Shown: piece after piece, positions 1-64,000 of the stretch
Layout: the number at the start of each line of letters is the position of its first letter
How positions within the stretch are numbered: position 1 is the stretch's first letter
Assembly (NCBI GenBank): GCA_026391455.1
Contig: JAPLEH010000066.1
Location: forward strand, 62,001 to 126,000
Direction of reading: 5' to 3'
DNA from: Bacteroidota bacterium
Lineage (GTDB): Bacteria; Bacteroidota; Bacteroidia; Chitinophagales; Chitinophagaceae
Length of the DNA: 64,000 nt
Made by a program: the position numbers and the translations under genes
Notes under the pieces: model-generated
What the model was told of the DNA's origin: nothing
Databases searched by the model: none
What the model saw: only the letters and a program-made list of their open reading frames with translations

Positions 1-525
1 GTAACCAAAGCTTTTGAAATGGCACATGAACTGGGCATGGCCACCATTCTCTGGTGCTACCTGCGCAACCCGGCTTTCAAAACAAAAGAAAAAGACTTCC
101 ATGTATCTGCCGACCTTACCGGTCAGGCCAATCATCTCGGCGTTACCATCGAAGCCGATATCATCAAACAAAAACTTCCGGAAAACAATGGCGGCTACCT
201 GGCCCTCAATACCAAAGAGTCTGCCTACGGCAAAAATGATAAACGCATTTATGAAGAACTCACCACCGATCACCCCATCGATCTCTGCCGCTACCAGGTA
301 GCCAATTGCTATATGGGGCGCGCAGGGCTGATCAACTCCGGCGGTGCTTCTTCCGGTGCCAGTGATATGGCCGAAGCCGTTACCACTGCCGTTATCAATA
401 AGCGCGCAGGCGGTATGGGCCTTATCTCCGGTCGTAAAGCCTTTCAGCGCCCGATGAAGGAAGGTGTAGAGATTTTGAATGCGATTCAGGAGGTGTATCT
501 TGATAAGGAGATCTCGGTTGCTTAA
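1..525 (+). CDS. fbaB: Class I fructose-bisphosphate aldolase (DhnA/FbaB type), 3' part
   Basis: The reading frame is open from the first base and ends at a stop at 523-525, so the N-terminal half lies outside the window. The visible 174 residues match the C-terminal part of the archaeal-type class I aldolase family, which cleaves fructose 1,6-bisphosphate through a lysine Schiff base in glycolysis and gluconeogenesis. The family-typical stretches are [13 protein letters not shown], the glycine/serine-rich [12 protein letters not shown] and the phosphate-loop-like [12 protein letters not shown] near the end. The first in-frame ATG in view (19) is internal. A stem-loop terminator follows 20 bp after the stop, so this is the last gene of its transcript. 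The family call is firm; the symbol rests on similarity of motifs only. Confidence 0.85.
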
Positions 526-544
526 ATTAAATTTTCGTTGAAGA

Positions 545-575
545 GAAAGCCCTCGTTTATCAACGGGGGCTTTCT
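545..575 (+). terminator. Stem-loop terminator after the aldolase gene
   Basis: An 11-bp stem (545-555 with 564-574, one G-T pair) encloses an 8-base loop. The 3' arm ends in CTTTC, with only a short T run. It lies 20 bp after the aldolase stop, which suggests a weak rho-independent terminator. Confidence 0.55.
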
Positions 576-576
576 A

Positions 577-677
577 ATGTACGATGTACGGTGTACGGTG
601 TACGATGTGCATGGCCATTTATATTTTAGACCTGCCTGCCGGTAGGCAAGATTTCGATTTTAGGTTTTAGATTGGCA
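577..677. repeat. Composite intergenic repeat: TGTACGR satellite, GC palindrome and TTTTAG tract
   Basis: Four to five units of the 7-bp motif TGTACGG/TGTACGA (577-609) are followed by the palindromic ACCTGCCTGCCGGTAGGC (629-646) and a TTTTAGGTTTTAG tract (658-671). The same parts recur at 31339-31450, 35337-35410, 53477-53606, 59979-60030 and 60860-60950. Confidence 0.7.
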
Positions 678-792
678 TCATCGCGGACTATTTTTGGTCG
701 TGGTGTGTTTCATTCATAATTCCTCATTCTACTTTTTTAATTCCTCCGGCTGTTCATTCATAATTCTTTATTCTAAATTCTTAATTTTATAC

Positions 793-1677
793 ATGATTTC
801 TTACAATCCGAAAGACTGGTTCACGTTCATCTTCCGTTTTCATAAGGCCGATACGTTCCGGCAATTGTTTCCACTGCTCATCGGCGTTTCTATCTATGCC
901 GGCATAATCAGTTGGCTGGAAATGTATTACTGGAAACTCCCGCCCGCCAGTTTTGTGCGCAACATACCGGTGATGCATACGCTGCTGGGTTTCGCCATCT
1001 CCATGCTGCTCGTGTTTCGTACCAATACCGCCTACGACCGCTGGTGGGAAGGGCGCAAACTCTGGGGCAGCCTGGTGAATAACAGCCGCAACCTCGCCCT
1101 GAAGCTGGATGCGATTTTGCCCGAATCGGAAAAGGCCCACCGCACATTCTTCCGCAAGATCATTCCGGCTTATGCATACGCCCTCCACAATCATCTGCAT
1201 AAAGAGCAAACCCGTATCGAACTGTTTGAAGAGGATGAACACAAACACCTGTTTCGCCCCATCGACTATGATAAACATGTTCCCAACCAGATCGCCAAAC
1301 TGATGTATCACCATGTACAGCTTTTGTGCCGCGAAGGCATTATCACCGGCGAACAGTTATTATATATCAATGCCGAACTGCAATCCTTTACCGATATCTG
1401 CGGCGCCTGCGAGCGGATCAAAAACACACCCATCCCCTTTTCGTACAGTGTGTTTATCAAAAAATTTATCTTTTTCTACATCATGACATTGCCCTGGGGC
1501 TATGTATTTCAATTGGGCTTTTATGTAGTACCCGTTGTGGCATTTATTTTGTACGTATTGGGCAGCCTCGAACTCATTGCCGAAGAAATTGAAGATCCAT
1601 TCGGCGGCGATCAAAATGATGTGCCCACCGATACGCTGGCCCGGAATATACACCGGCATGTGGCCGAAATCATTTAA
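793..1677 (+). CDS. Bestrophin-like (UPF0187) membrane channel protein
   Basis: The 294-residue protein matches the bacterial bestrophin family, pentameric anion or cation channels of the inner membrane. Visible family features are the early ISYNPKDWF, a first hydrophobic segment around residues 25-45, FRTNTAYDRWWEGRKLWG after the second segment, the central helical part with NQIAKLMYHH, and the C-terminal EEIEDPFGGDQNDVPTD, which fits the cytoplasmic acidic belt of bestrophins. The frame opens earlier at a TTG (694), but the first ATG at 793 starts directly with the conserved N-terminus, so I chose 793. It stands alone, with a repeat-rich gap upstream. Physiological ion and partner are unknown. 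Confidence 0.85.
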   Translation: MISYNPKDWFTFIFRFHKADTFRQLFPLLIGVSIYAGIISWLEMYYWKLPPASFVRNIPVMHTLLGFAISMLLVFRTNTAYDRWWEGRKLWGSLVNNSRNLALKLDAILPESEKAHRTFFRKIIPAYAYALHNHLHKEQTRIELFEEDEHKHLFRPIDYDKHVPNQIAKLMYHHVQLLCREGIITGEQLLYINAELQSFTDICGACERIKNTPIPFSYSVFIKKFIFFYIMTLPWGYVFQLGFYVVPVVAFILYVLGSLELIAEEIEDPFGGDQNDVPTDTLARNIHRHVAEII

Positions 1678-1878
1678 TGATCGTACTGTTTCTGTATTTG
1701 AACATTAAACCCATACCAGGATGCATGGTCCATCTTCCCTATGCTGTTTGGTAGGGGTTTCAATTTGTATGTTGTTTGTCACAAACCCATTTTTGTGAAC
1801 GCCACCCCCCGAAAGCAACCTTGAATACATTATATTCGTTATACGAAACATTACACTCAACACCTCTTAAAAATACTT

Positions 1879-2241
1879 ATGAAAAAGGCACTGATTATTT
1901 TTGGCATTTCGGGTTTAGTATTGATCGCCGCATCCTGCAGCAAAGATGGTGGCTCCGGCGGCTCTACGCCCTTCACCGTTAATTGCGCTACCGTAACCAA
2001 TAAAGCTTTTGCGGCGGATGTAAGCCCGATCATCCAATCCAGTTGTGCTATATCCGGTTGCCATGCTACCGGGAGCACCAATGGCCCGGGTGCGCTTACC
2101 AGCTATGCAGAGATCTCTGCTGCCGCTTCCAACATCCGCTCCGCTGTATCTACCGGACGCATGCCCCAATCTGGATCCCTCAGCAGCGCCCAGAAAAGTT
2201 CGATTATTTGCTGGATTGATAATGGAGCTTTGAATAATTAA
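1879..2241 (+). CDS. Small lipoprotein with a cytochrome c-like CxxxxCH motif
   Basis: A 120-residue exported lipoprotein: hydrophobic residues 5-18 and lipobox AASC with Cys20, then a glycine/serine linker. The rest resembles the small single-domain cytochrome c-like proteins common in Bacteroidota: FAADVSPIIQSSC, then C-AISG-CH, and near the end CWIDNGALNN. The haem-type motif has four residues between the cysteines where the canonical one has two, so covalent haem binding is not assured. Met162-type ligands cannot be assigned, though GRMPQSG sits where such families often place a methionine ligand. A close relative lies at 56324-56662 on the other strand. Function is inferred from the motif only. 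Confidence 0.65.
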   Translation: MKKALIIFGISGLVLIAASCSKDGGSGGSTPFTVNCATVTNKAFAADVSPIIQSSCAISGCHATGSTNGPGALTSYAEISAAASNIRSAVSTGRMPQSGSLSSAQKSSIICWIDNGALNN

Positions 2242-2281
2242 GAATGTAGAATTAAGAATTATGAATTGATAGCAAGTTCTG

Positions 2282-2590
2282 TTGCCCCGGGTTTAAACCC
2301 GGGGCAATTAGTGGCAATATCATTAAATAGCACAGTCTCGAGTATTGATTCAAGATTTCTGCCTTGCGGAAAATGGAGATGATGTTAAAGATTCTAGCCA
2401 TTTTATGAATAGCCATAGGTTTCAACCCATGGCCACTAATTGCCCCCGGGTTGAAACCCGGGGCAATTAGTGGCAATATCATTAAATAGCACAGACTCCA
2501 GTATTGATTCCAGATTTCTGCCCTGCGGAAAATAGGGATGATATTAAAGATTGAAGCCATTTAATGAAAAGCCATGGAATTAATCCCATG
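2282..2590. repeat. Two 150-bp imperfect direct repeats, each beginning with a CCCGGG palindrome
   Basis: Copy 1 (about 2282-2431) and copy 2 (about 2440-2590) align along their length with a 158-159 bp offset. Each starts with GCCCCGGGTTTAAACCCGGGG or a close variant, which can form a hairpin, and contains CAATTAGTGGCAATATCATT. Minus-strand reading gives two similar peptides, but no start or family supports coding. This fills the 412-bp gap before accD. Confidence 0.8.
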
Positions 2591-2605
2591 TCCGAATTCG
2601 CAGTA

Positions 2606-2635
2606 TTTTTAGAAAAAGCGAATCCCCTATATTTG
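2606..2635 (+). promoter_or_regulatory. Putative Bacteroidota promoter of accD
   Basis: TATATTTG at 2628-2635 fits the TAnnTTTG -7 box known for Bacteroidota sigma ABfrA-type promoters. A T-rich stretch at 2606-2610 lies about 18 bp upstream, where a TTTG -33 box is expected. The accD ATG is 18 bp downstream. Confidence 0.5.
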
Positions 2636-2653
2636 TAGCCTCAATAAACGGTT

Positions 2654-3568
2654 ATGGCAAAACAAATCGAAGATTTTGACGCAAACCTGGCAGGCGAAGA
2701 AGGCAAGACAGAAGAAACTAAAACGAGCTGGTTCAAACGCATAAAAAAGGGCATCAACACCAAGACCTCTGAGAAAAAGGAAACCCCCGAAGGCTTATGG
2801 GTAAAATGCCCGAGCTGCAATTTTATATGCACCGTTACCGAACTGCGGGAACATTTATTTGTATGCCCCAAGTGTACCTTCCATCACCGCATCAACAGCA
2901 GCGAATACTACGAGATCCTCTTCGATAATAACGAATTCACCGAACTATTTGAGAATATCCGCAGTAAGGATTACCTGGAATTTACCGACCTGAAGCCCTA
3001 TAAAAAAAGGCTGGAAGAAATATGGTCGAAGACCAGTCTTACCGATTCCATGCGGGTAGCGGCCGGCAAAGTAGGTGGACACGATATCGTGATTGCCTGT
3101 ATGGATTTTGAATTCATCGGCGGATCATTGGGCAGTGTGATGGGTGAAAAATTTTCACGCGCTGTGGATTATGCCATCGAACACAAGATACCCTATATGG
3201 TGATTAGCAAAAGCGGCGGGGCCCGTATGATGGAAAGCGCCTTCTCCCTGATGCAACTGGCCAAAACCAGCGGTAAACTCTCCCAATTGAGCGATGCCAA
3301 ACTTCCCTATATATCTTTACTCACCGACCCCACATTTGGTGGTATCTCTGCTTCCTTTGGTATGCTCGGCGACCTGAATATTGCCGAGCCCGAAGCATTG
3401 ATCGGTTTCGCTGGCCCCCGGGTTATCAAAGAAACCATTAAAAAAGACCTGCCGGAAGGATTCCAACGCAGTGAATTCATTCTCGAACATGGATTCCTCG
3501 ATTTCATTGTGCCCCGGAAAGAACTAAAGAATAAACTGGCTACCGTGCTGGGGTTGTTTAAAAATTAA
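2654..3568 (+). CDS. accD: Acetyl-CoA carboxylase carboxyltransferase subunit beta
   Basis: The 304-residue protein is the beta subunit of the acetyl-CoA carboxylase carboxyltransferase, which moves CO2 from biotin to acetyl-CoA in the first step of fatty acid synthesis in the cytoplasm. It has the four-cysteine zinc ribbon (CPSC at about residues 56-59 and CPKC at about 75-78), then the crotonase-like fold with [11 protein letters not shown], the oxyanion-hole glycines of [10 protein letters not shown], and [16 protein letters not shown]. Length and order are normal for the family. A TATATTTG box 18 bp upstream supports the ATG at 2654. accA is not in the window. Confidence 0.96.
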
Positions 3569-3666
3569 AAAATCAAATCGGTGGTATGATCGTTTCTTGC
3601 TATCCGCACAACTGGGATGCAAAGATCATCTTGTGTGCAGACAGTGCTGATCCATGCAGGAAAGCT

Positions 3667-3674
3667 TAGCTTTG
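3667..3674 (+). promoter_or_regulatory. Putative -7 box before smpB
   Basis: TAGCTTTG matches TAnnTTTG. Transcription from it would start near 3680, downstream of the upstream in-frame ATG at 3654, which favours 3693 as the smpB start. No good -33 box is seen, so this is tentative. Confidence 0.35.
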
Positions 3675-3692
3675 CACCTCATTCATTCAAAC

Positions 3693-4139
3693 ATGGCAAA
3701 CGCTGATATAGAAATAAAGAACCGGTCTGTGTACCACGATTATTACATCGATGCCAAATACGATGCTGGGATGATATTGCTGGGCACCGAAGTAAAATCG
3801 CTGCGCACGGGCAAAGCCAGCTTCAACGACAGCTATTGCCTGCTGCAGGATGGTGAGATATGGATCAAATCCCTGCACATCGCCCAATATTCGCATGGCA
3901 CGGTCAATAACCATGACCCGCTGCGTGACCGCAAACTGCTGCTGCAAAAAAGAGAAATAAAAAAGATAGCGGCCAAACTGAAAGAAAAAGGATATACCCT
4001 GGTACCCCTCCGCATTTTTTTTACCAACCGGCTGGCCAAGATCGAGATCGGCCTGGCCAAAGGGAAAAAACTACACGATAAACGCGAATCCATCAAACAA
4101 CGGGATGTGGAGCGGGAAATGAAACGCTATATCAAATAA
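3693..4139 (+). CDS. smpB: SsrA-binding protein SmpB
   Basis: SmpB binds tmRNA and brings it to stalled ribosomes for trans-translation. The 148-residue product has the family hallmarks: IEIKNRSVYHDYYI at the N-terminus, GTEVKSLRTGKASFNDSYC, and the KLLLQKREIKKI region of the beta barrel. The C-terminal tail is basic (KGKKLHDKRESIKQRDVEREMKR) as needed for decoding-centre contact. An ATG at 3654 is also in frame but adds 13 residues not usual for the family and lies before the likely promoter. The tmRNA gene itself is not in the window. Confidence 0.96.
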   Translation: MANADIEIKNRSVYHDYYIDAKYDAGMILLGTEVKSLRTGKASFNDSYCLLQDGEIWIKSLHIAQYSHGTVNNHDPLRDRKLLLQKREIKKIAAKLKEKGYTLVPLRIFFTNRLAKIEIGLAKGKKLHDKRESIKQRDVEREMKRYIK

Positions 4140-4299
4140 GAAAAATGATCGGGGATAGGTCCCCTTTTCCATTCCTTTGTATGAACCAAACGTATTGCTT
4201 TCCCTTTGCGGAAAGCTACCTGAACTTTTACCATTTCATTCACGTACTGTGTAAAACTTGATCATGATAAGGAGCGATTTTTGCCGATCTTACTGCTTT

Positions 4300-5247
4300 A
4301 TGAAACATATACTTCTATGGTTGTTGCTGTCCATCTCCCTGCATACGGGCGCACAATCCGTATTCGGCTACTGGTATGGCAATGCCAACGTTAAAACCAA
4401 GAATTCAGCCAACAATTACCTGGTGGAAATGGTGCTGCAACCCGAAAAGGGATATGTAAAGGGATTGCTGAATTATTATTTTAAAAACACTTACCGCAGT
4501 ATAGAAGTAAAAGGCAATTATAACGCCACCACCCGCCAGCTCAACCTCTATGACGTACCGGTGGTCTACTACGGATCGCTCAACAATTTTGAAGTGGATT
4601 GCCAGATGAATTTGCGTGCCACATTGCGGGTAGCACAAACCGGCTCCAATCTGGTGGGCTCATTTATCGCCCTGCCGGATCATAAATATGTATGCGCCGA
4701 TATCAATTTCAACCTGCGGCTTAATGCAGATATCAGCAAAAAAGACTCCGTATTGAGAGCCATCAGTGAATTCAAAGAGACTTATCAGGTGTGGAAACCC
4801 CAACTGGAAGACACGCTGGTTGCTAAAACGGTGAAACCCAAAAAAGTGGTGAACTATGTAACCGAAAAAGAATTTGAAGAACGCGAAAGTGTGGTGACCA
4901 ACGAGATCGAAGTAGAATCAGATTCCCTGCTCGTAAGCATTTATGATAATGGCGAAATAGACGGGGATATAATTTCTCTTTTTTACAATAAGCAACTGAT
5001 CATGTATAATCAGAAGCTCACTCACAAATCCATTAAGATCAACCTGAGGCTCGATTCAGCACTCACCACCAATGAACTGACTATGTTTGCCGAAAACCTT
5101 GGCCTTATACCACCGAACACGGCTTTGGTGGTGATCAGCGATGGCGTAAACCGGTTCGACCTTCGCCTCTCGAGCAGTCTGGAGAAAAACGGAAGCATCC
5201 GCATCAAACGGAAGAAAGACAGTATCAAGGCAAAATCGACCAATTAA
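4300..5247 (+). CDS. Secreted protein of unknown function
   Basis: The 315-residue product starts with a clear signal peptide (MKHILLWLLLSISLHTGAQS). No family was recognised. The first half reads as beta-rich (FGYWYGNANVKTK, YFKNTYRSIEVKGNYN), and the second half contains a long charged helix around EKEFEERESVVTNEIEVESD and a compact beta domain with VSIYDNGEIDGD, a pattern seen in extracellular proteins of this phylum. The frame opens at 4258, but the ATG at 4300 begins exactly at the signal peptide. It stands between smpB and the convergent mgtC-like gene with only 13 bp to the latter's stop. Confidence 0.6.
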   Translation: MKHILLWLLLSISLHTGAQSVFGYWYGNANVKTKNSANNYLVEMVLQPEKGYVKGLLNYYFKNTYRSIEVKGNYNATTRQLNLYDVPVVYYGSLNNFEVDCQMNLRATLRVAQTGSNLVGSFIALPDHKYVCADINFNLRLNADISKKDSVLRAISEFKETYQVWKPQLEDTLVAKTVKPKKVVNYVTEKEFEERESVVTNEIEVESDSLLVSIYDNGEIDGDIISLFYNKQLIMYNQKLTHKSIKINLRLDSALTTNELTMFAENLGLIPPNTALVVISDGVNRFDLRLSSSLEKNGSIRIKRKKDSIKAKSTN

Positions 5248-5260
5248 TGGGGATTCAGCG

Positions 5261-5905
5261 TTAGCAGGTAAACGCAATCACATCTTTGCGGGATACAAAA
5301 TATTCCTGGAGCCACTTTATTTTTTCTTCCATCAGCACCACTTCCACCACCACTTCCATCTTCTCCTCCTTAAGCGTAAGCTTGCGTACATCAACAGTGA
5401 TATCTGCCGCCCGGATGTCGGCCAGTATCTGCTCTTTATGATCCAACTGCGCTGCCGGCAAAATAAACCATATCTGTCGGGCAAGTTTGCGTGAACCAGA
5501 CAGACGATTGATAAAAGGCGTTACAAATATGATGATCAATGAAGCCGCAATAAAGGTGGCCGCCACATAATATTCCCCAAACCCGATAGACAATCCCACG
5601 GCTGCTGCCAACCAGATAATTCCCGCTGTAGTGAGACCGGATATGGTGAATCCATCTTTAAATATGGCTCCTGCTCCAATAAAACCCACTCCACTTACCA
5701 CATAGGCGGCAATCGTTGTGGGATTGGAAGTACCCCCGATTTTATAAGAAAGTATGCCAAACAGCGCAGCACCCAGACAAATAATTGTAATGGTTTTCAG
5801 TCCCGCTACTTTATCCTTCATTTCCCGCTCCAACCCAAGTATGATCCCTGCTGCAACAGCGAGCAGGGCCTTATACACATCCGCCATTTCCCAATGATCC
5901 TGCAT
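5261..5905 (-). CDS. MgtC/SapB family membrane protein
   Basis: The 214-residue protein carries the MgtC domain: GIILGLEREMKDKVAGLKT at about residues 19-37, GVGFIGAGAIF, and the GLTTAGIIWLAAAVGLSIGFG stretch, spanning four or five membrane helices. A soluble C-terminal part of about 70 residues follows (ADITVDVRKLTLKEEKMEV), shaped like an ACT-type domain. In other bacteria members act in magnesium limitation or inhibit the F-ATPase; the role here is not known. It follows parC by 18 bp on the same strand and is probably co-transcribed. Either Met1 or Met7 could be the start. Confidence 0.85.
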   Translation of the reverse strand: MQDHWEMADVYKALLAVAAGIILGLEREMKDKVAGLKTITIICLGAALFGILSYKIGGTSNPTTIAAYVVSGVGFIGAGAIFKDGFTISGLTTAGIIWLAAAVGLSIGFGEYYVAATFIAASLIIIFVTPFINRLSGSRKLARQIWFILPAAQLDHKEQILADIRAADITVDVRKLTLKEEKMEVVVEVVLMEEKIKWLQEYFVSRKDVIAFTC

Positions 5906-5923
5906 AGTTATTATTTAAGCGTG

Positions 5924-8443
5924 TTATTCAAATAATTCCGGTTGATTGTCATCCGTCTTTGGTTTTACCCATTCCATCTCCGTGGTCTTACTGTAATCGG
6001 CCATCTTACTTCCCACCGTACGGTAGCCGGTTACTTCTGCAATCTTCGCAATTTTCAACTTGGCTTTCCGTATCTGCGCCCCCCTGCCCTGCTGTATCGC
6101 CAGTATGGGTTCTTCATCGACTGTTACGGTCTCTACAAAATTTCCATCGCCTTCTTTGATGAACATGAATTTTGTTTTCAACGTACTCGTCTCAATACGG
6201 AAGCGCTTGGCCATGTATTGCTTTTTCTCGTTGTCCACATACACCGCCGTAATGACCTTCTCCGCATTGAATTTGGTAATGAACAGCACTTTCTCCGGAT
6301 CCAGCTTCTGTGTCATTTCCTGATCGGTCACTTCATAGTTACCATCACTATAAATAACCAATATACGGTCGTCCGGTTCAAACATGCCGAGGTATTGCCC
6401 CTTTTCTTCGGTACTCAGGCGGCCAAACTTATCGTCAAACCATAATTTCTTTCCGCTGAGCGTGGCCCTTCCCGCCTCTTTGAACTTCACCGATTTGATG
6501 GCGTATTTGGTTACCTGGTTACCCATACTGCTGCGCCCCTTGATGGTGAGTTCTTCAAAATAAAAATCAAACTCCTTGATCCTTGCCGAAGATCCCGGTG
6601 TAAGCACGATCTTAACCACTTCCGCTTCGCCATTCGGGTTCACACTGAGATAATGCACTTTACTTTTATCATCCCCTTTAGTGAGATCATATTCCTTATC
6701 CCTCGTAACGCCGGTCACATTAAAGCGTTTGGCATAACTCATACCGCCTTTTCCATCGGAATAAATCATATTATACGTCGTACGCTCATCATTCTTCTGA
6801 AATACAGCCGCATGCAAAATGTCTTTTCCGATAAAGGTCTTATCAGATACTTTCACCACTTTCATGATACCCCGCTTTGCAAAAACGATAATATCATCGA
6901 GATCGGAGCATTCAAACAATAATTCGTCTTTCTTCAATCCGGTTCCGATAAAACCTTCTTCCCGGTTCACATACAATTTGGTATTGGCAATAGCCACATG
7001 TTTGGCCTCGATCACTTCAAATTGTTTGATCTCGGTCTTGCGCTCCCTGCCTTTACCATATTTCTTCAGCAGGTTCTCATAATACGCTACTGCAAAATCC
7101 ACCAGGTTGTTCAGGTCATATTTTACCTGTTTGATCTCGGCTTCCAGTCCGCGTATTTGCTCATTCAGTTCATCAATATCCAGTCGATAGATTCGGCGAA
7201 CCGGTTTCTCCGTCAGCTTCACGATATCTTCGCGGGTAATCTCCCTTTTCAATTGTTTGGTAAAGGGTACAAAGGCCTTACCTATGGCTTCGATCACTTT
7301 ATCCCAGGTCTCGTGCTTTTTCTCCAGTTCCTTGTATATCTTTTCTTCAAAGAATATTTTTTCAAGTGAAGTATAATGCCATTTTTCCTGCAATTCATTC
7401 AGCCTGATCTTCAGTTCCATTTCCAGCAGGTCCTTGGTCTTGTCAACCGACAGCCGCAGCAATTCCTGTACACTCAGAAACTGTGGCTTGTGCTCCACGA
7501 TCACACAGGCATTTGGCGAAATAGATATTTCACAATCGGTGAATTTATACAATGCATCGATTGTAATATCCGGTGAAATACCCGGTGCGAGGTCCACCTG
7601 TATCTCCACATCGGCCGCTGTATTGTCCGTTACCTTTTTGATCTTGATCTTTCCCTGGTCGTTGGCCTTTACAATGGATTCCATCATTTGCGTGGTGGTT
7701 ACTCCATACGGCACACTTTTGATCAGCAACGTCTTCTTATCCTGCTCTTCAATATGGGCTCTTACTTTTACTTTACCGCCGCGTTTTCCCTGGTTGTACT
7801 CCGCCACATCTATCATACCACCCGTCTGAAAATCAGGAAACAATTCAAATCGTTTTCCCCGCAGGTGCTTGATGGCCGCATCAATGATCTCACAAAAATT
7901 ATGCGGCAATATCTTGGTAGATAAGCCCACCGCAATGCCATCTGCTCCATGTGCCAGCAACAACGGAAACTTCATGGGCAATGTAACGGGTTCATTCTTG
8001 CGTCCGTCATAACTGAGTGCCCATTCAGTGGTCTTATTATTAAATGCCACATCGAGGGCAAACTTGCTCAAACGTGCTTCGATATAACGGGGTGCAGCAG
8101 CATCATCACCTGTGCGCACATCGCCCCAGTTACCCTGCGTATCGATCAGCAGGTCTTTCTGTCCCATATTCACCAATGCATCACCAATACTGGCATCCCC
8201 ATGCGGATGGTATTGCATGGCCTGCCCGATGATATTCGCCACTTTATTGTAGCGGCCATCATCCATTTCCTTCATGGCATGCAGTATGCGTCGCTGTACG
8301 GGCTTCAATCCATCTTCAATGGCCGGTACAGCCCGCTCTAATATTACATACGATGCATAATCGAGAAACCAGGTCTTATACTGACCGCTCAGTCCGGCAT
8401 CATTCAGAAATACATCCGTCTTCTTGTTCTTTGCGTTGCTCAT
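5924..8443 (-). CDS. parC: DNA topoisomerase IV subunit A
   Basis: The 839-residue subunit holds the catalytic tyrosine for double-strand passage and decatenation. The N-terminal winged-helix/tower part shows LKPVQRRILHAM (about 47-58), the quinolone-region HPHGDASIGDAL (79-90) and AAAPRYIEARL with the active Tyr120. After the coiled tower (LEKIFFEEKIYKELEKK) the C-terminal beta-pinwheel is short, as in ParC. The position equal to GyrA Ser83 is alanine (Ala84), a natural difference worth noting for quinolone response. The partner parE is 2.4 kb upstream on the same strand, and a transposase gene lies between. Confidence 0.93.
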   Translation of the reverse strand: MSNAKNKKTDVFLNDAGLSGQYKTWFLDYASYVILERAVPAIEDGLKPVQRRILHAMKEMDDGRYNKVANIIGQAMQYHPHGDASIGDALVNMGQKDLLIDTQGNWGDVRTGDDAAAPRYIEARLSKFALDVAFNNKTTEWALSYDGRKNEPVTLPMKFPLLLAHGADGIAVGLSTKILPHNFCEIIDAAIKHLRGKRFELFPDFQTGGMIDVAEYNQGKRGGKVKVRAHIEEQDKKTLLIKSVPYGVTTTQMMESIVKANDQGKIKIKKVTDNTAADVEIQVDLAPGISPDITIDALYKFTDCEISISPNACVIVEHKPQFLSVQELLRLSVDKTKDLLEMELKIRLNELQEKWHYTSLEKIFFEEKIYKELEKKHETWDKVIEAIGKAFVPFTKQLKREITREDIVKLTEKPVRRIYRLDIDELNEQIRGLEAEIKQVKYDLNNLVDFAVAYYENLLKKYGKGRERKTEIKQFEVIEAKHVAIANTKLYVNREEGFIGTGLKKDELLFECSDLDDIIVFAKRGIMKVVKVSDKTFIGKDILHAAVFQKNDERTTYNMIYSDGKGGMSYAKRFNVTGVTRDKEYDLTKGDDKSKVHYLSVNPNGEAEVVKIVLTPGSSARIKEFDFYFEELTIKGRSSMGNQVTKYAIKSVKFKEAGRATLSGKKLWFDDKFGRLSTEEKGQYLGMFEPDDRILVIYSDGNYEVTDQEMTQKLDPEKVLFITKFNAEKVITAVYVDNEKKQYMAKRFRIETSTLKTKFMFIKEGDGNFVETVTVDEEPILAIQQGRGAQIRKAKLKIAKIAEVTGYRTVGSKMADYSKTTEMEWVKPKTDDNQPELFE

Positions 8444-8449
8444 TGTGTA

Positions 8450-8911
8450 CTAATCGTAAAATTCAAATAAATATTTTTCGTCAAACTCAATTTCAAACTC
8501 TTTCAAAAATGCCAGGTACTCTTGCCGAAATGTTTTCTTCAGGTGATGCTCCCGCTGATTCAAAATATAATTCACCACATTGCCTGCATCCGACTTGTGA
8601 TACGAAAATGCACCATACCCCTCCTGCCAGCTAAATACCCCCTCCAACCAATTTTTCTCCTTTATCCACGCTGTACTTCCCGTCTTTATTTCTTTTACCA
8701 ACTCGGGAATGGCCATGGATGGCTTTAAACTCACCAAAATATGCACATGGTCCGGCATACAATAAATGGCATATAACTTTTGTCGCTTGTTGGCTATTAT
8801 CCCTGCCATATACTTCTGCAATTCTTCCCGAAATTCTTCTCTGATCAGGTTTTGTCTTCCTTTTACCGCAAATACAATTTGAATATATATCTGCGAATAT
8901 GTATTCGGCAT
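8450..8911 (-). CDS. REP-associated tyrosine transposase (RAYT, IS200/IS605-like Y1)
   Basis: The 153-residue single-domain protein has the HUH nuclease motif in CMPDHVHILVSL (about residues 51-62) and the downstream helix DAGNVVNYILNQREHH with the candidate nucleophile Tyr115 or so. It lacks a TnpB partner. RAYTs process single-stranded palindromic repeats, and here seven 26-bp hairpin units lie directly upstream (8970-9149). It starts 6 bp before parC on the same strand and interrupts the parE-parC block. Whether it is active cannot be told; the frame is intact. Confidence 0.85.
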   Translation of the reverse strand: MPNTYSQIYIQIVFAVKGRQNLIREEFREELQKYMAGIIANKRQKLYAIYCMPDHVHILVSLKPSMAIPELVKEIKTGSTAWIKEKNWLEGVFSWQEGYGAFSYHKSDAGNVVNYILNQREHHLKKTFRQEYLAFLKEFEIEFDEKYLFEFYD

Positions 8912-8969
8912 ACTTTCTTTTTTTGGGTTTGGAATTATGATGAATTCCCGGATTAAAATTTTTTTTCTA

Positions 8970-9149
8970 CTGACATTGCGCTCCTAACGGAGCTACTGAC
9001 ATTACGCTCCTATCGGAGCTGCTGACATTTCGCTCCTAACGGAGCTACTAACATTGCGCTCCTATCGGAGCTACTGACATTGCGCTCCTAACGGAGCTAC
9101 TAATATGACGCTCCTATCGGAGCTGCTGACATTAGGCTCCTATAGCGCT
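8970..9149. repeat. Array of seven 26-bp hairpin units (REP-like)
   Basis: The palindrome GCTCCTAACGGAGC or GCTCCTATCGGAGC begins at 8980, 9006, 9032, 9058, 9084, 9110 and, degenerate, 9136: a fixed 26-bp step. The loop alternates AA, AT, AA, AT, AA, AT, so the true higher unit is 52 bp. Linkers read like ACTGACATTGC. The array lies upstream of the RAYT gene, and its last unit encodes the end of the DUF1835 protein. Confidence 0.9.
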
Positions 9150-9986
9150 GTCTTCCGGCAGGGCAGCCTCTTTTGATTTGGCTCCTGCGATCCGCACATC
9201 AAAGTCCTTCCAGGCTTTTTGTATATCGCCGGTTACTTCCACTTTGCCATCCAGTATGAGTTGCTTCAGCCGGGCCATTATAAAAATATCGCCCGTCTTA
9301 ATTTTCATTCTGTTAAGCGTATTGCTCAATACCCGTGTGGCTTTCTGCCATTCACCGGTAATATTCTTCACGATCTCGGTATCATAATAACTATCTTCTT
9401 TTCCGGCGATTTTCTTTCCTCCTTCCAGGATGCGTACCATTGCATTTTCCTCACTTAATCTTCTCCATTCATCGGGATCGATTTCATATTCACTCAGTGT
9501 AACGGGCCGTGCCAGCCGCTTTGCCTTTACAAATTCTTTGGGTTGTATTTCATGCAGCCAGGAAGGATAGAAGATATGACCCTTCTCATTGATAAAGGGC
9601 AGGTTGTTGAGGTAAAGTATCATCACACGCCCCTGAAAAGCCCGGAGCTGCGGCATCAGCCAGTAATAGCCGCATACATCATGCTGGTTCTGACCCATCC
9701 AAATCCATATTTCTTCACTGGTATTTTCCGTTATCTTCTCCACCAATTGTTTTACCGTTTCGCGGTCGTCGAAGCCTGGCTGTGCATCACCGTAAGGCGA
9801 TCCCTGAGAGAGATTTTTCCACCACGCTGTACGCGCCTGCCAACCTTCTTCCGTATCCAATTGCTGCAAGGGACCAACGGCAAAATCATCCCGTATCAAA
9901 ACCACTTCACCGGCCAGTGTTTCATCCAGCTCCTGTACCTGGCCCATCAGGCTTACTTCCGATTCGTTGAACACTATATGTATCAT
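9132..9986 (-). CDS. DUF1835/DUF3658 domain protein
   Basis: The 284-residue product matches the DUF1835 family: N-terminal MIHIVFNESEVSLMGQ, the GEVVLIRDDFAVGPL motif around residues 27-40, WWKNLSQG, and ETSEEIWIWMGQNQHDVCGYYW; the second half (EWRRLSEEN, GKEDSYYDTEIV) fits DUF3658. No biochemical role is established. The last codons (SAIGA) are formed by the final unit of the 26-bp hairpin array, so the C-terminus has probably been rewritten by repeat growth. It lies in the minus-strand block between the methyltransferase and the RAYT gene. Confidence 0.8.
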   Translation of the reverse strand: MIHIVFNESEVSLMGQVQELDETLAGEVVLIRDDFAVGPLQQLDTEEGWQARTAWWKNLSQGSPYGDAQPGFDDRETVKQLVEKITENTSEEIWIWMGQNQHDVCGYYWLMPQLRAFQGRVMILYLNNLPFINEKGHIFYPSWLHEIQPKEFVKAKRLARPVTLSEYEIDPDEWRRLSEENAMVRILEGGKKIAGKEDSYYDTEIVKNITGEWQKATRVLSNTLNRMKIKTGDIFIMARLKQLILDGKVEVTGDIQKAWKDFDVRIAGAKSKEAALPEDSAIGA

Positions 9987-10008
9987 ACCACTTTAATTTG
10001 ATCAATAT

Positions 10009-10803
10009 TTATTTTGATTGCGCCACCGGCTGTATTACATAATACACACAGGTGGTAAAAAAATTCCGGATAAAAGGTATTACCCTGATCAGCCACACCT
10101 GCCGCCTGGGCTTCCAGCCAAATTTCCATTCGTAAATGGGGTTCAACAAGTAATGCCGCACATGCAAAAACGAATACCCGGTTTCTTTGCATATCCGCTC
10201 AAAACGCTCAATGCTGATACGGGTATCCCGTATCTCCATCAGATCATCCACCGGTTCCTTTTTCTTTTTCAATATCCAGCGGTATAATCCCCGGGGCAAC
10301 AAGTGTATATAGGGCAGCCTTGATATCTTAGAATGACAAATCTGCTGATGCCCGCCGAATGGCATATACCAGGGGGGAAATCCGAAAAAAATGATACCAC
10401 CCGGTTTTAAAAATAATCTCATCCAGCCGATCAGTTTCGGTTGGTCATGTATATGCTCGATCACATCTTTCAGCAGAATGATGTCGAACTTTCCCATCAG
10501 TTCCTGCTCAATATCCACTTTATAAATATCCTTCACGACAAACCGGATCTTTCCAGCAGCCAGTTCATCAGCCATATATTCACGGGCCAATTCTACCCGG
10601 GGCGCATCGAGCTCCACACCCACCGTATCACAACCTTTTTCGATAAATGCTTTCAGCACCCCTCCTTCCCCACAACCGATTTCCAGCACACGCATACCGG
10701 GTTGTACCGGAAATTTTTCTTCGATAAAGGGTATCACATATTTGGAGGCATTAAATGCCTGTATAAAGAAATACCTTTTTCTATCTGCGTGAAACTCAAA
10801 CAA
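10009..10803 (-). CDS. Class I SAM-dependent methyltransferase
   Basis: The 264-residue enzyme shows the Rossmann motif I VLEIGCGEGG (about 39-48), motif II acidic residue in TVGVELDAPRV, and FDIILLKDVIEHIHD, which is typical of the Methyltransf_11/23 group. The C-terminal third is hydrophobic and basic (WKPRRQVWLIRVIPFIRNFF) and may touch the membrane. The substrate is unknown; the set resembles small-molecule or lipid/sugar methyltransferases. It is 22 bp upstream of the DUF1835 gene and 75 bp downstream of parE, so one transcript is likely. Confidence 0.8.
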   Translation of the reverse strand: MFEFHADRKRYFFIQAFNASKYVIPFIEEKFPVQPGMRVLEIGCGEGGVLKAFIEKGCDTVGVELDAPRVELAREYMADELAAGKIRFVVKDIYKVDIEQELMGKFDIILLKDVIEHIHDQPKLIGWMRLFLKPGGIIFFGFPPWYMPFGGHQQICHSKISRLPYIHLLPRGLYRWILKKKKEPVDDLMEIRDTRISIERFERICKETGYSFLHVRHYLLNPIYEWKFGWKPRRQVWLIRVIPFIRNFFTTCVYYVIQPVAQSK

Positions 10804-10877
10804 GGGTCGTTAATTAAGCTTGTGAATGAATAAGTCGGAACATGCCTTTCCCGCATCGATCCCGCAAGATTCCTTTA

Positions 10878-12776
10878 TCAATCAGCAATGGGTGTATCCA
10901 GTTCCACCTTCAGATTATTGATTATGAACTCCTGACGGTCGGGTGTATTCTTACCCATATAATATTCCAGTAAGTGCTGTATATGCTCTCCTTCTTCCAC
11001 CCGCATCAGTTGCTTCCGCATACCCGGACCAATGAATTGCCCGAACTCATCGGGACTTATTTCACCTAATCCTTTGAAACGTGTTACTTCCGGCTTGGGA
11101 CCAAGTTTGGCCATGGCCGCCTGTTTTTCCTGCTCACTGAAACAGTAAATGGTTTCTTTTTTATTGCGCACCCGGAACAATGGCGTTTCGAGCACATATA
11201 CTTTTTCGTGTTTTACGAGGTCGGGGAAAAACTGAAGGAAGAACGTCATCAGCAACAAGCGTATATGCATACCGTCCACATCAGCATCGGTAGCAATCAC
11301 CACATTGTTGAATCGCAATTCTTCCAAGCCCTCTTCTATATTCAGCGCATGCTGCAAGAGGTTGAATTCTTCGTTTTCATACACCACTTTCTTGGTTAGG
11401 CCAAAACAGTTGAGCGGTTTACCCCGTAAGCTGAATACAGCTTGTGTTTCCACATTCCTTGCTTTGGTAATGGAACCACTGGCACTGTCCCCTTCCGTAA
11501 TAAAGATGGTGGTCTCGCGCTGTTTGGTCAGGAATTCCTCTTTTCCTTTCGACGGTATTTCATCGTTGAAATGAAAGCGGCAGTCGCGGAGTTTTTTATT
11601 ATGCAGGTTCGCTTTCTTCGCCCTTTCGTTGGCCAGTTTTTTAATACCAGCCAGTTCTTTACGTTCCCGTTCGCTTTGTTCAATTCGTTTTTTCAACGCA
11701 TCGGCCACCGCCGGATTCTTATGCAGGTAATTGTCGAGTTCTTTGGCGAGGAAGTCGCCTACAAACTGGCGCATGCTGGGTCCTTCGATATCCACATTCA
11801 CCGAACCAAGTTTGGTCTTGGTTTGTGATTCAAATACAGGTTCTACAACCCTAACGGATACCGCAGCTACAATACCGGTACGGATATCCGACGCATCATA
11901 ATCTTTTTTAAAAAAATCACGGATGGTCTTTACATACGCTTCGCGAAATGCCTGCTGGTGGGTACCGCCCTGCGTGGTGTGCTGCCCGTTTACAAAACTG
12001 TAAATATCTTCCCCGTAATCGTTGGTATGGGAGATGGCCACTTCAATATCATCCCCCCGCAGGTGAATGATGGGATAGCGAATCTCATCTTCATTGGTCT
12101 TACGTTGCAGCAGGTCGAGCAGTCCGTTCTTACTGATAAAGGATTTGCCGTTGAAGACAAATTTCAGACCCGCATTGAGGAAACAATAATTCCAGATCTG
12201 GTTCTCCAGGAATTCATAGTGGAATTTATAATTCTTGAAAACCGATTCATCGGGAATAAAGCTGACCATGGTTCCGTTACCTTCCGTGGTCTTGGCTTCT
12301 TTATGATCTTTGATCAGATTGCCCCGTTCAAACTCGGCGGTTTTTTCTTTGCCTTCGCGTACAGCAGTTACTTTAAAATAAGAACTGAGTGCGTTTACCG
12401 CTTTGGTACCCACCCCATTAAGGCCCACTGATTTTTGGAAAGCCTTGCTGTCGTATTTAGCGCCGGTATTGATTTTGCTCACTACATCCACCACTTTACC
12501 GAGGGGAATACCCCGGCCATAATCGCGTACGGTCACTACCTTTCCTTCGATCTGCAACTCCACTGTTTTTCCATAGCCCATGGTGTATTCATCGATACAG
12601 TTGTCCACCACTTCTTTTACCAGTACATAGATACCATCATCGGGGGATGCGCCATCGCCCAGTTTACCGATATACATACCGGGGCGCAAACGGATATGCT
12701 CTTTCCAGTCAAGGGATTTAATGCTGTCCTCGTCGTAGTTAAAAAGATTAACGTCCTTCTCTGCTTGTTTGCTCAT
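10878..12776 (-). CDS. parE: DNA topoisomerase IV subunit B
   Basis: The 632-residue ATPase subunit shows the GHKL fold: [17 protein letters not shown] (about 55-63) with the catalytic Glu, [10 protein letters not shown], and the [14 protein letters not shown] lid. The TOPRIM domain has [10 protein letters not shown] and [12 protein letters not shown] for the two metal sites, and the C-terminus reads [11 protein letters not shown]. It opens the minus-strand block that ends with parC and the MgtC-like gene. Confidence 0.94.
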
Positions 12777-12851
12777 GGAATATTACCTGTTGAATATTGA
12801 ATATTTTTATCATTCATCGGGCAGTCATACACTACCATTATCACCTCACAC

Positions 12852-12873
12852 AAAAAACCTCCCCATCGGGAGG
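12852..12873 (-). terminator. Possible minus-strand terminator hairpin upstream of parE
   Basis: CCTCCC (12858-12863) pairs with GGGAGG (12868-12873) around CATC. On the minus strand the stem is followed by six T. It lies about 75 bp before the parE start, so it would stop any transcript entering from the right or act in the leader. Confidence 0.4.
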
Positions 12874-13063
12874 CGGGCGGGGCCGGGCAAATATAACAAA
12901 ACCGCCCCTGCCTTCGGGATTTGTAGTTATCAACAGATGGGGAAAAACAATTCCGTTTACCAGACTGATTTTCAGATAAACTTTGAAAAAAAATGGTAGA
13001 ATTTTAAAACGAAACTAATATTTGTCTATTATTAGTAATTTTTGCATAAAACGAATAGGATAA

Positions 13064-13753
13064 ATGAAAAGATTTCTTCCAATTAAAAAGAGACACATTT
13101 CTCCCAATACTGATAAATCTAACCTTAGTAATTTAAAAAATCTAATCCCAATCATTCTTTCTATCATCACATTGATTATAACCACTTTTTTTAATATTCA
13201 ATCTTTAAACAGGTCAAATGAGCAAATAAAAATTACCCAACAAGAAAGAATTATTAGGATTTTACAAGATAGACCGAGACTGTCGATTGAAGATTTTTCC
13301 TTAGGTCTCCCAGAAAGCGGAATCCGAAACGATAGTCTAATAATTAATTGTTTTATTTCTAACAAGGGTGTAAGAGAGATTAACAATTTAAGATTTAGGA
13401 ATTATATTATAATATCGGACTCTAATCTCACAAATTTCAATTTAATTGAATCAAGGGTCTTTACATCAAATACGTCAATCTTACCCGAAAAAAAAACAAA
13501 ATGTGCGATAACTCCTCGAATGGTTTTCGCTAACTCTAAAGCCTATGTCTTAGTACTTGAATTTAGTTATGAAGATATTATTGATCCTGACATTACTATA
13601 CTAAATACAGATGTTTTGGAGAAAAAAATATACGCTGATACATTCTATTATGTCACAACAGGACGATTTATTAAAAACACGCAATTATATGATGCTGAAA
13701 CAAATGAAATAGAGAAAATAAATTTATTTCTAAAAAATTACAGAACTTTCTAA
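13064..13753 (+). CDS. AT-rich membrane-anchored protein of unknown function
   Basis: The 229-residue product has one transmembrane helix (about residues 27-46, IPIILSIITLIITTFF) followed by a coiled stretch (QSLNRSNEQIKITQQERIIRILQ) and a beta-rich domain facing outward or inward. No family was recognised; the topology resembles phage-defence or stress effectors with an N-terminal TM but this is not evidence of role. The base composition is far more AT-rich than parE and the lipoprotein gene on either side, and codon choice is AAA/ATT/TTA heavy, so recent acquisition is likely. It is transcribed away from parE. Confidence 0.6.
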   Translation: MKRFLPIKKRHISPNTDKSNLSNLKNLIPIILSIITLIITTFFNIQSLNRSNEQIKITQQERIIRILQDRPRLSIEDFSLGLPESGIRNDSLIINCFISNKGVREINNLRFRNYIIISDSNLTNFNLIESRVFTSNTSILPEKKTKCAITPRMVFANSKAYVLVLEFSYEDIIDPDITILNTDVLEKKIYADTFYYVTTGRFIKNTQLYDAETNEIEKINLFLKNYRTF

Positions 13754-13851
13754 TTGTTCCAAGTACTACTGATTTATATCTAATCTTTTGGTGATCAATC
13801 TCATAAATTGTCATTTTTTTCGGGTCTACCTTCATAATCTTAACCCTTGCT

Positions 13852-14493
13852 ATGAAAAAAATGATCATACTGTCTGTAATTGTATTACTCACCGCCTGTC
13901 AGCCAAGCAAGATCACCCAGTCCTGGGCTGCGCCGGATGCAAGACCCAGCATGTACAAAAAGGTGTTGGTGTTGGGTGTACTCAGCGACAACGACATCGA
14001 ACTGCAATCAAAGATCGAGAACCATGTGGCCGAAGATTTGCGTGCATTGGGTTATATGGCATTAGCGGCCAATAAGGTCTTCCCTGCCGGAACATTTGTA
14101 AAAGGCGATACCACACGGGCTGTGAATGCCCTGCTCAACAGTGGCTTCGATGGTATACTGACCATCGTATTGCTCGATAAAAAGAAAGAGCGGTATTATG
14201 TGCCCGGTCGAATTACCGACTATACAAATCCCGGCCAGTACGGTGCTTTCAACCGGTATTACAATCGCGTGGCCGAGCGCATCTACTCCCCCGACTATCA
14301 TGGTGAAGAGACCAAATACATCTGGGAAAATAATTTCTATGACCTGACCGGTAAACGAATGATCTACAGTGCCCGCAGCCGCACATTTGATATTGCTTCT
14401 AAAAACACATTGGCCCATACCTACGGTCAGTTGATGGCCGAAAGCCTGGTGAATAAAAACATACTGATCAAGCCAAAACCGGCAGAAGAATAA
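13852..14493 (+). CDS. Lipoprotein (DUF4136-like)
   Basis: The 213-residue product has a lipobox (LLTAC, Cys16) and begins its mature part with PSKITQSWAAPD, followed by KKVLVLGVLSDNDIELQSKIENHVAEDLRALGY. This layout, an alpha/beta domain that starts with a conserved W and ends with TYGQLMAESLVNK, resembles the DUF4136 group and the periplasmic CsgG/LpoB-like fold. No role is known. It stands alone between an AT-rich gene and the YdeI-like gene. Confidence 0.6.
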   Translation: MKKMIILSVIVLLTACQPSKITQSWAAPDARPSMYKKVLVLGVLSDNDIELQSKIENHVAEDLRALGYMALAANKVFPAGTFVKGDTTRAVNALLNSGFDGILTIVLLDKKKERYYVPGRITDYTNPGQYGAFNRYYNRVAERIYSPDYHGEETKYIWENNFYDLTGKRMIYSARSRTFDIASKNTLAHTYGQLMAESLVNKNILIKPKPAEE

Positions 14494-14572
14494 ATTATTT
14501 TCTTTTTCGATGTCATCAGGAAGAGGTGGTTTATTTTTTCGTTGTAAATTGTTCAACGTATCAATGTAAACC

Positions 14573-15172
14573 ATGGCAACCGATTATCCATTCTATCACC
14601 CCCTTACACGCAAACAATGGCGGCAATGGCTGCAAAAAAATCATGTTACGGCTGCCGGTGTATGGTTAGTATATCATAAGAAAGAGACTGGAAAGCCAAG
14701 AGTTTCCTATGACGAAGCCGTGGAAGAAGCCCTTTGCTTTGGCTGGATCGACAGTCTGCCCCGAAAACTCGAAGACGGTAAAGCTGCTCTTAAATTCACT
14801 CCTCGTAAACCCAAAAGTGTATGGAGCAAATTGAATAAAACACGGATCGCCCAACTGATCGAAAAGGAATTAATGACACCTGCGGGCCTGGAGAAAATTG
14901 AACAGGCAAAGAAAAATGGCAGTTGGGATACCCTCACCCCCAGCGATAACCTGGCAGCAACGAATACGCTTCCACCCGACCTGCAAAAGGCACTCATGCG
15001 AAATAAGAAAGCACATGCCCATTTTACCGCCTTTTCAATGAGCATACGAAAACAATTCCTTTCCTGGATAGACAGTGCCAAACGGCCCGAAACACGCACC
15101 GCAAGGATTGAGATGACTGTACAAATGGCCGATGCCAACAAAAAACCGGGGCTGAAAGGGTTTAAGTTATGA
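14573..15172 (+). CDS. YdeI/OmpD-associated family protein
   Basis: The 199-residue cytoplasmic protein matches the YdeI-like family: FYHPLTRKQWRQWLQKNH at the start, GVWLVYHKKETGKPRVSYDEAVEEALCFGWIDSLP (residues 28-62) and KFTPRKPKSVWSKLNK. The C-terminus (TRTARIEMTVQMADANKKPG) is the usual basic helical end. In Salmonella and E. coli members are linked to antimicrobial peptide resistance; the biochemical activity is not known. A single gene with no clear operon. Confidence 0.8.
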   Translation: MATDYPFYHPLTRKQWRQWLQKNHVTAAGVWLVYHKKETGKPRVSYDEAVEEALCFGWIDSLPRKLEDGKAALKFTPRKPKSVWSKLNKTRIAQLIEKELMTPAGLEKIEQAKKNGSWDTLTPSDNLAATNTLPPDLQKALMRNKKAHAHFTAFSMSIRKQFLSWIDSAKRPETRTARIEMTVQMADANKKPGLKGFKL

Positions 15173-15220
15173 TAGTCTGACCTGCGCGAATTTTTTTATC
15201 TTACATACAAATCATCCGGT

Positions 15221-16537
15221 ATGAAAAAAACACTCCTGCCATTTTTTCTTTGTTGTATCTCTTTGGCTGCAATAGCCCAGCGAAATACCCCCACCGATGG
15301 TGACTGGACTGCCCAATTTCTCGTTTTAAAAAATACCGAAGAAGCTGATCTGACGATACGCGTGGGTGATATCGACAATCTCGGCTTTGGGTTTGATGAA
15401 GCATTCAACCCATTCTCGGGTATGTCCACCTATTCACACGGATTTCCATGGGCGGTGGATGCTAAGAATGCAAAAGGTACCGACCGCATCATGGTGCCTT
15501 CCTCTTATCGATTTGGCACCTATGCAGCCAACGATGGTTATACCAGCAGCACCCAACGCCCGGATAATAATCCGATGACCATATCGATACCGCTGGAAGA
15601 AGTACATAATGTGAAAGCTGCAACAGCAGCCCTCCAGTTATTCATTGACGACTTTCAGGCACCGGCCTTCAATTCCAAATTCCAGGTAAAGATCAACGGG
15701 CTGCGATTTACCGAAGCGGAAAAAATGATCAGCCGGATCAATCAGACTGGTCCTATCGGCAAACTTATTACCATACAATTTACCCCCGAACTGATGGAAA
15801 AACTCCGGGGTGATTCATTGGCCATCTCGATAGATGACCCGGTGTCCAAACAGGGCGATGGCTATGCTATTGATTTTGTGAAATTGCTCATCAATCCTAA
15901 ATTCATTTACAAAGGGAAAATAAAGGGACGAATTATTGATGCCACCACCCGGCAGCCTATTGCCAATGCCACCGCCAGCGTGGAAGGTTATACTACCGCC
16001 ACTTCGGATGAGGCTGGCAATTTCACTATTGAAGATATACCTGCCGGTTTGAGTATCGTTCGTGGCAGCGCTGCAGGTTATGCATCCGATGAAAAACAAG
16101 CCGATGTCATTGCAGACAATGTATCGGAGCCCGTGGAACTGGAATTGAAACGCTCCGGCAAAGTAGTGTACAACAATAAAACATTACGGGAGGGAGATGA
16201 CCTGGTGATGAATAATATTCAGTTTGAAGTAAACAGTGCCAAAATTTTACCTGCGGGTAAAGCGGAACTGGATAAACTGGCTGCCTTTCTGAAACAAAAC
16301 AGTGGAATTGAAATATTATTATCCGGTCACACTTCTGCCGAAGGAGGCGATGTGCTCAACCGCGAGCTTTCATTGAAAAGGGTGCGTGCCTGCAAAGACT
16401 ATCTCGCGGCAAAAGGAATAGATGACGGACGCGTTACTATAAAAGGCTATGGCCCGGATATGCCCATTGCCCCCAATGATACAGAAGCTAACCGCGCCAA
16501 AAACCGCCGGGTGGAAATGAAAATCACCCAACTCTGA
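15221..16537 (+). CDS. OmpA-like outer-membrane protein with a carboxypeptidase-regulatory domain
   Basis: The 438-residue protein has a signal peptide (residues 1-19), an N-terminal domain of about 210 residues without a recognised family, a CarboxypepD_reg-like beta sandwich (about 228-300, KGRIIDATTRQPIANATASVEG) and a C-terminal OmpA peptidoglycan-binding domain (about 325-438; LLSGHTSAEGGDVLNRELSLKRV and AKNRRVEMKI). The pattern is that of periplasmic cell-wall anchors. It probably tethers the outer membrane to peptidoglycan, with the front domain facing a partner or the cell surface. Confidence 0.8.
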   Translation: MKKTLLPFFLCCISLAAIAQRNTPTDGDWTAQFLVLKNTEEADLTIRVGDIDNLGFGFDEAFNPFSGMSTYSHGFPWAVDAKNAKGTDRIMVPSSYRFGTYAANDGYTSSTQRPDNNPMTISIPLEEVHNVKAATAALQLFIDDFQAPAFNSKFQVKINGLRFTEAEKMISRINQTGPIGKLITIQFTPELMEKLRGDSLAISIDDPVSKQGDGYAIDFVKLLINPKFIYKGKIKGRIIDATTRQPIANATASVEGYTTATSDEAGNFTIEDIPAGLSIVRGSAAGYASDEKQADVIADNVSEPVELELKRSGKVVYNNKTLREGDDLVMNNIQFEVNSAKILPAGKAELDKLAAFLKQNSGIEILLSGHTSAEGGDVLNRELSLKRVRACKDYLAAKGIDDGRVTIKGYGPDMPIAPNDTEANRAKNRRVEMKITQL

Positions 16538-16639
16538 TGGGGAAATGGCACTTTCTTTTTCATGCGCATTCACCGTTTATCCAACAGATCAGCATTGAAT
16601 GAAAAAAAAGATGTACCTTTTCTTTCTAAACTAAATAAA

Positions 16640-16807
16640 ATGAAAAAATTAATACTCGCAACGTTACTGGTAGCCGGCTTTACTGCTGCGGCTATTGCCA
16701 GTATAAATGGTATTGAGAAGAAAATGGGAAAAGGGGATAAATCATCCTGCAACATGGCGGAAAAAGCAGAATGTTCGCAGTCAAAAAAATGCTGTATGAT
16801 GCCCTGA
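16640..16807 (+). CDS. Small secreted cysteine-rich protein
   Basis: The 55-residue product starts at the ATG at 16640, directly before a signal peptide (MKKLILATLLVAGFTAAAIA). The mature part of about 34 residues has four cysteines and three methionines, with CSQSKKCCMMP at the end, and could bind a soft metal such as copper; that is inference. An upstream in-frame ATG (16562) adds 26 residues with no signal and is unlikely. A strong terminator follows. Confidence 0.6.
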   Translation: MKKLILATLLVAGFTAAAIASINGIEKKMGKGDKSSCNMAEKAECSQSKKCCMMP

Positions 16808-16827
16808 GTATGCACCAACTTTTTACC

Positions 16828-16855
16828 AGCCCGCAACAACATTGCGGGCTTTTTT
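16828..16855 (+). terminator. Rho-independent terminator
   Basis: A perfect 9-bp stem, AGCCCGCAA with TTGCGGGCT, encloses CAACA and is followed by TTTTT. It ends the small cysteine-rich gene. Confidence 0.9.
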
Positions 16856-16982
16856 GTCGCTCACCCCTATGGACAAAAAACGCCACGCATGCCAATAAAC
16901 GTATAATTATTTAATATTCAATGCTTTAACTATCGGCAAATGGGTTTCATCTGAATTTAACACCCTAAACCCTGAAAAATCG

Positions 16983-16990
16983 TAAATTTG
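16983..16990 (+). promoter_or_regulatory. Putative -7 box of the 89-residue gene
   Basis: TAAATTTG fits TAnnTTTG. Transcription would start near 16997, so the ATG at 17086 would have a leader of about 90 nt. The -33 region is not clear. Confidence 0.4.
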
Positions 16991-17085
16991 GACTTCTCAT
17001 CTAACCCTTTAAATTTTCACCATTGATACTGCCGGCAAATGTCCGGGCGGAACTGATTATTCAACGATTTGAAAAGGGACTATTT

Positions 17086-17355
17086 ATGTATACATATGAT
17101 CTGCTGGAAAAAGGATGTTACTATCTAATCAAAGAGAAAGAGGATTCTCCTGTGGTGCTGATCAAAGTGGCCGTTGAGTCCGATCACTGTCTCTTTTTAC
17201 AACGCTTCGATGACCCCATGGAAACAGAATGGAAAGTAAAAAAAGACAGCCTGCATGATATCATCGAATGCCTGAGTGATGAAGCCGTAAAATCCTGGGA
17301 AGAACATTTCTTCAGTAATAAGGATGCGTTTTATGGGGAGGATGAGGAGGAGTAG
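17086..17355 (+). CDS. Small acidic cytoplasmic protein of unknown function
   Basis: The 89-residue product starts at ATG 17086, which has AAAAGGGA 8-15 bp upstream as a ribosome site; a TTG at 17023 is also in frame but poor. The sequence is a compact beta-rich fold (YLIKEKEDSPVVLIKVAVES, CLFLQRFDD, EWKVKKDSLHDIIECL) ending in a very acidic tail (YGEDEEE). No family was recognised. It looks like a real gene by its start context and lack of repeats. Confidence 0.55.
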   Translation: MYTYDLLEKGCYYLIKEKEDSPVVLIKVAVESDHCLFLQRFDDPMETEWKVKKDSLHDIIECLSDEAVKSWEEHFFSNKDAFYGEDEEE

Positions 17356-17357
17356 TA

Positions 17358-17476
17358 GAAAGGTTACATAGGTTGAAAAGGTTCAAGAAGTTCAATAGGT
17401 TACATAGGTTGCATAAGTTGAATAGGTTTAAGAGGTTCAAGAAGTTCAATAGGTTCAATAGGTTACATAAGTTAAA
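17358..17476. repeat. Tandem repeat of 9 bp, about 13 units
   Basis: Units are AGGTTACAT, AGGTTCAAG, AAGTTCAAT, AGGTTGCAT and similar. The 9-bp period keeps a frame open on the minus strand (NLCNLLNLLNF-like), which is a by-product of the repeat. It begins 2 bp after the stop of the 89-residue gene. Confidence 0.85.
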
Positions 17477-17573
17477 TTGACAGTTGGTTGCTGGTTTCAA
17501 GTTAGTTGTTTCTAGTCATTATTGTCCGGGGAAAGTTTTTGCAAAGCCCTGAAACATTGCCCCAGAGCGGGTT

Positions 17574-17611
17574 CTAGCCCCTCTCCTTTGGGGAGGGGTT
17601 GGGGAGGGGTC
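17574..17611. repeat. CCCCTC/GAGGGG hairpin
   Basis: CCCCTCTCCTTTGGGGAGGGG with a second GGGGAGGGG copy. It is a GC-rich hairpin of the type often seen between Bacteroidota genes; no T run follows. Confidence 0.5.
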
Positions 17612-17655
17612 TGAATTGATTTTCAAACTAATAAATAGTTTTACCGGACAACAAT

Positions 17656-17920
17656 AGTTGCAGCTTGCAGCTTGCGGCTGTTATCTGGCTGTTCCAGGCT
17701 CGCCCCAAAGGGGCAGGCGGCTCGAAGCTTCTCTGGCTGTTTGCTTGAAGCTTGCGGCTGTTCCAGGCTCGCCCCAAAGAGGCAGGCGGCTCGAAGCTGG
17801 TGGCTCACGGCTCGCAGCTTCTCTGGCTGTTTGCTTGAAGCTTGTAGCTTGCGGCTGTTCCAGTCTCGCCCCAAAGAGGCAGGCGGCTCGAAGCTCACGG
17901 CTGAAAGCTTGCAGCTTGTG
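17656..17920. repeat. GC-rich repeat cluster with three 43-bp copies
   Basis: Near-identical 43-bp copies lie at 17687-17729, 17756-17798 and 17853-17895, each with TCGCCCCAAAGRGGCAGGCG in the middle, separated by GCTTGAAGCTTGCGGCT-like filler. No coding evidence on either strand. With the 9-bp repeats it fills the 870-bp gap before the SusC gene. Confidence 0.85.
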
Positions 17921-18229
17921 TGTAATGTGTATCGCTTACATTAAGTGCGCTGCAATACACCTTTAACTGAATTTTGTTCACGATATACAGCCCTGCACCC
18001 TCTTTTTTTTCCTCATTTTTTCCCTCCTCTTTTTTCTGCATTGAATGACCCCGAAAACTGTCATTGCAATGTAAAACCTGTATTACCATATAATTAATTT
18101 TACTTACTTCGTTCCGCTAAAACAAACTGTTAAGCTTTCGCTTCTACAGGCTATTCCATTTGATGAGTAGTATACATGTATCAAGATATAAACTACCTGT
18201 TTTCCTTATTATAAATAAAAATCAACAAC

Positions 18230-21200
18230 ATGAGAAAAACTCTATGCATGTTAGTGGCATTTATGCTTGCTTCCCTGAGCGTACTTGCCCAAAAAACCGT
18301 TACCGGAAAAGTAACGGATGACAAAGGGAACCCGATGGCCGATGTGTCTGTACGGGTGAGCGGTACCACAGCCGGTACTTCCACCAAAGCAGACGGAAGT
18401 TATTCCATTGTGGTACCTGCCAAAGGTAAAGTACTGGTGTTTTCTTCTGTTGACATGGAATCACAGGAGATCACGATCGGCAATCAAACACAGATCAGCC
18501 CCTCCCTCAAAACCCTCGAAAAATCATTGCAGGAAGTAGTGGTGACCGGCTATCAGGTCGTTAAGAAAAGCGATGTAACCGGTGCCATTTCCAAGATCAA
18601 AGCCAGTGATATTGACAACCTGCCCATTCCCAACTTTGCACAAGCCATGCAGGGACGTGCAGCCGGTGTGGTAGTATCTGCTGCCAATGGTGTGCCCGGC
18701 GGCTCTCTGAGTGTGATCATCCGTGGCGTAGGTTCTATCAACGCCGGTACTACTCCCCTTTATGTAGTGGATGGTGTACAAATCAATACCGGTTTGGGTT
18801 CTATCAATACACAAAACAACCCCCTCAACTTTCTGAACCCCGATGATATTGAATCTATCGAGGTATTGAAAGATGCGGCCGCTGCTTCCATTTACGGTGC
18901 ACGTGCCGGTAATGGTGTAGTGGTAGTAACCACTAAGAAAGGTAAACCCGGTAAACCCAAATTCACCGTAAATACATATATCGGCCAGTCTACTCCCCTG
19001 CAAACAGTGGATGTACTCAACACGCAACAATGGCTGGATTTGCGTATCGAATCACTGGTAAATTCCGGCGTGGCTCCGGCTACCGCCCGCAGTACCGCAT
19101 TATCCAACCTGGGATTACCCGCTACTACCACACAAGGTAAGATAGACAGTTTGCCTACTTACGACTGGCAGGATGCGGCTTTCGGAAAAGGAACCATCTT
19201 CAATACTGAAATGTCGATGCAGGGTGGTAATCAGAATATCAATTATTATCTCTCGGGTTCTTATTCTAAACAAACATCCTTTATCGCCCCTACCGATTTT
19301 CAACGGGGTGCTTTATTATCCAAAACCAGTTTCAAACTCAACGATAAACTGACACTGGATAATTCCATCAGTCTGAGTACTGTATCCCAAAATGCACCTT
19401 ATAGCCTGGGTAATACCGGTTTTGGTAACCCGGCGTATGCGTCTGCCATGATCCTTCCCAACAACCCGATCTATAACGACGACGGAACCTATTACGGTCT
19501 GCCCGGTTCGGGTCAGAACATGGTGGGTACCTTCAACCACAACGTACTGGCAGTCGGTGACTATGCGGAATACTTTACCCGTACCAATCAATTTATCGGA
19601 AGCGTGGGCCTCACCTACAAAGTGACTCCCAACCTTACGTTGAAATCCATGGTAGCACTGGATTATCGTATTACACAGGATCACCGTTATCAGGATCCCC
19701 GTATCAATGATGGTTTTGCAGTAGGTGGCCGTCTCTCCGATCAAACTGATTGGAACACCAACTTTCTTACCAACACTACTGCCAGCTATAACCGTACATT
19801 CAACGACAAGCATAATTTCAATGCATTTGCTGGTATTGAGTACCGCCGCGATCAGAACCAATGGTTCCAGGCCGATGGTCAGGGATTCCCCTCTTACCTC
19901 CTGCAATACCTCAGCGCTGCTTCCACCCCTGCTGGTGTTTCCGGCCAGTGGACAGCCAGTGCCACATTCTCCCAATTCGGTAAACTGGGTTATTCCTATC
20001 GCAGCAAATATATTTTCAACTATACGATCCGTCGCGACGGTTCCAGCCGCTTCGGGGAAAATAATAAGTTTGGTATTTTCCAGTCTGCTCAATTTGCCTG
20101 GAATGCCAAAGAAGAATCCTTTCTGAAAAAAGTACGTGCGATCTCTGAATTGAAATTCAGGTATTCTTTTGGTCAGGCCGGTAACGACCAGATCGGTAAT
20201 GTGCTCTATGCACAATTGTATGGAGCATCCCGAATCTATGGTAACAGTTCCGGTATCTTCCCCAGCCAGTTAGGCAACCCTGATCTTACCTGGGAAAACC
20301 GCGAAGAACATAACCTGGGTATGGATATCTCCTTCTGGAAAAATCGCATCACCCTTACCGCTGATGCATACGTGCGTACCAATAAAGACCTGCTGCTGAG
20401 CAGACCACTCTATGCAACAACCGGTTTTACATCTATTCAGCAAAATCTGGGTACGATGGAAAACAGAGGTCTTGAATTACTCTTGTCAGTGACTCCCTTT
20501 GATGGCAAGTTCAAATGGACCTCCTCATTCAATATTGCTTTCCAGAAAAATAAAGTAACTGAACTGTATGATGGTCTTCAATCACTGCCTTCCGACGCTT
20601 CTATCCGCGTAGGTTCCCCCTTCGGTTCCTTTTTTGTGGCAGAATGGGCAGGCGTTAACCCGGCTACCGGAAGAGGTATGTGGTACGATATCAATGGTAA
20701 CCTTACTTACAACCCCGGTGCGGCTGACCGAAAAATCATCGGCAATGTTTTCCCCAGCAAAATCGGTGGATGGAACAACAGCTTTAGCTTTAAAGGATTC
20801 ACTCTTGAAGCATTTTTCCAATATGAATACGGACGGGTACGTGCCGATGGCCAGTACCAGCAAATGATGCGTATGGCTGGTGCTACCGTAAACACCCTTA
20901 CGTACGGATATAATACCCGCTGGAGAAAACCCGGTGATGTGGTACCCACCCCGCGCACGTTCAACGGCCTCGCCGATTATAACAGTGTGGGTTGGGGAAC
21001 AGGTAGCCGTTATATTTTCAAAACAGATTATATCCGTTTGAAACAAATAACACTTGGCTATGACATCCCTTCGAAGTTTGCAAAAAAATACCGCTTAGAT
21101 GGTGCCCGTTTCTATGTACAGGGTATCAACCTGTGGACCTATACCAAATGGCCCAGTTACGATCCGGAATTCACCGGCGACAACTTCGGTATCATTCCTC

Positions 21201-21241
21201 AATCGAAAAACTTAACGGTAGGCTTACAGGTACGTTTCTGA
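18230..21241 (+). CDS. SusC/RagA family TonB-linked outer-membrane transporter
   Basis: The 1003-residue protein takes up oligosaccharides or peptides through the outer membrane with its SusD partner. It has a signal peptide (residues 1-20), an N-terminal carboxypeptidase-regulatory-like domain (about 22-95, VTGKVTDDKGNPMADVSV), the TonB plug (about 110-235: EVVVTGYQVVKKSDVTGAI, MQGRAAGVVV, PLYVVDGV, SIYGARAGNGVVVVTTKKG) and a 22-strand barrel ending in aromatic LQVRF. No anti-sigma signalling domain precedes it. It is first in an operon with the SusD and the small lipoprotein. The substrate cannot be told: no glycoside hydrolase is encoded nearby. Confidence 0.95.
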   Translation: MRKTLCMLVAFMLASLSVLAQKTVTGKVTDDKGNPMADVSVRVSGTTAGTSTKADGSYSIVVPAKGKVLVFSSVDMESQEITIGNQTQISPSLKTLEKSLQEVVVTGYQVVKKSDVTGAISKIKASDIDNLPIPNFAQAMQGRAAGVVVSAANGVPGGSLSVIIRGVGSINAGTTPLYVVDGVQINTGLGSINTQNNPLNFLNPDDIESIEVLKDAAAASIYGARAGNGVVVVTTKKGKPGKPKFTVNTYIGQSTPLQTVDVLNTQQWLDLRIESLVNSGVAPATARSTALSNLGLPATTTQGKIDSLPTYDWQDAAFGKGTIFNTEMSMQGGNQNINYYLSGSYSKQTSFIAPTDFQRGALLSKTSFKLNDKLTLDNSISLSTVSQNAPYSLGNTGFGNPAYASAMILPNNPIYNDDGTYYGLPGSGQNMVGTFNHNVLAVGDYAEYFTRTNQFIGSVGLTYKVTPNLTLKSMVALDYRITQDHRYQDPRINDGFAVGGRLSDQTDWNTNFLTNTTASYNRTFNDKHNFNAFAGIEYRRDQNQWFQADGQGFPSYLLQYLSAASTPAGVSGQWTASATFSQFGKLGYSYRSKYIFNYTIRRDGSSRFGENNKFGIFQSAQFAWNAKEESFLKKVRAISELKFRYSFGQAGNDQIGNVLYAQLYGASRIYGNSSGIFPSQLGNPDLTWENREEHNLGMDISFWKNRITLTADAYVRTNKDLLLSRPLYATTGFTSIQQNLGTMENRGLELLLSVTPFDGKFKWTSSFNIAFQKNKVTELYDGLQSLPSDASIRVGSPFGSFFVAEWAGVNPATGRGMWYDINGNLTYNPGAADRKIIGNVFPSKIGGWNNSFSFKGFTLEAFFQYEYGRVRADGQYQQMMRMAGATVNTLTYGYNTRWRKPGDVVPTPRTFNGLADYNSVGWGTGSRYIFKTDYIRLKQITLGYDIPSKFAKKYRLDGARFYVQGINLWTYTKWPSYDPEFTGDNFGIIPQSKNLTVGLQVRF

Positions 21242-21261
21242 TAACCTGAAAAAAAATTACA

Positions 21262-22773
21262 ATGAAAAAATTAATGTATAAAATAGTAGCCGCGGGTATG
21301 TTTGCCAGTGTTGTTTTCAGCTCCTGCAAAAAACAACTGGATATACCCTCGCGCAATTCACTCGATGCCAGTGTTGCCCTTACCAATAAGAGCGGCATTG
21401 AATTTTCCATCAACTCCATTTATTCCATTCTGAAAAGAGAAAGTCATTATGGACGTGATCTTTTCTCTGTGACAGATGCCATGGCCGATATTACATTTGC
21501 CAATGGACGCTCATCACGTCTACTCGCAGAAAACAGGAATACAGCCCTCTCCAACGTGGTAATCTGGGGTGGTTCCTATGCCGCTATCAACGAGATCAAT
21601 CTTACATTGGCCGCTATCCCCGCTATTGGTGATGCTACGGCTGCTGATAAAACCCGCTGGGAAGGAGAACTGAAATTCTTACGGGCTTTTTATTATTTCG
21701 ACCTCGTAAGAAACTATGCTTATATCCCTACTTTTACAGTACCTGCACAGGATAAAGGTGGTGTGGTAATCACCCTGCAGGGATTCAACTCCGGACAAGC
21801 CGCTGCTGACTATCGTCCCTCACGTGCCACTACAACTGCCTGTTATGCACAGATCATGAGTGATCTCTATACTTCCATAACCCTGCTTTCTAACAACAAC
21901 CGGGGCCGCAACTATGCCAGCAAACACGCTGCACTGGCTTTAGGTTCAAGAATAGCCTTGTACGAAGGCAACTGGGCCAGGGCCGATTCATTTGCTACGG
22001 CTGCCATCACCCTTACCGGTGGTATTGGTTCATTGACCAATACCGGTAACTATGTAACCGGCTGGAGAGCTGCCGATCATCCGGAAGGTATCTTCCAGGT
22101 ATGGTACGCCACCCTCGCTGAGAACCTGGGTGTGAATACCTCGCTTGCTGCCACCCATACTACACTTGCTGCACCCGGTGCTTTCAATGGAGTTCGCCAG
22201 GGCCAGGGCGATCTGGTGCCCAATGCCTTTTTATTGACGCAATTGGGTATCTCCGGTTTTCCGGCCAACCTGGCACAGAGCCCCCCTCCTCCGGCACTTA
22301 CTTACAGCAATGATGTTCGCAACCGTCTTTTCGAATGGGGCGTTAATGCGTCCGGTCATTATGTGGAATGTACCAAATGGCTGGGTAAAAATGGTGGCCC
22401 CAACTGGGACAACACCGTGGTACTGCGCTGGGCGGAATTGTATCTGAATCGTGCAGAGGCCCGCTACAGATTAGCCAATGAATCAGGTGCCTGGAGCGAT
22501 CTGAACGTTATTCGTGCAGCACGTTACACCGGCTTTGTAGTACCCGTTACACCACTTACCGGTCAGCCCCTGCTCGACGAAATATGGAGACAGCGCATGC
22601 TCGAATTTGCTTTTGAAGGACACCGTTTTTACGACCTGAAAAGAAATGGTCTCACCATCAACAAAGCCAATCCGGTTGTTTCCATGCCTGCTACGGATTA
22701 CCGGTTACTGCCCCGCATACCCGTGAGTGAAGTGGACGGAAACCCTAACATGATTCAGAATTTTGGTTATTAA
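21262..22773 (+). CDS. SusD/RagB family nutrient-binding outer-membrane lipoprotein
   Basis: The 503-residue lipoprotein (lipobox FSSC, Cys22) is the lid that binds substrate over the SusC pore. It shows the SusD plan: LFSVTDAMADITFANG, four TPR-like helices (RWEGELKFLRAFYYFDLVRNYAYIP), and the C-terminal NRAEARYRLANES and QRMLEFAFEGHRFYDLKR. It follows the SusC gene by 20 bp. Confidence 0.95.
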   Translation: MKKLMYKIVAAGMFASVVFSSCKKQLDIPSRNSLDASVALTNKSGIEFSINSIYSILKRESHYGRDLFSVTDAMADITFANGRSSRLLAENRNTALSNVVIWGGSYAAINEINLTLAAIPAIGDATAADKTRWEGELKFLRAFYYFDLVRNYAYIPTFTVPAQDKGGVVITLQGFNSGQAAADYRPSRATTTACYAQIMSDLYTSITLLSNNNRGRNYASKHAALALGSRIALYEGNWARADSFATAAITLTGGIGSLTNTGNYVTGWRAADHPEGIFQVWYATLAENLGVNTSLAATHTTLAAPGAFNGVRQGQGDLVPNAFLLTQLGISGFPANLAQSPPPPALTYSNDVRNRLFEWGVNASGHYVECTKWLGKNGGPNWDNTVVLRWAELYLNRAEARYRLANESGAWSDLNVIRAARYTGFVVPVTPLTGQPLLDEIWRQRMLEFAFEGHRFYDLKRNGLTINKANPVVSMPATDYRLLPRIPVSEVDGNPNMIQNFGY

Positions 22774-22788
22774 TAAACTATTCAAACA

Positions 22789-23385
22789 ATGAAGAAATAT
22801 TTTTTATATATGATGACGGGACTGATCACCGTTGGATCGTTCAGCTCCTGCATCAAGCAAATTGATAAAACATTTACCGGGGAAACCGTGGTTGAAATTG
22901 ATGCCAGCCCGTTAAATTCAGCAAATGCCACAGCCGGTTACCCGGTATTCTCCCGGATACCGCCCTTTGCTATTCCGGTAAGAACAACTGATTCCACCTT
23001 ACGCCGGCTCAACGGGCTGGTTCGTATTCGTGTGAACCTGGTAGGACCCGTTTCCGGTCAAGACCAAACCGTGGGTTACAAGATTATGGGTGCCAGTCCG
23101 CTTGCCAGCATTGCTTTCCCAGCAACGCCCACCGGCCAAACGCCTTCGGCTGCCTCCGGCACACTGACTGTACAAAATGCAGTATCCGGTACGCATTTCA
23201 GTGCCCTCAGCGGTTTGTGTACTATTCCCAAAGACAGTTCATTCGGCTATATAAACATTCAAATACTGAATGCAGGCTCCACAGCCGGTCAGGCCCGCTT
23301 CCTGGGAATACAACTTGATTCAAGCGGTACACTGAAACCCAATCCGAACTACAACAAGATCGGTCTTACCATCGATCAGCGTTAA
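22789..23385 (+). CDS. Small lipoprotein of the SusCD operon (DUF4843-like)
   Basis: The 198-residue lipoprotein (lipobox FSSC, Cys21) follows the SusD gene by 15 bp and precedes a strong terminator. Its beta-sandwich-like pattern, with repeated LVRIRVNLVGPVSGQDQTVGY and HFSALSGLCTIPKDSSFGYINIQIL, resembles the DUF4843 group that often forms the third gene of peptide-type SusCD operons. It probably sits on the cell surface and helps bind the substrate. Assignment to the family is by pattern and context. Confidence 0.65.
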   Translation: MKKYFLYMMTGLITVGSFSSCIKQIDKTFTGETVVEIDASPLNSANATAGYPVFSRIPPFAIPVRTTDSTLRRLNGLVRIRVNLVGPVSGQDQTVGYKIMGASPLASIAFPATPTGQTPSAASGTLTVQNAVSGTHFSALSGLCTIPKDSSFGYINIQILNAGSTAGQARFLGIQLDSSGTLKPNPNYNKIGLTIDQR

Positions 23386-23411
23386 TTTTTCTCTATTCAG
23401 TTTGTACATAC

Positions 23412-23440
23412 GGGCTGCCAATTTTGGCAGCCCTTTTTTT
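23412..23440 (+). terminator. Rho-independent terminator of the SusCD operon
   Basis: A perfect 9-bp stem, GGGCTGCCA with TGGCAGCCC, encloses ATTT and is followed by seven T. Confidence 0.93.
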
Positions 23441-23523
23441 TACTTTTTCACGCACCGTTCACATAAATATTGGGAGCTATCCTGACAATTGAACTATTTT
23501 AGTATCGCTCAAAATCAAGCACT

Positions 23524-25002
23524 ATGCACAAATCCCCGAGAAATTTATTACTGTTTATTTCCGTCTTGTTTGGTGGGTTGGTATCGGAAGCACAACCAGC
23601 CCCCACACCCAAAGAAGACAATCTGCCAACTGATTATTTATCCAAAGCATTTCACCAGGGCCGCCGGGATGCATTGCGGGCCGCAATGCCCGACAGTTCG
23701 GTAGTGGTAGTATTTGCCTACCCCACCCGCAATTTTTCCAATGATGTAGACTACCTCTATCACCAGAATCCGGATATGTATTATTTCAGCGGATATAAGG
23801 AACCCAATTCCATGCTGCTCATCTTTAAGGAGGCTCAGGTGGACTCCATGGGAAATACTTTTAAAGAAGTACTCTATGTACAACAGCGTAATCCGCGTGC
23901 CGAACAATGGACCGGCAAACGGTTGGGCGTGGAAGGTGCCAAAGAAAAACTGGGTTTTACCACGGTATACAATGGGGAAGAATTTACTAAACTCGCCATT
24001 GACTTCAGCAAATTCCGTAAGATCATTTATGATAAATTTCCGGCGGATGTGGCAAACAGTCCCGAAAAAGCCGACCTCTTTGACCTGATGGCACAATTCA
24101 AAGCGAAATCGAAATTTCCTTCCATGCTCACTCAACAATACCGTTTCGATTCGCGCCTTTACAACAAACTAACTGCAGAACTCCGGGAGATTAAAACACC
24201 CGAAGAACTGGACCTGCTGCGTAAAGCGATTGAAATTTCCTGCCAGGGACAAAATGAAGTGATGAAAACGGTAAGGCCTGATATGTCTGAACTGGAAATC
24301 CAGGGCCTGCATGAATATGTTCACAAGCGCTATGGCGCGGAAGAAGTGGGGTATGGTTCCATTGTGGGCGCCGGTGAGAATGGCTGTATCCTTCATTACA
24401 TGGAAAATGCAAAAACAAAAGTGGGCACTACCATGCTGCTCATGGATGTAGGTGCCGAGTACCATGGATATACAGCCGATGTAACGCGTACCGTACCCGT
24501 AGATGGAAAATTTTCGGCTGAGGAACGGGCCATTTACCAGATCGTATACGACGCACAGGAAGCTGCCTTTAAAACATTGAAAAACGGTTCCCGCTGGGTG
24601 GAAGCGAATAATGCCGCTGCCAGTGTAATCAGTGAAGGGTTGATTAAGTTGGGCATCATTAAAAACAAAACCGAGTATGGCAAATATTATCCGCACGGAC
24701 TCGGGCATCATATCGGGCTCGATGTACACGACCGGGGTACCTATGATAAACTGAAAAAAGATATGGTGATCACGATCGAACCCGGTATCTACATTCCTGA
24801 AGGAAGTGATTGTGATAAAAAATGGTGGAGCATTGCGGTACGTATTGAAGATGATTTACTGATCACGGAGAATGGCTATGAACTCCTCTCCCATTTTGCC
24901 CCGCGTAAAATAGAGGATATTGAAAAAATGATCAGTCAGAAATCGGTACTGGATAATTACAAATTACCACCACTGGAATCCGGCAAAAAGAAAGGGTTTT
25001 AA
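23524..25002 (+). CDS. Secreted Xaa-Pro aminopeptidase (M24B family)
   Basis: The 492-residue enzyme removes N-terminal residues next to proline. It has a signal peptide (about residues 1-23), an AMP_N-type front domain (YLSKAFHQGRRDALRAAMPD, YYFSGYKEPNSMLLIF) and the M24 pita-bread domain with all five metal ligands visible: MDVGAEYHGYTADVTR (two Asp), HGLGHHIGLDVHD (His), TIEPGIYIPEG (Glu) and VRIEDDLL (Glu). The export signal is a Bacteroidota-typical feature and places it in the periplasm. It lies right after the SusCD operon, so the operon may well serve peptides, but this is context only. Confidence 0.9.
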   Translation: MHKSPRNLLLFISVLFGGLVSEAQPAPTPKEDNLPTDYLSKAFHQGRRDALRAAMPDSSVVVVFAYPTRNFSNDVDYLYHQNPDMYYFSGYKEPNSMLLIFKEAQVDSMGNTFKEVLYVQQRNPRAEQWTGKRLGVEGAKEKLGFTTVYNGEEFTKLAIDFSKFRKIIYDKFPADVANSPEKADLFDLMAQFKAKSKFPSMLTQQYRFDSRLYNKLTAELREIKTPEELDLLRKAIEISCQGQNEVMKTVRPDMSELEIQGLHEYVHKRYGAEEVGYGSIVGAGENGCILHYMENAKTKVGTTMLLMDVGAEYHGYTADVTRTVPVDGKFSAEERAIYQIVYDAQEAAFKTLKNGSRWVEANNAAASVISEGLIKLGIIKNKTEYGKYYPHGLGHHIGLDVHDRGTYDKLKKDMVITIEPGIYIPEGSDCDKKWWSIAVRIEDDLLITENGYELLSHFAPRKIEDIEKMISQKSVLDNYKLPPLESGKKKGF

Positions 25003-25017
25003 TAAAAGATAACGCAT

Positions 25018-25050
25018 AAAAAAACCGGGCCAATGGGTCCGGTTTTTTTG
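25018..25050. terminator. Bidirectional terminator between convergent genes
   Basis: AACCGGGCC (25023-25031) pairs with GGTCCGGTT (25036-25044) with one G-T pair and loop AATG. Runs of A before and T after make it work for both the aminopeptidase gene and the convergent lipoprotein gene. Confidence 0.85.
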
Positions 25051-25065
25051 TAAATGAGGTTGCTA

Positions 25066-26826
25066 TTAATACACAGCGGTAAATGTACCGTTGGCGATCG
25101 TTTTGTTCGTACTCGATATAGCGTCAACAGCCGTTCCGCTAAAAGTACCGATAATGGTACGGGTCACTGTATTATGTGAGGTAACCCGAAACGACATGGT
25201 AACCGTAGGCGTTGTAGGATCTGCAGTCAGATCGAGTGTAGCGTTGGTGAAATAGAATGTACCAATATTTACTGGTAAAGCCGTATTGGAGGTATAAGTT
25301 TCATTCGCATTGATACCACCAATAATATCAATAAGGCCTACATTGAAATCTTCGGCCGCAACATTATCCCCGAGATAATCCAAGGCGGTGAAGGGCGGGA
25401 ACGTAGTGTTATCAAATGTTACCCCACCGGGTACGGTACTACCCTGATAGGTGGTGGCACCAATTTGAAATGACCAGTCAATCGTCGGAGCTGCGCCCAC
25501 CGTGATGGGGATGATACAGGCCGGTGTACCAATGGAAAGATTGGACGTACCAGCAGTACCGGGTGTGCCGGATCCCTGCAGGGTGATGTTGGTGGAAGCC
25601 AACGTGAGCGTGCCGGTTCCGGAAAAGGTCATACCGTTGATGGTACCTGTAATATTATACGTTCCGGCAGTAGTTACCGTAATTGGAATATCAATCGTAT
25701 GGGGTGCGCCCAATGCGCTGCCTACCTGATAGGTACCATTTACGATCACGTTGGGGCAATCGATGGTATAAACGGCAGGGCCTTGTATAGTAAGACTGAA
25801 TGAACAAGTGCTGGTTCCGAAAGAAACCGTAAAATTCTGCGGGCCACTGGCTGTAGGTGTACCAGTACCGTTGAGGGTAATGGTTTGTGTGGCACCATTG
25901 GATGTGCCGGTGCCGGAAAAGCTGATACCTGCCACAGAATTGGTAGATACACTATATGGCCCAACTGCAGCCGTGGTGATCTGTACCTGAATGGTATTGG
26001 CCGCTGTAAGGGCCACTCCCTGCGTATACGTTCCATTGATGGTAACGGGCGTACAAGCGCCGGGTCCGCCACCTAATGTGCCGGCAATTGGAGCCAAAAC
26101 AGAAATGGTAAAACTACAAGTGCTCGCACCTACCGTAACCGGGATGGTCGTATTTCCGGCCGCAGTGGGTGTACCGGTACCGGTAAGGGTTATGGTTTGA
26201 GCCCCGGTGAGCAGAGAACCGGTACCAGCGAACGTCATGCCGTTGGTAGCGGTGGTGGAAACATTATAGGTACCGGCTGTCGTCACATTCACATTCAACA
26301 CCACCGTATTGGCGGCATTCAATGCCCCTCCGGTAACATAGGTTCCATTGATAACAGGAGTGGTACAGGCAGCAGGCGCACCGGCCAGCGTAAATACGGC
26401 AGGGCCGGAACCGGGAGGCAGTACAGTAACTTGAATATCACAAACAGTACCATCAAAACTTACTACAAAATTATTTACGCCCTGGGCGAAGGGTGTACCA
26501 AAACCACGCAACGTAACCGTATTGGCTCCCAATGCCGTGAATGTACCCACTCCCCGGAAATAATATCCGTTTACCGTATCTGTACCGATGGTATAGGTAC
26601 CCGTTTGCGTTACATTCACGGATACAGTGATGGTATTAGAGGTGGAAACAAGAGCAATATTCTCAACGAATAAGCCATTGACCGATTTGGGAAGGCAATC
26701 GCCGGACACATCGCTTTGGAGGCTTCCTTTGGCAGGTGTGTCTCCCAATTCAAAACTCAGTTCTTTTTGACAGGCTATACCCCCTATCAGTGTCAGACCC
26801 AACAAACAAATGATCAGTTTTTTCAT
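25066..26826 (-). CDS. Lipoprotein with four tandem beta-sandwich-like repeats
   Basis: The 586-residue lipoprotein (lipobox GGIAC, Cys19) contains four repeats of about 95-105 residues covering residues 42-445. Each has the order NGTY..G..L..ANTI, TTAGTYNVSTTATNGMTFAGTG, QTITLTGTGTP and TVGASTCSFTISV, with one Cys per end, so disulphides between repeat ends are likely. The last 140 residues form a separate domain (DWSFQIGATTYQGSTVPGG). No family was recognised with certainty; the fold is probably an immunoglobulin-like or adhesin repeat. It is likely on the cell surface. Confidence 0.65.
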   Translation of the reverse strand: MKKLIICLLGLTLIGGIACQKELSFELGDTPAKGSLQSDVSGDCLPKSVNGLFVENIALVSTSNTITVSVNVTQTGTYTIGTDTVNGYYFRGVGTFTALGANTVTLRGFGTPFAQGVNNFVVSFDGTVCDIQVTVLPPGSGPAVFTLAGAPAACTTPVINGTYVTGGALNAANTVVLNVNVTTAGTYNVSTTATNGMTFAGTGSLLTGAQTITLTGTGTPTAAGNTTIPVTVGASTCSFTISVLAPIAGTLGGGPGACTPVTINGTYTQGVALTAANTIQVQITTAAVGPYSVSTNSVAGISFSGTGTSNGATQTITLNGTGTPTASGPQNFTVSFGTSTCSFSLTIQGPAVYTIDCPNVIVNGTYQVGSALGAPHTIDIPITVTTAGTYNITGTINGMTFSGTGTLTLASTNITLQGSGTPGTAGTSNLSIGTPACIIPITVGAAPTIDWSFQIGATTYQGSTVPGGVTFDNTTFPPFTALDYLGDNVAAEDFNVGLIDIIGGINANETYTSNTALPVNIGTFYFTNATLDLTADPTTPTVTMSFRVTSHNTVTRTIIGTFSGTAVDAISSTNKTIANGTFTAVY

Positions 26827-26915
26827 AACAGGGTGATTGTTTTAAACGCCTAAAAATAAGACTATTTTACATACATTTCGCCGCCATTGGTGTAAAACAG
26901 TTAAAATTCAGGCCC

Positions 26916-26943
26916 TTGCGTGGAAAACTAAATCTTAATTTTG
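26916..26943 (+). promoter_or_regulatory. Putative promoter of the rhodanese-thioredoxin gene
   Basis: TAATTTTG (26936-26943) fits the TAnnTTTG -7 box, and TTG at 26916-26918 lies 17 bp upstream at the -33 place. The gene starts at 26960. Confidence 0.5.
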
Positions 26944-26959
26944 ATAAAATTCTGGATAC

Positions 26960-27652
26960 ATGAGAAACGTATTTTCTGTCATTTTATTTCTTTCACTGGT
27001 GGCCTGCAAAGCTCAAAATCCCACCCCGGTGAAACTGAACGCCGGCGATTTTGAAAAAGCCATTGATACCGGGAATATTCAGGTACTGGATGTACGTACC
27101 GCAGGCGAATTCAAAACCGGCCATCTCAAAAATGCGCTCCAGGCTGATTGGAATAACCAGCAGCAATTCACCGACCGGATTCAGTATGTAGATAAAGACA
27201 AACCCGTTTATATTTATTGCCTGGCCGGTGGTCGCAGTGCTGCGGCGGCCAACTGGATGCGGAATAATGGGTATAAAAATGTTGTGGAACTGGAAGGAGG
27301 TATCAATGCCTGGAAGAGAGAAAATAAACCCCTGGATGGTGCTGTGGAAGTAAAACAAATGACCCAGGAAGAATACCAGTCCAGCATACCCAAAGACAAA
27401 ACCGTACTCGTGGATTTTGGCGCCACATGGTGCCCACCCTGCGTAAAAATGGCCCCGGTACTCAATGAACTCGAAAAGAACACGGCCTTGCATTTCACCT
27501 TATTCAAAGTGGATGGTGGTATTCATCTCGATGTAATGAAGGCCAATAATGTGGAAAGCCTTCCTGTTTTCATTGTGTATAAAAACGGAGTGGAAACCTG
27601 GCGGAAACAGGGAATCGTAAGCAAAGAAGAACTGGAAGCTCAACTGAAGTAA
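26960..27652 (+). CDS. Rhodanese-thioredoxin fusion lipoprotein
   Basis: The 230-residue protein joins two redox domains behind a lipobox (SLVAC, Cys16). Residues 24-122 are a rhodanese domain with VLDVRTAGEF and the active loop CLAGGRS (Cys87). Residues 140-230 are a thioredoxin domain with FGATWCPPC (Cys158 and Cys161) and the cis-proline in ESLPVFIVY. It should act in the periplasm, with sulphur passed from one site to the other or with the rhodanese serving as a sulphane carrier; no substrate is known. It is 17 bp before the phosphoesterase gene and probably shares its transcript. Confidence 0.9.
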   Translation: MRNVFSVILFLSLVACKAQNPTPVKLNAGDFEKAIDTGNIQVLDVRTAGEFKTGHLKNALQADWNNQQQFTDRIQYVDKDKPVYIYCLAGGRSAAAANWMRNNGYKNVVELEGGINAWKRENKPLDGAVEVKQMTQEEYQSSIPKDKTVLVDFGATWCPPCVKMAPVLNELEKNTALHFTLFKVDGGIHLDVMKANNVESLPVFIVYKNGVETWRKQGIVSKEELEAQLK

Positions 27653-27669
27653 TAATTATTTTACAGCCG

Positions 27670-28593
27670 GTGAAACGAAAATCCTTTCTGCAACGCTCTG
27701 CTGCGCTCATGGGCTCAGCCATTATACCAGCAGCCCTGTCGGCTGCTGAAGAAAGGAAAAAGCCCATTCGTTTTGCCCATATCACCGATATACATATAAA
27801 GCCGGGACTCATTCCTGAAAATGGAATGGCTAACGTACTCCGTCATATACAACAATTACCCGATCGTGTCGATTTCATCATCAATGGCGGCGATGCCATC
27901 ATGGATGCGTTGGAAAGAGACAAAGCGAAAACGGAAGAACAGTTTACTCTCTTCAAAAAGATATTGCAGGAAGAAAATAGTCTGCCCATTTATCATACCA
28001 TCGGCAATCACGATGTGTGGGGATGGTTCATCAAAGAAAATAAACCGGACAACGACCGCCTCTATGGCAAAGTATGGGCCGTGGAAACACTCCAGCTTCC
28101 CAAACGGTATTATCACTTTGAAAAAGGCAACTGGCATTTTCTGATACTCGACAGCACCCAACTCAATCCGGCCGGTGGATATATCGCCCGGCTGGATGAA
28201 GCACAATTTGATTGGCTCCAGGAAGAATTGAAGAAAGTACCCCCTGATCATTTTATCTGTATCGTATCACATATACCGGTGCTATCTGTATGTGCAGGAT
28301 TATTTTTCAATAAAACAGAACCGAACGGAGATCTGAAGACGCAACGCAACCTGATGCACACCGATTTTTTTGCACTGAAAAAATTATTTGCCGGCTATCC
28401 GCAGATCAAAGTATGCATCAGCGGACATATTCACCTGCAGGATGAAGTGGAATACCTCGGTATAAAGTATTGGTGCAATGGTGCTGTGTCCGGCAACTGG
28501 TGGAATGGGGCCTTTCAGGAATTTGATCCGGCCTATGCCGTGATTGAATTATTTCCCGATGGCAGCAGCCGCCGGAACATGTTGAAGTATTAA
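27670..28593 (+). CDS. Secreted calcineurin-like metallophosphoesterase
   Basis: The 307-residue enzyme shows all five metallophosphoesterase blocks: HITDIHI (Asp40, His42), NGGDAIMD, GNHDVWG, SHIPV and SGHIHLQD. The start is a GTG at 27670; the N-terminus MKRKSFLQRSAALMGSA is a weak Tat-like or Sec signal. Substrate is not known; related proteins hydrolyse phosphodiesters or nucleotides. It follows the rhodanese-thioredoxin gene by 17 bp and precedes the Asp-box protein by 27 bp. Confidence 0.85.
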   Translation: MKRKSFLQRSAALMGSAIIPAALSAAEERKKPIRFAHITDIHIKPGLIPENGMANVLRHIQQLPDRVDFIINGGDAIMDALERDKAKTEEQFTLFKKILQEENSLPIYHTIGNHDVWGWFIKENKPDNDRLYGKVWAVETLQLPKRYYHFEKGNWHFLILDSTQLNPAGGYIARLDEAQFDWLQEELKKVPPDHFICIVSHIPVLSVCAGLFFNKTEPNGDLKTQRNLMHTDFFALKKLFAGYPQIKVCISGHIHLQDEVEYLGIKYWCNGAVSGNWWNGAFQEFDPAYAVIELFPDGSSRRNMLKY

Positions 28594-28620
28594 TAAAAAA
28601 AAACATAAACATTTCCATAC

Positions 28621-29646
28621 ATGAGAATCCTTTTTTTAGCCATCATCTGTTGGTACACGACCGGTTCGTTGCTTGCGCAAACCCCTACAGTGGAAATACT
28701 CACCAAAGGCAATAAAACCAGCCTGCGCGGATTGAGCGTGGTGAATGATAATGTGATTTGGGTGAGCGGCAGCAATGGCACCGTGGGACGCAGTAATAAT
28801 GGTGGCAAAAACTGGAACTGGTTTACTGTAAAAGGATTTGAAAAAACAGAATTCCGGGATATCGAAGCGTTTGATGCAAGCACCGCCATCATTATGGGGA
28901 TTGCAGATCCGGCTTATCTGCTGAAAACAACCGATGGCGGAGAAACCTGGAGAGTGGTGTATGAAAATAAAACCAAGGGCATGTTTCTCGATGCGATGGA
29001 TTTTGTGGGTGAAAAATATGGCATCGTTGTGGGCGACCCCATCAACAGTAAATTCTTCATTGCCGAAACCTGGGATGCGGGTGAAACCTGGAAAGAACGG
29101 TCCATGGCCATTGAATTTCCTGCCGCCGATACCGGAGAAGCATTTTTTGCTGCCAGCGGTACCAATATCCGGCTTTACCCCGATCGGACTTTCTTTCTGG
29201 TAAGTGGTGGTAAACGTTCCCGGCTGCTGATGCCCAACCGGTATGTCAATCTTCCCTTTGTAAAAGATAAGGAAACGGCCGGTGCCAATTCCATCGCCGT
29301 ATATACCAAACCCAATTGGAAACCGGGTAACCACATGATTGCGGTGGGTGGCGACTTCGCTACGGATACTTCTATGGAGAATAATTGTTTTATCACTTCC
29401 AACGGGGGAAAAACATGGAAAGTGCCCCAGGAGCCCCCGCATGGTTATCGCAGTTGCGTGGAATATTTATCTATGCGGGATGTATTATGCTGCGGTCTCA
29501 ATGGAGTGGACTACTCCCCCAACGGCGGCAATACCTGGAAATGGATCAGTAAAGAAAGCTTCAATGTATGCCGTATAGCCAAAAAAGGAACATCGATATT
29601 CCTGGCCGGGAATAATGGAAAGATTGCCAAACTGGTCTGGCCATAA
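28621..29646 (+). CDS. Secreted beta-propeller protein with Asp-box (BNR) repeats
   Basis: The 341-residue product has a signal peptide (residues 1-18) and at least five Asp-box motifs of the form S-x-D/N-G-G-x-T-W: SNNGGKNWNW, TTDGGETWRVV, TWDAGETWKE, TSNGGKTWKV and SPNGGNTWKW. It resembles the YCF48/photosystem stability-like and oxidoreductase-annotated propellers of Bacteroidota. No enzyme active site is visible. It is third in a four-gene run with 27 and 21 bp spacings. Confidence 0.8.
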   Translation: MRILFLAIICWYTTGSLLAQTPTVEILTKGNKTSLRGLSVVNDNVIWVSGSNGTVGRSNNGGKNWNWFTVKGFEKTEFRDIEAFDASTAIIMGIADPAYLLKTTDGGETWRVVYENKTKGMFLDAMDFVGEKYGIVVGDPINSKFFIAETWDAGETWKERSMAIEFPAADTGEAFFAASGTNIRLYPDRTFFLVSGGKRSRLLMPNRYVNLPFVKDKETAGANSIAVYTKPNWKPGNHMIAVGGDFATDTSMENNCFITSNGGKTWKVPQEPPHGYRSCVEYLSMRDVLCCGLNGVDYSPNGGNTWKWISKESFNVCRIAKKGTSIFLAGNNGKIAKLVWP

Positions 29647-29667
29647 ATCATACTGAATAACAGTTCT

Positions 29668-30339
29668 ATGCTCTCAGGATTGATCAAACGATGGAAAGCG
29701 CGCCGCCTGGCCCGTCAATTACGCCAGCCTACAGGTGAAGCGGGAATCCGTACCGGAGAAATGATGAACAAGGCCAATGCCACTCTGTACGATTTTACTT
29801 TGAAGTGTATCGGTTTACAGGGAAATGAACAGGTGCTGGAGATTGGGTTTGGAAACGGCCTTTTGTTTTCTAAAATAATGCAGGCGGCACCGGAGGTACA
29901 GGTCACCGGGCTGGATTTTTCAGACGACATGGTGGAAATTGCGCATGAGCATAACCGTGAGTTCATTCAGCAGGGCCGGCTATTCTTGCAAAAAGGGAGC
30001 AGTGCGGCCATGCCATTTGCCGATGCTTCATTTGATATCATTTATTGCATCAATGTGGTCTATTTCTGGGATGAACCTGCTGCACATTTAAAGGAAGTGC
30101 TGCGTGTATTAAAACCGGGTGGGCGTTTCTATGCCACGATACGCACCCGGGAAAGTCTCGAAAAAATGCCGTTCAGCAATTATGGATTCACCCGATGGAC
30201 CGAACAGGAATGGCAGCAGGTAACCACGGCAAATGGATTCCATTGGTCGGGCGCATACCCGTATGCTGAACAGGCGGTAGTCTTTAAAGGAGAGCCAGTT
30301 CAATTAACTTCTGTCTGTATGGTGGTGCATAAACCCTGA
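29668..30339 (+). CDS. Class I SAM-dependent methyltransferase
   Basis: The 223-residue enzyme has motif I VLEIGFGNGLLFSK (about 54-67), the acidic LDFSDDMVEIA and FDIIYCINVVYFWDEPAAHLKEVLRVLKPGGRF, which places it in the UbiE/Methyltransf_11 group. The substrate is unknown. It follows the Asp-box gene by 21 bp, and its stop abuts the stop of the convergent peroxiredoxin gene without a gap. Confidence 0.85.
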   Translation: MLSGLIKRWKARRLARQLRQPTGEAGIRTGEMMNKANATLYDFTLKCIGLQGNEQVLEIGFGNGLLFSKIMQAAPEVQVTGLDFSDDMVEIAHEHNREFIQQGRLFLQKGSSAAMPFADASFDIIYCINVVYFWDEPAAHLKEVLRVLKPGGRFYATIRTRESLEKMPFSNYGFTRWTEQEWQQVTTANGFHWSGAYPYAEQAVVFKGEPVQLTSVCMVVHKP

Positions 30340-30924
30340 TCAGAGATTTTTCAGAATCTCCTGCACACTGGGCCTTTTTTTGTAATCCGGTTCAAAGAAG
30401 CGATAAGTAACAGTAGATTCTTTATCGATGATGAATACGGCCGGTACCGGCAGGTAATTACCATTTGAACCGTTCAGTTTTACCAGGTCAATGCCGCTGT
30501 TGCGATAGCGGGTGACGGTATTCTCCGGCACTTCATATTCCACATCATATGCTTTCATTATCTTCAGTCCCTCATCGTAGAGTATCGGAAATTCGGCTTT
30601 GGTTTTCTCCACCGTAAGCTGAATATTTTCGGGCTTTTCAGGAGATACGGCAATGAGCGTGGCTCCTTTCTCCTTGATCAGTTGCAGCGAATCCTGCAGG
30701 CGCGACAATTCCCTGTTGCAAAAGGGGCACCATTGACCACGATAAAAAACGATCACCACTTTTCCTTTTTTGAGCAGGTCTTTCAGCCTCACTTCGTTCC
30801 CCTGTTGATCCTTCGCTTTAAAATCAGGGGCTTTCGAAGCGATGAACAATCCTTCCGGAGCTTCCTGAGCGGAAATGGTGAGGGTCATTAAAAAAAGGCT
30901 GGTAAAGAATATCCACTTTTTCAT
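30340..30924 (-). CDS. Secreted peroxiredoxin-like (AhpC/TSA family) protein
   Basis: The 194-residue protein has a signal peptide (residues 1-19) and a redoxin fold with VVIVFYRGQWCPFCNRELSRLQ (Cys66 and Cys69). The FYRGQWCPFC motif is that of the peroxiredoxin-like proteins of the AhpC/TSA group (Prx-like2/thiol peroxidase-like). It may reduce peroxides in the periplasm using the CxxC site. Its stop codon meets that of the methyltransferase gene end to end. Confidence 0.85.
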   Translation of the reverse strand: MKKWIFFTSLFLMTLTISAQEAPEGLFIASKAPDFKAKDQQGNEVRLKDLLKKGKVVIVFYRGQWCPFCNRELSRLQDSLQLIKEKGATLIAVSPEKPENIQLTVEKTKAEFPILYDEGLKIMKAYDVEYEVPENTVTRYRNSGIDLVKLNGSNGNYLPVPAVFIIDKESTVTYRFFEPDYKKRPSVQEILKNL

Positions 30925-31010
30925 TTCTTATCGTTTAGGTTACAAATTTAGGCTGTGCTAAAAAACTTTATTCCTTGCTTCCCAATATTAACAGTAGATT
31001 ATTTTTTCCT

Positions 31011-31018
31011 TACATTTG
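31011..31018 (+). promoter_or_regulatory. Putative -7 box of the 87-residue membrane protein gene
   Basis: TACATTTG fits TAnnTTTG. A TTA at 30988-30990 lies 20 bp upstream as a weak -33 candidate. Transcription from near 31025 rules out the TTG at 31016 as the start. Confidence 0.4.
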
Positions 31019-31048
31019 AGCATCATTATTCCTTATAAAGCAAAACGC

Positions 31049-31312
31049 ATGTCGGATAGCCATTCAGAAAAATATCTCGTAAAGTTACTTATTGGGTTCG
31101 GATCCCTGATTACCAGTGTTGTCGTTACTTATTATGCTTTTTTCGAATCAGGGGCAGAAAAAGGAGACTGGTATTTTTGGGCAATCGTTGCAGCATTTCT
31201 GCTCTGCGGCGGTGTTTATTTTTGCCTCAGTGCTTTTGTCCATAAGATCAAATCCGACTTCAACCGCCGGGCCAAACAGCGGGAACAGCATAAGACCAAC
31301 CTGAATCAATAG
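31049..31312 (+). CDS. Small membrane protein with two transmembrane helices
   Basis: The 87-residue product starts at ATG 31049. Two hydrophobic segments (about residues 12-30, LLIGFGSLITSVVVTYYAF, and 41-62, FWAIVAAFLLCGGVYFCL) are followed by a basic tail (KIKSDFNRRAKQREQHK). No family was recognised. The helix-acidic loop-helix order predicts both ends in the cytoplasm. Confidence 0.6.
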   Translation: MSDSHSEKYLVKLLIGFGSLITSVVVTYYAFFESGAEKGDWYFWAIVAAFLLCGGVYFCLSAFVHKIKSDFNRRAKQREQHKTNLNQ

Positions 31313-31338
31313 ATTTTATTAGTGAAAACGGTGTGGGA

Positions 31339-31450
31339 TGTACGGTTTATGATGTACGGTGTACGGTGTACGATGTACGGTGTATGATGTATGGTGTACG
31401 ATGTTTGAGGGCGTTGGTATTTTAGGTTTTAGCCCCGATAGCTATCGGGT
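31339..31450. repeat. TGTACGR satellite, TTTTAG tract and CCCGATAGCTATCGGG palindrome
   Basis: About nine 7-bp units (31339-31405) are followed by TATTTTAGGTTTTAG and the perfect 16-bp palindrome CCCGATAGCTATCGGG (31434-31449). It fills the gap between the membrane protein gene and smc together with unremarkable sequence; a half palindrome recurs near 31602. Confidence 0.8.
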
Positions 31451-31615
31451 GTCGGTTTTGGATTGCCTGTATTTTTAAGCAACGATTTATTTTCAACAAC
31501 ACTAACACATTCAGTAGTCCATTAGCAATTGCCCTTCCACACCACCGGGCAGGACTCGCATTCTTAAGTAGCAGCCGTTAAAGCACGCCATTCACTACCT
31601 ATAGCTATCGGGACA

Positions 31616-34600
31616 CTAGTTCTGCCCCTGCAATCCCCTGAAGTCCACACTCACCAGTTTGCTCACCCCCGGTTCCTGCATAGTTACCCCATAGATCACG
31701 TCCACGGTACTCATCGTCATTTTGTTGTGCGTAACAATGATGAATTGAGAATTGTCGCTGAACTGGCGGATCATATTCGTGAACTTGCCCACGTTGGCAT
31801 CATCCAGCGGAGCGTCCACCTCATCCAGAATACAGAACGGTGCCGGCTTGATCAGGTAGATCGCAAAGAGCAAAGCTGTGGCCGTAAGGGTACGCTCTCC
31901 CCCACTCAACTGCGTGAGTGATGATGGTCGTTTGCCCTTGGGTTTAGCAATTACATCAATACCACTTTCGGAAATATTGTCGGGGTTCTCCAGTACCAGA
32001 TCGCACTGGTCGTCTTCCGTAAATAGGGATTTAAATACTTTATTGAAGTTCTCCCGTACCTGGTGGAAGGTATCGAGGAATTTCTGATTGGCCGTTACCT
32101 CCACTTCTTCGATCGTTTTCAGCAGGCTGTCCTTGGCATTTACCAGATCCGTTTTCTGCTCCACGATAAAGTCGTAGCGCTTCTTCATTTCGGTGAAAGC
32201 TTCTATGGCCGTGGGGTTCACTTCTCCCAGGTTTTCCAGTCGTTTTTTCATCCGGTCGGCCTTTTCCTGCAATTCTTCCAACGGCACTTCTCCGGAGCGG
32301 GCTTCGCCCAATATATCTTCAAGGTTGATGCGGAACTCCACATTCATCCGCTCTTTCATACCTGCCAACTGCAATTTCAATTCATTCAGTTTATCCTTAA
32401 TGGCAGTGAGCATGAACTCGATCTGCTCTTTTTCCTTCACCTGGTGACGAATAGCACTTTCTTTTTCCGCCAGCTGATTCCTGAAATTATAATAGGCCTG
32501 ATCTGCTTCATTGAGGCGGTGCTCCTCTTCGGTCTTGCTTTTCATCAACTGATGCAGTTCCTCTTCGGTATCTTTCAGCGAATTGGCTGACTGCTCAATA
32601 CTGATGCCGGTATCTGCCAAATGTGAGGTATTGCTTTCCACCTGCTGACGCAGATCATTCAGTTGCTTGGTTTTGAAATCCAGTTCCTGCTTCAATCCGT
32701 TGATCTTACTCTGCTGACGGGTTACGTTCAGATTAAATTCGTTGAACTGACGGTTAGACTCATTGTAAGATGTATCGGCTTCGCGGAACAACTCTTCTGC
32801 CTCTGCCAGCTTATTGGCGTTCTGCTGCAGCAGCTCATTGAATTCTGCGAGTTGATTGCGTACCACCGAAACGGATTCGTGGGTGCTGTTCATTTGCAGG
32901 TTCAATTCTTCGAGCCTGTTCTGGCTGCTGGCCTGCATTCCATGCAGGTTTTCCAGTTTATTTTGCAGGGCAAACACTTCATTGGTGAGGTGTTGAATTT
33001 CCCTTTCTGTTTCGCGGATAGCGCTCTCGCGCAGGTCTTCGTTGAAGGCGATCACTTCGTTGTGACGGCTTTGTATCTCTGCACGCAACGCGTCCACTAC
33101 GGTTTCCTGTGCGGCGATCTCATCCTGCAGTTTTTCGAGGTTCTTTGCACGGCCAATCTTTTTTCCTTCGATCAGGCCCACGCTGCCACCGGTGAGGGAA
33201 TATTTTCCTTTTACATATTTGCCACTTTTTTCGATCACCACAAAACCGTTGCTGTTCTGTAATGCATCTTCACTGTCTGCAATGAATACATTGCCCAGCA
33301 GGTGCTCGGCCAGTTTACGGTATTTAGCGTCCACTTCCACTACGCTCAGTGCGGGGATGGCTCCTTCCAGGGCATGCGCCGCGATATCGGCGTTGCCATT
33401 ATTGATCTTATCGAGCAGGAAGAAATTGGCCTTCCCTTTCTTATTTTCATTGAGCAAGTGTACGGCCTGAAGTCCCGCCTGCAGGTCGCTCACTACATAA
33501 TAACTGAGATAAGGCTCCAGCACATTCTCCAATGCGGTACGGTATTCCTCATTTACATACAATACATCCGAAAGAATGGGTGCCTGATGGCCCCAACTGG
33601 CATTGTTGTGAAGGAATTTTACAGAATCGGGATACCCTTCCATGGAGTCGATCATGCTTTTCAGCAGATCGTGTTCATTCTTTTTGGCATCCAGTTTACG
33701 GGTTTCATCGGCCAGGTTATTGCGGAGGCCTTCGAGTACCGATTGGGTTTGAAGTATCTGGTCTTTGGTATTCTCGTGGTGCTGCTGCAGTTGTTCGAGG
33801 TCTACTTTTTTAATGCCCAGTTCTTTCTCTTTTAGTTGGCGCTCGTTGTCGAGATGGTGCTTTTGTTCTTCGCGCTGACGGCGTTCTTCTTCGATCTGGC
33901 CGATGGCGCGTTGCAGGTTTTGCACCGATGTATCGGCTACCGCCACTTTTTTTTCTGCTTCAAACTGGTTGCGCTGTATCTGCTGATATTCTCCCCGGAG
34001 TGCATTCAGGGCTTCCCTTTTTTGCTCCAGCACTTCGCGATGGGCGTTCACATCATTTTTCAACTGAGCCAGTTGCTCATTGAGCATATCGAAGGATTGC
34101 TGCTCTTCCTGTATCTGTGTTTGGGTAAAGCCGATGCTTTCTTCTATGCCTTTCAGATTGCCTTCGGCTTTTTGTAAAAATTCGCGGAGGCTGGTCTCTT
34201 TCTCTTTCAGGTGCTCGAGGCGCTGGGCAGACAGGTTCTTTTCATTCTCTTTGGTACGCACGGTTTGCACCATGTCGTTGTAAGCATGCTGCATGCTCTG
34301 CAGTTGCCTTTCTTTTTCTACAAATTCAAGTTTCTGCTGTTCTAGCTGGGCCTCTTCGGTGCCAATTACGGCTTCCAGTTTTATTTTCTTATCGGTTTCC
34401 GCCTCGTTTTGTTCATTCAGCTCTTTGTAGGTCAGGTTGAACCCTTCAAGGGAGGCCTTGGCCAGTTCGATGCTGATTTCGCGGTAGTCTTTTTTGATCT
34501 CGTGGTATTTCTCTGCTTTTTTGGCCTGGCTTTCCAGGGCTTTGAGCTGGTTGTTGATCTCAAAAAGCAGGTCTTCGATACGGGCCAGGTCTGACTCAGT

Positions 34601-35149
34601 GGCTTCGAGTTTGGCCTTGGCTTCTTTTTTACGGGTTTTATAGATGGAAATACCGGCCGCCTGCTCGAGCATTTTGCGGCGGCTGTTGTCTTTGTCTTTA
34701 ATGAGGTCGTCCACCATGTCGAGGGCAATGATGGCATAGGAGTCGGTGCTTACCCCGGTATCCATGAACAGGTTCTGGATATCTTTCAGGCGGCATTGTA
34801 CATCGTTGAGGCGGTATTCGCTTTCGCCGCTTTTATAGAATTTACGGGTTACGGTAACGGTGCTGAATTCGGTTGGTAAGAGGTTCTTGGTATTCTCAAA
34901 CGTGAGGCTCACTTCTGCGAGACCACTGGCACTGCGGGTTTTGGAGCCATTGAACACCAGGCTGTCGAGGTTTTCACTACGGAGATGGCTGATCTTTTGT
35001 TCACCGATCACCCAGCGGATACTATCCACGATATTGGATTTACCACATCCATTGGGCCCTACGATGCCGGTGATATTATCATCAAAGCTCACTACGGTCT
35101 TGTCGGCGAAGCTTTTGAAGCCCTTGATTTCTAAACTTTTTAATCTCAC
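31616..35149 (-). CDS. smc: Chromosome segregation protein SMC
   Basis: The 1177-residue ATPase compacts and segregates chromosomes with ScpA and ScpB. It shows Walker A GPNGCGKSN (residues 31-39), the family N-terminus MRLKSLEIKGFKSFADKT, two very long coiled coils, a hinge domain around residues 510-640 (PDSVKFLHNNASWGHQAPILSD), the signature LSGGE (1081-1085) and Walker B FCILDEVDAPLDDAN (about 1105-1119). Length is normal. It lies alone, with repeat-rich flanks; scpA and scpB are not in the window. Confidence 0.96.
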   Translation of the reverse strand: MRLKSLEIKGFKSFADKTVVSFDDNITGIVGPNGCGKSNIVDSIRWVIGEQKISHLRSENLDSLVFNGSKTRSASGLAEVSLTFENTKNLLPTEFSTVTVTRKFYKSGESEYRLNDVQCRLKDIQNLFMDTGVSTDSYAIIALDMVDDLIKDKDNSRRKMLEQAAGISIYKTRKKEAKAKLEATESDLARIEDLLFEINNQLKALESQAKKAEKYHEIKKDYREISIELAKASLEGFNLTYKELNEQNEAETDKKIKLEAVIGTEEAQLEQQKLEFVEKERQLQSMQHAYNDMVQTVRTKENEKNLSAQRLEHLKEKETSLREFLQKAEGNLKGIEESIGFTQTQIQEEQQSFDMLNEQLAQLKNDVNAHREVLEQKREALNALRGEYQQIQRNQFEAEKKVAVADTSVQNLQRAIGQIEEERRQREEQKHHLDNERQLKEKELGIKKVDLEQLQQHHENTKDQILQTQSVLEGLRNNLADETRKLDAKKNEHDLLKSMIDSMEGYPDSVKFLHNNASWGHQAPILSDVLYVNEEYRTALENVLEPYLSYYVVSDLQAGLQAVHLLNENKKGKANFFLLDKINNGNADIAAHALEGAIPALSVVEVDAKYRKLAEHLLGNVFIADSEDALQNSNGFVVIEKSGKYVKGKYSLTGGSVGLIEGKKIGRAKNLEKLQDEIAAQETVVDALRAEIQSRHNEVIAFNEDLRESAIRETEREIQHLTNEVFALQNKLENLHGMQASSQNRLEELNLQMNSTHESVSVVRNQLAEFNELLQQNANKLAEAEELFREADTSYNESNRQFNEFNLNVTRQQSKINGLKQELDFKTKQLNDLRQQVESNTSHLADTGISIEQSANSLKDTEEELHQLMKSKTEEEHRLNEADQAYYNFRNQLAEKESAIRHQVKEKEQIEFMLTAIKDKLNELKLQLAGMKERMNVEFRINLEDILGEARSGEVPLEELQEKADRMKKRLENLGEVNPTAIEAFTEMKKRYDFIVEQKTDLVNAKDSLLKTIEEVEVTANQKFLDTFHQVRENFNKVFKSLFTEDDQCDLVLENPDNISESGIDVIAKPKGKRPSSLTQLSGGERTLTATALLFAIYLIKPAPFCILDEVDAPLDDANVGKFTNMIRQFSDNSQFIIVTHNKMTMSTVDVIYGVTMQEPGVSKLVSVDFRGLQGQN

Positions 35150-35336
35150 GGTTTCTTTGTTTACGGGTTAAGTCAGGCGGCGAATTTAAGGTATTGAGGG
35201 AGAAAACAAAGGCTGGCACTGAGGCAGTTATTAACAATGTGGGGAATAAAATGTGAGAAGATTTTTGGAGAAAAATTTGGGGGAAGAAGCGGTAAAAAAT
35301 CGGTCGTTTTCTCGAATAAAGTACCTGATTTTACAG

Positions 35337-35410
35337 ATGTACGGTGTACGAGGTACGATGTACGAGGGCGTTCTTTATTTTAAGATTTGGGTTTGACGGT
35401 TTTAGGTTTG
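35337..35410. repeat. TGTACGR satellite copy with TTTTAG tract
   Basis: Units read TGTACGG, TGTACGA, GGTACGA, TGTACGA (35337-35366), then TATTTTAAGATTTGGGTTT. The rest of the 390-bp gap between smc and the next gene shows no other feature. Confidence 0.6.
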
Positions 35411-35542
35411 GCTGGCAGATAGGGTTCCTTTGGGTCGGGCACGCCATTGACAATTGGCCCGCCAGCACCGGTAGCCATTTAGCGCCGGCTAAACAAATTA
35501 TGACTACCAATACGGGTAAAGATGTTGTAATTTCCAGCAGAT

Positions 35543-35887
35543 ATGAGGAAGCTTTTTCACATACTCATTGTAATACTACTGGCCTTACCGGCAAAGGCCC
35601 AAACGGTATATAAAACCCCTTCGGGTGAAAAATATCATCTGGCCACCTGCCATATGGTGAAGAACACGTCCGAAAAAATAAGCCTTGAGCAGGCCATTGC
35701 ATTGGGACTCGGGCCCTGCAAATTTTGCGGCCCTCCCATTCCTTCCGCCAGCGCAGTACCGGAAAAGAAACCTCAGGGGCAATTGCCCGCTACCGTTCAA
35801 TGCAGGGGCTATACCAAAGCCGGCACCCGCTGTAAACATTTTACCCGGATTGGTAATGGATTTTGTTTTCAGCATCAGCCGAGGTGA
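35543..35887 (+). CDS. Small secreted protein with two putative metal-binding Cys/His motifs
   Basis: The 114-residue product has a signal peptide (residues 1-19). The first motif, YHLATCHMVKNTSEKISLEQAIALG with GPCKFCGPP, resembles the Ada-like/SH3-associated Cys motif found at the ends of secreted nucleases and lipoproteins. The second, CRGYTKAGTRCKHFTRIGNGFCFQH, is a DUF5763-like C-x-C-x-C-x-H knuckle. A zinc-binding role is inferred. It stands at the left border of the AT-rich accessory region. Confidence 0.65.
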   Translation: MRKLFHILIVILLALPAKAQTVYKTPSGEKYHLATCHMVKNTSEKISLEQAIALGLGPCKFCGPPIPSASAVPEKKPQGQLPATVQCRGYTKAGTRCKHFTRIGNGFCFQHQPR

Positions 35888-35933
35888 AATTAAATACCCG
35901 ATTTCCATTCATTCAAGCAAAATAAGCCTTTCC

Positions 35934-37037
35934 CTATTCCGAAAAATTAGTAAAGTTTTTTCCATCATACTTATACAACCCTGTGTTTCTGGTGCCTATC
36001 CATATGTTTCCATTCCTATCTTCAAGCATAGTCCAAACAAAATAGTTACTCATGCCATCATTCGTATTAAAGTTTGTAAATGTTTTACCATCGTATCGCC
36101 ATATACCCCCAACGCTTACTACAGTTGATTGCTTCTCTTCACCATTAAACCAGATATTGCCATTCTTGTCAACCAGCATAGGATTTCCGATTCCGGTTTT
36201 TTCTGTGAAAATTGTAAACTTTTTTCCATCGTAAAGAAAATTGCCATGATTCCTGCAACTAAACCATAAATTTCCATTTTTATCCTCTTTGATATACCTA
36301 ATCCAACCATCGCCAGTTGGCTTAAAGCTACTGATTGTTTTACCATCGAACCGACAAATCCCCTCTTCTCCGGGTGGCATTCCGGATGCAAACCAAATAT
36401 TCCCACTCCTATCTTCCAGCATACAATCAATCATTTTAAGATGCAGATTTTCTTTATTCACCACCCCATCATTTTGTAAAAAACGGGAAAATGACTTTCC
36501 ATTGTAACAATAAACTCCATCGCCTGTACCAAACCAGATTTTTCCACTTTTATCCTGTAACATACTCCAGACTGTATTCTTTGTGGATTGGGCACTATAA
36601 TAATTGTTACTGTTATTGGTAGAAAAAAATATTCCGGTGATTGGGACCCGGCTAATTTTTTTCCCATCGAAACGGCAAATTCCGTCAAGTGTTCCAATCC
36701 AGATATTTCCGGAGGTATCTTCTAAAACAGAATAAACAGTATTACTGTTTAAACCGTCTTTCACAGTAAATTGAGTAAATGAACTTCCATTAAAACGATA
36801 AAGACCTTCTCCGGTGGTACCAAACCAAAGATTACCTGCTTTGTCTTGCAGGCTGCAATAAACATTATCTCCTTCGGAAGAACCCTGCGTTTTTACCATT
36901 TTGGGCTGCCCAACTGAAGTTGCGATCAGTTCAGTTGATTTGGGTAAATCTGTTTTGACTTGTCCATTACAAGAGGCTACTAAAAAAACGATTCCCATTA
37001 AGTTGAAGATGTATTTATGTTGAAATTGTTTATTCAT
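35934..37037 (-). CDS. Lipoprotein with two-component-regulator-type propeller repeats
   Basis: The 367-residue lipoprotein (lipobox LVASC, Cys23 from the ATG at 37037) is made of at least seven Reg_prop repeats of the form EDxxGNIWFGTxxGLYRYDGKxFTxF. These propellers form the sensor part of hybrid two-component systems in Bacteroidota, but here no kinase follows, so this is a stand-alone lipid-anchored propeller. An earlier in-frame start (37124) would place 29 residues before the signal peptide and is unlikely. Base composition is AT-rich, unlike smc. Confidence 0.8.
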   Translation of the reverse strand: MNKQFQHKYIFNLMGIVFLVASCNGQVKTDLPKSTELIATSVGQPKMVKTQGSSEGDNVYCSLQDKAGNLWFGTTGEGLYRFNGSSFTQFTVKDGLNSNTVYSVLEDTSGNIWIGTLDGICRFDGKKISRVPITGIFFSTNNSNNYYSAQSTKNTVWSMLQDKSGKIWFGTGDGVYCYNGKSFSRFLQNDGVVNKENLHLKMIDCMLEDRSGNIWFASGMPPGEEGICRFDGKTISSFKPTGDGWIRYIKEDKNGNLWFSCRNHGNFLYDGKKFTIFTEKTGIGNPMLVDKNGNIWFNGEEKQSTVVSVGGIWRYDGKTFTNFNTNDGMSNYFVWTMLEDRNGNIWIGTRNTGLYKYDGKNFTNFSE

Positions 37038-37243
37038 TGATAGAAAATTAATTAATATACGATTACTCATCGAGTCAGCATACTCGTAATTTCTGAATAA
37101 CTTGATGGTTTCAACAGCTACCATTTGAGGTGTTGATTTACTGACTTGCTTAAAAAAAAAGTACTGCGGTTATAATAATTAATAAAACTATATTTTTTTT
37201 GTTATATAATTAAGAAACAGCTTTGGTCAGCTATCTTTCGAAT

Positions 37244-37402
37244 TTACCAAATTATTGTTTGAAGTGCTTCCCCAAAGTAAGTGCTTTTGTCAGGACTGGT
37301 AATTACAATTTTGTCTATAGTAAATATGCTGCCAAATTTTGGCCCTTTAAACAATTGTAAAATCATACGATTACATTCTGACTGAAAAGTAGCCTTAAAT
37401 TG
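37244..37402 (-). pseudogene. Fragment of a GldM-like C-terminal domain
   Basis: On the minus strand this stretch encodes about 50 residues ending in TIDKIVITSPDKSTYFGEAL and IIW, similar to the end of the gene at 46043-46672 (IIDKIVLTGPDNRTYRGEPK, IIWD). No start codon or N-terminal part is present, and the frame runs back into the attC-like motif after the DUF5694 gene. It is a leftover of a third copy of this gene; the other copy fragment is at 55132-55331. Confidence 0.65.
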
Positions 37403-37437
37403 ATAAAGAGAGATCAGCACTGAAGGCCAAATGTAAA

Positions 37438-37468
37438 GCCCCGCTTTTGGCAATATCAATGTTAGCAG
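37438..37468 (-). other. Half attC-like site after the DUF5694 gene
   Basis: Read on the minus strand, CTGCTAAC (37468-37461) is followed by ATTGATATTGCCAAAAGCGGGG, the same R''-L'' layout seen after four other genes. The matching cassette start TCTGCCAAC/GTTGGCAGA is at 38396-38404 (7 of 8 bases complementary). The second half of the site is missing. Confidence 0.55.
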
Positions 37469-37473
37469 TAGTG

Positions 37474-38349
37474 CTATTTGCCTTTCAATACATCCCCGAA
37501 TTTTACAACTTGATACTCCGGGGAACATTCAAATAGCCATTTTAAAATTGCAATATGGCCTGCACCAAATAACACCAAAAGCCTGTCGTCTTCCTTCGTT
37601 TTAATACGTTGAATATTTCTAAATAGTCGCAAGTTTCTATTCATCCAAAACATTGAAAGGGCATCTGGGCCTTCATCATCAGGTGAAGTAAACTGCCCAC
37701 CTGCAATATAGGCACCAAAATATCTGGAAAGTACTTTATCTGAATTCAAATATTTAAAACTCTCTAATAAAGTATGGTGCAGTTCATACTTATCCTGATA
37801 GTTATAAAATTGATTATAACTGTTTTGAATACTATCATCACCACCAAAATAATGTCTTCGGGTTATAGAATCTATGTAAGGTGTACTTTTAAAGCTGGTG
37901 TCATAATGGATATCCATCAGTAAAGCTCCATCATCAACCCCATATACGGTATCCAGATTTAATTTGTCCATTAAACGAATACCAATCTGACTTCTCTCAC
38001 TGGCATACAATTTTTCTTTGCCGGCTTTCCATTGCTTAAAATTGTAGGTTAAGTAGCCGGTAACAGGACCGGACTCCAGCAAAATTTTTGTTGGCTTAAA
38101 GGCAGCAATATATGTAAGCAGTTCTTCCAGTTCATTTTGCCTCTGAACGGAATAAATATTTATGCGGTCAGCTTCTTTTGTTACATTAGCATCTAAACCA
38201 GGGTAATTAAAATGCCAGGAGCCCACTAATAATACTTTGGGTACTTTTTTATCTTTTTGTAAAAATATATCCGGATCAACCTGACCAGCTGCCTGCTTAT
38301 TGAAAAATAATGTTGCGATGCAGGAAAACGCAATAATGTATTTTGTCAT
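37474..38349 (-). CDS. Secreted DUF5694 (TraB/PrgY-like) protein
   Basis: The 291-residue product starts at the ATG at 38349 with a signal peptide (MTKYIIAFSCIATLFF). It matches DUF5694: VLLVGSWHFNYPG, AFKPTKILLESGP, YGVDDGALLMDI and LLVLFGAGHIAILKWL. The two GxxH sites (GSWHF and GAGHI) are the probable metal ligands of a TraB-like fold, a group of metalloproteases or hydrolases. The unit begins with a cassette-like start sequence and ends with half an attC-like site, so it is probably a captured gene. Confidence 0.75.
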   Translation of the reverse strand: MTKYIIAFSCIATLFFNKQAAGQVDPDIFLQKDKKVPKVLLVGSWHFNYPGLDANVTKEADRINIYSVQRQNELEELLTYIAAFKPTKILLESGPVTGYLTYNFKQWKAGKEKLYASERSQIGIRLMDKLNLDTVYGVDDGALLMDIHYDTSFKSTPYIDSITRRHYFGGDDSIQNSYNQFYNYQDKYELHHTLLESFKYLNSDKVLSRYFGAYIAGGQFTSPDDEGPDALSMFWMNRNLRLFRNIQRIKTKEDDRLLVLFGAGHIAILKWLFECSPEYQVVKFGDVLKGK

Positions 38350-38518
38350 TTTTTTTACCAAAAATAAATGCCAGTAAATAAAATGACTCATTTTTTCTGC
38401 CAACACGATCTGTGTAACTGCAAATAAGCTTGCAGATAAATATATAACGTTTGCAGATGCTTAAGGCATTAATACACTAATATTAAAGTATTTTACAACT
38501 TATATAATAAGTTTGCTT

Positions 38519-39550
38519 ATGCCTTTTAAGTATAAACAGCTTTTTTTGTATTTCATACTCTTCAACATTATCTGGAGTAGTTCTTTAGGAGCGAATAATG
38601 GTAGTATTATAAGCTACTTTGCAGGCTTCTTTAATAACTTCACTTCTTTTTGCCTGAAGATTACAACTACTGTATCCTTTTTTTTATATGCGCTCTCCTC
38701 TTATTTTTTTCTATGGTATTTAAGTAAAAGAAAAAGGCAGATCGCAGCTTTTTTTCTAATCTTACTTTGCATTCCATTAATAATATTATTCAGGTATTTA
38801 TTAGAAGAAATAATTTGCCCTGCGACACTCGGAATTCAAAATTATAATCCAAACACATCTCTGTCATATTATTTGCTCGACAACAAATATTTCTCCATTC
38901 CATATACTTCATTTGGGGTTGTTTACTACTTTATACAAAGCAACCGTTTTAAAGAAATGGAGAAAAATACCCTTGAATTGCATAACCGACAGGCGGAATT
39001 AGAATTTTTAAAGTCACAGATAAACCCCCATTTCTTATTTAATAATTTAAATAGTATTTATTCGCTCGTTTACCACAGGTCAGACAAAGCACTCAAAGCA
39101 ATTGAACAGCTTTCCTTACTATTACGCTATATGCTTTATGAGAAAAAGAAGGAAGTGTTACTGTCAGAAGAAGTAAACTATCTTAACAACTTTATAGCGC
39201 TTCAAAAGCTGAGATTTGAAGCTGAAATACCTTTGGTCATTAAGATTGATAATCTAAATGCAGATAAAAAAATTGCCCCTTTATTACTCATTCCAATCGT
39301 TGAAAATGCTTTTAAGCACGGAGACTTTAAATATCCCGAATTCCCATTACTTATTAATTTACTGAATACTAAAACTGAATTAAGTTTCGTAGTAGAAAAT
39401 AAAAAAAACCAATACCAAAAAGACGAACATAGTGGAATAGGAATATCCAATTTAAAAAGACGACTGGAGTTGCTTTACCCCAACAGGTATGCTTTTACAA
39501 CCGAAGAAAATGATAAGTCATATAAAACAACACTGAAAATTAAATGGTAA
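38519..39550 (+). CDS. LytS/YehU-type sensor histidine kinase
   Basis: The 343-residue membrane kinase has four or five transmembrane helices in residues 1-150, a short coiled linker (NRQAELEFLKSQ) and the His_kinase domain with INPHFLFNNLNSIYSL (phospho-His in NPHFLFN), then an HATPase_c part with LIPIVENAFKHG and GIGISNLKRRLELLY. A TTG at 38513 is also in frame. A TAAGTTTG box at 38508-38515 would start RNA after the ATG, so it is probably chance. Its stop overlaps the response regulator start by 7 bp. The signal it senses is unknown. Confidence 0.9.
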   Translation: MPFKYKQLFLYFILFNIIWSSSLGANNGSIISYFAGFFNNFTSFCLKITTTVSFFLYALSSYFFLWYLSKRKRQIAAFFLILLCIPLIILFRYLLEEIICPATLGIQNYNPNTSLSYYLLDNKYFSIPYTSFGVVYYFIQSNRFKEMEKNTLELHNRQAELEFLKSQINPHFLFNNLNSIYSLVYHRSDKALKAIEQLSLLLRYMLYEKKKEVLLSEEVNYLNNFIALQKLRFEAEIPLVIKIDNLNADKKIAPLLLIPIVENAFKHGDFKYPEFPLLINLLNTKTELSFVVENKKNQYQKDEHSGIGISNLKRRLELLYPNRYAFTTEENDKSYKTTLKIKW

Positions 39551-40233
39551 TTAAAGATATTAGGTGTATTATCATAGACGACGAACCTCTGTCGGTTAAG
39601 CTTTTAGAAAGCTATACCACAAACTGCCCTGACACAATATTATTACAAACATTTACCAACCCAATAGATGCGTTTCATTATTTAGAAACAACTATTCCAG
39701 ACCTCATTTTGCTGGATGTACAGATGCCCGAACTTAGCGGGATACAGTTTATTAAGATTTTACAAAAAAAATGTTTAGTCGTGTTGACTACAGCCTATCC
39801 GGAATATGCCGTAAATGCTTTTGATTTGAATGTAGTAGATTATTTGATGAAGCCAATTAATTTTGAAAGATTTACTCAGGCCATATCCAAAGTAAAAGAC
39901 CAATTAGCTGCACAAAAAAATATAGAAGACTATTTTTTTGTAAAAAGTGAATATAAAATGATCAGGGTTGACTTTAAGGATCTCTTATATTTAGAAGGTC
40001 TGAGAGATTATGTCGCTTTGCATACAAAGAATAGTAAGATTTTAACTTTACAAAGTTTGAAAAGTTTTGAACAAATTCTTTCGCATGACTTTGTGAGAGT
40101 CCACAAATCTTATATTGTTAATACAAACGAAATTACCAGCATTAATAGCAATTCACTTTTGCTGGGTAAAACAACTATTCCAATTGGGTCGGTTTATGCA
40201 AAAAATATAAAAGGTAGATTTAAAAAATATTAA
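39544..40233 (+). CDS. LytTR-family response regulator
   Basis: The 229-residue regulator has a receiver domain (residues 5-125; acidic IIIDDEP, phospho-Asp in LILLDVQMPELSG, Lys in MKPI) and a LytTR DNA-binding domain (about 133-229; FFVKSEYKMIRVDFKDLLYLEGLRDYV, FVRVHKSYIVN). The ATG overlaps the kinase stop (ATGGTAA), so translation is coupled. No target is evident; the divergent DUF5694 gene is the nearest candidate. Confidence 0.9.
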   Translation: MVIKDIRCIIIDDEPLSVKLLESYTTNCPDTILLQTFTNPIDAFHYLETTIPDLILLDVQMPELSGIQFIKILQKKCLVVLTTAYPEYAVNAFDLNVVDYLMKPINFERFTQAISKVKDQLAAQKNIEDYFFVKSEYKMIRVDFKDLLYLEGLRDYVALHTKNSKILTLQSLKSFEQILSHDFVRVHKSYIVNTNEITSINSNSLLLGKTTIPIGSVYAKNIKGRFKKY

Positions 40234-40457
40234 ATCTTACTATTAAATCCAGCATTTTGCATCAATTGTAATAGCTTGGGGTAAGACGGGGCTTAGATAA
40301 CCGTAAGCCAACTCACTTTCCGCTTTAAAGTACTAAAAAGCCTTAATCAATTGAAAAGACAGTAGATCCTGGAAAAGTTAAACTTCTGCCAGCCGCAGCA
40401 AATATGAAGCAAGGTATTAGAAAAGGTTCGGGTCAACCCACATTTGCTTAATGCCAC

Positions 40458-40571
40458 TTATTGAACGAAAACACCATACAACTACCACGACCCCGGAACT
40501 TACCGGTGTCGTTTAATATTAGGCGTCATTGTCGGTGCTGCATAACCAACGAATTATTAGAAGTAGCCTGC
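40458..40571 (-). other. attC-like site after the 298-residue gene
   Basis: Minus-strand order: R'' GCAGGCTAC (40571-40563), TTCGTTGGTTATGCAGCACC, a variable middle and GTAGTTGTATGGTGTTTTC before GTTCAATAA. R'' is complementary to the start of its own unit, CTTGCCTGC at 41521-41513, in 7 of 9 bases. The L parts resemble those at 46723-46845. The rest of the gap to 40240 shows nothing recognisable. Confidence 0.6.
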
Positions 40572-40593
40572 CGTTTATTGAAATGCCTGGCTG

Positions 40594-41490
40594 CTACCAT
40601 TCCCGCCATTCTTCTGTTAAATCAATTTCTGGTTCAATTATAAATCCTGTCAGTCTAATTGCATCATGTATATAGTTTACTAATTCCTCTCTTTCTAAAG
40701 TTTCAATACAACTTTGGTATTTGTCATTTAGTTTATTAAAGCCCTGTGTTAGTTTTCTTGTGGCTGAATAAATTGAACTTGCTTTCTTTTGTTCAGTTGC
40801 AATAAGTAAACTCTCAAGAAATGCGTGTAACAGATTTTCTGCGTCCGCTATACTTTTAATGGTGAATTTGTTATCACCTTCTTTCATTCTATTTGCCCAG
40901 GCTGTTATTGGTGATCTTTCCTTTAATAGTTTAAAGTCACTAATATTGGGAATTACTAAATTTTTATTTTGTTGTCTCAGCGACTTAGTCAATTCGCGTT
41001 TACGTTTAAAACTTATTTCAAGGAGCTTTACCCGCAGCCAAATAAGTTCATTGCTATTGTCGAAAGCAGTCAAAAACGAGTAGTCTTCAAAATTGAATAT
41101 CATATAGCTCCCATAACTGGCACTACCTGATTCTGATTTTCTAATTGGTATTTTTTGTTGAACTAATGCTGCGTTATTTCCCCAATTTAAGTCATAAGGT
41201 AAATGGTGAGGATATTTAACACCTTGCCCAGTACCTCCAAAATTAATTTCTTCGAAAAAACATTCGTCAAAATCGGATGCATACTCTTTTACAACAGGTC
41301 CAAAGTCGCATATGTAATTGTTCTTCGCAGTACACGATAATGATAAATCCCATTTACTGGATTGAAATCTACGCCAGCAAATAGAAATTTCAGGTCTGTC
41401 TAAGGAAATATGAAGCTTAGGTAACAGTTCTTTAAACTCAGGGCTGAATTCAGAGTATCCAAATAAATTAAATATGTCCTGGTATCTCAT
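40594..41490 (-). CDS. Protein of unknown function, cassette-borne
   Basis: The 298-residue product lacks a signal peptide and was not recognised. The first half is beta-rich (RRFQSSKWDLSLSCTAKNNY), the middle holds SYGSYMIFNFEDYSFLTAFDNSNELIWLRVKLLE in pieces of mixed strand, and the last third is helical (TLEREELVNYIHDAIRLTGF) and ends acidic. The unit is bounded by a cassette-like start (41513-41521) and an attC-like site after the stop. The even helix spacing of the C-terminal part resembles toxin-immunity proteins, but this is a guess. Confidence 0.5.
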   Translation of the reverse strand: MRYQDIFNLFGYSEFSPEFKELLPKLHISLDRPEISICWRRFQSSKWDLSLSCTAKNNYICDFGPVVKEYASDFDECFFEEINFGGTGQGVKYPHHLPYDLNWGNNAALVQQKIPIRKSESGSASYGSYMIFNFEDYSFLTAFDNSNELIWLRVKLLEISFKRKRELTKSLRQQNKNLVIPNISDFKLLKERSPITAWANRMKEGDNKFTIKSIADAENLLHAFLESLLIATEQKKASSIYSATRKLTQGFNKLNDKYQSCIETLEREELVNYIHDAIRLTGFIIEPEIDLTEEWREW

Positions 41491-41512
41491 TTGAAGAAGG
41501 TTGTTTTAAATG

Positions 41513-41711
41513 GCAGGCAAGGTCCGGGCTTCGCAACGTAGCGATATTTCGTATTACGTAAGCCGTGACTGGTGCTGATCAAAGATAGTAAGATGAGAAT
41601 ATAGTCCAAAGCGGGGCTTTATACGCCAAATTGATCCTGTGGCAGAGCAATATTGTATCGCCGGGAAATTATCCGTAAAGCCGCCATACTCCCAAACCCC
41701 TTATGCGGCGC
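41513..41711 (-). other. attC-like site, about 190 bp, homologous to the one at 43228-43427
   Basis: Direct-repeat partner of 43228-43427: both contain GCGGGGCTTTATACGCCAAA-like and GCAATATTRTATYKCCGGGAAATTA-like segments in the same order, followed by GTAAAGCCGCCAT. On the minus strand it ends with CTTGCCTGC, the start of the next unit. R'' is degenerate. Confidence 0.6.
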
Positions 41712-41753
41712 ATATTATTTTGCTTTATCCAGCAAGTTACAAATCTTCAAAAA

Positions 41754-42215
41754 TTATTCAACATATAGTTTGGCCTGAGCAGAAATGGTCTGTTTATTCC
41801 AGGAATCTTTGGTATTCGGAATACCATGTTCCGTGACAGAAAATATCGAATCATTGTCAAAATAGTATTCGCATTTATACGGCTTTGTACCTTGTGACGT
41901 GTCTGTAAAAATAGCCTTAATTATCCGATGATTGCTGTAATAAAATGCTATGTTATAAAAATTCACAAAAGCATAAACAGCCTTATGCAAAATTCGTTTT
42001 TACGTATTAACCGTGTAGAGATGTCTCAAAAAAACTTCGCCCCCATCGTCTGAGTAAAGCGGTTGGACAAAAACACCAGTATTGCTTCCTGATTGTATGA
42101 TGCTATCAATAGCATCCACAGTTTTATCTATTTGAATAGTATTGTTCGGCTGCTGAGATAGTAAGATAGTAAAGGAAAATGTAGCCAATGTCAACAATAC
42201 GATTTTATTTGCTAT
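41754..42215 (-). pseudogene. Broken gene for a small secreted protein
   Basis: One minus-strand frame runs from 42215 to 41754 with a single in-frame TAA at 42000-42002. Its first codon is ATA, followed by ANKIVLLTLATFSFTILLS, which reads as a perfect signal peptide if ATA was once ATG. After the stop the frame goes on with KRILHKAVYAFVNFYNIAFY and ends at KLYVE. A start lost and a stop gained point to a decayed gene. The unit starts with AGGGCTAAC/GTTAGCCCT at 42275-42283, so it was a cassette. No family was recognised. Confidence 0.6.
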
Positions 42216-42274
42216 AAACTAATAACTTCAGAAGATAAGATTTTATTGTCCGGGCATTAGGAAGATTAAACGAA

Positions 42275-42310
42275 AGGGCTAACGTTAGGTATTTGTGTAG
42301 GCTGCGGTAT
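42275..42310 (-). other. Half attC-like site (L'-R') before the broken gene
   Basis: On the minus strand CACAAATACCTAAC is followed by GTTAGCCCT. This is the same CAAATACC plus GTTRRRY layout seen at 49702-49735. The R''-L'' half that should follow the toxin gene is not clear. Confidence 0.45.
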
Positions 42311-42337
42311 TAACATTGGATCAGCCTATAGGCTGGG

Positions 42338-42841
42338 TTATTTAAACAACTCTGACACAGTATCCATGGTAATAAACATCTTTCCACTGTCTGGCAAAAG
42401 TATGAATCCGTATTTATTGTAGAATCGTACTGCCTCCTCATCTAGCGGATCTACTATTATTGCCATTGAACCAACACTACTCAATGAAACCTCATAACTC
42501 CTTTTTAAGGCGTCCAATAGCAATAACTCGCCGAGCCTCTGTCCTTTATGATTAATGTCAACAGCCAGTCTCCCCAGTAGTGTAGCAGGTAAATTATGAT
42601 ACGATGGAGGGAGTTTTTTAATTATTGATTCCGGCAGAATTTCCCGGCTTATTGATGTGCTGGATAGTGTATAATAGCCTCTTACACTATCATCATCTCC
42701 CGAAAGAATAAAACAAGCTGAAAGCCGTCTTTTTATGTCTTGTTTCGCCTGGGTATGCAAATAATCGTCAAGAAGTTTTTTTCCGCAGGTAAAGTTCCTT
42801 TTTTTATGTGTCGAGTTAAGAAGTTCAGTTAAATAACTCAT
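42338..42841 (-). CDS. TacT-like GNAT toxin
   Basis: The 167-residue acetyltransferase matches the DUF1778-associated toxins that block translation by acetylating aminoacyl-tRNA. It begins YLTELLNSTHKKRNFTCGKKLLDDYL, has CFILSGDDDSVRGYYTLS and the acetyl-CoA loop HKGQRLGELLLLDAL (usual consensus RxxGxG, here QRLGE), then VRFYNKYGF. The upstream antitoxin overlaps by 4 bp (ATGA). As a toxin-antitoxin pair in a cassette array it would help keep the array. Confidence 0.88.
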   Translation of the reverse strand: MSYLTELLNSTHKKRNFTCGKKLLDDYLHTQAKQDIKRRLSACFILSGDDDSVRGYYTLSSTSISREILPESIIKKLPPSYHNLPATLLGRLAVDINHKGQRLGELLLLDALKRSYEVSLSSVGSMAIIVDPLDEEAVRFYNKYGFILLPDSGKMFITMDTVSELFK

Positions 42842-43119
42842 TTGGTGGCTGTTGCTTTTTTAAATCGAGTGGCGGCCTTCCGAAGATTCTCATTGGGTTT
42901 TTGGGGATTCATTAGTGCCTTGAAAAATAGTTCCTGATCATTTTTAGAAGCCAATATTGAATTATGCTTCTCAATTATACTGTTGGCCTGCAGTTGTACA
43001 CAAAATACAACAAACTCCGTCAAGGTCCTGAATCCACCAAGACTTGCCGCGTATTCAAAAAAGGCTTTTTGCTCTTTAGGCAGACGTGTATCAAATCTGG
43101 ATGTTGCCGTAGTTTTCAT
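42838..43119 (-). CDS. DUF1778 (TacA-like) antitoxin
   Basis: The 93-residue protein has a ribbon-helix-helix N-terminus (TSRFDTRLPKEQKAFFEYAASLGGFRTLTEFV) typical of DUF1778 antitoxins and a disordered, lysine-rich tail that wraps the toxin. Its start overlaps no other gene, and its stop overlaps the toxin start. A palindrome at 43148-43168 with a -7 box within it lies directly upstream and is the likely autoregulatory site. Confidence 0.88.
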   Translation of the reverse strand: MKTTATSRFDTRLPKEQKAFFEYAASLGGFRTLTEFVVFCVQLQANSIIEKHNSILASKNDQELFFKALMNPQKPNENLRKAATRFKKATATK

Positions 43120-43136
43120 ATTTGCTTATTTTAAAA

Positions 43137-43168
43137 ATCAAAACAAATGTACGGAAATTTACCGTACA
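43137..43168 (-). promoter_or_regulatory. Operator and promoter of the toxin-antitoxin pair
   Basis: TGTACGG (43148-43154) and CCGTACA (43162-43168) are a perfect inverted repeat with a 7-base centre AAATTTA. On the minus strand TACATTTG (43151-43144) is a TAnnTTTG -7 box that overlaps the proximal arm, so a bound antitoxin would block the promoter. Confidence 0.6.
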
Positions 43169-43227
43169 ATTTATGAAATTTCATTCCTTTCTCGCAACTT
43201 TTAGATTATCAGGCAGATGCAATGCTT

Positions 43228-43427
43228 ACAGCAAACTTCAGGGCTTGGCTATGTAGCGAATTTCCGTGTTAAGTAAGCGCAGATTGGTGCTAACAAAAGA
43301 TAGGAAGATGAGAATACATTCCAAAGCGGGGGTTTATACGCCAAATTGATCCTGACAAGGAGCAATATTATATTTCCGGGAAATTAACTGTAAAGCCGCC
43401 ATTACGCCAAACCTATTTTCAGGCGCA
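43228..43427 (-). other. attC-like site, about 200 bp
   Basis: Minus-strand order: R'' GCGCCTGAA, AATAGGTTTGGCGTAATGGC (L''), a 120-base middle, GCTACATAGCCAAGCCC (L') and GTTTGCTGT (R'). R'' matches the complement of its unit start GTAAGGCGC (44189-44181) in 7 of 9 bases. L'' and L' pair imperfectly. A 190-bp homologue lies at 41513-41711. Confidence 0.6.
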
Positions 43428-43431
43428 GTTG

Positions 43432-44169
43432 TTAATTCCCAAATTGAGAATAATTTATACTGCCTGAAAATGGTTGGCTATATAATTTTTGTCCACGAGT
43501 CTCTAAACATAGCCGCAACTGAGTTTGGTAATCCCCTTTGTATTTAAATACAGTTGCCAAGATATATTGGCCGGGTCTAATCACTCTATGGTATCCATCA
43601 GATCTTACATCTTTTGGCAGTGAATAAGATTCTTCAATCCTTCGCCATTGCCCTTGTTTATCCTTCGCTTCCTGAAAAATTCTCATTCCAAATTTGGGGA
43701 AGCTGACTAAAAAATTTGAATCAGTATTGTTTAGTATGTAAACAGGCATTCCTTTGTAGCCTACTTTCTTAACTTCGTTTCCATTAATTTCTGCTCCGTC
43801 ACGATAAACTGGAACATATTTAGCGGGCGTAAATTTATTTTTGCCCTTTGGAGAAGTCATTATTTCAAAACACTCCCACTCCTGGATCGAATCCCATAAG
43901 ATCAACACCTTTCTTTCTAAGTTGTTCAGGTCTTTTGTTTCCCACGGTCTAAGAGGACTTAACAATGAGCCTTCTCCATAATCTAACGAATCAAAAGGCT
44001 GTTCAATCTTTTGAGTTCCCCGAAAAGTGGCCTTTGTTTTAACTCTGTAGTTTGGGGAGTAATATGTGAGGTCTTTACTTAAAGAATCAGGTATGGTAAC
44101 TAATGACAATTGACTAAATGACAACTTTGTCATAACAAAAAGAATAGATGTAATGATGAGTTTAAGCAT
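43432..44169 (-). CDS. Secreted protein of unknown function (C-terminus shared with the WG-repeat protein)
   Basis: The 245-residue product has a signal peptide (residues 1-19, ending FSQ). No family was recognised. Its last 110 residues (VYILNNTDSNFLVSF, RRIEESYSL, YHRVIRPGQYI, KGDYQTQLRLCLE, FSGSINYSQF) match the C-terminal domain of the WG-repeat protein at 47705-49624 (YHKVELEPNAF, NGEFQTKIRAELR, INGSINPGQF). This is a shared domain in two cassettes. It starts 11 bp after the beginning of its cassette and has an attC-like site after the stop. Confidence 0.6.
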   Translation of the reverse strand: MLKLIITSILFVMTKLSFSQLSLVTIPDSLSKDLTYYSPNYRVKTKATFRGTQKIEQPFDSLDYGEGSLLSPLRPWETKDLNNLERKVLILWDSIQEWECFEIMTSPKGKNKFTPAKYVPVYRDGAEINGNEVKKVGYKGMPVYILNNTDSNFLVSFPKFGMRIFQEAKDKQGQWRRIEESYSLPKDVRSDGYHRVIRPGQYILATVFKYKGDYQTQLRLCLETRGQKLYSQPFSGSINYSQFGN

Positions 44170-44180
44170 GGCAGGAAATT

Positions 44181-44368
44181 GCGCCTTACGGACAAGTATT
44201 GCCGTTGGCGGGGAATTTTATATTCGTCCGCCGGAAATGCCGTCTGGCTTTTTGATAAAGTTAAATAGTAAGAACCAAAGCTGGGCGTTACCAGCCTACC
44301 GGTTTACCTGCCGATCGGCATGGCAGGCAGGTTCGTCCAGCCCCCTTTTTGCCAATACCATGTTGTGC
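44181..44368 (-). other. attC-like site, 188 bp
   Basis: Minus-strand order: R'' GCACAAC (44368-44362), GGTATTGGCAAAAAGGGGG (L''), a middle with GGCAGG palindromes, CCCCGCCAACGGCAATAC (L') and GTAAGGCGC (R', 44189-44181). L'' and L' are inverted repeats with mismatches, and R'' is complementary to the unit start at 45441-45433 (7 of 9). Confidence 0.7.
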
Positions 44369-44415
44369 GTTCGTACATATTGCCTGTCAATATTGGTCCA
44401 CTTAAGCTATTGTTT

Positions 44416-45396
44416 CTATTCTGTTATGTCAGTTATTAAATTGGCATTTGCATTCCAAATCTTAATTTTTCCTGTGATACTTGAAGTGATGATTTTTTCA
44501 GATTTGCTATTCCAATCCAACCCCCATAACAAGTCTTTGGATTTTCCGGTACATAATAATTTTCCATCTGCATTCCAAATCCGAAGAGCATCGCTGGCAG
44601 AAGCCAAAAGAGTTCCTGATTTATTCCATCGAATGTTTCTGTATTCTGCCTTGCTCCCATATAGCGTTTTAGTCAGTGTCCCATCAGGTTTCCAAAACTG
44701 AATAATGGATTTTATGCCTTCTTTGTCGTGCCCATAATCGCCTGTTGCAAAAAAATCTCCAGACGGATGCCAACAGATAGTCAAAATGCCAGTATTTTCC
44801 ATTCGATGCTTAATTACTTTTAATGTTACGCCCAAAGTATCCATAATTCTTATATCGTCTCCGCTAACAGCGATGATATTTTTACTTGGATGCCAGCTTA
44901 TAGAAAAATAACTATTGTTGTCTTCTTTTTTTATTGTTCGCAGTAAATTCCCTGTTGAATCCCAAATTTTAACCAACCCGTCATTATCAGCAGTTGCAAG
45001 AATTTGACCATTGAAATTCCAATCAATTGCTCGTGCTCCATTAGTTATTCCTTTTAGTTTAATGAATTTTTCTGTCTCAGCATTTAAAATGCATACTTCA
45101 TCATCATTGGTTGCTATGGCTAAATAATTTTTTGTGGGGTGCCAACTTACTTGCCTTATCATACTTTTAAGTTGGTAGGCTTTATGTAATTTTAAATTTT
45201 TACAGTCGTAAATTTTTATTAAACTGTCATCGCCACCCACAGCAATTCTTTTATCATCAGCACTCCAGTCCGCTGTCCATAAAAGCGTTTCCGCTCCTCT
45301 ATTTATTGGCTTATTTTTTGTAACGGTACTCTGTCCACAAGAAGATTGCAGGAATAATAAAGAAACTAATAAGGAAAGTGTCAGGCTTTTTACCAT
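44416..45396 (-). CDS. WD40-repeat lipoprotein
   Basis: The 326-residue lipoprotein (lipobox LQSSC, Cys20 from the ATG at 45396) has seven WD40-like blades, with WSADDKRIAVGGDDSLIKIYD, WNFNGQILATADNDGLVKIWD, WHPSKNIIAVSGDD, WNKSGTLLASASDALRIWN and WNSKSEKIITSSITGKIKIWN. It is a stand-alone propeller, likely exposed at the periplasm or surface. A GTG at 45438 lies within the cassette start sequence and is unlikely. The unit carries a cassette start (45433-45441) and a full attC-like site after the stop. Confidence 0.8.
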   Translation of the reverse strand: MVKSLTLSLLVSLLFLQSSCGQSTVTKNKPINRGAETLLWTADWSADDKRIAVGGDDSLIKIYDCKNLKLHKAYQLKSMIRQVSWHPTKNYLAIATNDDEVCILNAETEKFIKLKGITNGARAIDWNFNGQILATADNDGLVKIWDSTGNLLRTIKKEDNNSYFSISWHPSKNIIAVSGDDIRIMDTLGVTLKVIKHRMENTGILTICWHPSGDFFATGDYGHDKEGIKSIIQFWKPDGTLTKTLYGSKAEYRNIRWNKSGTLLASASDALRIWNADGKLLCTGKSKDLLWGLDWNSKSEKIITSSITGKIKIWNANANLITDITE

Positions 45397-45439
45397 AAGA
45401 ACTTTAATTGTCAGAGGGGGCTCTCTTGTATAGTGCACA

Positions 45440-45461
45440 ACTCAAAAATATGCGAAAGTAT
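45440..45461. repeat. 22-bp cassette-boundary repeat (copy 2)
   Basis: CAACTCAAAAATATGCGAAAGT here matches the sequence at 51979-52000 in 21 of 22 bases. Both touch the start of a cassette, just outside the first gene-side bases. Confidence 0.75.
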
Positions 45462-45477
45462 TCTACTAAATCATTTT

Positions 45478-45984
45478 TTAAGAAGTATCATTTGCGTTTA
45501 GCCATTCCCGAAGAAAATTACGAATTTGTTGCTCTGTTTTTTCGATGTATTGTTCTTTAGTTAAGCCCTCATAGGTATGAAAGTCAAGTCCGTCAGACTT
45601 TTCTTCCCAAATTGAAATATACTCAACGTAACAAGGCATAAGGTCGAAGTTGTCAAAGTCAAATCCGGTCTTCATTATTATCGAATCTAGTTTATCAAAA
45701 CCGGAATAAGTATCCACTTGTTTGTCAACAATAATTTTAGCATAGAAAAAAATAACATCTTTTAGTGCATCTTTGGGGTCTTTTAGCTGAATATTTAATT
45801 CCGAAATAGCCTTAGTAAAATAATCATGAAGTATGAATGGATTTTCAGTTGAGCTGAGCCCAGCGAGAATGCGAAGTGATTCAGAATCATAGCTCTCCTC
45901 AAGCCCTTTTATTGCAAGGTCTTGCAAGTCTTTAGCCTGAAGAATACCTAATGAATATGCCGAAATTTGCTGTTCGAATGTCAT
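45478..45984 (-). CDS. Small acidic cytoplasmic protein of unknown function
   Basis: The 168-residue product is helical and acidic (EESYDSESLRILAGLSS, LKDPKDALKDVIFFYAK, TEQQIRNFLREWLN), without signal or membrane segments. No family was recognised. It has the size and composition of an immunity protein; this is inference. It follows the GldM-like gene by 58 bp, and only a 40-bp truncated site separates it from the next cassette. Confidence 0.55.
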   Translation of the reverse strand: MTFEQQISAYSLGILQAKDLQDLAIKGLEESYDSESLRILAGLSSTENPFILHDYFTKAISELNIQLKDPKDALKDVIFFYAKIIVDKQVDTYSGFDKLDSIIMKTGFDFDNFDLMPCYVEYISIWEEKSDGLDFHTYEGLTKEQYIEKTEQQIRNFLREWLNANDTS

Positions 45985-46042
45985 ACAGTGCTGATATTGG
46001 TACTTCTGGAATTAAATACGCTATGTTGACAATACTGTTCCA

Positions 46043-46672
46043 TCAGTCCCAAATGATTACGAGTTTTGGCTCTCCTCTATAAGTTCTATTGTCAGGACCG
46101 GTAAGAACAATTTTGTCTATAATCAGAGTACTACCTTTTCTTGCACCTCTAATCATTTTTAAAGTTATACTATCCCATTTGGGGCCAATATTAGTATGTA
46201 CTTTTAAATCTAACGAGTCTATCACTGTCACCCGCACGGAATCGATGCGGTTAAAAATATCTAAATCCAGCGGCGTTTGTTTGGCATAGATACCTTCAGA
46301 ACGACTTATGGGCATCATATTATCGTCATTTCTTATGCCAACAAAGTCAATTTCAGGATTTTTCATAGTAATACATTGAAATTCAAATTGCTTAAAATAT
46401 CCGGATCCGTTAAGCGATACTATTTCCTTTTCATGACTATCAGGTGTGATTAAATACTTACCCGGTTCTCCTGTTTTCTTAATAGTGCCATTTGAAACTT
46501 CAATTTTTAATGACTTATACTTTCCTGTACTGAGATAAACGGGATTCTCAAATCCCACATACAAATATTTCTTGAAATCGGTGTTAACATAAGGGCTTTC
46601 ATTCGACACCTGTTGTCCATGAAAAAGCATCGGCAAGAATAGATTCCATAAAATGAATTGTATCTTCTGCAT
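46043..46672 (-). CDS. Secreted GldM C-terminal-like protein
   Basis: The 209-residue product has a signal peptide (residues 1-19, MLFHG). Its mature part resembles the last domains of the gliding protein GldM: YVGFENPVYLSTGKYKSLKIEVSNGTIKKTGEPGKYLI and a final TLIIDKIVLTGPDNRTYRGEP. It lacks the cytoplasmic and helical parts of GldM and has no T9SS neighbours, so it is an isolated periplasmic domain. Its 3' end is duplicated at 55132-55331 and, more diverged, at 37244-37402. The family call is moderate. Confidence 0.6.
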   Translation of the reverse strand: MQKIQFILWNLFLPMLFHGQQVSNESPYVNTDFKKYLYVGFENPVYLSTGKYKSLKIEVSNGTIKKTGEPGKYLITPDSHEKEIVSLNGSGYFKQFEFQCITMKNPEIDFVGIRNDDNMMPISRSEGIYAKQTPLDLDIFNRIDSVRVTVIDSLDLKVHTNIGPKWDSITLKMIRGARKGSTLIIDKIVLTGPDNRTYRGEPKLVIIWD

Positions 46673-46722
46673 AGAATTGAAAAATTGTTAACTACGAATG
46701 CGGTTTGTAAGCTCCCCCTGTC

Positions 46723-46845
46723 CTGCCAAACGACAACTCCATACTACTACAACCCCAACATGCAACAGTTTTTTTCAATCCCGATAGCTATCGGGAGTTT
46801 CATTGTTGGTGCTGCGCACCCAACGAAGCTTTAGTTGTTGTGTGC
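46723..46845 (-). other. attC-like site, 123 bp
   Basis: Minus-strand order: R'' GCACACAAC (46845-46837), AACTAAAGCTTCGTTGGGTG hairpin with TTGGTGC, a CCCGATAGCTATCGGG palindrome (46780-46795), GTAGTAGTATGGAGTTGTC and GTTTGGCAG (46731-46723). R'' is the exact complement of its unit start GTTGTGTGC (47498-47490, 9 of 9). Confidence 0.75.
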
Positions 46846-46848
46846 AGT

Positions 46849-47445
46849 TTATCTTATTATAAATTTCGATTTCAAAATTGACTGTTCAATTACTTTCTTG
46901 TCCTTTTCATTGTCATATGTAGCCAATATACTAAATTCTTTATTACTAAGTTCGGCAATATACATTGTTGTCCAATAAGTGAAATTTTTGTCTTTGTGGA
47001 AAATTTTTGTTTCTATAACAGAGAATTTAACTTTGTCAATAACAACTTCTCTTGTCTTTATAGTTGCGTCAGACCCTATTTTTTTGTAATTATATTTCAT
47101 AAATTCTATAAGTTTTGAAATATAACCTTTCAAAGTAAACTTTTTAATGTTTGAATTATTCTTATAGTCAGCCATTATGACATTAATATCACTTGAGTCA
47201 CTTTTAGCAACTGAAATTAGAATATTATCGTCATTGGCCTGTTTTGATAGAGTCACATTTTGCTTAATAATACTATCACCTTTTTTCATTGAAGATGAAA
47301 AATTATCTACCCTTGTTCTATAATTTTCAGGTTTTGTATATGTCCAAATGGCTTTATCAACTTTATAAGTTTTCTGTCCAAACGAAACGATACCCGTCAA
47401 TAAAATGCTCATAAGAATTATTGGTTTCACTAATTTCTGTGTCAT
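46849..47445 (-). CDS. Secreted protein of unknown function
   Basis: The 198-residue product has a signal peptide (residues 1-23, IVSFG). The mature part is an alpha/beta domain of about 170 residues with a central WTYTKPENYRTRVDNFSSSM and AELSNKEFSILATYDNEKD, reminiscent of small lipid-binding or stress proteins but not assigned. It is the gene of a 9/9-matched cassette (starts at 47498, R'' at 46845). Confidence 0.6.
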   Translation of the reverse strand: MTQKLVKPIILMSILLTGIVSFGQKTYKVDKAIWTYTKPENYRTRVDNFSSSMKKGDSIIKQNVTLSKQANDDNILISVAKSDSSDINVIMADYKNNSNIKKFTLKGYISKLIEFMKYNYKKIGSDATIKTREVVIDKVKFSVIETKIFHKDKNFTYWTTMYIAELSNKEFSILATYDNEKDKKVIEQSILKSKFIIR

Positions 47446-47489
47446 AAAATATAAACTTAAAGTAGTTATCTAACAGATGTCGGCAAATT

Positions 47490-47689
47490 GCACACAACGT
47501 TCGAGTATTTGCGAAGGCAGGGAATTCATTGATTGTCCAGCCCGGTACAAATGCTCAGTTGAAAATACATTGTTGAAGTTAAGGACTAAAGCTGAACATT
47601 GAACGTCGAGCCCGAACCGCTGCTGATGCTTGCACATAGCTGAAGTTTCATTGTCCAGCCCTGCTTTTGCAAATACTTTTGTTAGCTGC
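47490..47689 (-). other. attC-like site, 200 bp
   Basis: Minus-strand order: R'' GCAGCTAAC (47689-47681), GTATTTGCAAAAGCAGGG (L'', 47676-47659), a 130-base middle, CCCTGCCTTCGCAAATAC (L', 47522-47505) and GTTGTGTGC (R', 47498-47490). L'' and L' are an 18-bp inverted repeat with two mismatches. R'' is the exact complement of the start of its own cassette (GTTAGCTGC, 49710-49702). Confidence 0.8.
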
Positions 47690-47704
47690 ATAGTCATCGT
47701 CTCG

Positions 47705-49624
47705 TTAGTCATTATATGGGTCCATTAAACCATTGGGAAAGTATGTCCGTTTATTCCAAAACTGCCCTGGGTTAATGCTTCCGTTAATTACATTGCTGTA
47801 AACAACTTTCTCTTTCTTCAGTTTGTCGTTATCAATATATCTTAGTTCTGCTCTGATTTTTGTTTGAAATTCCCCGTTGTAATTTGGAATTGTAAATTTC
47901 CAAAAGGCATTTGGCTCTAATTCAACTTTATGATAACTATTTCCACACCAACTGCTGGGTAAATATTCAATGTCTTTCCATTCTCCTTTGTTGTTTTGGG
48001 CTTGAAGCTTCATATAAAGTCTACTATCCTGTGCATTTAATTTAACGGTGTCAATAGATGTATTGCTGATAAAAACGTTAAAGCCAAAAAATTTGTTAGC
48101 AAATGCGTCTATTTTAGTTGTGTCAATTGCTATAGAAAGAGAATTAAGCGGAAACTTTGTGTCAGTTATTATATTTGGTTTATTGGGAGAAGTTGCCCAA
48201 CCGCCGCTATTGTCTGCTTCTGTATTTTTGGGTGTCGAATATGCGTAAAAATAACCACGGTTCATGAAGTCTATATTCAAATGCTTTAATGCTGTAGAAT
48301 TGTCATCTTGTTGCTGCCAAACAATCTCACCGTTTTTATTGATGTAACTTAGTTTGTCATCTATAACAGCTTTTATAAGTCCGTTTACAAATCCATTGCG
48401 GTCAAATTCTTGCATTATCGGTTTAGAAATAATAGTACCTTTTAAATCAGCTATTCCGAATAAAGTTTTGTTGTCATCACTTTCTTTACTAAAAAAGAAA
48501 TAACCATCGATAATTCCAACTCTGTCTATCTCGTCATAATCTGATTTTGTTACAAAATTTCCTAAAGTGTCAATTATGCCGAAGCCATCACTTGTCTCCA
48601 CAATTGCATAACCATTTTTGAAGGTTTCCGATGGAATGTCTTCAAATTCTTTGTTGCCAATTCGTTTGAAGTATGTGTCAATCAAAATATAATCCTTGTT
48701 ATTTTCTTTAATGAATGCTCTTCCATTGGAAAAGTCTTTTACATATCTGTAGTTGGTGTCGTTAAAAATAATTTCGCCTTTTAGATTTATAAACCCTTCG
48801 TAATTTTTTTCAGAGGTAGAAATAATCCCCTTTTTTTCAGGTATCCAATATTTGTATAGGCTGACTTTAGCATAGCCGTCGTGAAAGTCTCCATCAACAT
48901 AACTATTGTCTTTATAAGGTCTTTTAAAAAGAAGGTTGCCTTTTGTATCAATAACACCGTCGGTGCTTCCATCTTTATTTCGTTTGTCATTTATCTCAAC
49001 TGATGCATAACCTTCATGAAAAGGTTTTATTGTTTCATATTTTCCAAATGGTACAATAAATTTTCCTGTGCTATCAATAACTCCAACTCTTTTTTTCTGT
49101 TGCTTCTGTGTTGGGTTGATATATTCATACACTATTGACACACCATTTTTAAAGTCACTTATTGAGCTAAATACTGTGTCAATGAGTAGTTGTTTTGTGT
49201 AAACGTCGATTAAGCCTTGCTTTTTTGAGTGGGTGGTAATTATCCCTTTTTTTGTATCAATGAAATAAAGTCCTGAATAAGTTTTTGGCAATACTTTATT
49301 TCCTGTCTTATCAATAAACAAAGGTTCCCCGTCTTTATAAACAACTGTCAAACCATGAACAAAGTTTGTGGCAAAATCATAGTCGGGCTTAATGACAAAT
49401 GTGCCACTTTCGTTGATAAATCCATACATGCCGTTAAGTCGAACCGCCGCCAAACCTTCTGAAAAATCATTTCCACTTAAGAAAATTGGGCTTATAACAA
49501 TCTTTCCTTTTTCGTTAATGTAGCCAACCTTGTCGTTTTGAGTGATTTTGAAAAGATGCTGTGTCTGTCCATAAGACAAAAGGGACAGCGATATAAAGAG
49601 TATCGTTAGAGTAGTTTTCACCAT
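47705..49624 (-). CDS. WG-repeat protein with a C-terminal beta domain
   Basis: The 639-residue secreted protein (signal residues 1-19) carries about ten WG repeats over residues 25-430, of the form KWGYINEKGKIVISPxFxxxxxFSEGLA and FINESGTFVIKPDYDFATNF. WG proteins are periplasmic or surface propeller-like carriers of unknown role. Residues 520-639 form a separate domain shared with the protein at 43432-44169. It sits in a cassette with exact 9/9 end match. Confidence 0.85.
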   Translation of the reverse strand: MVKTTLTILFISLSLLSYGQTQHLFKITQNDKVGYINEKGKIVISPIFLSGNDFSEGLAAVRLNGMYGFINESGTFVIKPDYDFATNFVHGLTVVYKDGEPLFIDKTGNKVLPKTYSGLYFIDTKKGIITTHSKKQGLIDVYTKQLLIDTVFSSISDFKNGVSIVYEYINPTQKQQKKRVGVIDSTGKFIVPFGKYETIKPFHEGYASVEINDKRNKDGSTDGVIDTKGNLLFKRPYKDNSYVDGDFHDGYAKVSLYKYWIPEKKGIISTSEKNYEGFINLKGEIIFNDTNYRYVKDFSNGRAFIKENNKDYILIDTYFKRIGNKEFEDIPSETFKNGYAIVETSDGFGIIDTLGNFVTKSDYDEIDRVGIIDGYFFFSKESDDNKTLFGIADLKGTIISKPIMQEFDRNGFVNGLIKAVIDDKLSYINKNGEIVWQQQDDNSTALKHLNIDFMNRGYFYAYSTPKNTEADNSGGWATSPNKPNIITDTKFPLNSLSIAIDTTKIDAFANKFFGFNVFISNTSIDTVKLNAQDSRLYMKLQAQNNKGEWKDIEYLPSSWCGNSYHKVELEPNAFWKFTIPNYNGEFQTKIRAELRYIDNDKLKKEKVVYSNVINGSINPGQFWNKRTYFPNGLMDPYND

Positions 49625-49787
49625 TGCAGTTTTTTGTTCAGATGCTTTAATTTGTCAAATTGCATAAGTTGCTTGGGTTATTAGGGTGCTGCTTTTGACT
49701 TGCAGCTAACGAGCAGGTATTTGCGAAGGCTGGGGAATAGACTTCCGTCCGCCCGGCTACCTGATGCTAAATTTATAAATAAAAGTT

Positions 49788-51098
49788 CACTAGCGTTGCG
49801 TTGTTTTTTATAAAAGTTCTTTGAAACACTTGATGGGTCTATGTTTGAGCGAATTGAAAGTCGGCGTTGATTTGAAAAAAATCCAGTCTTTCTTTGTTGC
49901 AAATCGTTGATAATGAACAAAGGGAGAATGGTTTTTACACAGATTATGGACTTTGCATCACAGGATATTTTCAAAGTTTGTGTAAACAGGTATAAAGGAA
50001 ATTACAAATCAAAGGATTTCTCTTGCTGGAAACAATTTTTGTGTATGGCTTTTGGGCAATTAACCCATCGGGAAAGCATGAGCGATACACTTCTTTGTTT
50101 AAAATTGAACGCAGATAAACTCTATCACCTTGGCATCGGCAAAGCAGTTAATAAATCCACTTTGTCACGGTCAAATGAAAACAGGGACTGGCATATTTTC
50201 CAGGACTTTGGGCTGAAGCTAATCGAAGAAGCGAAAAGATTGTATGAAGGCGACAATCAATCAGAACTCAATCTTAAAGGGCGTGTATTTGCGTTGGATT
50301 CCACTACAGTTGACCTTTGTCTGGAAGTTTTTTTGTGGGCACCGTTCCGTTCAACAAAAGCAGCGGTTAAAATTCACACACTGCTTGATTTAAAGACATC
50401 CATACCGGAGTTTATTTTTATTTCCGAAGGCAATGTCCATGATGTGAAAATAATGGATTTAATCCCGGTTCAAAAGGGCAGCTATTACATAATGGATAAG
50501 GCTTACGTGGATTTTGAACGCCTGTTTTCAATCCGGCAGCAGCGGGCATATTTTGTTGTAAGAGCGAAGGAGAACATGCAGTTCAAACGCATCACTTCAA
50601 GAATACCTGATAAAACCGCAGGTGTACTTTGTGACCAGGATATAATGCTTACAGGAATTAACAGCAGCAAGAGATACCCTGAACAATTAAGGCGTATCAA
50701 ATTTCATGATTCAGAATACAACAGGACATTTGTTTTTCTGACCAATAATTTTAAAATAAAAGCACAAACGGTTACGCAGCTTTATAAACACCGTTGGGGT
50801 GTTGAGTTGTTTTTCAAATGGATAAAGCAGAACCTGAAAGTGCAGTCTTTCTGGGGCTTTAATGAGAATGCTGTTAAAACACAAATATGGATTGCCATAT
50901 CCGTTTATGTGCTGGTATTAATTGCAAGAAAAAAACTAAAGCTGATAAATTCACCCTATGAAATCATACAATACATCAGTCTTGCACCCTTTGAAAAAAG
51001 AGCAATACATGAGGTGTTTCTAAACATAGAAAATCAAGATGTCAAAGAACAAAAATGCATTCAATTGAAAATCATATAACTAAGACGCAACGCTAGTG
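49788..51098 (+). mobile_element. IS4-family insertion sequence, 1311 bp
   Basis: Terminal inverted repeats CACTAGCGTTGCGT (49788-49801 and 51085-51098, 14 bp perfect) bracket a single transposase gene. The 9-bp target duplication ATAAAAGTT is at 49779-49787 and 51099-51107. The element sits in the middle of an attC-like site, between the genes at 47705-49624 and 51239-51946, and looks intact. Confidence 0.93.
49913..51079 (+). CDS. IS4-family transposase (DUF4372 N-terminus)
   Basis: The 388-residue DDE transposase has an N-terminal DUF4372-like domain (SWKQFLCMAFGQLTHRESMSDTL) and the catalytic core: first Asp in VFALDSTTVDL, second in YIMDKAYVDFE, and the YREK signature YKHRWGVELFFKWIK with the catalytic Glu. 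ATG at 49913 is preferred over the TTG at 49907. The frame is intact, so the element may be active. Confidence 0.92.
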   Translation: MNKGRMVFTQIMDFASQDIFKVCVNRYKGNYKSKDFSCWKQFLCMAFGQLTHRESMSDTLLCLKLNADKLYHLGIGKAVNKSTLSRSNENRDWHIFQDFGLKLIEEAKRLYEGDNQSELNLKGRVFALDSTTVDLCLEVFLWAPFRSTKAAVKIHTLLDLKTSIPEFIFISEGNVHDVKIMDLIPVQKGSYYIMDKAYVDFERLFSIRQQRAYFVVRAKENMQFKRITSRIPDKTAGVLCDQDIMLTGINSSKRYPEQLRRIKFHDSEYNRTFVFLTNNFKIKAQTVTQLYKHRWGVELFFKWIKQNLKVQSFWGFNENAVKTQIWIAISVYVLVLIARKKLKLINSPYEIIQYISLAPFEKRAIHEVFLNIENQDVKEQKCIQLKII

Positions 51099-51238
51099 AT
51101 AAAAGTTGATGATTTGCACATAGCTAAATAGTTATTCGTCTGCCCGATATGAAGCCAAATTGAAAAACAAAAAGTTGAAACACGGCTTACGTCCGCCCAG
51201 CTTTTGCAAATACCAATGTTGCCTGCTGGCCTTTGTCG

Positions 51239-51946
51239 TCAAGCTTTTAGATGTTCCAAAATTTCTAAGTCCTGAAATGTCTGAATATTATTTTCTCTGT
51301 TTTTGTCAAAGTAGGTTCGGTAATTTTTTAAAGTCATTTGTTCCGCAATTTCTTTCGCTGTTAAAAGTCGTTTGGGTTTAGGAACTACTGGTGTTGCAAT
51401 TAAAAAATCAAAGTCGTTCATTTCATTTGTCCACGGTATTTGTAGAAAGCCGTTTTTGTCAATAACGGGAAGTTCGTTGTCGTCAATTCGATATTGCAAA
51501 TGGTCAAAAGTATCACTGTATTTCTGATAGAGGCTTGTCCACCACTTACGAATAACATCAGCGTTTGTTTTGTCTTTTGTGTCAATATTGGGGTTAACTA
51601 ATAACCCAACCGTCCCCCAAGTTTTATTTATTGAAGGACCTTTGTCTGTCCAAAAACCTTCTGCTGCCGCCAAAGCAAAAGCTTGACTATCTAAAATTCT
51701 TGCGTTTTTAATTTCATTTTTGAAGCCCAAAATGTAAGCTTGTCCTTGTTGTGTAGAAATATGATTTGAAAAAATCATTGTGTAAGTGTCGCTCCGTGTT
51801 GACGATTGTCTACCGTAACGAATAGGCACAGAAACAAATCGTTTGGTGTCTAAACTTTCCAAATTCATAGTCTTCCACTTCTGTCGAAGGTCTGTGTCCT
51901 CCCAAAGTAAAGAACCAATAATTATTACTCCTCCTTTAAAGTTCAT
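51239..51946 (-). CDS. Cytoplasmic protein of unknown function, cassette-borne
   Basis: The 235-residue product starts at the ATG at 51946. It opens with FKGGVIIIGSLLWEDTDLRQKWKTM and VSVPIRYGRQSSTRSDTYTMIFSN, a strongly conserved-looking pattern that suggests a gamma-glutamylcyclotransferase-like or similar barrel, but I could not assign it. Later parts include GFWTDKGPSINKTWGTVGLLVNP and DDNELPVIDKNGFLQIPWTNEMNDFDFLIA. It is the first cassette of the array on the side of the 52-kb structured RNA, and its ends match exactly (9/9). Confidence 0.6.
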   Translation of the reverse strand: MNFKGGVIIIGSLLWEDTDLRQKWKTMNLESLDTKRFVSVPIRYGRQSSTRSDTYTMIFSNHISTQQGQAYILGFKNEIKNARILDSQAFALAAAEGFWTDKGPSINKTWGTVGLLVNPNIDTKDKTNADVIRKWWTSLYQKYSDTFDHLQYRIDDNELPVIDKNGFLQIPWTNEMNDFDFLIATPVVPKPKRLLTAKEIAEQMTLKNYRTYFDKNRENNIQTFQDLEILEHLKA

Positions 51947-51978
51947 AGTATGATGATGGTCGTTTAGGCTTGCAGGCA

Positions 51979-52000
51979 ACTCAAAAATATGTGAAAGTTT
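51979..52000. repeat. 22-bp cassette-boundary repeat (copy 1)
   Basis: CAACTCAAAAATATGTGAAAGT lies just outside the cassette start GTTGCCTGC (51980-51972) and recurs at 45440-45461. It could be the outer half of an attachment site; no integrase gene adjoins it. Confidence 0.75.
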
Positions 52001-52253
52001 TTACCCCAACCAATTTCGCATTTTTTATAATACTAGTTTATAATCATTACGATACAAAAATATTTGCCATTGAATTTACTTGCGCAAATACCCGATCCTA
52101 AACGACTATAAACGTTTATAATCGGATATACGTTTTCCGAACATACACCCCTCCCCCCACCCCCACAATACCAAAAACATAGTATTTTTTCCTCCAAGAA
52201 AATTTCTCAAAAATTAGCCTACGTATTTTTTGTATTTCATTCAACCAATTCCC

Positions 52254-52440
52254 TATTTTTACTCCGCGTTATATTGGTATAGGGCAGGACGAAACCTGCT
52301 CTTAGTAAGTTAAGTTGCAGGCTTTTTTATGCCTGCAACTTTCTTGGAAAATACGGTCCTGCACCCCCGTGCAAGTCTGTAATGGGCTTGCTGCCCTATA
52401 CCGGTGTAACGCAACGGGACAGGCAGGACCGTATTTTTTT
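52254..52440 (+). ncRNA. Predicted structured RNA with two interleaved stems
   Basis: A TATTTTTAC box (52254-52262) is followed by a 22-bp stem P1 (52266-52287 with 52391-52412, three G-U pairs) and a 15-bp perfect stem P2 (52348-52362 with 52423-52437), whose 3' arm runs into a T run (52434-52440) as in a terminator. A third hairpin (52312-52341, 11 bp) sits inside P1. P1 and P2 interleave, so they form a pseudoknot or exclude each other. The 69-residue gene starts 24 bp after the T run. A Bacteroidota 6S RNA (Rfam 6S-Flavo) or a leader RNA are options; I could not match a known class. Confidence 0.6.
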
Positions 52441-52463
52441 CTGCCACTTCAAACCCCTACACT

Positions 52464-52673
52464 ATGGCAGCACCAAAACCCACACATCAACAATTGCTCG
52501 AAGCCCTCCTGGATGGAAATGATGATCTCTTACTGCTGGATAATCTCATCGATGCCGGCGAGGCCGCCTTCCACGTTATCTATCACTCCGCCATGGAAGA
52601 CCATTTGAAATTGGTATCCTTTCAGATCGAAAAACGTTTTAAGCTGTACGCTACTTTGCTACAGAAAGGATAA
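52464..52673 (+). CDS. Small orphan protein (69 residues)
   Basis: The product is helical and acidic in its first half (LLEALLDGNDDLLLLDNLIDAGEAAF) and basic at the end (KRFKLYATLLQ), with no signal or membrane segment. No family was recognised. It starts 24 bp after the T run of the structured RNA, so a read-through or attenuation link is possible. The ATG at 52464 has no strong Shine-Dalgarno, as usual in this phylum. Confidence 0.5.
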   Translation: MAAPKPTHQQLLEALLDGNDDLLLLDNLIDAGEAAFHVIYHSAMEDHLKLVSFQIEKRFKLYATLLQKG

Positions 52674-52735
52674 CTGAAGAAAAGATGTCTTTTCCGAAAA
52701 GGAGTATCCTTCACTGCATAAAATGTAATGTACAA

Positions 52736-52758
52736 AGGCCGCTCTACTGGCGGCCTTA
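52736..52758. repeat. GC hairpin after the orphan gene
   Basis: AAGGCCGC and GCGGCCTT form a perfect 8-bp stem around TCTACTG. No T run follows, so terminator activity is uncertain. The remaining sequence to 52900 shows no other feature. Confidence 0.4.
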
Positions 52759-52903
52759 CCTGGCTCTGCGGCATATCTTTAAGGTGATGCTTACCTGTTT
52801 ACTTGCGGGCTTACCACTTTTCCTAACCCTATTACCTATGTCCCGGACTTTCCACTGACTTTATCCAACGATATTCACTGTTTCTATTTTGGAATTAAGT
52901 CCC

Positions 52904-53323
52904 TTTCAGATTCAACCATATGCTTGTCCGTTTGCCTGTAATTCGTTTCAGATGCAACCAAATACACGTCCGATTGACCCTAATTCGTTTCAGATGCAAC
53001 CAAATACACGTCCGATTGACCCTAACTCGTTTCAGGTGCAACCAAATACACGTCCGATTGACCCTAATACATTTCAGATGCAACCAAATACATGTCCGAT
53101 TGACCCTAACTCGTTTCAGATGCAACCAAATACACGTCCGATTGACCCTAACTCGTTTCAGATGCAACCAAATACACGTCCGATTGACCCTAATTCGTTT
53201 CAGGTGCAACCTAATACACGTCCGATTGACCCTAATTCGTTTCAGATGCATCCAAATACACGTCCGATACACGTAAATCTTCATCAGATCGACTGTAAAC
53301 CTCGTCCGATCCGATCAAATTCA
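52904..53323. repeat. Minisatellite of 42-bp units (8 conserved, 2 degenerate)
   Basis: TTTCAG marks each unit at 52904 (degenerate), 52946, 52988, 53030, 53072, 53114, 53156, 53198 and 53240, with a degenerate tenth from 53282: a fixed 42-bp step. The unit core is GATGCAACCAAATACACGTC. A plus frame is open throughout (SFQMQPNTRPIDPN repeats, TTG start 52889), but two other frames are open as well, so coding is doubtful. Confidence 0.85.
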
Positions 53324-53476
53324 TGTTTTTGTGATGTTGAAGATGTTCGAAAGAATTGTATTTATTTGATTTACAAATAATTATATTTTTGCGAGGTATT
53401 CCAGTAATTAAAAGCCTCTCAACCCCACTGTTTAGTTAAGTAAACCATAACCAACCACATGAGATACTTTTCACTA

Positions 53477-53606
53477 CCTGCCTGCCATGCCTACCGTGCC
53501 TACCGGCAGGTAAAACGGCACCCTATAACTATCAGGTCTATATTCTAAAATATCAACAGCCCCGTACATCCTACACCGTACATCGTAGATCGTACATCGT
53601 ACATCT
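53477..53606. repeat. GC palindromes and inverted TGTACGR satellite
   Basis: TACCTGCCTGCC and CTACCGGCAGGTA-like palindromes are followed by ATCGTACATCGTACATC units (53562-53606), the reverse orientation of the 577-609 satellite. It fills the gap between the minisatellite and the DoxX-like gene. Confidence 0.7.
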
Positions 53607-53607
53607 A

Positions 53608-54024
53608 TCAGCCAATGATCCTTTTATCCCTGGCTACATACTTTGCAAAGGCAAGCAATGCCCCCGTTACCATAATGTTTCTGAAAAAGTTTACCATTTC
53701 AAGTTCTTTTTCCCGATCCATGGTTGCGGTCATGGCTGTTGCATCCATTTCGTGTCCCATTGCTCTGGGTAAATGAACCAATACACCCATCAGGATCACA
53801 TATAAAGCCATTAAGGTGTATGCTAATTTGTCGTACTGGGCAATAACGGCACTTACGATAAATAACAAAATACATACTACCGTGAAGTAGTTCCAAAAAA
53901 ACGGAAAAGGTAAATAGTCGGGTACAAAGGCAGCGCCAACTTCTGGTTTACCCAGATGCAACCCAACATATAACAAAAAAGATAGTGGGAAGATATATCT
54001 TCCGGAATTTAATATCTTATCCAT
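53608..54024 (-). CDS. DoxX-like membrane protein
   Basis: The 138-residue protein has four transmembrane helices (residues about 8-26, 40-66, 72-88 and 112-132) with RDKRIIG at the end. It matches the DoxX/DoxD-like family of small membrane oxidoreductase-associated proteins; the exact role is not known. It is the last gene of the Crp-YCII-DoxX operon, 11 bp after the YCII gene. Confidence 0.75.
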   Translation of the reverse strand: MDKILNSGRYIFPLSFLLYVGLHLGKPEVGAAFVPDYLPFPFFWNYFTVVCILLFIVSAVIAQYDKLAYTLMALYVILMGVLVHLPRAMGHEMDATAMTATMDREKELEMVNFFRNIMVTGALLAFAKYVARDKRIIG

Positions 54025-54035
54025 GGTGCTACGAT

Positions 54036-54395
54036 TTAATTGGTGGGAAAAGGAATTAAGGGTCTGATCTCAACCGTACTTTTGGGGTATTTTAAAATCG
54101 GGCAGGTCTTGCTCCATTCTTGTACTTCCTCCAATGAGGCAGCCTTGCAAATAAGATAACCGGAGACCAAAACGCTGTTCGCCTCTTTGTAGGGCTGCCC
54201 GTTGCTGGTTACTCCCGTATTATCCACAATGGAAGCATCATACCGAATGGGTGCGGTACTCACCAATTTTCCCTGCATGGCAATATTACCAATCCACCCC
54301 TGCCAACGGGGCATGTCTTCGGCCATGTCTTGTGCAGTTGTCAGATACCCGTTTTCTGAACTGGCATTACGGAATAATAAAAGATACTCTGTCAT
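54036..54395 (-). CDS. YCII-domain protein
   Basis: The 119-residue protein matches the YCII family: MTEYLLLFRNAS, WQGWIGNIAMQGKLVSTAPI, GYLICKAASLEEVQEWSKTCPIL. Members bind small ligands in a ferredoxin-like fold and often sit beside sigma factors or regulators. It is second in the operon after the Crp-type regulator, 79 bp downstream of it, and 11 bp before the DoxX gene. Confidence 0.85.
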   Translation of the reverse strand: MTEYLLLFRNASSENGYLTTAQDMAEDMPRWQGWIGNIAMQGKLVSTAPIRYDASIVDNTGVTSNGQPYKEANSVLVSGYLICKAASLEEVQEWSKTCPILKYPKSTVEIRPLIPFPTN

Positions 54396-54474
54396 TGTAT
54401 TGAAGTTTTAATAGTGAATGATGATGTAAAAATGCAACACACCATTTTCTTCAATGATGACAAAAGTCTATAAA

Positions 54475-55056
54475 TTACAATTGGGATTTTAACCGGCTGA
54501 AAACGTCTTTATTGATTCCGAGATAGGATGCAATGAGTTTGCTGGAAACCCTTGTCATGAGTTTGGGCCGCTTTTCCATCAGCCATTTTATTCTTTCCAG
54601 AGCGGAGAGTGCCACAAAAGTGTTGATCCGATAAACCGAGTTTGCGTAGGAAGTTTCCAGAATTTGCTTGTACACCTTGTCAAATTGCGGAACGGCTTGC
54701 ATCATTTGTTGAAAGCCTTGTTTGTCAATGGCCAGCAGTTGGCAGGGTTCAACCGTCCGGATGTTTTCCGTGGCCGGCTGTCCGCTTCCGAAACTCAATA
54801 ATTCCGAACACCAGGTGCCTTCTGTTACGATGTCACGGGTGGTTTCGTTCATATCGTTGTCGTAGGTAAACACCTGAAGGCAGCCTTTAGCGATAAAATA
54901 AACCTGTTTGCAAACTTCGCCTTGCTTAACCAGGTATTTATTTCGCTCTATTTCAAGGGGTTTGAAATGATTCAGGACAGTATCTAAATTATCTAAATCA
55001 GGACCGAGTCGTTCAATAATATGTTGTCGTAAAATATCTATCATGGAATAATTCAT
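54475..55056 (-). CDS. Crp/Fnr-family transcription regulator
   Basis: The 193-residue regulator has a cyclic-nucleotide-type sensor domain (residues 20-120; NKYLVKQGEVCKQVYFIAKGCLQVF, TEGTWCSELLSFGSG) and a helix-turn-helix at the end (SSKLIASYLGINKDVFSRLKSQ). The sensor lacks the conserved arginine/serine cAMP-pocket pattern typical of Crp, so the ligand is not known. It heads the operon with YCII and DoxX genes and may control it. Either ATG at 55056 or 55044 could start it. Confidence 0.88.
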   Translation of the reverse strand: MNYSMIDILRQHIIERLGPDLDNLDTVLNHFKPLEIERNKYLVKQGEVCKQVYFIAKGCLQVFTYDNDMNETTRDIVTEGTWCSELLSFGSGQPATENIRTVEPCQLLAIDKQGFQQMMQAVPQFDKVYKQILETSYANSVYRINTFVALSALERIKWLMEKRPKLMTRVSSKLIASYLGINKDVFSRLKSQL

Positions 55057-55131
55057 TCATTTTGCAACCAGTTACATTAGAGTATTTCTCTGCGAAAATA
55101 CTTTAACAAAAAAAATAAAATGTTTTGTATT

Positions 55132-55331
55132 CCTGGAATAAAAGACGCTATGTTGACAATACTGCTCTATCATTCCCAAATGATTGCGAGTTTTGGCTCT
55201 CCTCTATAAGTTCTATTGTCAGGACCGTAAGAACAATTTTGTCTATAATCAGAGTACTACCTTTTCTTGCAACTCTAATCATTTTTAAAGTTATATTATC
55301 CCATTTGGGGCCAATTTTAGTATTTACCTTT
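55132..55331 (-). pseudogene. Duplicated 3' end of the GldM-like gene
   Basis: This stretch copies 46005-46203 with about nine of ten bases the same, including 40 bp beyond the gene's stop codon. A missing G at about 55227 (GACCGTAAG here, GACCGGTAAG there) shifts the frame, and no start is present. It is a dead fragment. The 340 bp further right (to 55674) show nothing recognisable. Confidence 0.85.
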
Positions 55332-55674
55332 TACTTTAAAAGCAATCATCACCAATTTGGCCCGGCCTATCTTGCTCCATTGCTAATTGAACTTCCATTT
55401 CAGCGTTCACAACCTTTAATAGCTTGACTGCGAAAAGCGAAATACTCATATATGCAACTTTTATAAATTAGTGTTTCAAAATAACTATTTCACCTGCCGA
55501 TAATTGTTACTGAAAATGAAATTAAAAAAAAGTCACCTGACATTCAGCACTTGAACCAAACTCTAAGTTATAAACCGGGTTTTTCAACAAATACCCCTTT
55601 GAGGTCATTTACTCCAATATGTTTTAATTAATTCTGGCGTTTTATACAAAGCAATTTTGCTTTAAGTAGATTAG

Positions 55675-56277
55675 TTATGGGTGCATATTTTCTACGCACC
55701 AACTCCAAAATTCTATCCTCCGGTTAGGTTTGTTTATAATTGTGAAGTGTTCATTCAGTTTAAATTGGAATTCATGCGCAAAGTATCTTGCCAAGTCGTA
55801 ACCATAATATATTATATCGGTCTGGTGTACAGAAAAAATGGGATTACCTGCTTCGTTCGGTTCACTTGGAATATATCTATGACTAAAAACAGGAACCATT
55901 TGTGGAACAGCTGCAAAATAGGATTTTGCGATAGTAATCTGATCGTCCTTATTTTCAGGACATTCACCCCAGATACTTAACCATTCGCCATGTTTAATGT
56001 CCCATAAAATCCCTTCTAAAGGCCAGGCAAGAAGTTCTAATATGTAGTCTTCGGTTTTCTGGTCGTACAAACCCTTTCTCCAATCAACAAAAGCGTCACT
56101 AATTGGGAGTTGTAACTGCAAAAACTGTTTTAAGTCGGGTGGAAATTTTACCTTGAACTTATCTTCAGCATTCTCTACTTCAGAATCGGACAAGCCATCG
56201 GCGAAAACGACACCTTTTTGTCTCAGTAGATTGATTATTTGTTTTGTTTGAGGGATTGTCATGAAATTACAGTCCAC
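55675..56277 (-). CDS. SUKH (SMI1/KNR4) family protein
   Basis: The 200-residue protein has the SUKH core: FADGLSDSEVENAEDKFKVKFPPDLKQFL (residues 24-52), WPLEGILWDIKHGEWLSIWGECPENKDD and RYIPSEPNEAGNPIFSVHQTDIIYYGYD. SUKH proteins are commonly immunity proteins against contact-dependent or secreted nuclease toxins; no toxin gene is adjacent here, so it may be an orphan immunity gene. The 47 bp to the cytochrome-like gene hold no feature. Confidence 0.85.
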   Translation of the reverse strand: MDCNFMTIPQTKQIINLLRQKGVVFADGLSDSEVENAEDKFKVKFPPDLKQFLQLQLPISDAFVDWRKGLYDQKTEDYILELLAWPLEGILWDIKHGEWLSIWGECPENKDDQITIAKSYFAAVPQMVPVFSHRYIPSEPNEAGNPIFSVHQTDIIYYGYDLARYFAHEFQFKLNEHFTIINKPNRRIEFWSWCVENMHP

Positions 56278-56323
56278 AATAATATATGAACCCTTTTACT
56301 TATCCAAATAAAACACCTATCTC

Positions 56324-56662
56324 CTAGTTATTCGTGGCCCCCGCATCAATCCAGCATACAATAGCACTGAGTGCCGATGAACTCAGGCTTCCGTTTTCCG
56401 GCATGCTGCCATTCATTACCGACGCACGAATGGCCACCCGGTTGTTGTATATCTGGTTATAGCTTACCAGCGCACCTGGCCCTTTTGTACTGCCCGTACC
56501 ATGGCACCCGCTGTTGTACGAACAGGAACTTTGAAAGACCGGACTCACATCCGTTGTAAAGGATTTAGCGGTACTGCAATCCACATTAGCCAAATCTTTG
56601 TTTTTAGAACAGGCAAATAAAATAACTACCACCAACAATGCAAGAACAATTACTTTTTTCAT
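56324..56662 (-). CDS. Small lipoprotein with a cytochrome c-like CxxxxxCH motif
   Basis: The 112-residue lipoprotein (lipobox LLFAC, Cys18) is a close relative of the one at 1879-2241: both have TDVSPVFQSSC, C-x4/5-CH with GSTxGPGAL, GSMPENGSLSS, and CWIDAGATNN. Here the cysteines are five residues apart (C-SYNSG-CH). Haem binding by such a widened motif is uncertain. The two genes are far apart on opposite strands. Confidence 0.65.
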   Translation of the reverse strand: MKKVIVLALLVVVILFACSKNKDLANVDCSTAKSFTTDVSPVFQSSCSYNSGCHGTGSTKGPGALVSYNQIYNNRVAIRASVMNGSMPENGSLSSSALSAIVCWIDAGATNN

Positions 56663-56822
56663 AACAGAATTTTTAATAAGTGAATCCGTGTAAAACTCCT
56701 GATTGAGAAAATGAAAAAGTGTGAAAGTTTAGTGAAGTAAGGCGATGTATAGATAAATGAACGGAATGTGTCGGGGAATTGAAAAACTATTTTAGTTATT
56801 CAGCTTACCAATTTCAGTTACA

Positions 56823-56871
56823 CAATTGCCAAAGGCAATAAAATAAAAATGCGAGACTACAAGTCTCGCAT
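56823..56871. repeat. ATTGCC hairpin and GCGAGACT hairpin, copy 1
   Basis: ATTGCCAAAGGCAAT is followed by ATGCGAGACT-ACA-AGTCTCGCAT (56849-56871), a perfect 10-bp stem with ACA loop. Copies are at 56991-57040 and 60235-60282. Confidence 0.75.
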
Positions 56872-56990
56872 AGCAGCGTAGGTACATTTCATTTCTATAT
56901 ACCCAAAGTATAAAATGAATGCGATTTTTAGATTGTTCGGAGATCTTTCCACTTTCCACTTTCAATTTTCCACTTTCAAATAAACAATTG

Positions 56991-57040
56991 CTAAAGGCAA
57001 TAAAATAACTATGCGAGACTACAAGTCTCGCATAGTTATT
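56991..57040. repeat. ATTGCC hairpin and GCGAGACT hairpin, copy 2
   Basis: ATTGCTAAAGGCAAT plus a perfect 17-bp stem, AATAACTATGCGAGACT (57004-57020) with its complement at 57024-57040, and loop ACA. It ends 3 bp before the stop of the next minus-strand gene. Confidence 0.8.
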
Positions 57041-57043
57041 ACA

Positions 57044-57655
57044 TTAAAAAGAATAGTGCTTCAAGTATTCTGCCCTTGGGTTAATTGTCACCATATTTTC
57101 CAAGCCTGCCCACTCATAACCATATTCAATTGGTGCAACGGGATATTCAATGTCGTCCAATGAATATTGTTGCTCGTCAAAGCTTACAGGAAACGTAAAA
57201 CGCTCAATATATTGTCTGTCCAGCGTTGGAAGTAGTGCGTCAAATGCCCCCTTGTCAAACTTGTTGTAGTTATACAATAAAAAGTCGCCGAACATGCTGA
57301 AAACAATAGTTGCATACTCAAATGGCTGAATCGTTTGGTCAATATCCTCTCCTATAACAACCATTGTCGCCCATTTTTCAACCTTTTCAAATGTCCTAAA
57401 GCCCTTTTGTGAAAAATACAGCCTTCTGCCAGTCGCAAATGGACTTGTATACGGAAATTTCCTTTGGGGTATAGAAAATGAAAATGATAAGGTTAATTTA
57501 TAAATATACTTGTCACTTTGCAAGACCTTTGAAGGTTTCAATAAATTATCATTGATAAAGTCAAAGACATATTCACTCACTTTGTGCGAAACACGTGGCC
57601 TTGTTAAAAGACTTTTATAGTCTGGGTTAAAACTTCTTTGAATGATAAATGACAT
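57044..57655 (-). CDS. Cytoplasmic protein of unknown function
   Basis: The 203-residue product has no signal or membrane segment. It reads as a mixed alpha/beta fold (SEYVFDFINDNLLKPSKV, YKLTLSFSFSIPQRKFPY, EKWATMVVIGEDIDQTIQPFEYATIVF) with an acidic C-terminal half. No family was recognised. It is followed by a hairpin and preceded by the cassette-like region at 57890-58014. Confidence 0.5.
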   Translation of the reverse strand: MSFIIQRSFNPDYKSLLTRPRVSHKVSEYVFDFINDNLLKPSKVLQSDKYIYKLTLSFSFSIPQRKFPYTSPFATGRRLYFSQKGFRTFEKVEKWATMVVIGEDIDQTIQPFEYATIVFSMFGDFLLYNYNKFDKGAFDALLPTLDRQYIERFTFPVSFDEQQYSLDDIEYPVAPIEYGYEWAGLENMVTINPRAEYLKHYSF

Positions 57656-57832
57656 ATAAAATTGAATGGCCTGTCAAACTTAGGCCCAATAGTCATGGCT
57701 TTTCACAGTTGGGAAAATAATCACCTGTCCGCCTTGAACAAATCTAAATGTATAAATAAAAGCCGAAGTTTAGACCAACTGCCCGCAGCATTCCGACTGC
57801 CGAGTATGAAACGCAGGCACTGTAAGAAGACT

Positions 57833-57897
57833 AAATGCCCAGCCTAAAGAAATGTTCAGGGAGACACCTTGGGTAATCAAATCCTTATTCCGCCAAA
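57833..57897 (-). pseudogene. Short remnant of a membrane-protein gene (shared with 59147-59208)
   Basis: On the minus strand this piece encodes WRNKDLITQGVSLNISLGWA and is nearly the same as 59147-59208 (WRNKNLITQGVSLNVSLGWA), with two or three base differences. Flanking frames do not continue as a gene, so both are cut fragments. Confidence 0.6.
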
Positions 57898-58014
57898 GTA
57901 AAACGCTATACTACTGGCTGAACCCGGGTTTTAATGATAACTTTCAATTCCGATTGCTTATGGAATCTTCAGGGTTTGCGCTACGCAACCAATGAAGGCT
58001 TAGTTGTTAGCTTC
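57890..58014 (-). other. attC-like site after the gene at 58017-58787
   Basis: Minus-strand order: R'' GAAGCTAAC (58014-58006), AACTAAGCCTTCATTGG, a hairpin TTGCGTAGCGCAAAC, AGTAGTATAGCGTTTTAC and CTTTGGCGG. It matches the R''-L'' part of the site at 46723-46845. R'' fits the complement of its unit start at 58820-58812 in 7 of 9 bases. Confidence 0.6.
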
Positions 58015-58016
58015 AG

Positions 58017-58787
58017 CTATTTAGGCGTATACCATTCATACGCCGGGTTAGTGTCAAATGCTTTTATTTTAAGCACCCCTTTTCGCATAGCAAGATAAAT
58101 GTCTGCATTGTTAATCAATATGGAGGATGGATATAGCACACCCCAATATAAAGGTGATTTTAGAATTTCCGATACAGTAAACTCACTTCCAAATTTTAAT
58201 AAATACTGACTTGTCACAATGACTTTTTCATTGTTATAATCAGTAATCAGTGCCGGAGCTTCAATTAAATGCGTAAGCGATGTATATTTCCAAACTGTGT
58301 CGGACTTGAAGATTTCTAAAATTTGTCCTCTCTCTGATCCCAAATGAGCCAGGCCTTCAATTGCAAAGTATTTCGATTTGTATTCAAAAATAGTACGAAT
58401 GTTCAGATAGCGAGCTATCTCATAGCCGTCCAATCCGTCAGGTTTAATGAAATATAAACCACCTCCAAACTCTCCCTTGTTTAATCCAACCAAAAACCCG
58501 TCAGCCGTTTTTTTTACATATCTGTTCCCCCTAATTTCTTTAAGATTTTTAGCAATAAAATCAGGGGGAAATGGAAGGCTGTCTCCATTTTCCCTCTTGA
58601 AATCATTTTTTACAACTTCCCATTTCTCTCCTGACTTAGAAAAAATCCAATTGTCCGGAGAGTGGTTGGCCGTGTAAATTCTATCTCCCGTGGGCAGTGT
58701 GTCAATCTTCCAATTCGTTAAGTCAGGGACCTGGGCTCCACAAAGCTGATAAAGTGACAGAAAAAATAAAAGTGTCGTAATTTTCAA
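58017..58787 (-). CDS. Secreted protein of unknown function
   Basis: The 256-residue product has a signal peptide (residues 1-18, QLCGAQ). No family was recognised; repeated blade-like strings (WIFSKSGEKWEVVKN, RYVKKTADGFLVGLNKGEFGGGLYFIKPDGLDG, YFAIEGLAHLGSERGQILEIFKS) suggest a small beta-propeller. It has a cassette-like start and an attC-like site, so it belongs to a second, short cassette group. Confidence 0.6.
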   Translation of the reverse strand: MKITTLLFFLSLYQLCGAQVPDLTNWKIDTLPTGDRIYTANHSPDNWIFSKSGEKWEVVKNDFKRENGDSLPFPPDFIAKNLKEIRGNRYVKKTADGFLVGLNKGEFGGGLYFIKPDGLDGYEIARYLNIRTIFEYKSKYFAIEGLAHLGSERGQILEIFKSDTVWKYTSLTHLIEAPALITDYNNEKVIVTSQYLLKFGSEFTVSEILKSPLYWGVLYPSSILINNADIYLAMRKGVLKIKAFDTNPAYEWYTPK

Positions 58788-58811
58788 AGTATGAAAATGT
58801 ATAATATAGTT

Positions 58812-58955
58812 GAAAATAACATTTGAGACTTTGCAAAATGGGGAAATTTGAAAAAGTCCAACCCAAATTTAGCATAATAGTTTAAAAAAATTACAAAGGT
58901 CCATTAAGCAGGGCTGCCGCGATTTTGCCACAACCTCTTATCGGCTGTTATTTTG
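58812..58955 (-). other. attC-like site, 144 bp
   Basis: Minus-strand order: CAAAATAAC (R''), GGTTGTGGCAAAATCGCGG (L'', 58935-58917), a middle, CCCCATTTTGCAAAGTC (L', 58843-58827) and GTTATTTTC (R', 58820-58812). L'' and L' are an imperfect inverted repeat. It follows the broken gene at 58956-59210. Confidence 0.6.
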
Positions 58956-59210
58956 TCAATTTGCTTTCAATTCCTTTGTTACAGTCTTAACAAATTTCTC
59001 TTTATCCTTTTTCGCTTCTCTTATGGTGGCTTTTATGTCAGATGGAATGTCATAATATTTCTCTGACTGTAAGCTTCCCCAATAGTTGGTCACTTTGAAG
59101 TAGCGATTACTATATAGATTAAACTATACACCGCCACGAGTCCCAATGCCCAGCCTAAAGAAACGTTCAGGGAGACACCTTGGGTAATCAAATTCTTATT
59201 CCGCCATATC
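58956..59210 (-). pseudogene. Broken membrane-protein gene
   Basis: Two overlapping minus frames look like one gene with a frameshift near 59100. The upstream part reads WRNKNLITQGVSLNVSLGWALGLVAVYSLIYIVI (one helix) and stops at 59090-59092; the other frame, 58956-59123, reads NRYFKVTNYWGSLQSEKYYDI, then DIKATIREAKKDKEKFVKTV and ends KELKAN. The start is missing. The first part shares 62 bp with 57833-57897. Confidence 0.6.
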
Positions 59211-59220
59211 CCCCACTAAC

Positions 59221-59964
59221 TTATTCCTTAATTAATCGAATACAAACCCCAAATCGCATATCCAGTTCTTCAAATCCCAGCTCACCATTTTTACCAAATG
59301 ATGCAATTTTCCTTTTTGTATTGGTTGCATTCACATCTGAAGTTGCAAACCGGGCAATGGCTGATTGAAAATCCGGACCTCCGATTATTGTTGTACTTCC
59401 TGCAGGTCTCACCTCAAAACCAAAAAGATCTGTTCCATTTCCAATAGATACAACCCATCCTATTTTACTCTTTAAGACAGTAGCTTCATTTCCGGCATGC
59501 CCCTGACTTGCCAAATAGTTTTTTAACTCGATGAAATCCTGTTGTGTGGGTATCCGCCATCCGGGAATGGTAAGTTTTCCTGACTGAATGGCAAACTGAT
59601 TGTAGAATACACCATAATAATCAAAAGGCAAAGCAGTAGGATAAAGTTTATTCAAATCGATTGCCGGCGCCCATTGAAAGAGCATTTGTGGGTTGGTAGC
59701 GCTGTTCCAGGGAAATGTTGATGCATTCGGATTAAATGCTTTATACTCAGTGATAGGCGTATTATCATTCAAGCTGGTTGTCTTTAAGTTTTCCTTCATC
59801 CAAACCTGATTACCAATTTTAACGGTATTGTACACATTACCATTCACATCTTTAATCGTTACTGGCAAATCGTTTGGCAAATTATCGGGCACTTCATTGG
59901 CCTCTTTCTTACAAGAGATAAAAAGAACAGCTAAAACTGGCATTAAAAGGATTAGTTTTTTCAT
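59221..59964 (-). CDS. FISUMP-domain lipoprotein
   Basis: The 247-residue lipoprotein (lipobox FISC, Cys18) has the Fibrobacter succinogenes major paralogous domain: DVNGNVYNTVKIGNQVWMKENLKTT (about residues 38-62), YGVFYNQFAIQSGKLTIPGWRIPTQQDF and GFEVRPAGSTTIIGG, ending FGVCIRLIKE. The domain is common on secreted proteins of this phylum; the role is unknown. It is a single gene with a satellite repeat upstream. Confidence 0.88.
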   Translation of the reverse strand: MKKLILLMPVLAVLFISCKKEANEVPDNLPNDLPVTIKDVNGNVYNTVKIGNQVWMKENLKTTSLNDNTPITEYKAFNPNASTFPWNSATNPQMLFQWAPAIDLNKLYPTALPFDYYGVFYNQFAIQSGKLTIPGWRIPTQQDFIELKNYLASQGHAGNEATVLKSKIGWVVSIGNGTDLFGFEVRPAGSTTIIGGPDFQSAIARFATSDVNATNTKRKIASFGKNGELGFEELDMRFGVCIRLIKE

Positions 59965-59978
59965 ATTGGTTGATTTAA

Positions 59979-60030
59979 TGTACGGTGTACGAGACCGATT
60001 ATATTTTAGGTTTTAGAATTAAGATTTTAG
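59979..60030. repeat. TGTACGR satellite copy with TTTTAG tract
   Basis: TGTACGGTGTACGAG is followed by TATATTTTAGGTTTTAGAATT. The rest of the gap to 60234 contains nothing recognisable. Confidence 0.6.
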
Positions 60031-60234
60031 ATTTGTTGTATGGCATATTTTCCTATTAACAGTGTAATAACATTATGCCATTTTCATCTTTCCGCTACTT
60101 ACATACCGATATTAATTGAGGGAGGGTTGCCCGGGTTGCAAAATTTTATTATGGTGTACGCAACGAAATAAAAATGAAAGCGATTATGAGTGAGTAAAGA
60201 TTGTCCCTATTCTAAACACGGCCTGCATACACCA

Positions 60235-60282
60235 TTGCCAGAGGCAATAGAATAACTATGCGAGGCTACAAGTCTCGCATAG
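60235..60282. repeat. ATTGCC hairpin and GCGAGACT hairpin, copy 3
   Basis: ATTGCCAGAGGCAAT is followed by CTATGCGAGGCT-ACA-AGTCTCGCATAG (60256-60282), 12 bp with one G-T pair. It lies 33 bp from the stop of the ParE-type toxin gene. Confidence 0.75.
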
Positions 60283-60314
60283 CGGGGTGCAAAGCATAAG
60301 CTAAAGCAATATGA

Positions 60315-60596
60315 TTATTTAAGTATTCTTGCAGAATGGTGAATACGAATGATCGAAACTTGCGTTGCGGAAGTTTTGTAAATAATTCGGTAGTTACCCT
60401 GAATCAACTCCCGGATTGTTACATCCTCAAATTCAGGAACAACTCTCCCGGAATTAGGAAAGTTTTCTAACTGATCGGCTCTTAAAATAATTTTATCAAC
60501 CACACGTTCAGCATATACTTTCGAATCTCTTGAAATGTAATCATAAATGGATCTCAAATCTTCAAGGGCTAGCTCTGTCCAAACAATCTTTACCAT
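60315..60596 (-). CDS. ParE/RelE-type toxin
   Basis: The 93-residue protein matches the ParE-like toxins: VKIVWTELALEDLRSIYDYISRDS, RADQLENFPNSGRVVPEFEDVTIRELIQGNYRIIYK and IIRIHHSARIL. The ATG overlaps the end of the short antitoxin gene upstream by a few bases. ParE toxins inhibit gyrase, RelE toxins cleave mRNA on the ribosome; the sequence fits the ParE-like subgroup better. Confidence 0.92.
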   Translation of the reverse strand: MVKIVWTELALEDLRSIYDYISRDSKVYAERVVDKIILRADQLENFPNSGRVVPEFEDVTIRELIQGNYRIIYKTSATQVSIIRIHHSARILK

Positions 60597-60763
60597 TTTT
60601 TTACCAGCTCTTTAACCTTTGAATGAGCTACCGTTTTTTTCTTTTTTACCTGAGCTAATCCTTGTTCTACCTTTTCCACAAATACAAGCCTTTCCAAAAG
60701 CTCTTCCAGCTCAAATTGCTTTGGGAGCTCTTTTATTGTATCTATTACTTTGTCCCTTTTCAT
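60590..60763 (-). CDS. Short antitoxin of the ParE-type toxin
   Basis: The 57-residue product (MKRDKVIDTIKELPKQF to KVKELVKKW) is rich in Glu and Lys, predicted helical, and overlaps the toxin gene (stop at 60590-60592, toxin ATG at 60596-60594). Size, position and composition fit the small antitoxins that pair with this toxin group; no DNA-binding fold can be named. It is too short to stand out in ORF lists. Confidence 0.75.
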   Translation of the reverse strand: MKRDKVIDTIKELPKQFELEELLERLVFVEKVEQGLAQVKKKKTVAHSKVKELVKKW

Positions 60764-60859
60764 TTTTAAAAATTTTCTGCTATGTATTGATTTTTTTTAA
60801 AATCGGTAAATTTGAAAACATCAATTCAACACGTAAATTTATGATATTATAGGCACTTG

Positions 60860-61028
60860 AGATATTTTAGACCTGCCTGCCGGTTTACCTACCGTAATGA
60901 AATGCAGGTATGGTAGGCAAGATTTCGATTGGGGATTTTAGATTTTTCCGACGATGCCACCCCATTCATTTCCTGTAGGCAACCCTGCAGGCTATTAACC
61001 ATTCACCACCTGCCTGCCGGCAGGCAAG
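60860..61028. repeat. GC palindromes and TTTTAG tract
   Basis: ACCTGCCTGCCGG with TAGGCAAGATTTCGATT (60871-60926) and CCTGCCTGCCGGCAGGCAAG (61010-61029) recur at 629-649, 44308-44332 and 53477-53510. The gap upstream of the T9SS gene shows nothing else. Confidence 0.65.
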
Positions 61029-61036
61029 TTCACCAT

Positions 61037-63013
61037 TCACCTTATCAACATTACCGTCCCCTTCTGAAAATGAACCTTTTTATCCGCCCCTAATCCCTCC
61101 ACCATCCAGATATATACATCCGGGTTTTGCTGAATGCCTTTGAGCATACCATCCCAACCACGGTGCCCGGGCGGCATATCATACACCAACTGGCCCCAGC
61201 GGTTGTACACCCGGAAATAGTGCAGTTGACGGATACCAATGAGAATCGGATAGAAGTAATCATTCCTGCCATCATTATTGGGCGTGAATCCTGTGGGCAC
61301 ATAGATCTTCACTTCTTTTACCGTCTTTACACTTTGGGTGTCGATGGTTACACATCCCGCAGCTGTTGTGATACGGATACGATACGTGATCTCTGCTTCG
61401 AGCAAGCTGTTGAAAATAGGATTCAAAATATTCGCATCACTCAGGTTGAGTGCCGGTTGCCAGGTGTATTCTTCGCCAAAATCGCGCGCACGCAACTCAA
61501 TGGGAATATTGATCACCGAATATTCCAGCGGATACCGAACACCGGGCCTCGGTACTTCTATGGTAATATCTTCCGTGCGTGTAAATTCATTGCAGCCCCG
61601 TTTGTCAAACAATTGCGCTTTGTATTGTCCCGATTGAGAAACCCTATACCGAAGCCCATGCGCTCCGCTGATCGGCGCATTATTGCGATACCATTGCACA
61701 CTGTCCGGCGGATGCGTGACCTGCAGTACAGCACTATCTCCCGACGTGATACAATAATTCCGTTTGCCAATGAATTGCATCGCCGTATCCACAATGATCG
61801 GCGTTACGATCACCGTATCCTCACTGTTGCACCCGCCACCGATGCTATTGATATGTAAAATATATTCTGTAGTTACCGTAGGGCTGGCCCGCGGGCTGGA
61901 GATGGTGGGGTTAGAGAGTCCGGTAGCCGGGGTCCAGTTGTATACCACATTGCTGCGTGTATAATCGCCGATAAATGGCGGCGATCCATTGCAAAATACT
62001 TTATCTTCTCCCGCCTTTGCCTTTAGTTTGAGGGTATCGATCAGGTGCGCATACAGGGTATCCCTGCATCCGTATCCTTCATAGGGCAATAATTCCACAG
62101 CAATAATGGTTCCCGGCGGCGGTGGTGGTGCCAGGTGCAGCGTTTGCCCGCTGCCGAGTATGGTGGTAAAGGCATTATCATGCCAGATATAATTCTGATA
62201 GCCATAGGGGGCCGTCAGTACCACTTCGCGGTCATCCGGGCAATAGGTGGCGCCGGTAAATTCACTGCTGCATTCGGAATTCACATCGATATAAGCATAT
62301 CCAAAATGACGGCGGAAAGTGCAATCCGCTGTTTTGAACATCAGGCGGATGGTTTTCCCTGCTTTGCCATTGAGGCTGATGGAAACGGCCGTCCAGTCCT
62401 TACACCATACCGGCGTGGTATCTCCCCCGTAATTGGGCGATTGAAAAAAGCCGGGTAAGGGTGAGCCATTGGGAAAAAAAGTAAAAGACGAACAGGTGAT
62501 GAGCTCATTGTCGGTTACATTGGTCACTTCCAGTTCGAGCCGGGGCTGTTGAAACTCCAGGTGACTGGGATCCTGAAATACCACAGCATAATTGTAAATA
62601 AGGGAATAGGTATTTCTATCCGAAGGGATGGTGAATTCATACGACAAGCCTTCTGCCTGTGCGCCGCCCGTAGTATTGCCCAATTTTACCGCATAGCCGC
62701 TACCGTTAGGACAGACCACGGGAAAACCACCAAAGTAATCCACCTCCCCGGAATTACGGGAATAGATCGTATGCTGATCCGGCATCGGTCCGCTTACGGG
62801 GCTGAGGGTGATGATATTCAGGCCCCCTGCCCCCACCACCTGGCCCACATAGCAGGTCCAGTTTGAAAAGTCGCCTTTTTCGAAATCAATATTGGGTGGA
62901 CAATCCTGTGCAAACGACCGGCTACCCTGTATGCAGATGAACAGCAATAGAATAAGCCACCGTGCGGCAGCCGGTTTGGTGTTATGGTAATTCCGGGAAG
63001 GGTGCAATGTCAC
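61037..63013 (-). CDS. Secreted adhesin-like protein with T9SS type B sorting domain
   Basis: The 658-residue protein has a signal peptide (residues 1-35, SFAQ), a long extracellular part with several beta domains (CPPNIDFEKGDFSNWTCYVGQ at the front is a CUB- or galactose-binding-like fold, and PKD/Ig-like repeats follow) and the gliding-motility-associated C-terminal domain (about 565-658): VPTGFTPNNDGRNDYFYPI, VYNRWGQLVYD, GWDGMLKG. This domain targets proteins to the type IX secretion system and anchors them with SprF-type partners. It implies the genome encodes a T9SS. Confidence 0.92.
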   Translation of the reverse strand: MTLHPSRNYHNTKPAAARWLILLLFICIQGSRSFAQDCPPNIDFEKGDFSNWTCYVGQVVGAGGLNIITLSPVSGPMPDQHTIYSRNSGEVDYFGGFPVVCPNGSGYAVKLGNTTGGAQAEGLSYEFTIPSDRNTYSLIYNYAVVFQDPSHLEFQQPRLELEVTNVTDNELITCSSFTFFPNGSPLPGFFQSPNYGGDTTPVWCKDWTAVSISLNGKAGKTIRLMFKTADCTFRRHFGYAYIDVNSECSSEFTGATYCPDDREVVLTAPYGYQNYIWHDNAFTTILGSGQTLHLAPPPPPGTIIAVELLPYEGYGCRDTLYAHLIDTLKLKAKAGEDKVFCNGSPPFIGDYTRSNVVYNWTPATGLSNPTISSPRASPTVTTEYILHINSIGGGCNSEDTVIVTPIIVDTAMQFIGKRNYCITSGDSAVLQVTHPPDSVQWYRNNAPISGAHGLRYRVSQSGQYKAQLFDKRGCNEFTRTEDITIEVPRPGVRYPLEYSVINIPIELRARDFGEEYTWQPALNLSDANILNPIFNSLLEAEITYRIRITTAAGCVTIDTQSVKTVKEVKIYVPTGFTPNNDGRNDYFYPILIGIRQLHYFRVYNRWGQLVYDMPPGHRGWDGMLKGIQQNPDVYIWMVEGLGADKKVHFQKGTVMLIR

Positions 63014-63354
63014 AACTTAATGTCTCTAAAGATACAAATACCATTTGAAAACGTAAGGAGGTGAAAACGGGTTGCCCGAACCTATGTTTTGTTGTACAAG
63101 AATGTATGAGTATACCGGTCGTAACATTCAACAATATTACTACAGGTAAGAAAACAAACGAATGACCAGAATGTGGATAAGCCTCCTTCCGAAAATGTAA
63201 CCGAGGGCCGGATAAAGTTGAGCCATATCAAGAAAATAAAAATACCCTACGTGAAACTACGATAAACGCCCATTTTCTCACTGAAAAAATAGGTGCTTAC
63301 CTGAAAAAAGTCCTACCTTAATTCTACCAATATTCTAAATCAAAGAAAGGCCTT

Positions 63355-64000
63355 ATGAACATTACTGCACATGAGTTTCATACGCACGAAACCAAATCCC
63401 CCACGGTAAAACTTCGTCGTCATTTTTCTTCTCTCAAAAAGAAGATTGCGCATCTGCTGAATGAAATTCAATTAGTAGGGCTCAGCCCGGAAATGGAAGA
63501 ATTTGAGCAACGAAAATTAAAGATCTTCAACCTGCTGAATTTTCTGCAACTGATTGCTGGCATACTGATTCCCATTTCTGGTTTGCTCAATTCGAGCCAC
63601 CTTCCCGAAGGCTATTGGATCGTACTGAGTCTTCCGCCCGTAGCGAGTGTGTTGGTATTGTATCTTACGCACAAACATAAACATGAGCTGGCCACCATTG
63701 CCTGTTTCATCGTATATCCGTTTCTCACCAGTATCATTTACATGTATGGAATGAATCCGGGCACCACCCTGTTCTTCATTTTATACGGAGTGTTGTCTGT
63801 GTTCTTCCTGAAAGATACCGGGTATATGATCTTCTCCCTCGGCTTTTCATTGGTGAGTTATTTTTTACTGGCTGTGGTGATCCGGCATTATCCCTATGAA
63901 TTATATCGGGTAAGTGATGTGCATTATTATTTCAATCAGGTACTGGCATTACTCTTTATTTTTTACGGATTGATTTTGATCAAGCGGGAAAATTCCGGTT
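63355..64000 (+). CDS. N-terminal part of a multi-helix membrane protein, probably a sensor
   Basis: The frame is open from ATG 63355 to the right edge. The visible 215 residues are a basic soluble head (LRRHFSSLKKKIAHLLNEI) and at least six hydrophobic helices (LLNFLQLIAGILIPISGLL, WIVLSLPPVASVLVLYL, IACFIVYPFLTSIIYMY, LFFILYGVLSVFFL, MIFSLGFSLVSYFLL, ALLFIFYGLILI). The layout fits the N-terminus of 7TM sensor histidine kinases or cyclases in this phylum; the catalytic part is outside the window. The 340 bp upstream show no feature. Confidence 0.6.
   Translation, partial: MNITAHEFHTHETKSPTVKLRRHFSSLKKKIAHLLNEIQLVGLSPEMEEFEQRKLKIFNLLNFLQLIAGILIPISGLLNSSHLPEGYWIVLSLPPVASVLVLYLTHKHKHELATIACFIVYPFLTSIIYMYGMNPGTTLFFILYGVLSVFFLKDTGYMIFSLGFSLVSYFLLAVVIRHYPYELYRVSDVHYYFNQVLALLFIFYGLILIKRENSG

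Follow-up and report, generated by a model that had tools for sequence, protein, structure and literature searches.

Structured leaders that bring a toxin-type gene under antisense control are already known as a kind of regulator, and parts of the element reported here can be recognised in several described systems. In phages P1 and P7, the c4 antisense RNA lies upstream in the same transcript as its target and is complementary to the downstream translation start. Our element is also a short structured upstream RNA, complementary in its homologues to a translation start, but the likeness is one of principle only: it has no match to the c4 family (RF01695) or to any other in Rfam, and the phage RNA is processed and acts in trans. 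The symE/symR locus of Escherichia coli is a type I toxin-antitoxin system in which SymE is controlled by the antisense RNA SymR (PMC1891008). Most homologues of our element share with this system a SymE-family protein (PF08845) downstream and potential antisense pairing at the start region. SymR, however, is transcribed separately from the opposite strand, whereas our element has its antisense strand within the transcript itself, upstream of the gene; this strand in cis is found in 15 of 17 homologues and is non-specific in the genome studied, where the protein encoded at the locus is not SymE. The nearest studied precedent is the timP mRNA of the timPR type I system, a toxin mRNA whose mutually exclusive folds control translation, the pseudoknotted fold being the active one. 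It differs in coming from Enterobacteria, in encoding a small membrane toxin and in having a separate sRNA, TimR, and the published abstract describes no copy of the start codon at the 5′ end of the RNA (PMC11228461).

The element lies in a 64,000-nt window, meaning the whole stretch of DNA that was analysed, from a Chitinophagaceae genome, and is a structured RNA that matches no Rfam family. A scan of the whole window returned no Rfam match at the gathering threshold, in line with the first-pass annotation, which had recognised no common riboswitch class, and relaxed thresholds applied to the copies and homologues gave only noise. This includes 6S-Flavo, Flavo-1 and Bacteroid-trp, which are also structured RNAs of Bacteroidota and which the element matches at neither threshold. 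The covariance models of 6S-Flavo (RF01685), a comparison that the annotation had proposed, and of c4 found nothing in the window, the copies or the homologues, and a tRNA and tmRNA search found none.

Architecture of the element and its copies in one genome

All parts of the element lie on the + strand. Two long stems had been reported for it, and both were recovered as inverted repeats. P1 pairs 52266-52287 (P1a, the predicted 5′ end of the transcript) with 52391-52412 (P1b) over 22 nt, 86% of them Watson-Crick and the remaining three pairs G-U. P2 pairs 52348-52362 (P2a) with 52423-52437 (P2b) over 15 nt at 100% Watson-Crick and runs into a terminator-like T run at 52434-52440. The coordinates confirm that the arms are interleaved. 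The stretch 52266-52443 folds at -81.3 kcal/mol, against -50.0 +/- 4.1 in 200 dinucleotide shuffles (z -7.6), none of which folds as stably.

Several smaller features are set between and around these arms. A small hairpin, GCAGG-N6-CCTGC (52284-52299), seen in the fold and included as helix 3 in the covariation test on the copies in the genome, overlaps the top of P1, and another, AAGTTGCAGGC-T6AT-GCCTGCAACTT (52312-52341; helix 4), is near-invariant in those copies and has a different sequence in homologues. P2a contains the conserved core CGGTCCTGC (52354-52362) and is followed by ACCCCCGTG (52363-52371), near-invariant in alignments of copies and homologues alike. The P3 hairpin (GCAAGTC/GGCTTGC, 52371-52391; helix 6), with a conserved TAATG in its loop, leads into P1b, which an invariant CAACGGGA (52412-52419) separates from P2b in the alignments. 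CCCGT at 52366-52370 could pair with ACGGG at 52414-52418 (P4), a pairing too invariant for a covariation test. Bases 3′ of the T run can pair with the first bases of P2b to give P5 (52422-52445), with arms GGCAGGA (52422-52428) and TTCTGCC (52439-52445); P2 and P5 exclude each other because bases are common to both.

Upstream of the stems, the -7 box TATTTTTA (52254-52261), of the Bacteroidota TANNTTTG type, begins exactly 12 nt before P1, where the first-pass annotation had seen it. A TANNTT(T/C)N box begins at exactly this distance from P1a in 29/29 loci, and from this fixed spacing transcription is predicted to start at P1a or very close to it. Further 5′, a conserved CCTACGTA block (52218-52225), for which most copies have the palindrome CTACGTAG, is a possible promoter or operator element. 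The inverted repeat AATACC-N8-AGTATT (52167-52186), mostly AATACC-N8-GGTATT in the alignment of 13 copies and absent from L017, L018 and L020, may be an operator or an upstream terminator, its role being unknown. At the other end, a conserved start region of the CCTACACTATG type (52455-52466; CTTACACTATG in most copies) opens a 69-aa ORF at 52464-52673, the small gene already noted right after P2. Its protein is not SymE and has no Pfam or NCBIfam match. An AlphaFold model predicts two long helices (pLDDT 81), a fold search with it found nothing significant in the PDB, which is to be expected of a two-helix protein, and the function is unknown. We do not claim a toxin identity for this protein, which would be inferred only from the company that the leader keeps.

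A whole-genome search with a 192-base stretch found 13 copies of the element, every one of which leads into a small paralogous ORF. Most begin with the upstream inverted repeat, and the order that follows is the CTACGTAG block, -7 box, P1, near-invariant hairpin, P2a, ACCCCCGTG, P3 with its TAATG loop, P1b, CAACGGGACAGG, P2b with the T run, and the ATG of the small protein. Twelve copies are complete, and L020 has lost the 5′ part of P1. L017 has a stop inside its ORF, and L012 carries, about 1 kb 3′ of a complete RNA and ORF, a second ORF of the same family (3180-3404) with the CTTACACTATG start and no match to the RNA model. Given these losses and the 16 paralogous proteins in the genome, which are only 36-72% identical to that of the window, the family is old, expanded and partly decaying. 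SymE genes without this leader RNA upstream also exist, one of them in this genome (G000:C32:10309-10464).

Across the 12 complete copies, 94.6% of cells pair in the covariation test, and 15 pairs have changed on both sides, against 9.4 in shuffles; when the partner is slid by 1-3 columns, pairing falls to 32-45%. Compensatory change is found mostly in P1 and in P3, the latter being 100% paired with 4 pairs changed on both sides. Within the genome P2 shows changes in just one of its two arms at any pair, and more distant relatives were therefore needed.

The surroundings of the element contain other features. A minisatellite just 3′ of the 69-aa ORF, at 52904-53268, repeats a 42-bp unit (TTTCAGATGCAACCAAATACACGTCCGATTGACCCTAATTCG, 91% matches) 8.7 times and can be read through in several frames; the corresponding relative place in L011 is taken by a different repeat array, which is GC-rich. 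A further array, with 6.1 copies of the 7-bp unit CGTACAT, occupies 53563-53605. A 390-aa ORF that by eye resembles an IS4-type transposase is found at 49907-51079, about 1 kb 5′ of the element.

Homologues and compensatory change

Homologues occur in Flavobacterium, Pinibacter and other Chitinophagaceae. Twelve stretches were found when genome contigs were searched with a core pattern; they belong to Flavobacterium, Pinibacter, Chitinophagaceae bacterium 26-R-25 and one MAG. A covariance model run over 149 relatives matched only two other genomes, one of them real; applied to 396 genomes of the family, the model found loci in three more genera as well as additional ones in Pinibacter. The element is rare, being found in 5 of 300 Flavobacterium genomes by the pattern search and in 7 of the 396 genomes of the family when only matches with the core are counted. 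The search pattern fixes CAACGGGA and ACCG, and invariance there is partly by construction in the loci that it found; the covarying pairs lie outside these fixed letters, and loci found by the model are free of this bias. Some candidates were set aside: L023 in G145, which is without the ACCCCCGTG core and precedes a gene that by eye resembles an aldehyde dehydrogenase, and the weak model matches L090-L093 and L098, in which no core was found. Phage, plasmid and viral collections gave no match with the queries tried.

Most homologues outside the genome precede SymE toxin genes; PF08845 scores above its cut-off in the first four ORFs examined behind these RNAs (L022, L025, L050 and L052) and at L087. 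At L085, on the other hand, the gene behind the RNA encodes a relative of the window's protein (BLASTP E 5e-11), and at L095 it encodes a third small protein with no significant family match. The same RNA core thus stands before three unrelated downstream proteins, and it is nearly invariant across them and across Flavobacteriia and Chitinophagaceae. The first codons, M-x-x-TEK/R, are common to SymE and the L085 protein, which suggests, as an inference, that the leader and first codons were joined as a unit to different proteins. Two observations can be added on individual loci. At L088 the SymE frame is interrupted by a frame change and looks like a pseudogene, with the RNA and its start-codon pairing intact. 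In Chitinophagaceae bacterium 26-R-25, the gene upstream of the SymE-type leader (L022:1803-2753) matches the candidate defence family PDC-S42 (E 1.6e-90).

With these relatives in hand, P1, P2 and P5 are seen to covary across 24-29 loci. In P1 the first 8 pairs covary over 29 loci, and over 24 loci P2 has changed on both sides at pairs 6-9. At position 4 of P5 an A-U pair in the window is replaced by U-A or U-G in homologues (24 loci). The P5 arms of the window correspond to GGCTAAAA/TTTTAGCC in L057, GGCTGAAA/TTTCAGCC in L052 and GGCAC/GTGCC in L095. The last of these loci has compensated both P2 and P5, its inner P2 helix being different yet paired (CGGCGTG/CACGCCG). The first-pass annotation had proposed a pseudoknot or a switch between two folds, selected for pairing, and would have been refuted by homologues lacking compensatory changes. 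The opposite outcome was obtained, with compensation in P1, P2, P3 and P5. Its inference of selection on RNA structure is upheld, although the evidence for this is the compensatory change and not the G-U pairs on which it had relied. Both interleaved helices are kept in this way, which meets the criterion for a pseudoknot. The conserved pairing of P1 and P2 would, however, be compatible with alternation as well; sequence cannot settle the matter because the pairs fit either, and simultaneous formation is not shown.

The terminator-like T run is less constant. At least seven T follow P2 in 20 loci, the one in the window among them (the 12 complete copies of the genome, 7 Flavobacterium ones and L095), but the run is broken in 9 of the 17 homologues outside the genome. 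Termination is therefore not universal in the family, and the 175-nt product that had been envisaged is possible but not shown.

Pairing at the start codon

The opening nucleotides of the RNA recur in the homologues immediately 3′ of the AU of the downstream start codon, so that P1b can pair with either copy. In L050, for instance, the RNA opens with GACTAACA, P1b ends in GTGTTAGTCA and the gene starts with ATGACTAACAC. The corresponding RNA start, P1b end and gene start are GAACTTCA, GTGAAGTTCA and ATGAACTTCAC in L057, GCATTACA, GTGTAATGCA and ATGCATTACAC in L087, GCTAAACA, GTGTTTAGCA and ATGCTAAACAC in L065, and GACTTCCA, GTGGAAGTCA and ATGACTTCTAC in L085. Of the 17 loci outside the genome, 15 have a 9-11 bp match between P1b and the downstream start codon; the exceptions are two Pinibacter SymE loci, L052 and L059, which lack it. 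The duplex averages -13.5 kcal/mol, against -7.8 with swapped partners, and 0 of 5000 permutations was as good. The RNA 5′ end, the 3′ arm of P1 and the start codon change together in seven sequence versions. The homologues are few and related within versions, and the independent evidence therefore amounts to seven versions and not 15 points.

The genome of the window behaves differently. Here the pairing of P1b with the start codon is weak and non-specific (-7.5 vs -7.4 kcal/mol; 2164/5000 permutations), and a conserved TTACACTATG stays constant while P1b changes between copies. A test for P1b or P1a pairing specifically with the ORF of its own locus was negative in these copies. The start-codon pairing appears not to have been kept in this genome, where it may have been either lost or replaced, and this half of the mechanism is therefore inferred there by homology only.

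Folding gives some indication of how the two partners of P1b compare. With RNAfold, which was used without pseudoknot terms, the P1 fold is the more stable one in 13 of 14 loci, leading the start-codon fold by 0.3-9.9 kcal/mol, and the less stable one in the remaining locus. In folds without the first 20 nt, P1b shifts onto the start codon at four loci (L049, L050, L055 and L057), whereas at L053 and L065 it does not.

A proposed two-state leader and its rivals

At slightly better than even odds (about 0.52), we read the element as the structured 5′ leader of a small-protein mRNA that acts in cis as a two-state switch. Transcription would start at P1a. State A would combine the P1a:P1b helix with the P2a:P2b helix, either together as a pseudoknot or one after the other, and would leave the start codon free. 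In state B, P1b would leave the 5′ end to pair with the start codon and P2b would refold as part of P5; the start-codon helix and P5 are nested, and they would hide the start codon. The 5′ end of the RNA, as a copy of the start-codon region, would thus compete with it for one antisense strand, and the helices would exclude each other as sets, P1 with P2 against P1b:start codon with P5. The leader would stay open while the 5′ end holds P1b and close when that hold is lost, for which 5′-end trimming, a bound factor or the protein itself are candidate triggers. Sequence comparison shows the pairing of P1, P2, P3 and P5, and that of P1b with the start codon outside the window's genome only. Transcription of the RNA, the translation block in state B, the default state and the trigger are inferred, there being no expression or probing data. 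For the 13-copy family only the P1/P2/P3/P5 part is shown in this way, and function is inferred from the homologues.

The main rival takes the element for a trans-acting antisense RNA, that is, an RNA antitoxin. P2 and the T run would end most transcripts at about 175 nt, and P1b would pair with the start codon of the read-through mRNA, making the leader both the 5′ part of an mRNA and its own antisense RNA. The control of E. coli SymE by antisense RNA is a precedent (PMC1891008), in homologues P1b is complementary to the start codon, and the window and 19 further loci have the uninterrupted T run that termination would need. We still regard it as unlikely, since that run is broken in over half of the outside homologues, P1a would sequester P1b in the short RNA, and the start-codon match is non-specific in the window's own genome; P5, moreover, is conserved with its 3′ arm beyond the terminator, which points to the full-length mRNA. 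A P2 that looks like a terminator in most loci would also suit a transcription attenuator or ligand riboswitch, in which the invariant core (ACCCCCGTG, the TAATG loop and CAACGGGA) binds a molecule or protein to choose between termination and read-through. The constancy of this core across two bacterial groups and three protein families is what such a binding site would predict, but in the loci found by the pattern search it is partly a product of that pattern. Without an Rfam riboswitch match, a metabolite suggested by the downstream genes or a universal T run, and with the start-codon covariation unexplained, an attenuator seems improbable. A leader peptide read from the TAATG loop was also considered and rejected, as the frames, read by eye, do not end consistently.

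Little weight can be given to a type III-like antitoxin that binds the downstream protein directly. A pseudoknot-like RNA encoded just 5′ of a small toxin-like gene does recall such systems; described type III antitoxins, however, are tandem RNA repeats, of which there are none here, and the same core precedes three unrelated proteins. We find it harder still to credit that the element is the end of a mobile element or a single-stranded DNA structure rather than an RNA. Its 13 dispersed copies and patchy species distribution would fit, but promoter, structure and ORF are kept together in fixed order, the phage, plasmid and viral collections gave no match with the queries tried, and the divergence of the paralogous proteins means that the copies are not recent insertions.

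Whether the two-state leader represents a new class is, in our judgement, evenly balanced. It would be a portable toxin-type mRNA leader of Bacteroidota whose 5′ nucleotides copy the start-codon region and share with it one internal antisense strand, with a coupled P2/P5 exchange, at least three unrelated small proteins downstream and 13 copies in one genome. We know of no other arrangement that joins a start-codon copy at the 5′ end to such an exchange, and targeted searching of the literature on SymE with Bacteroidota found nothing relevant. To our knowledge, RNA control of toxins is little described in Bacteroidota. The work describes a structured RNA family that is not in Rfam, together with a model that finds its members, and its predictions are sharp and testable by compensatory mutations. 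It also provides grounds for toxicity assays on a group of small orphan ORFs. If the two-state reading is right, these bacteria would possess a toxin-type mRNA that carries an antisense strand as well as a 5′ decoy of its own.
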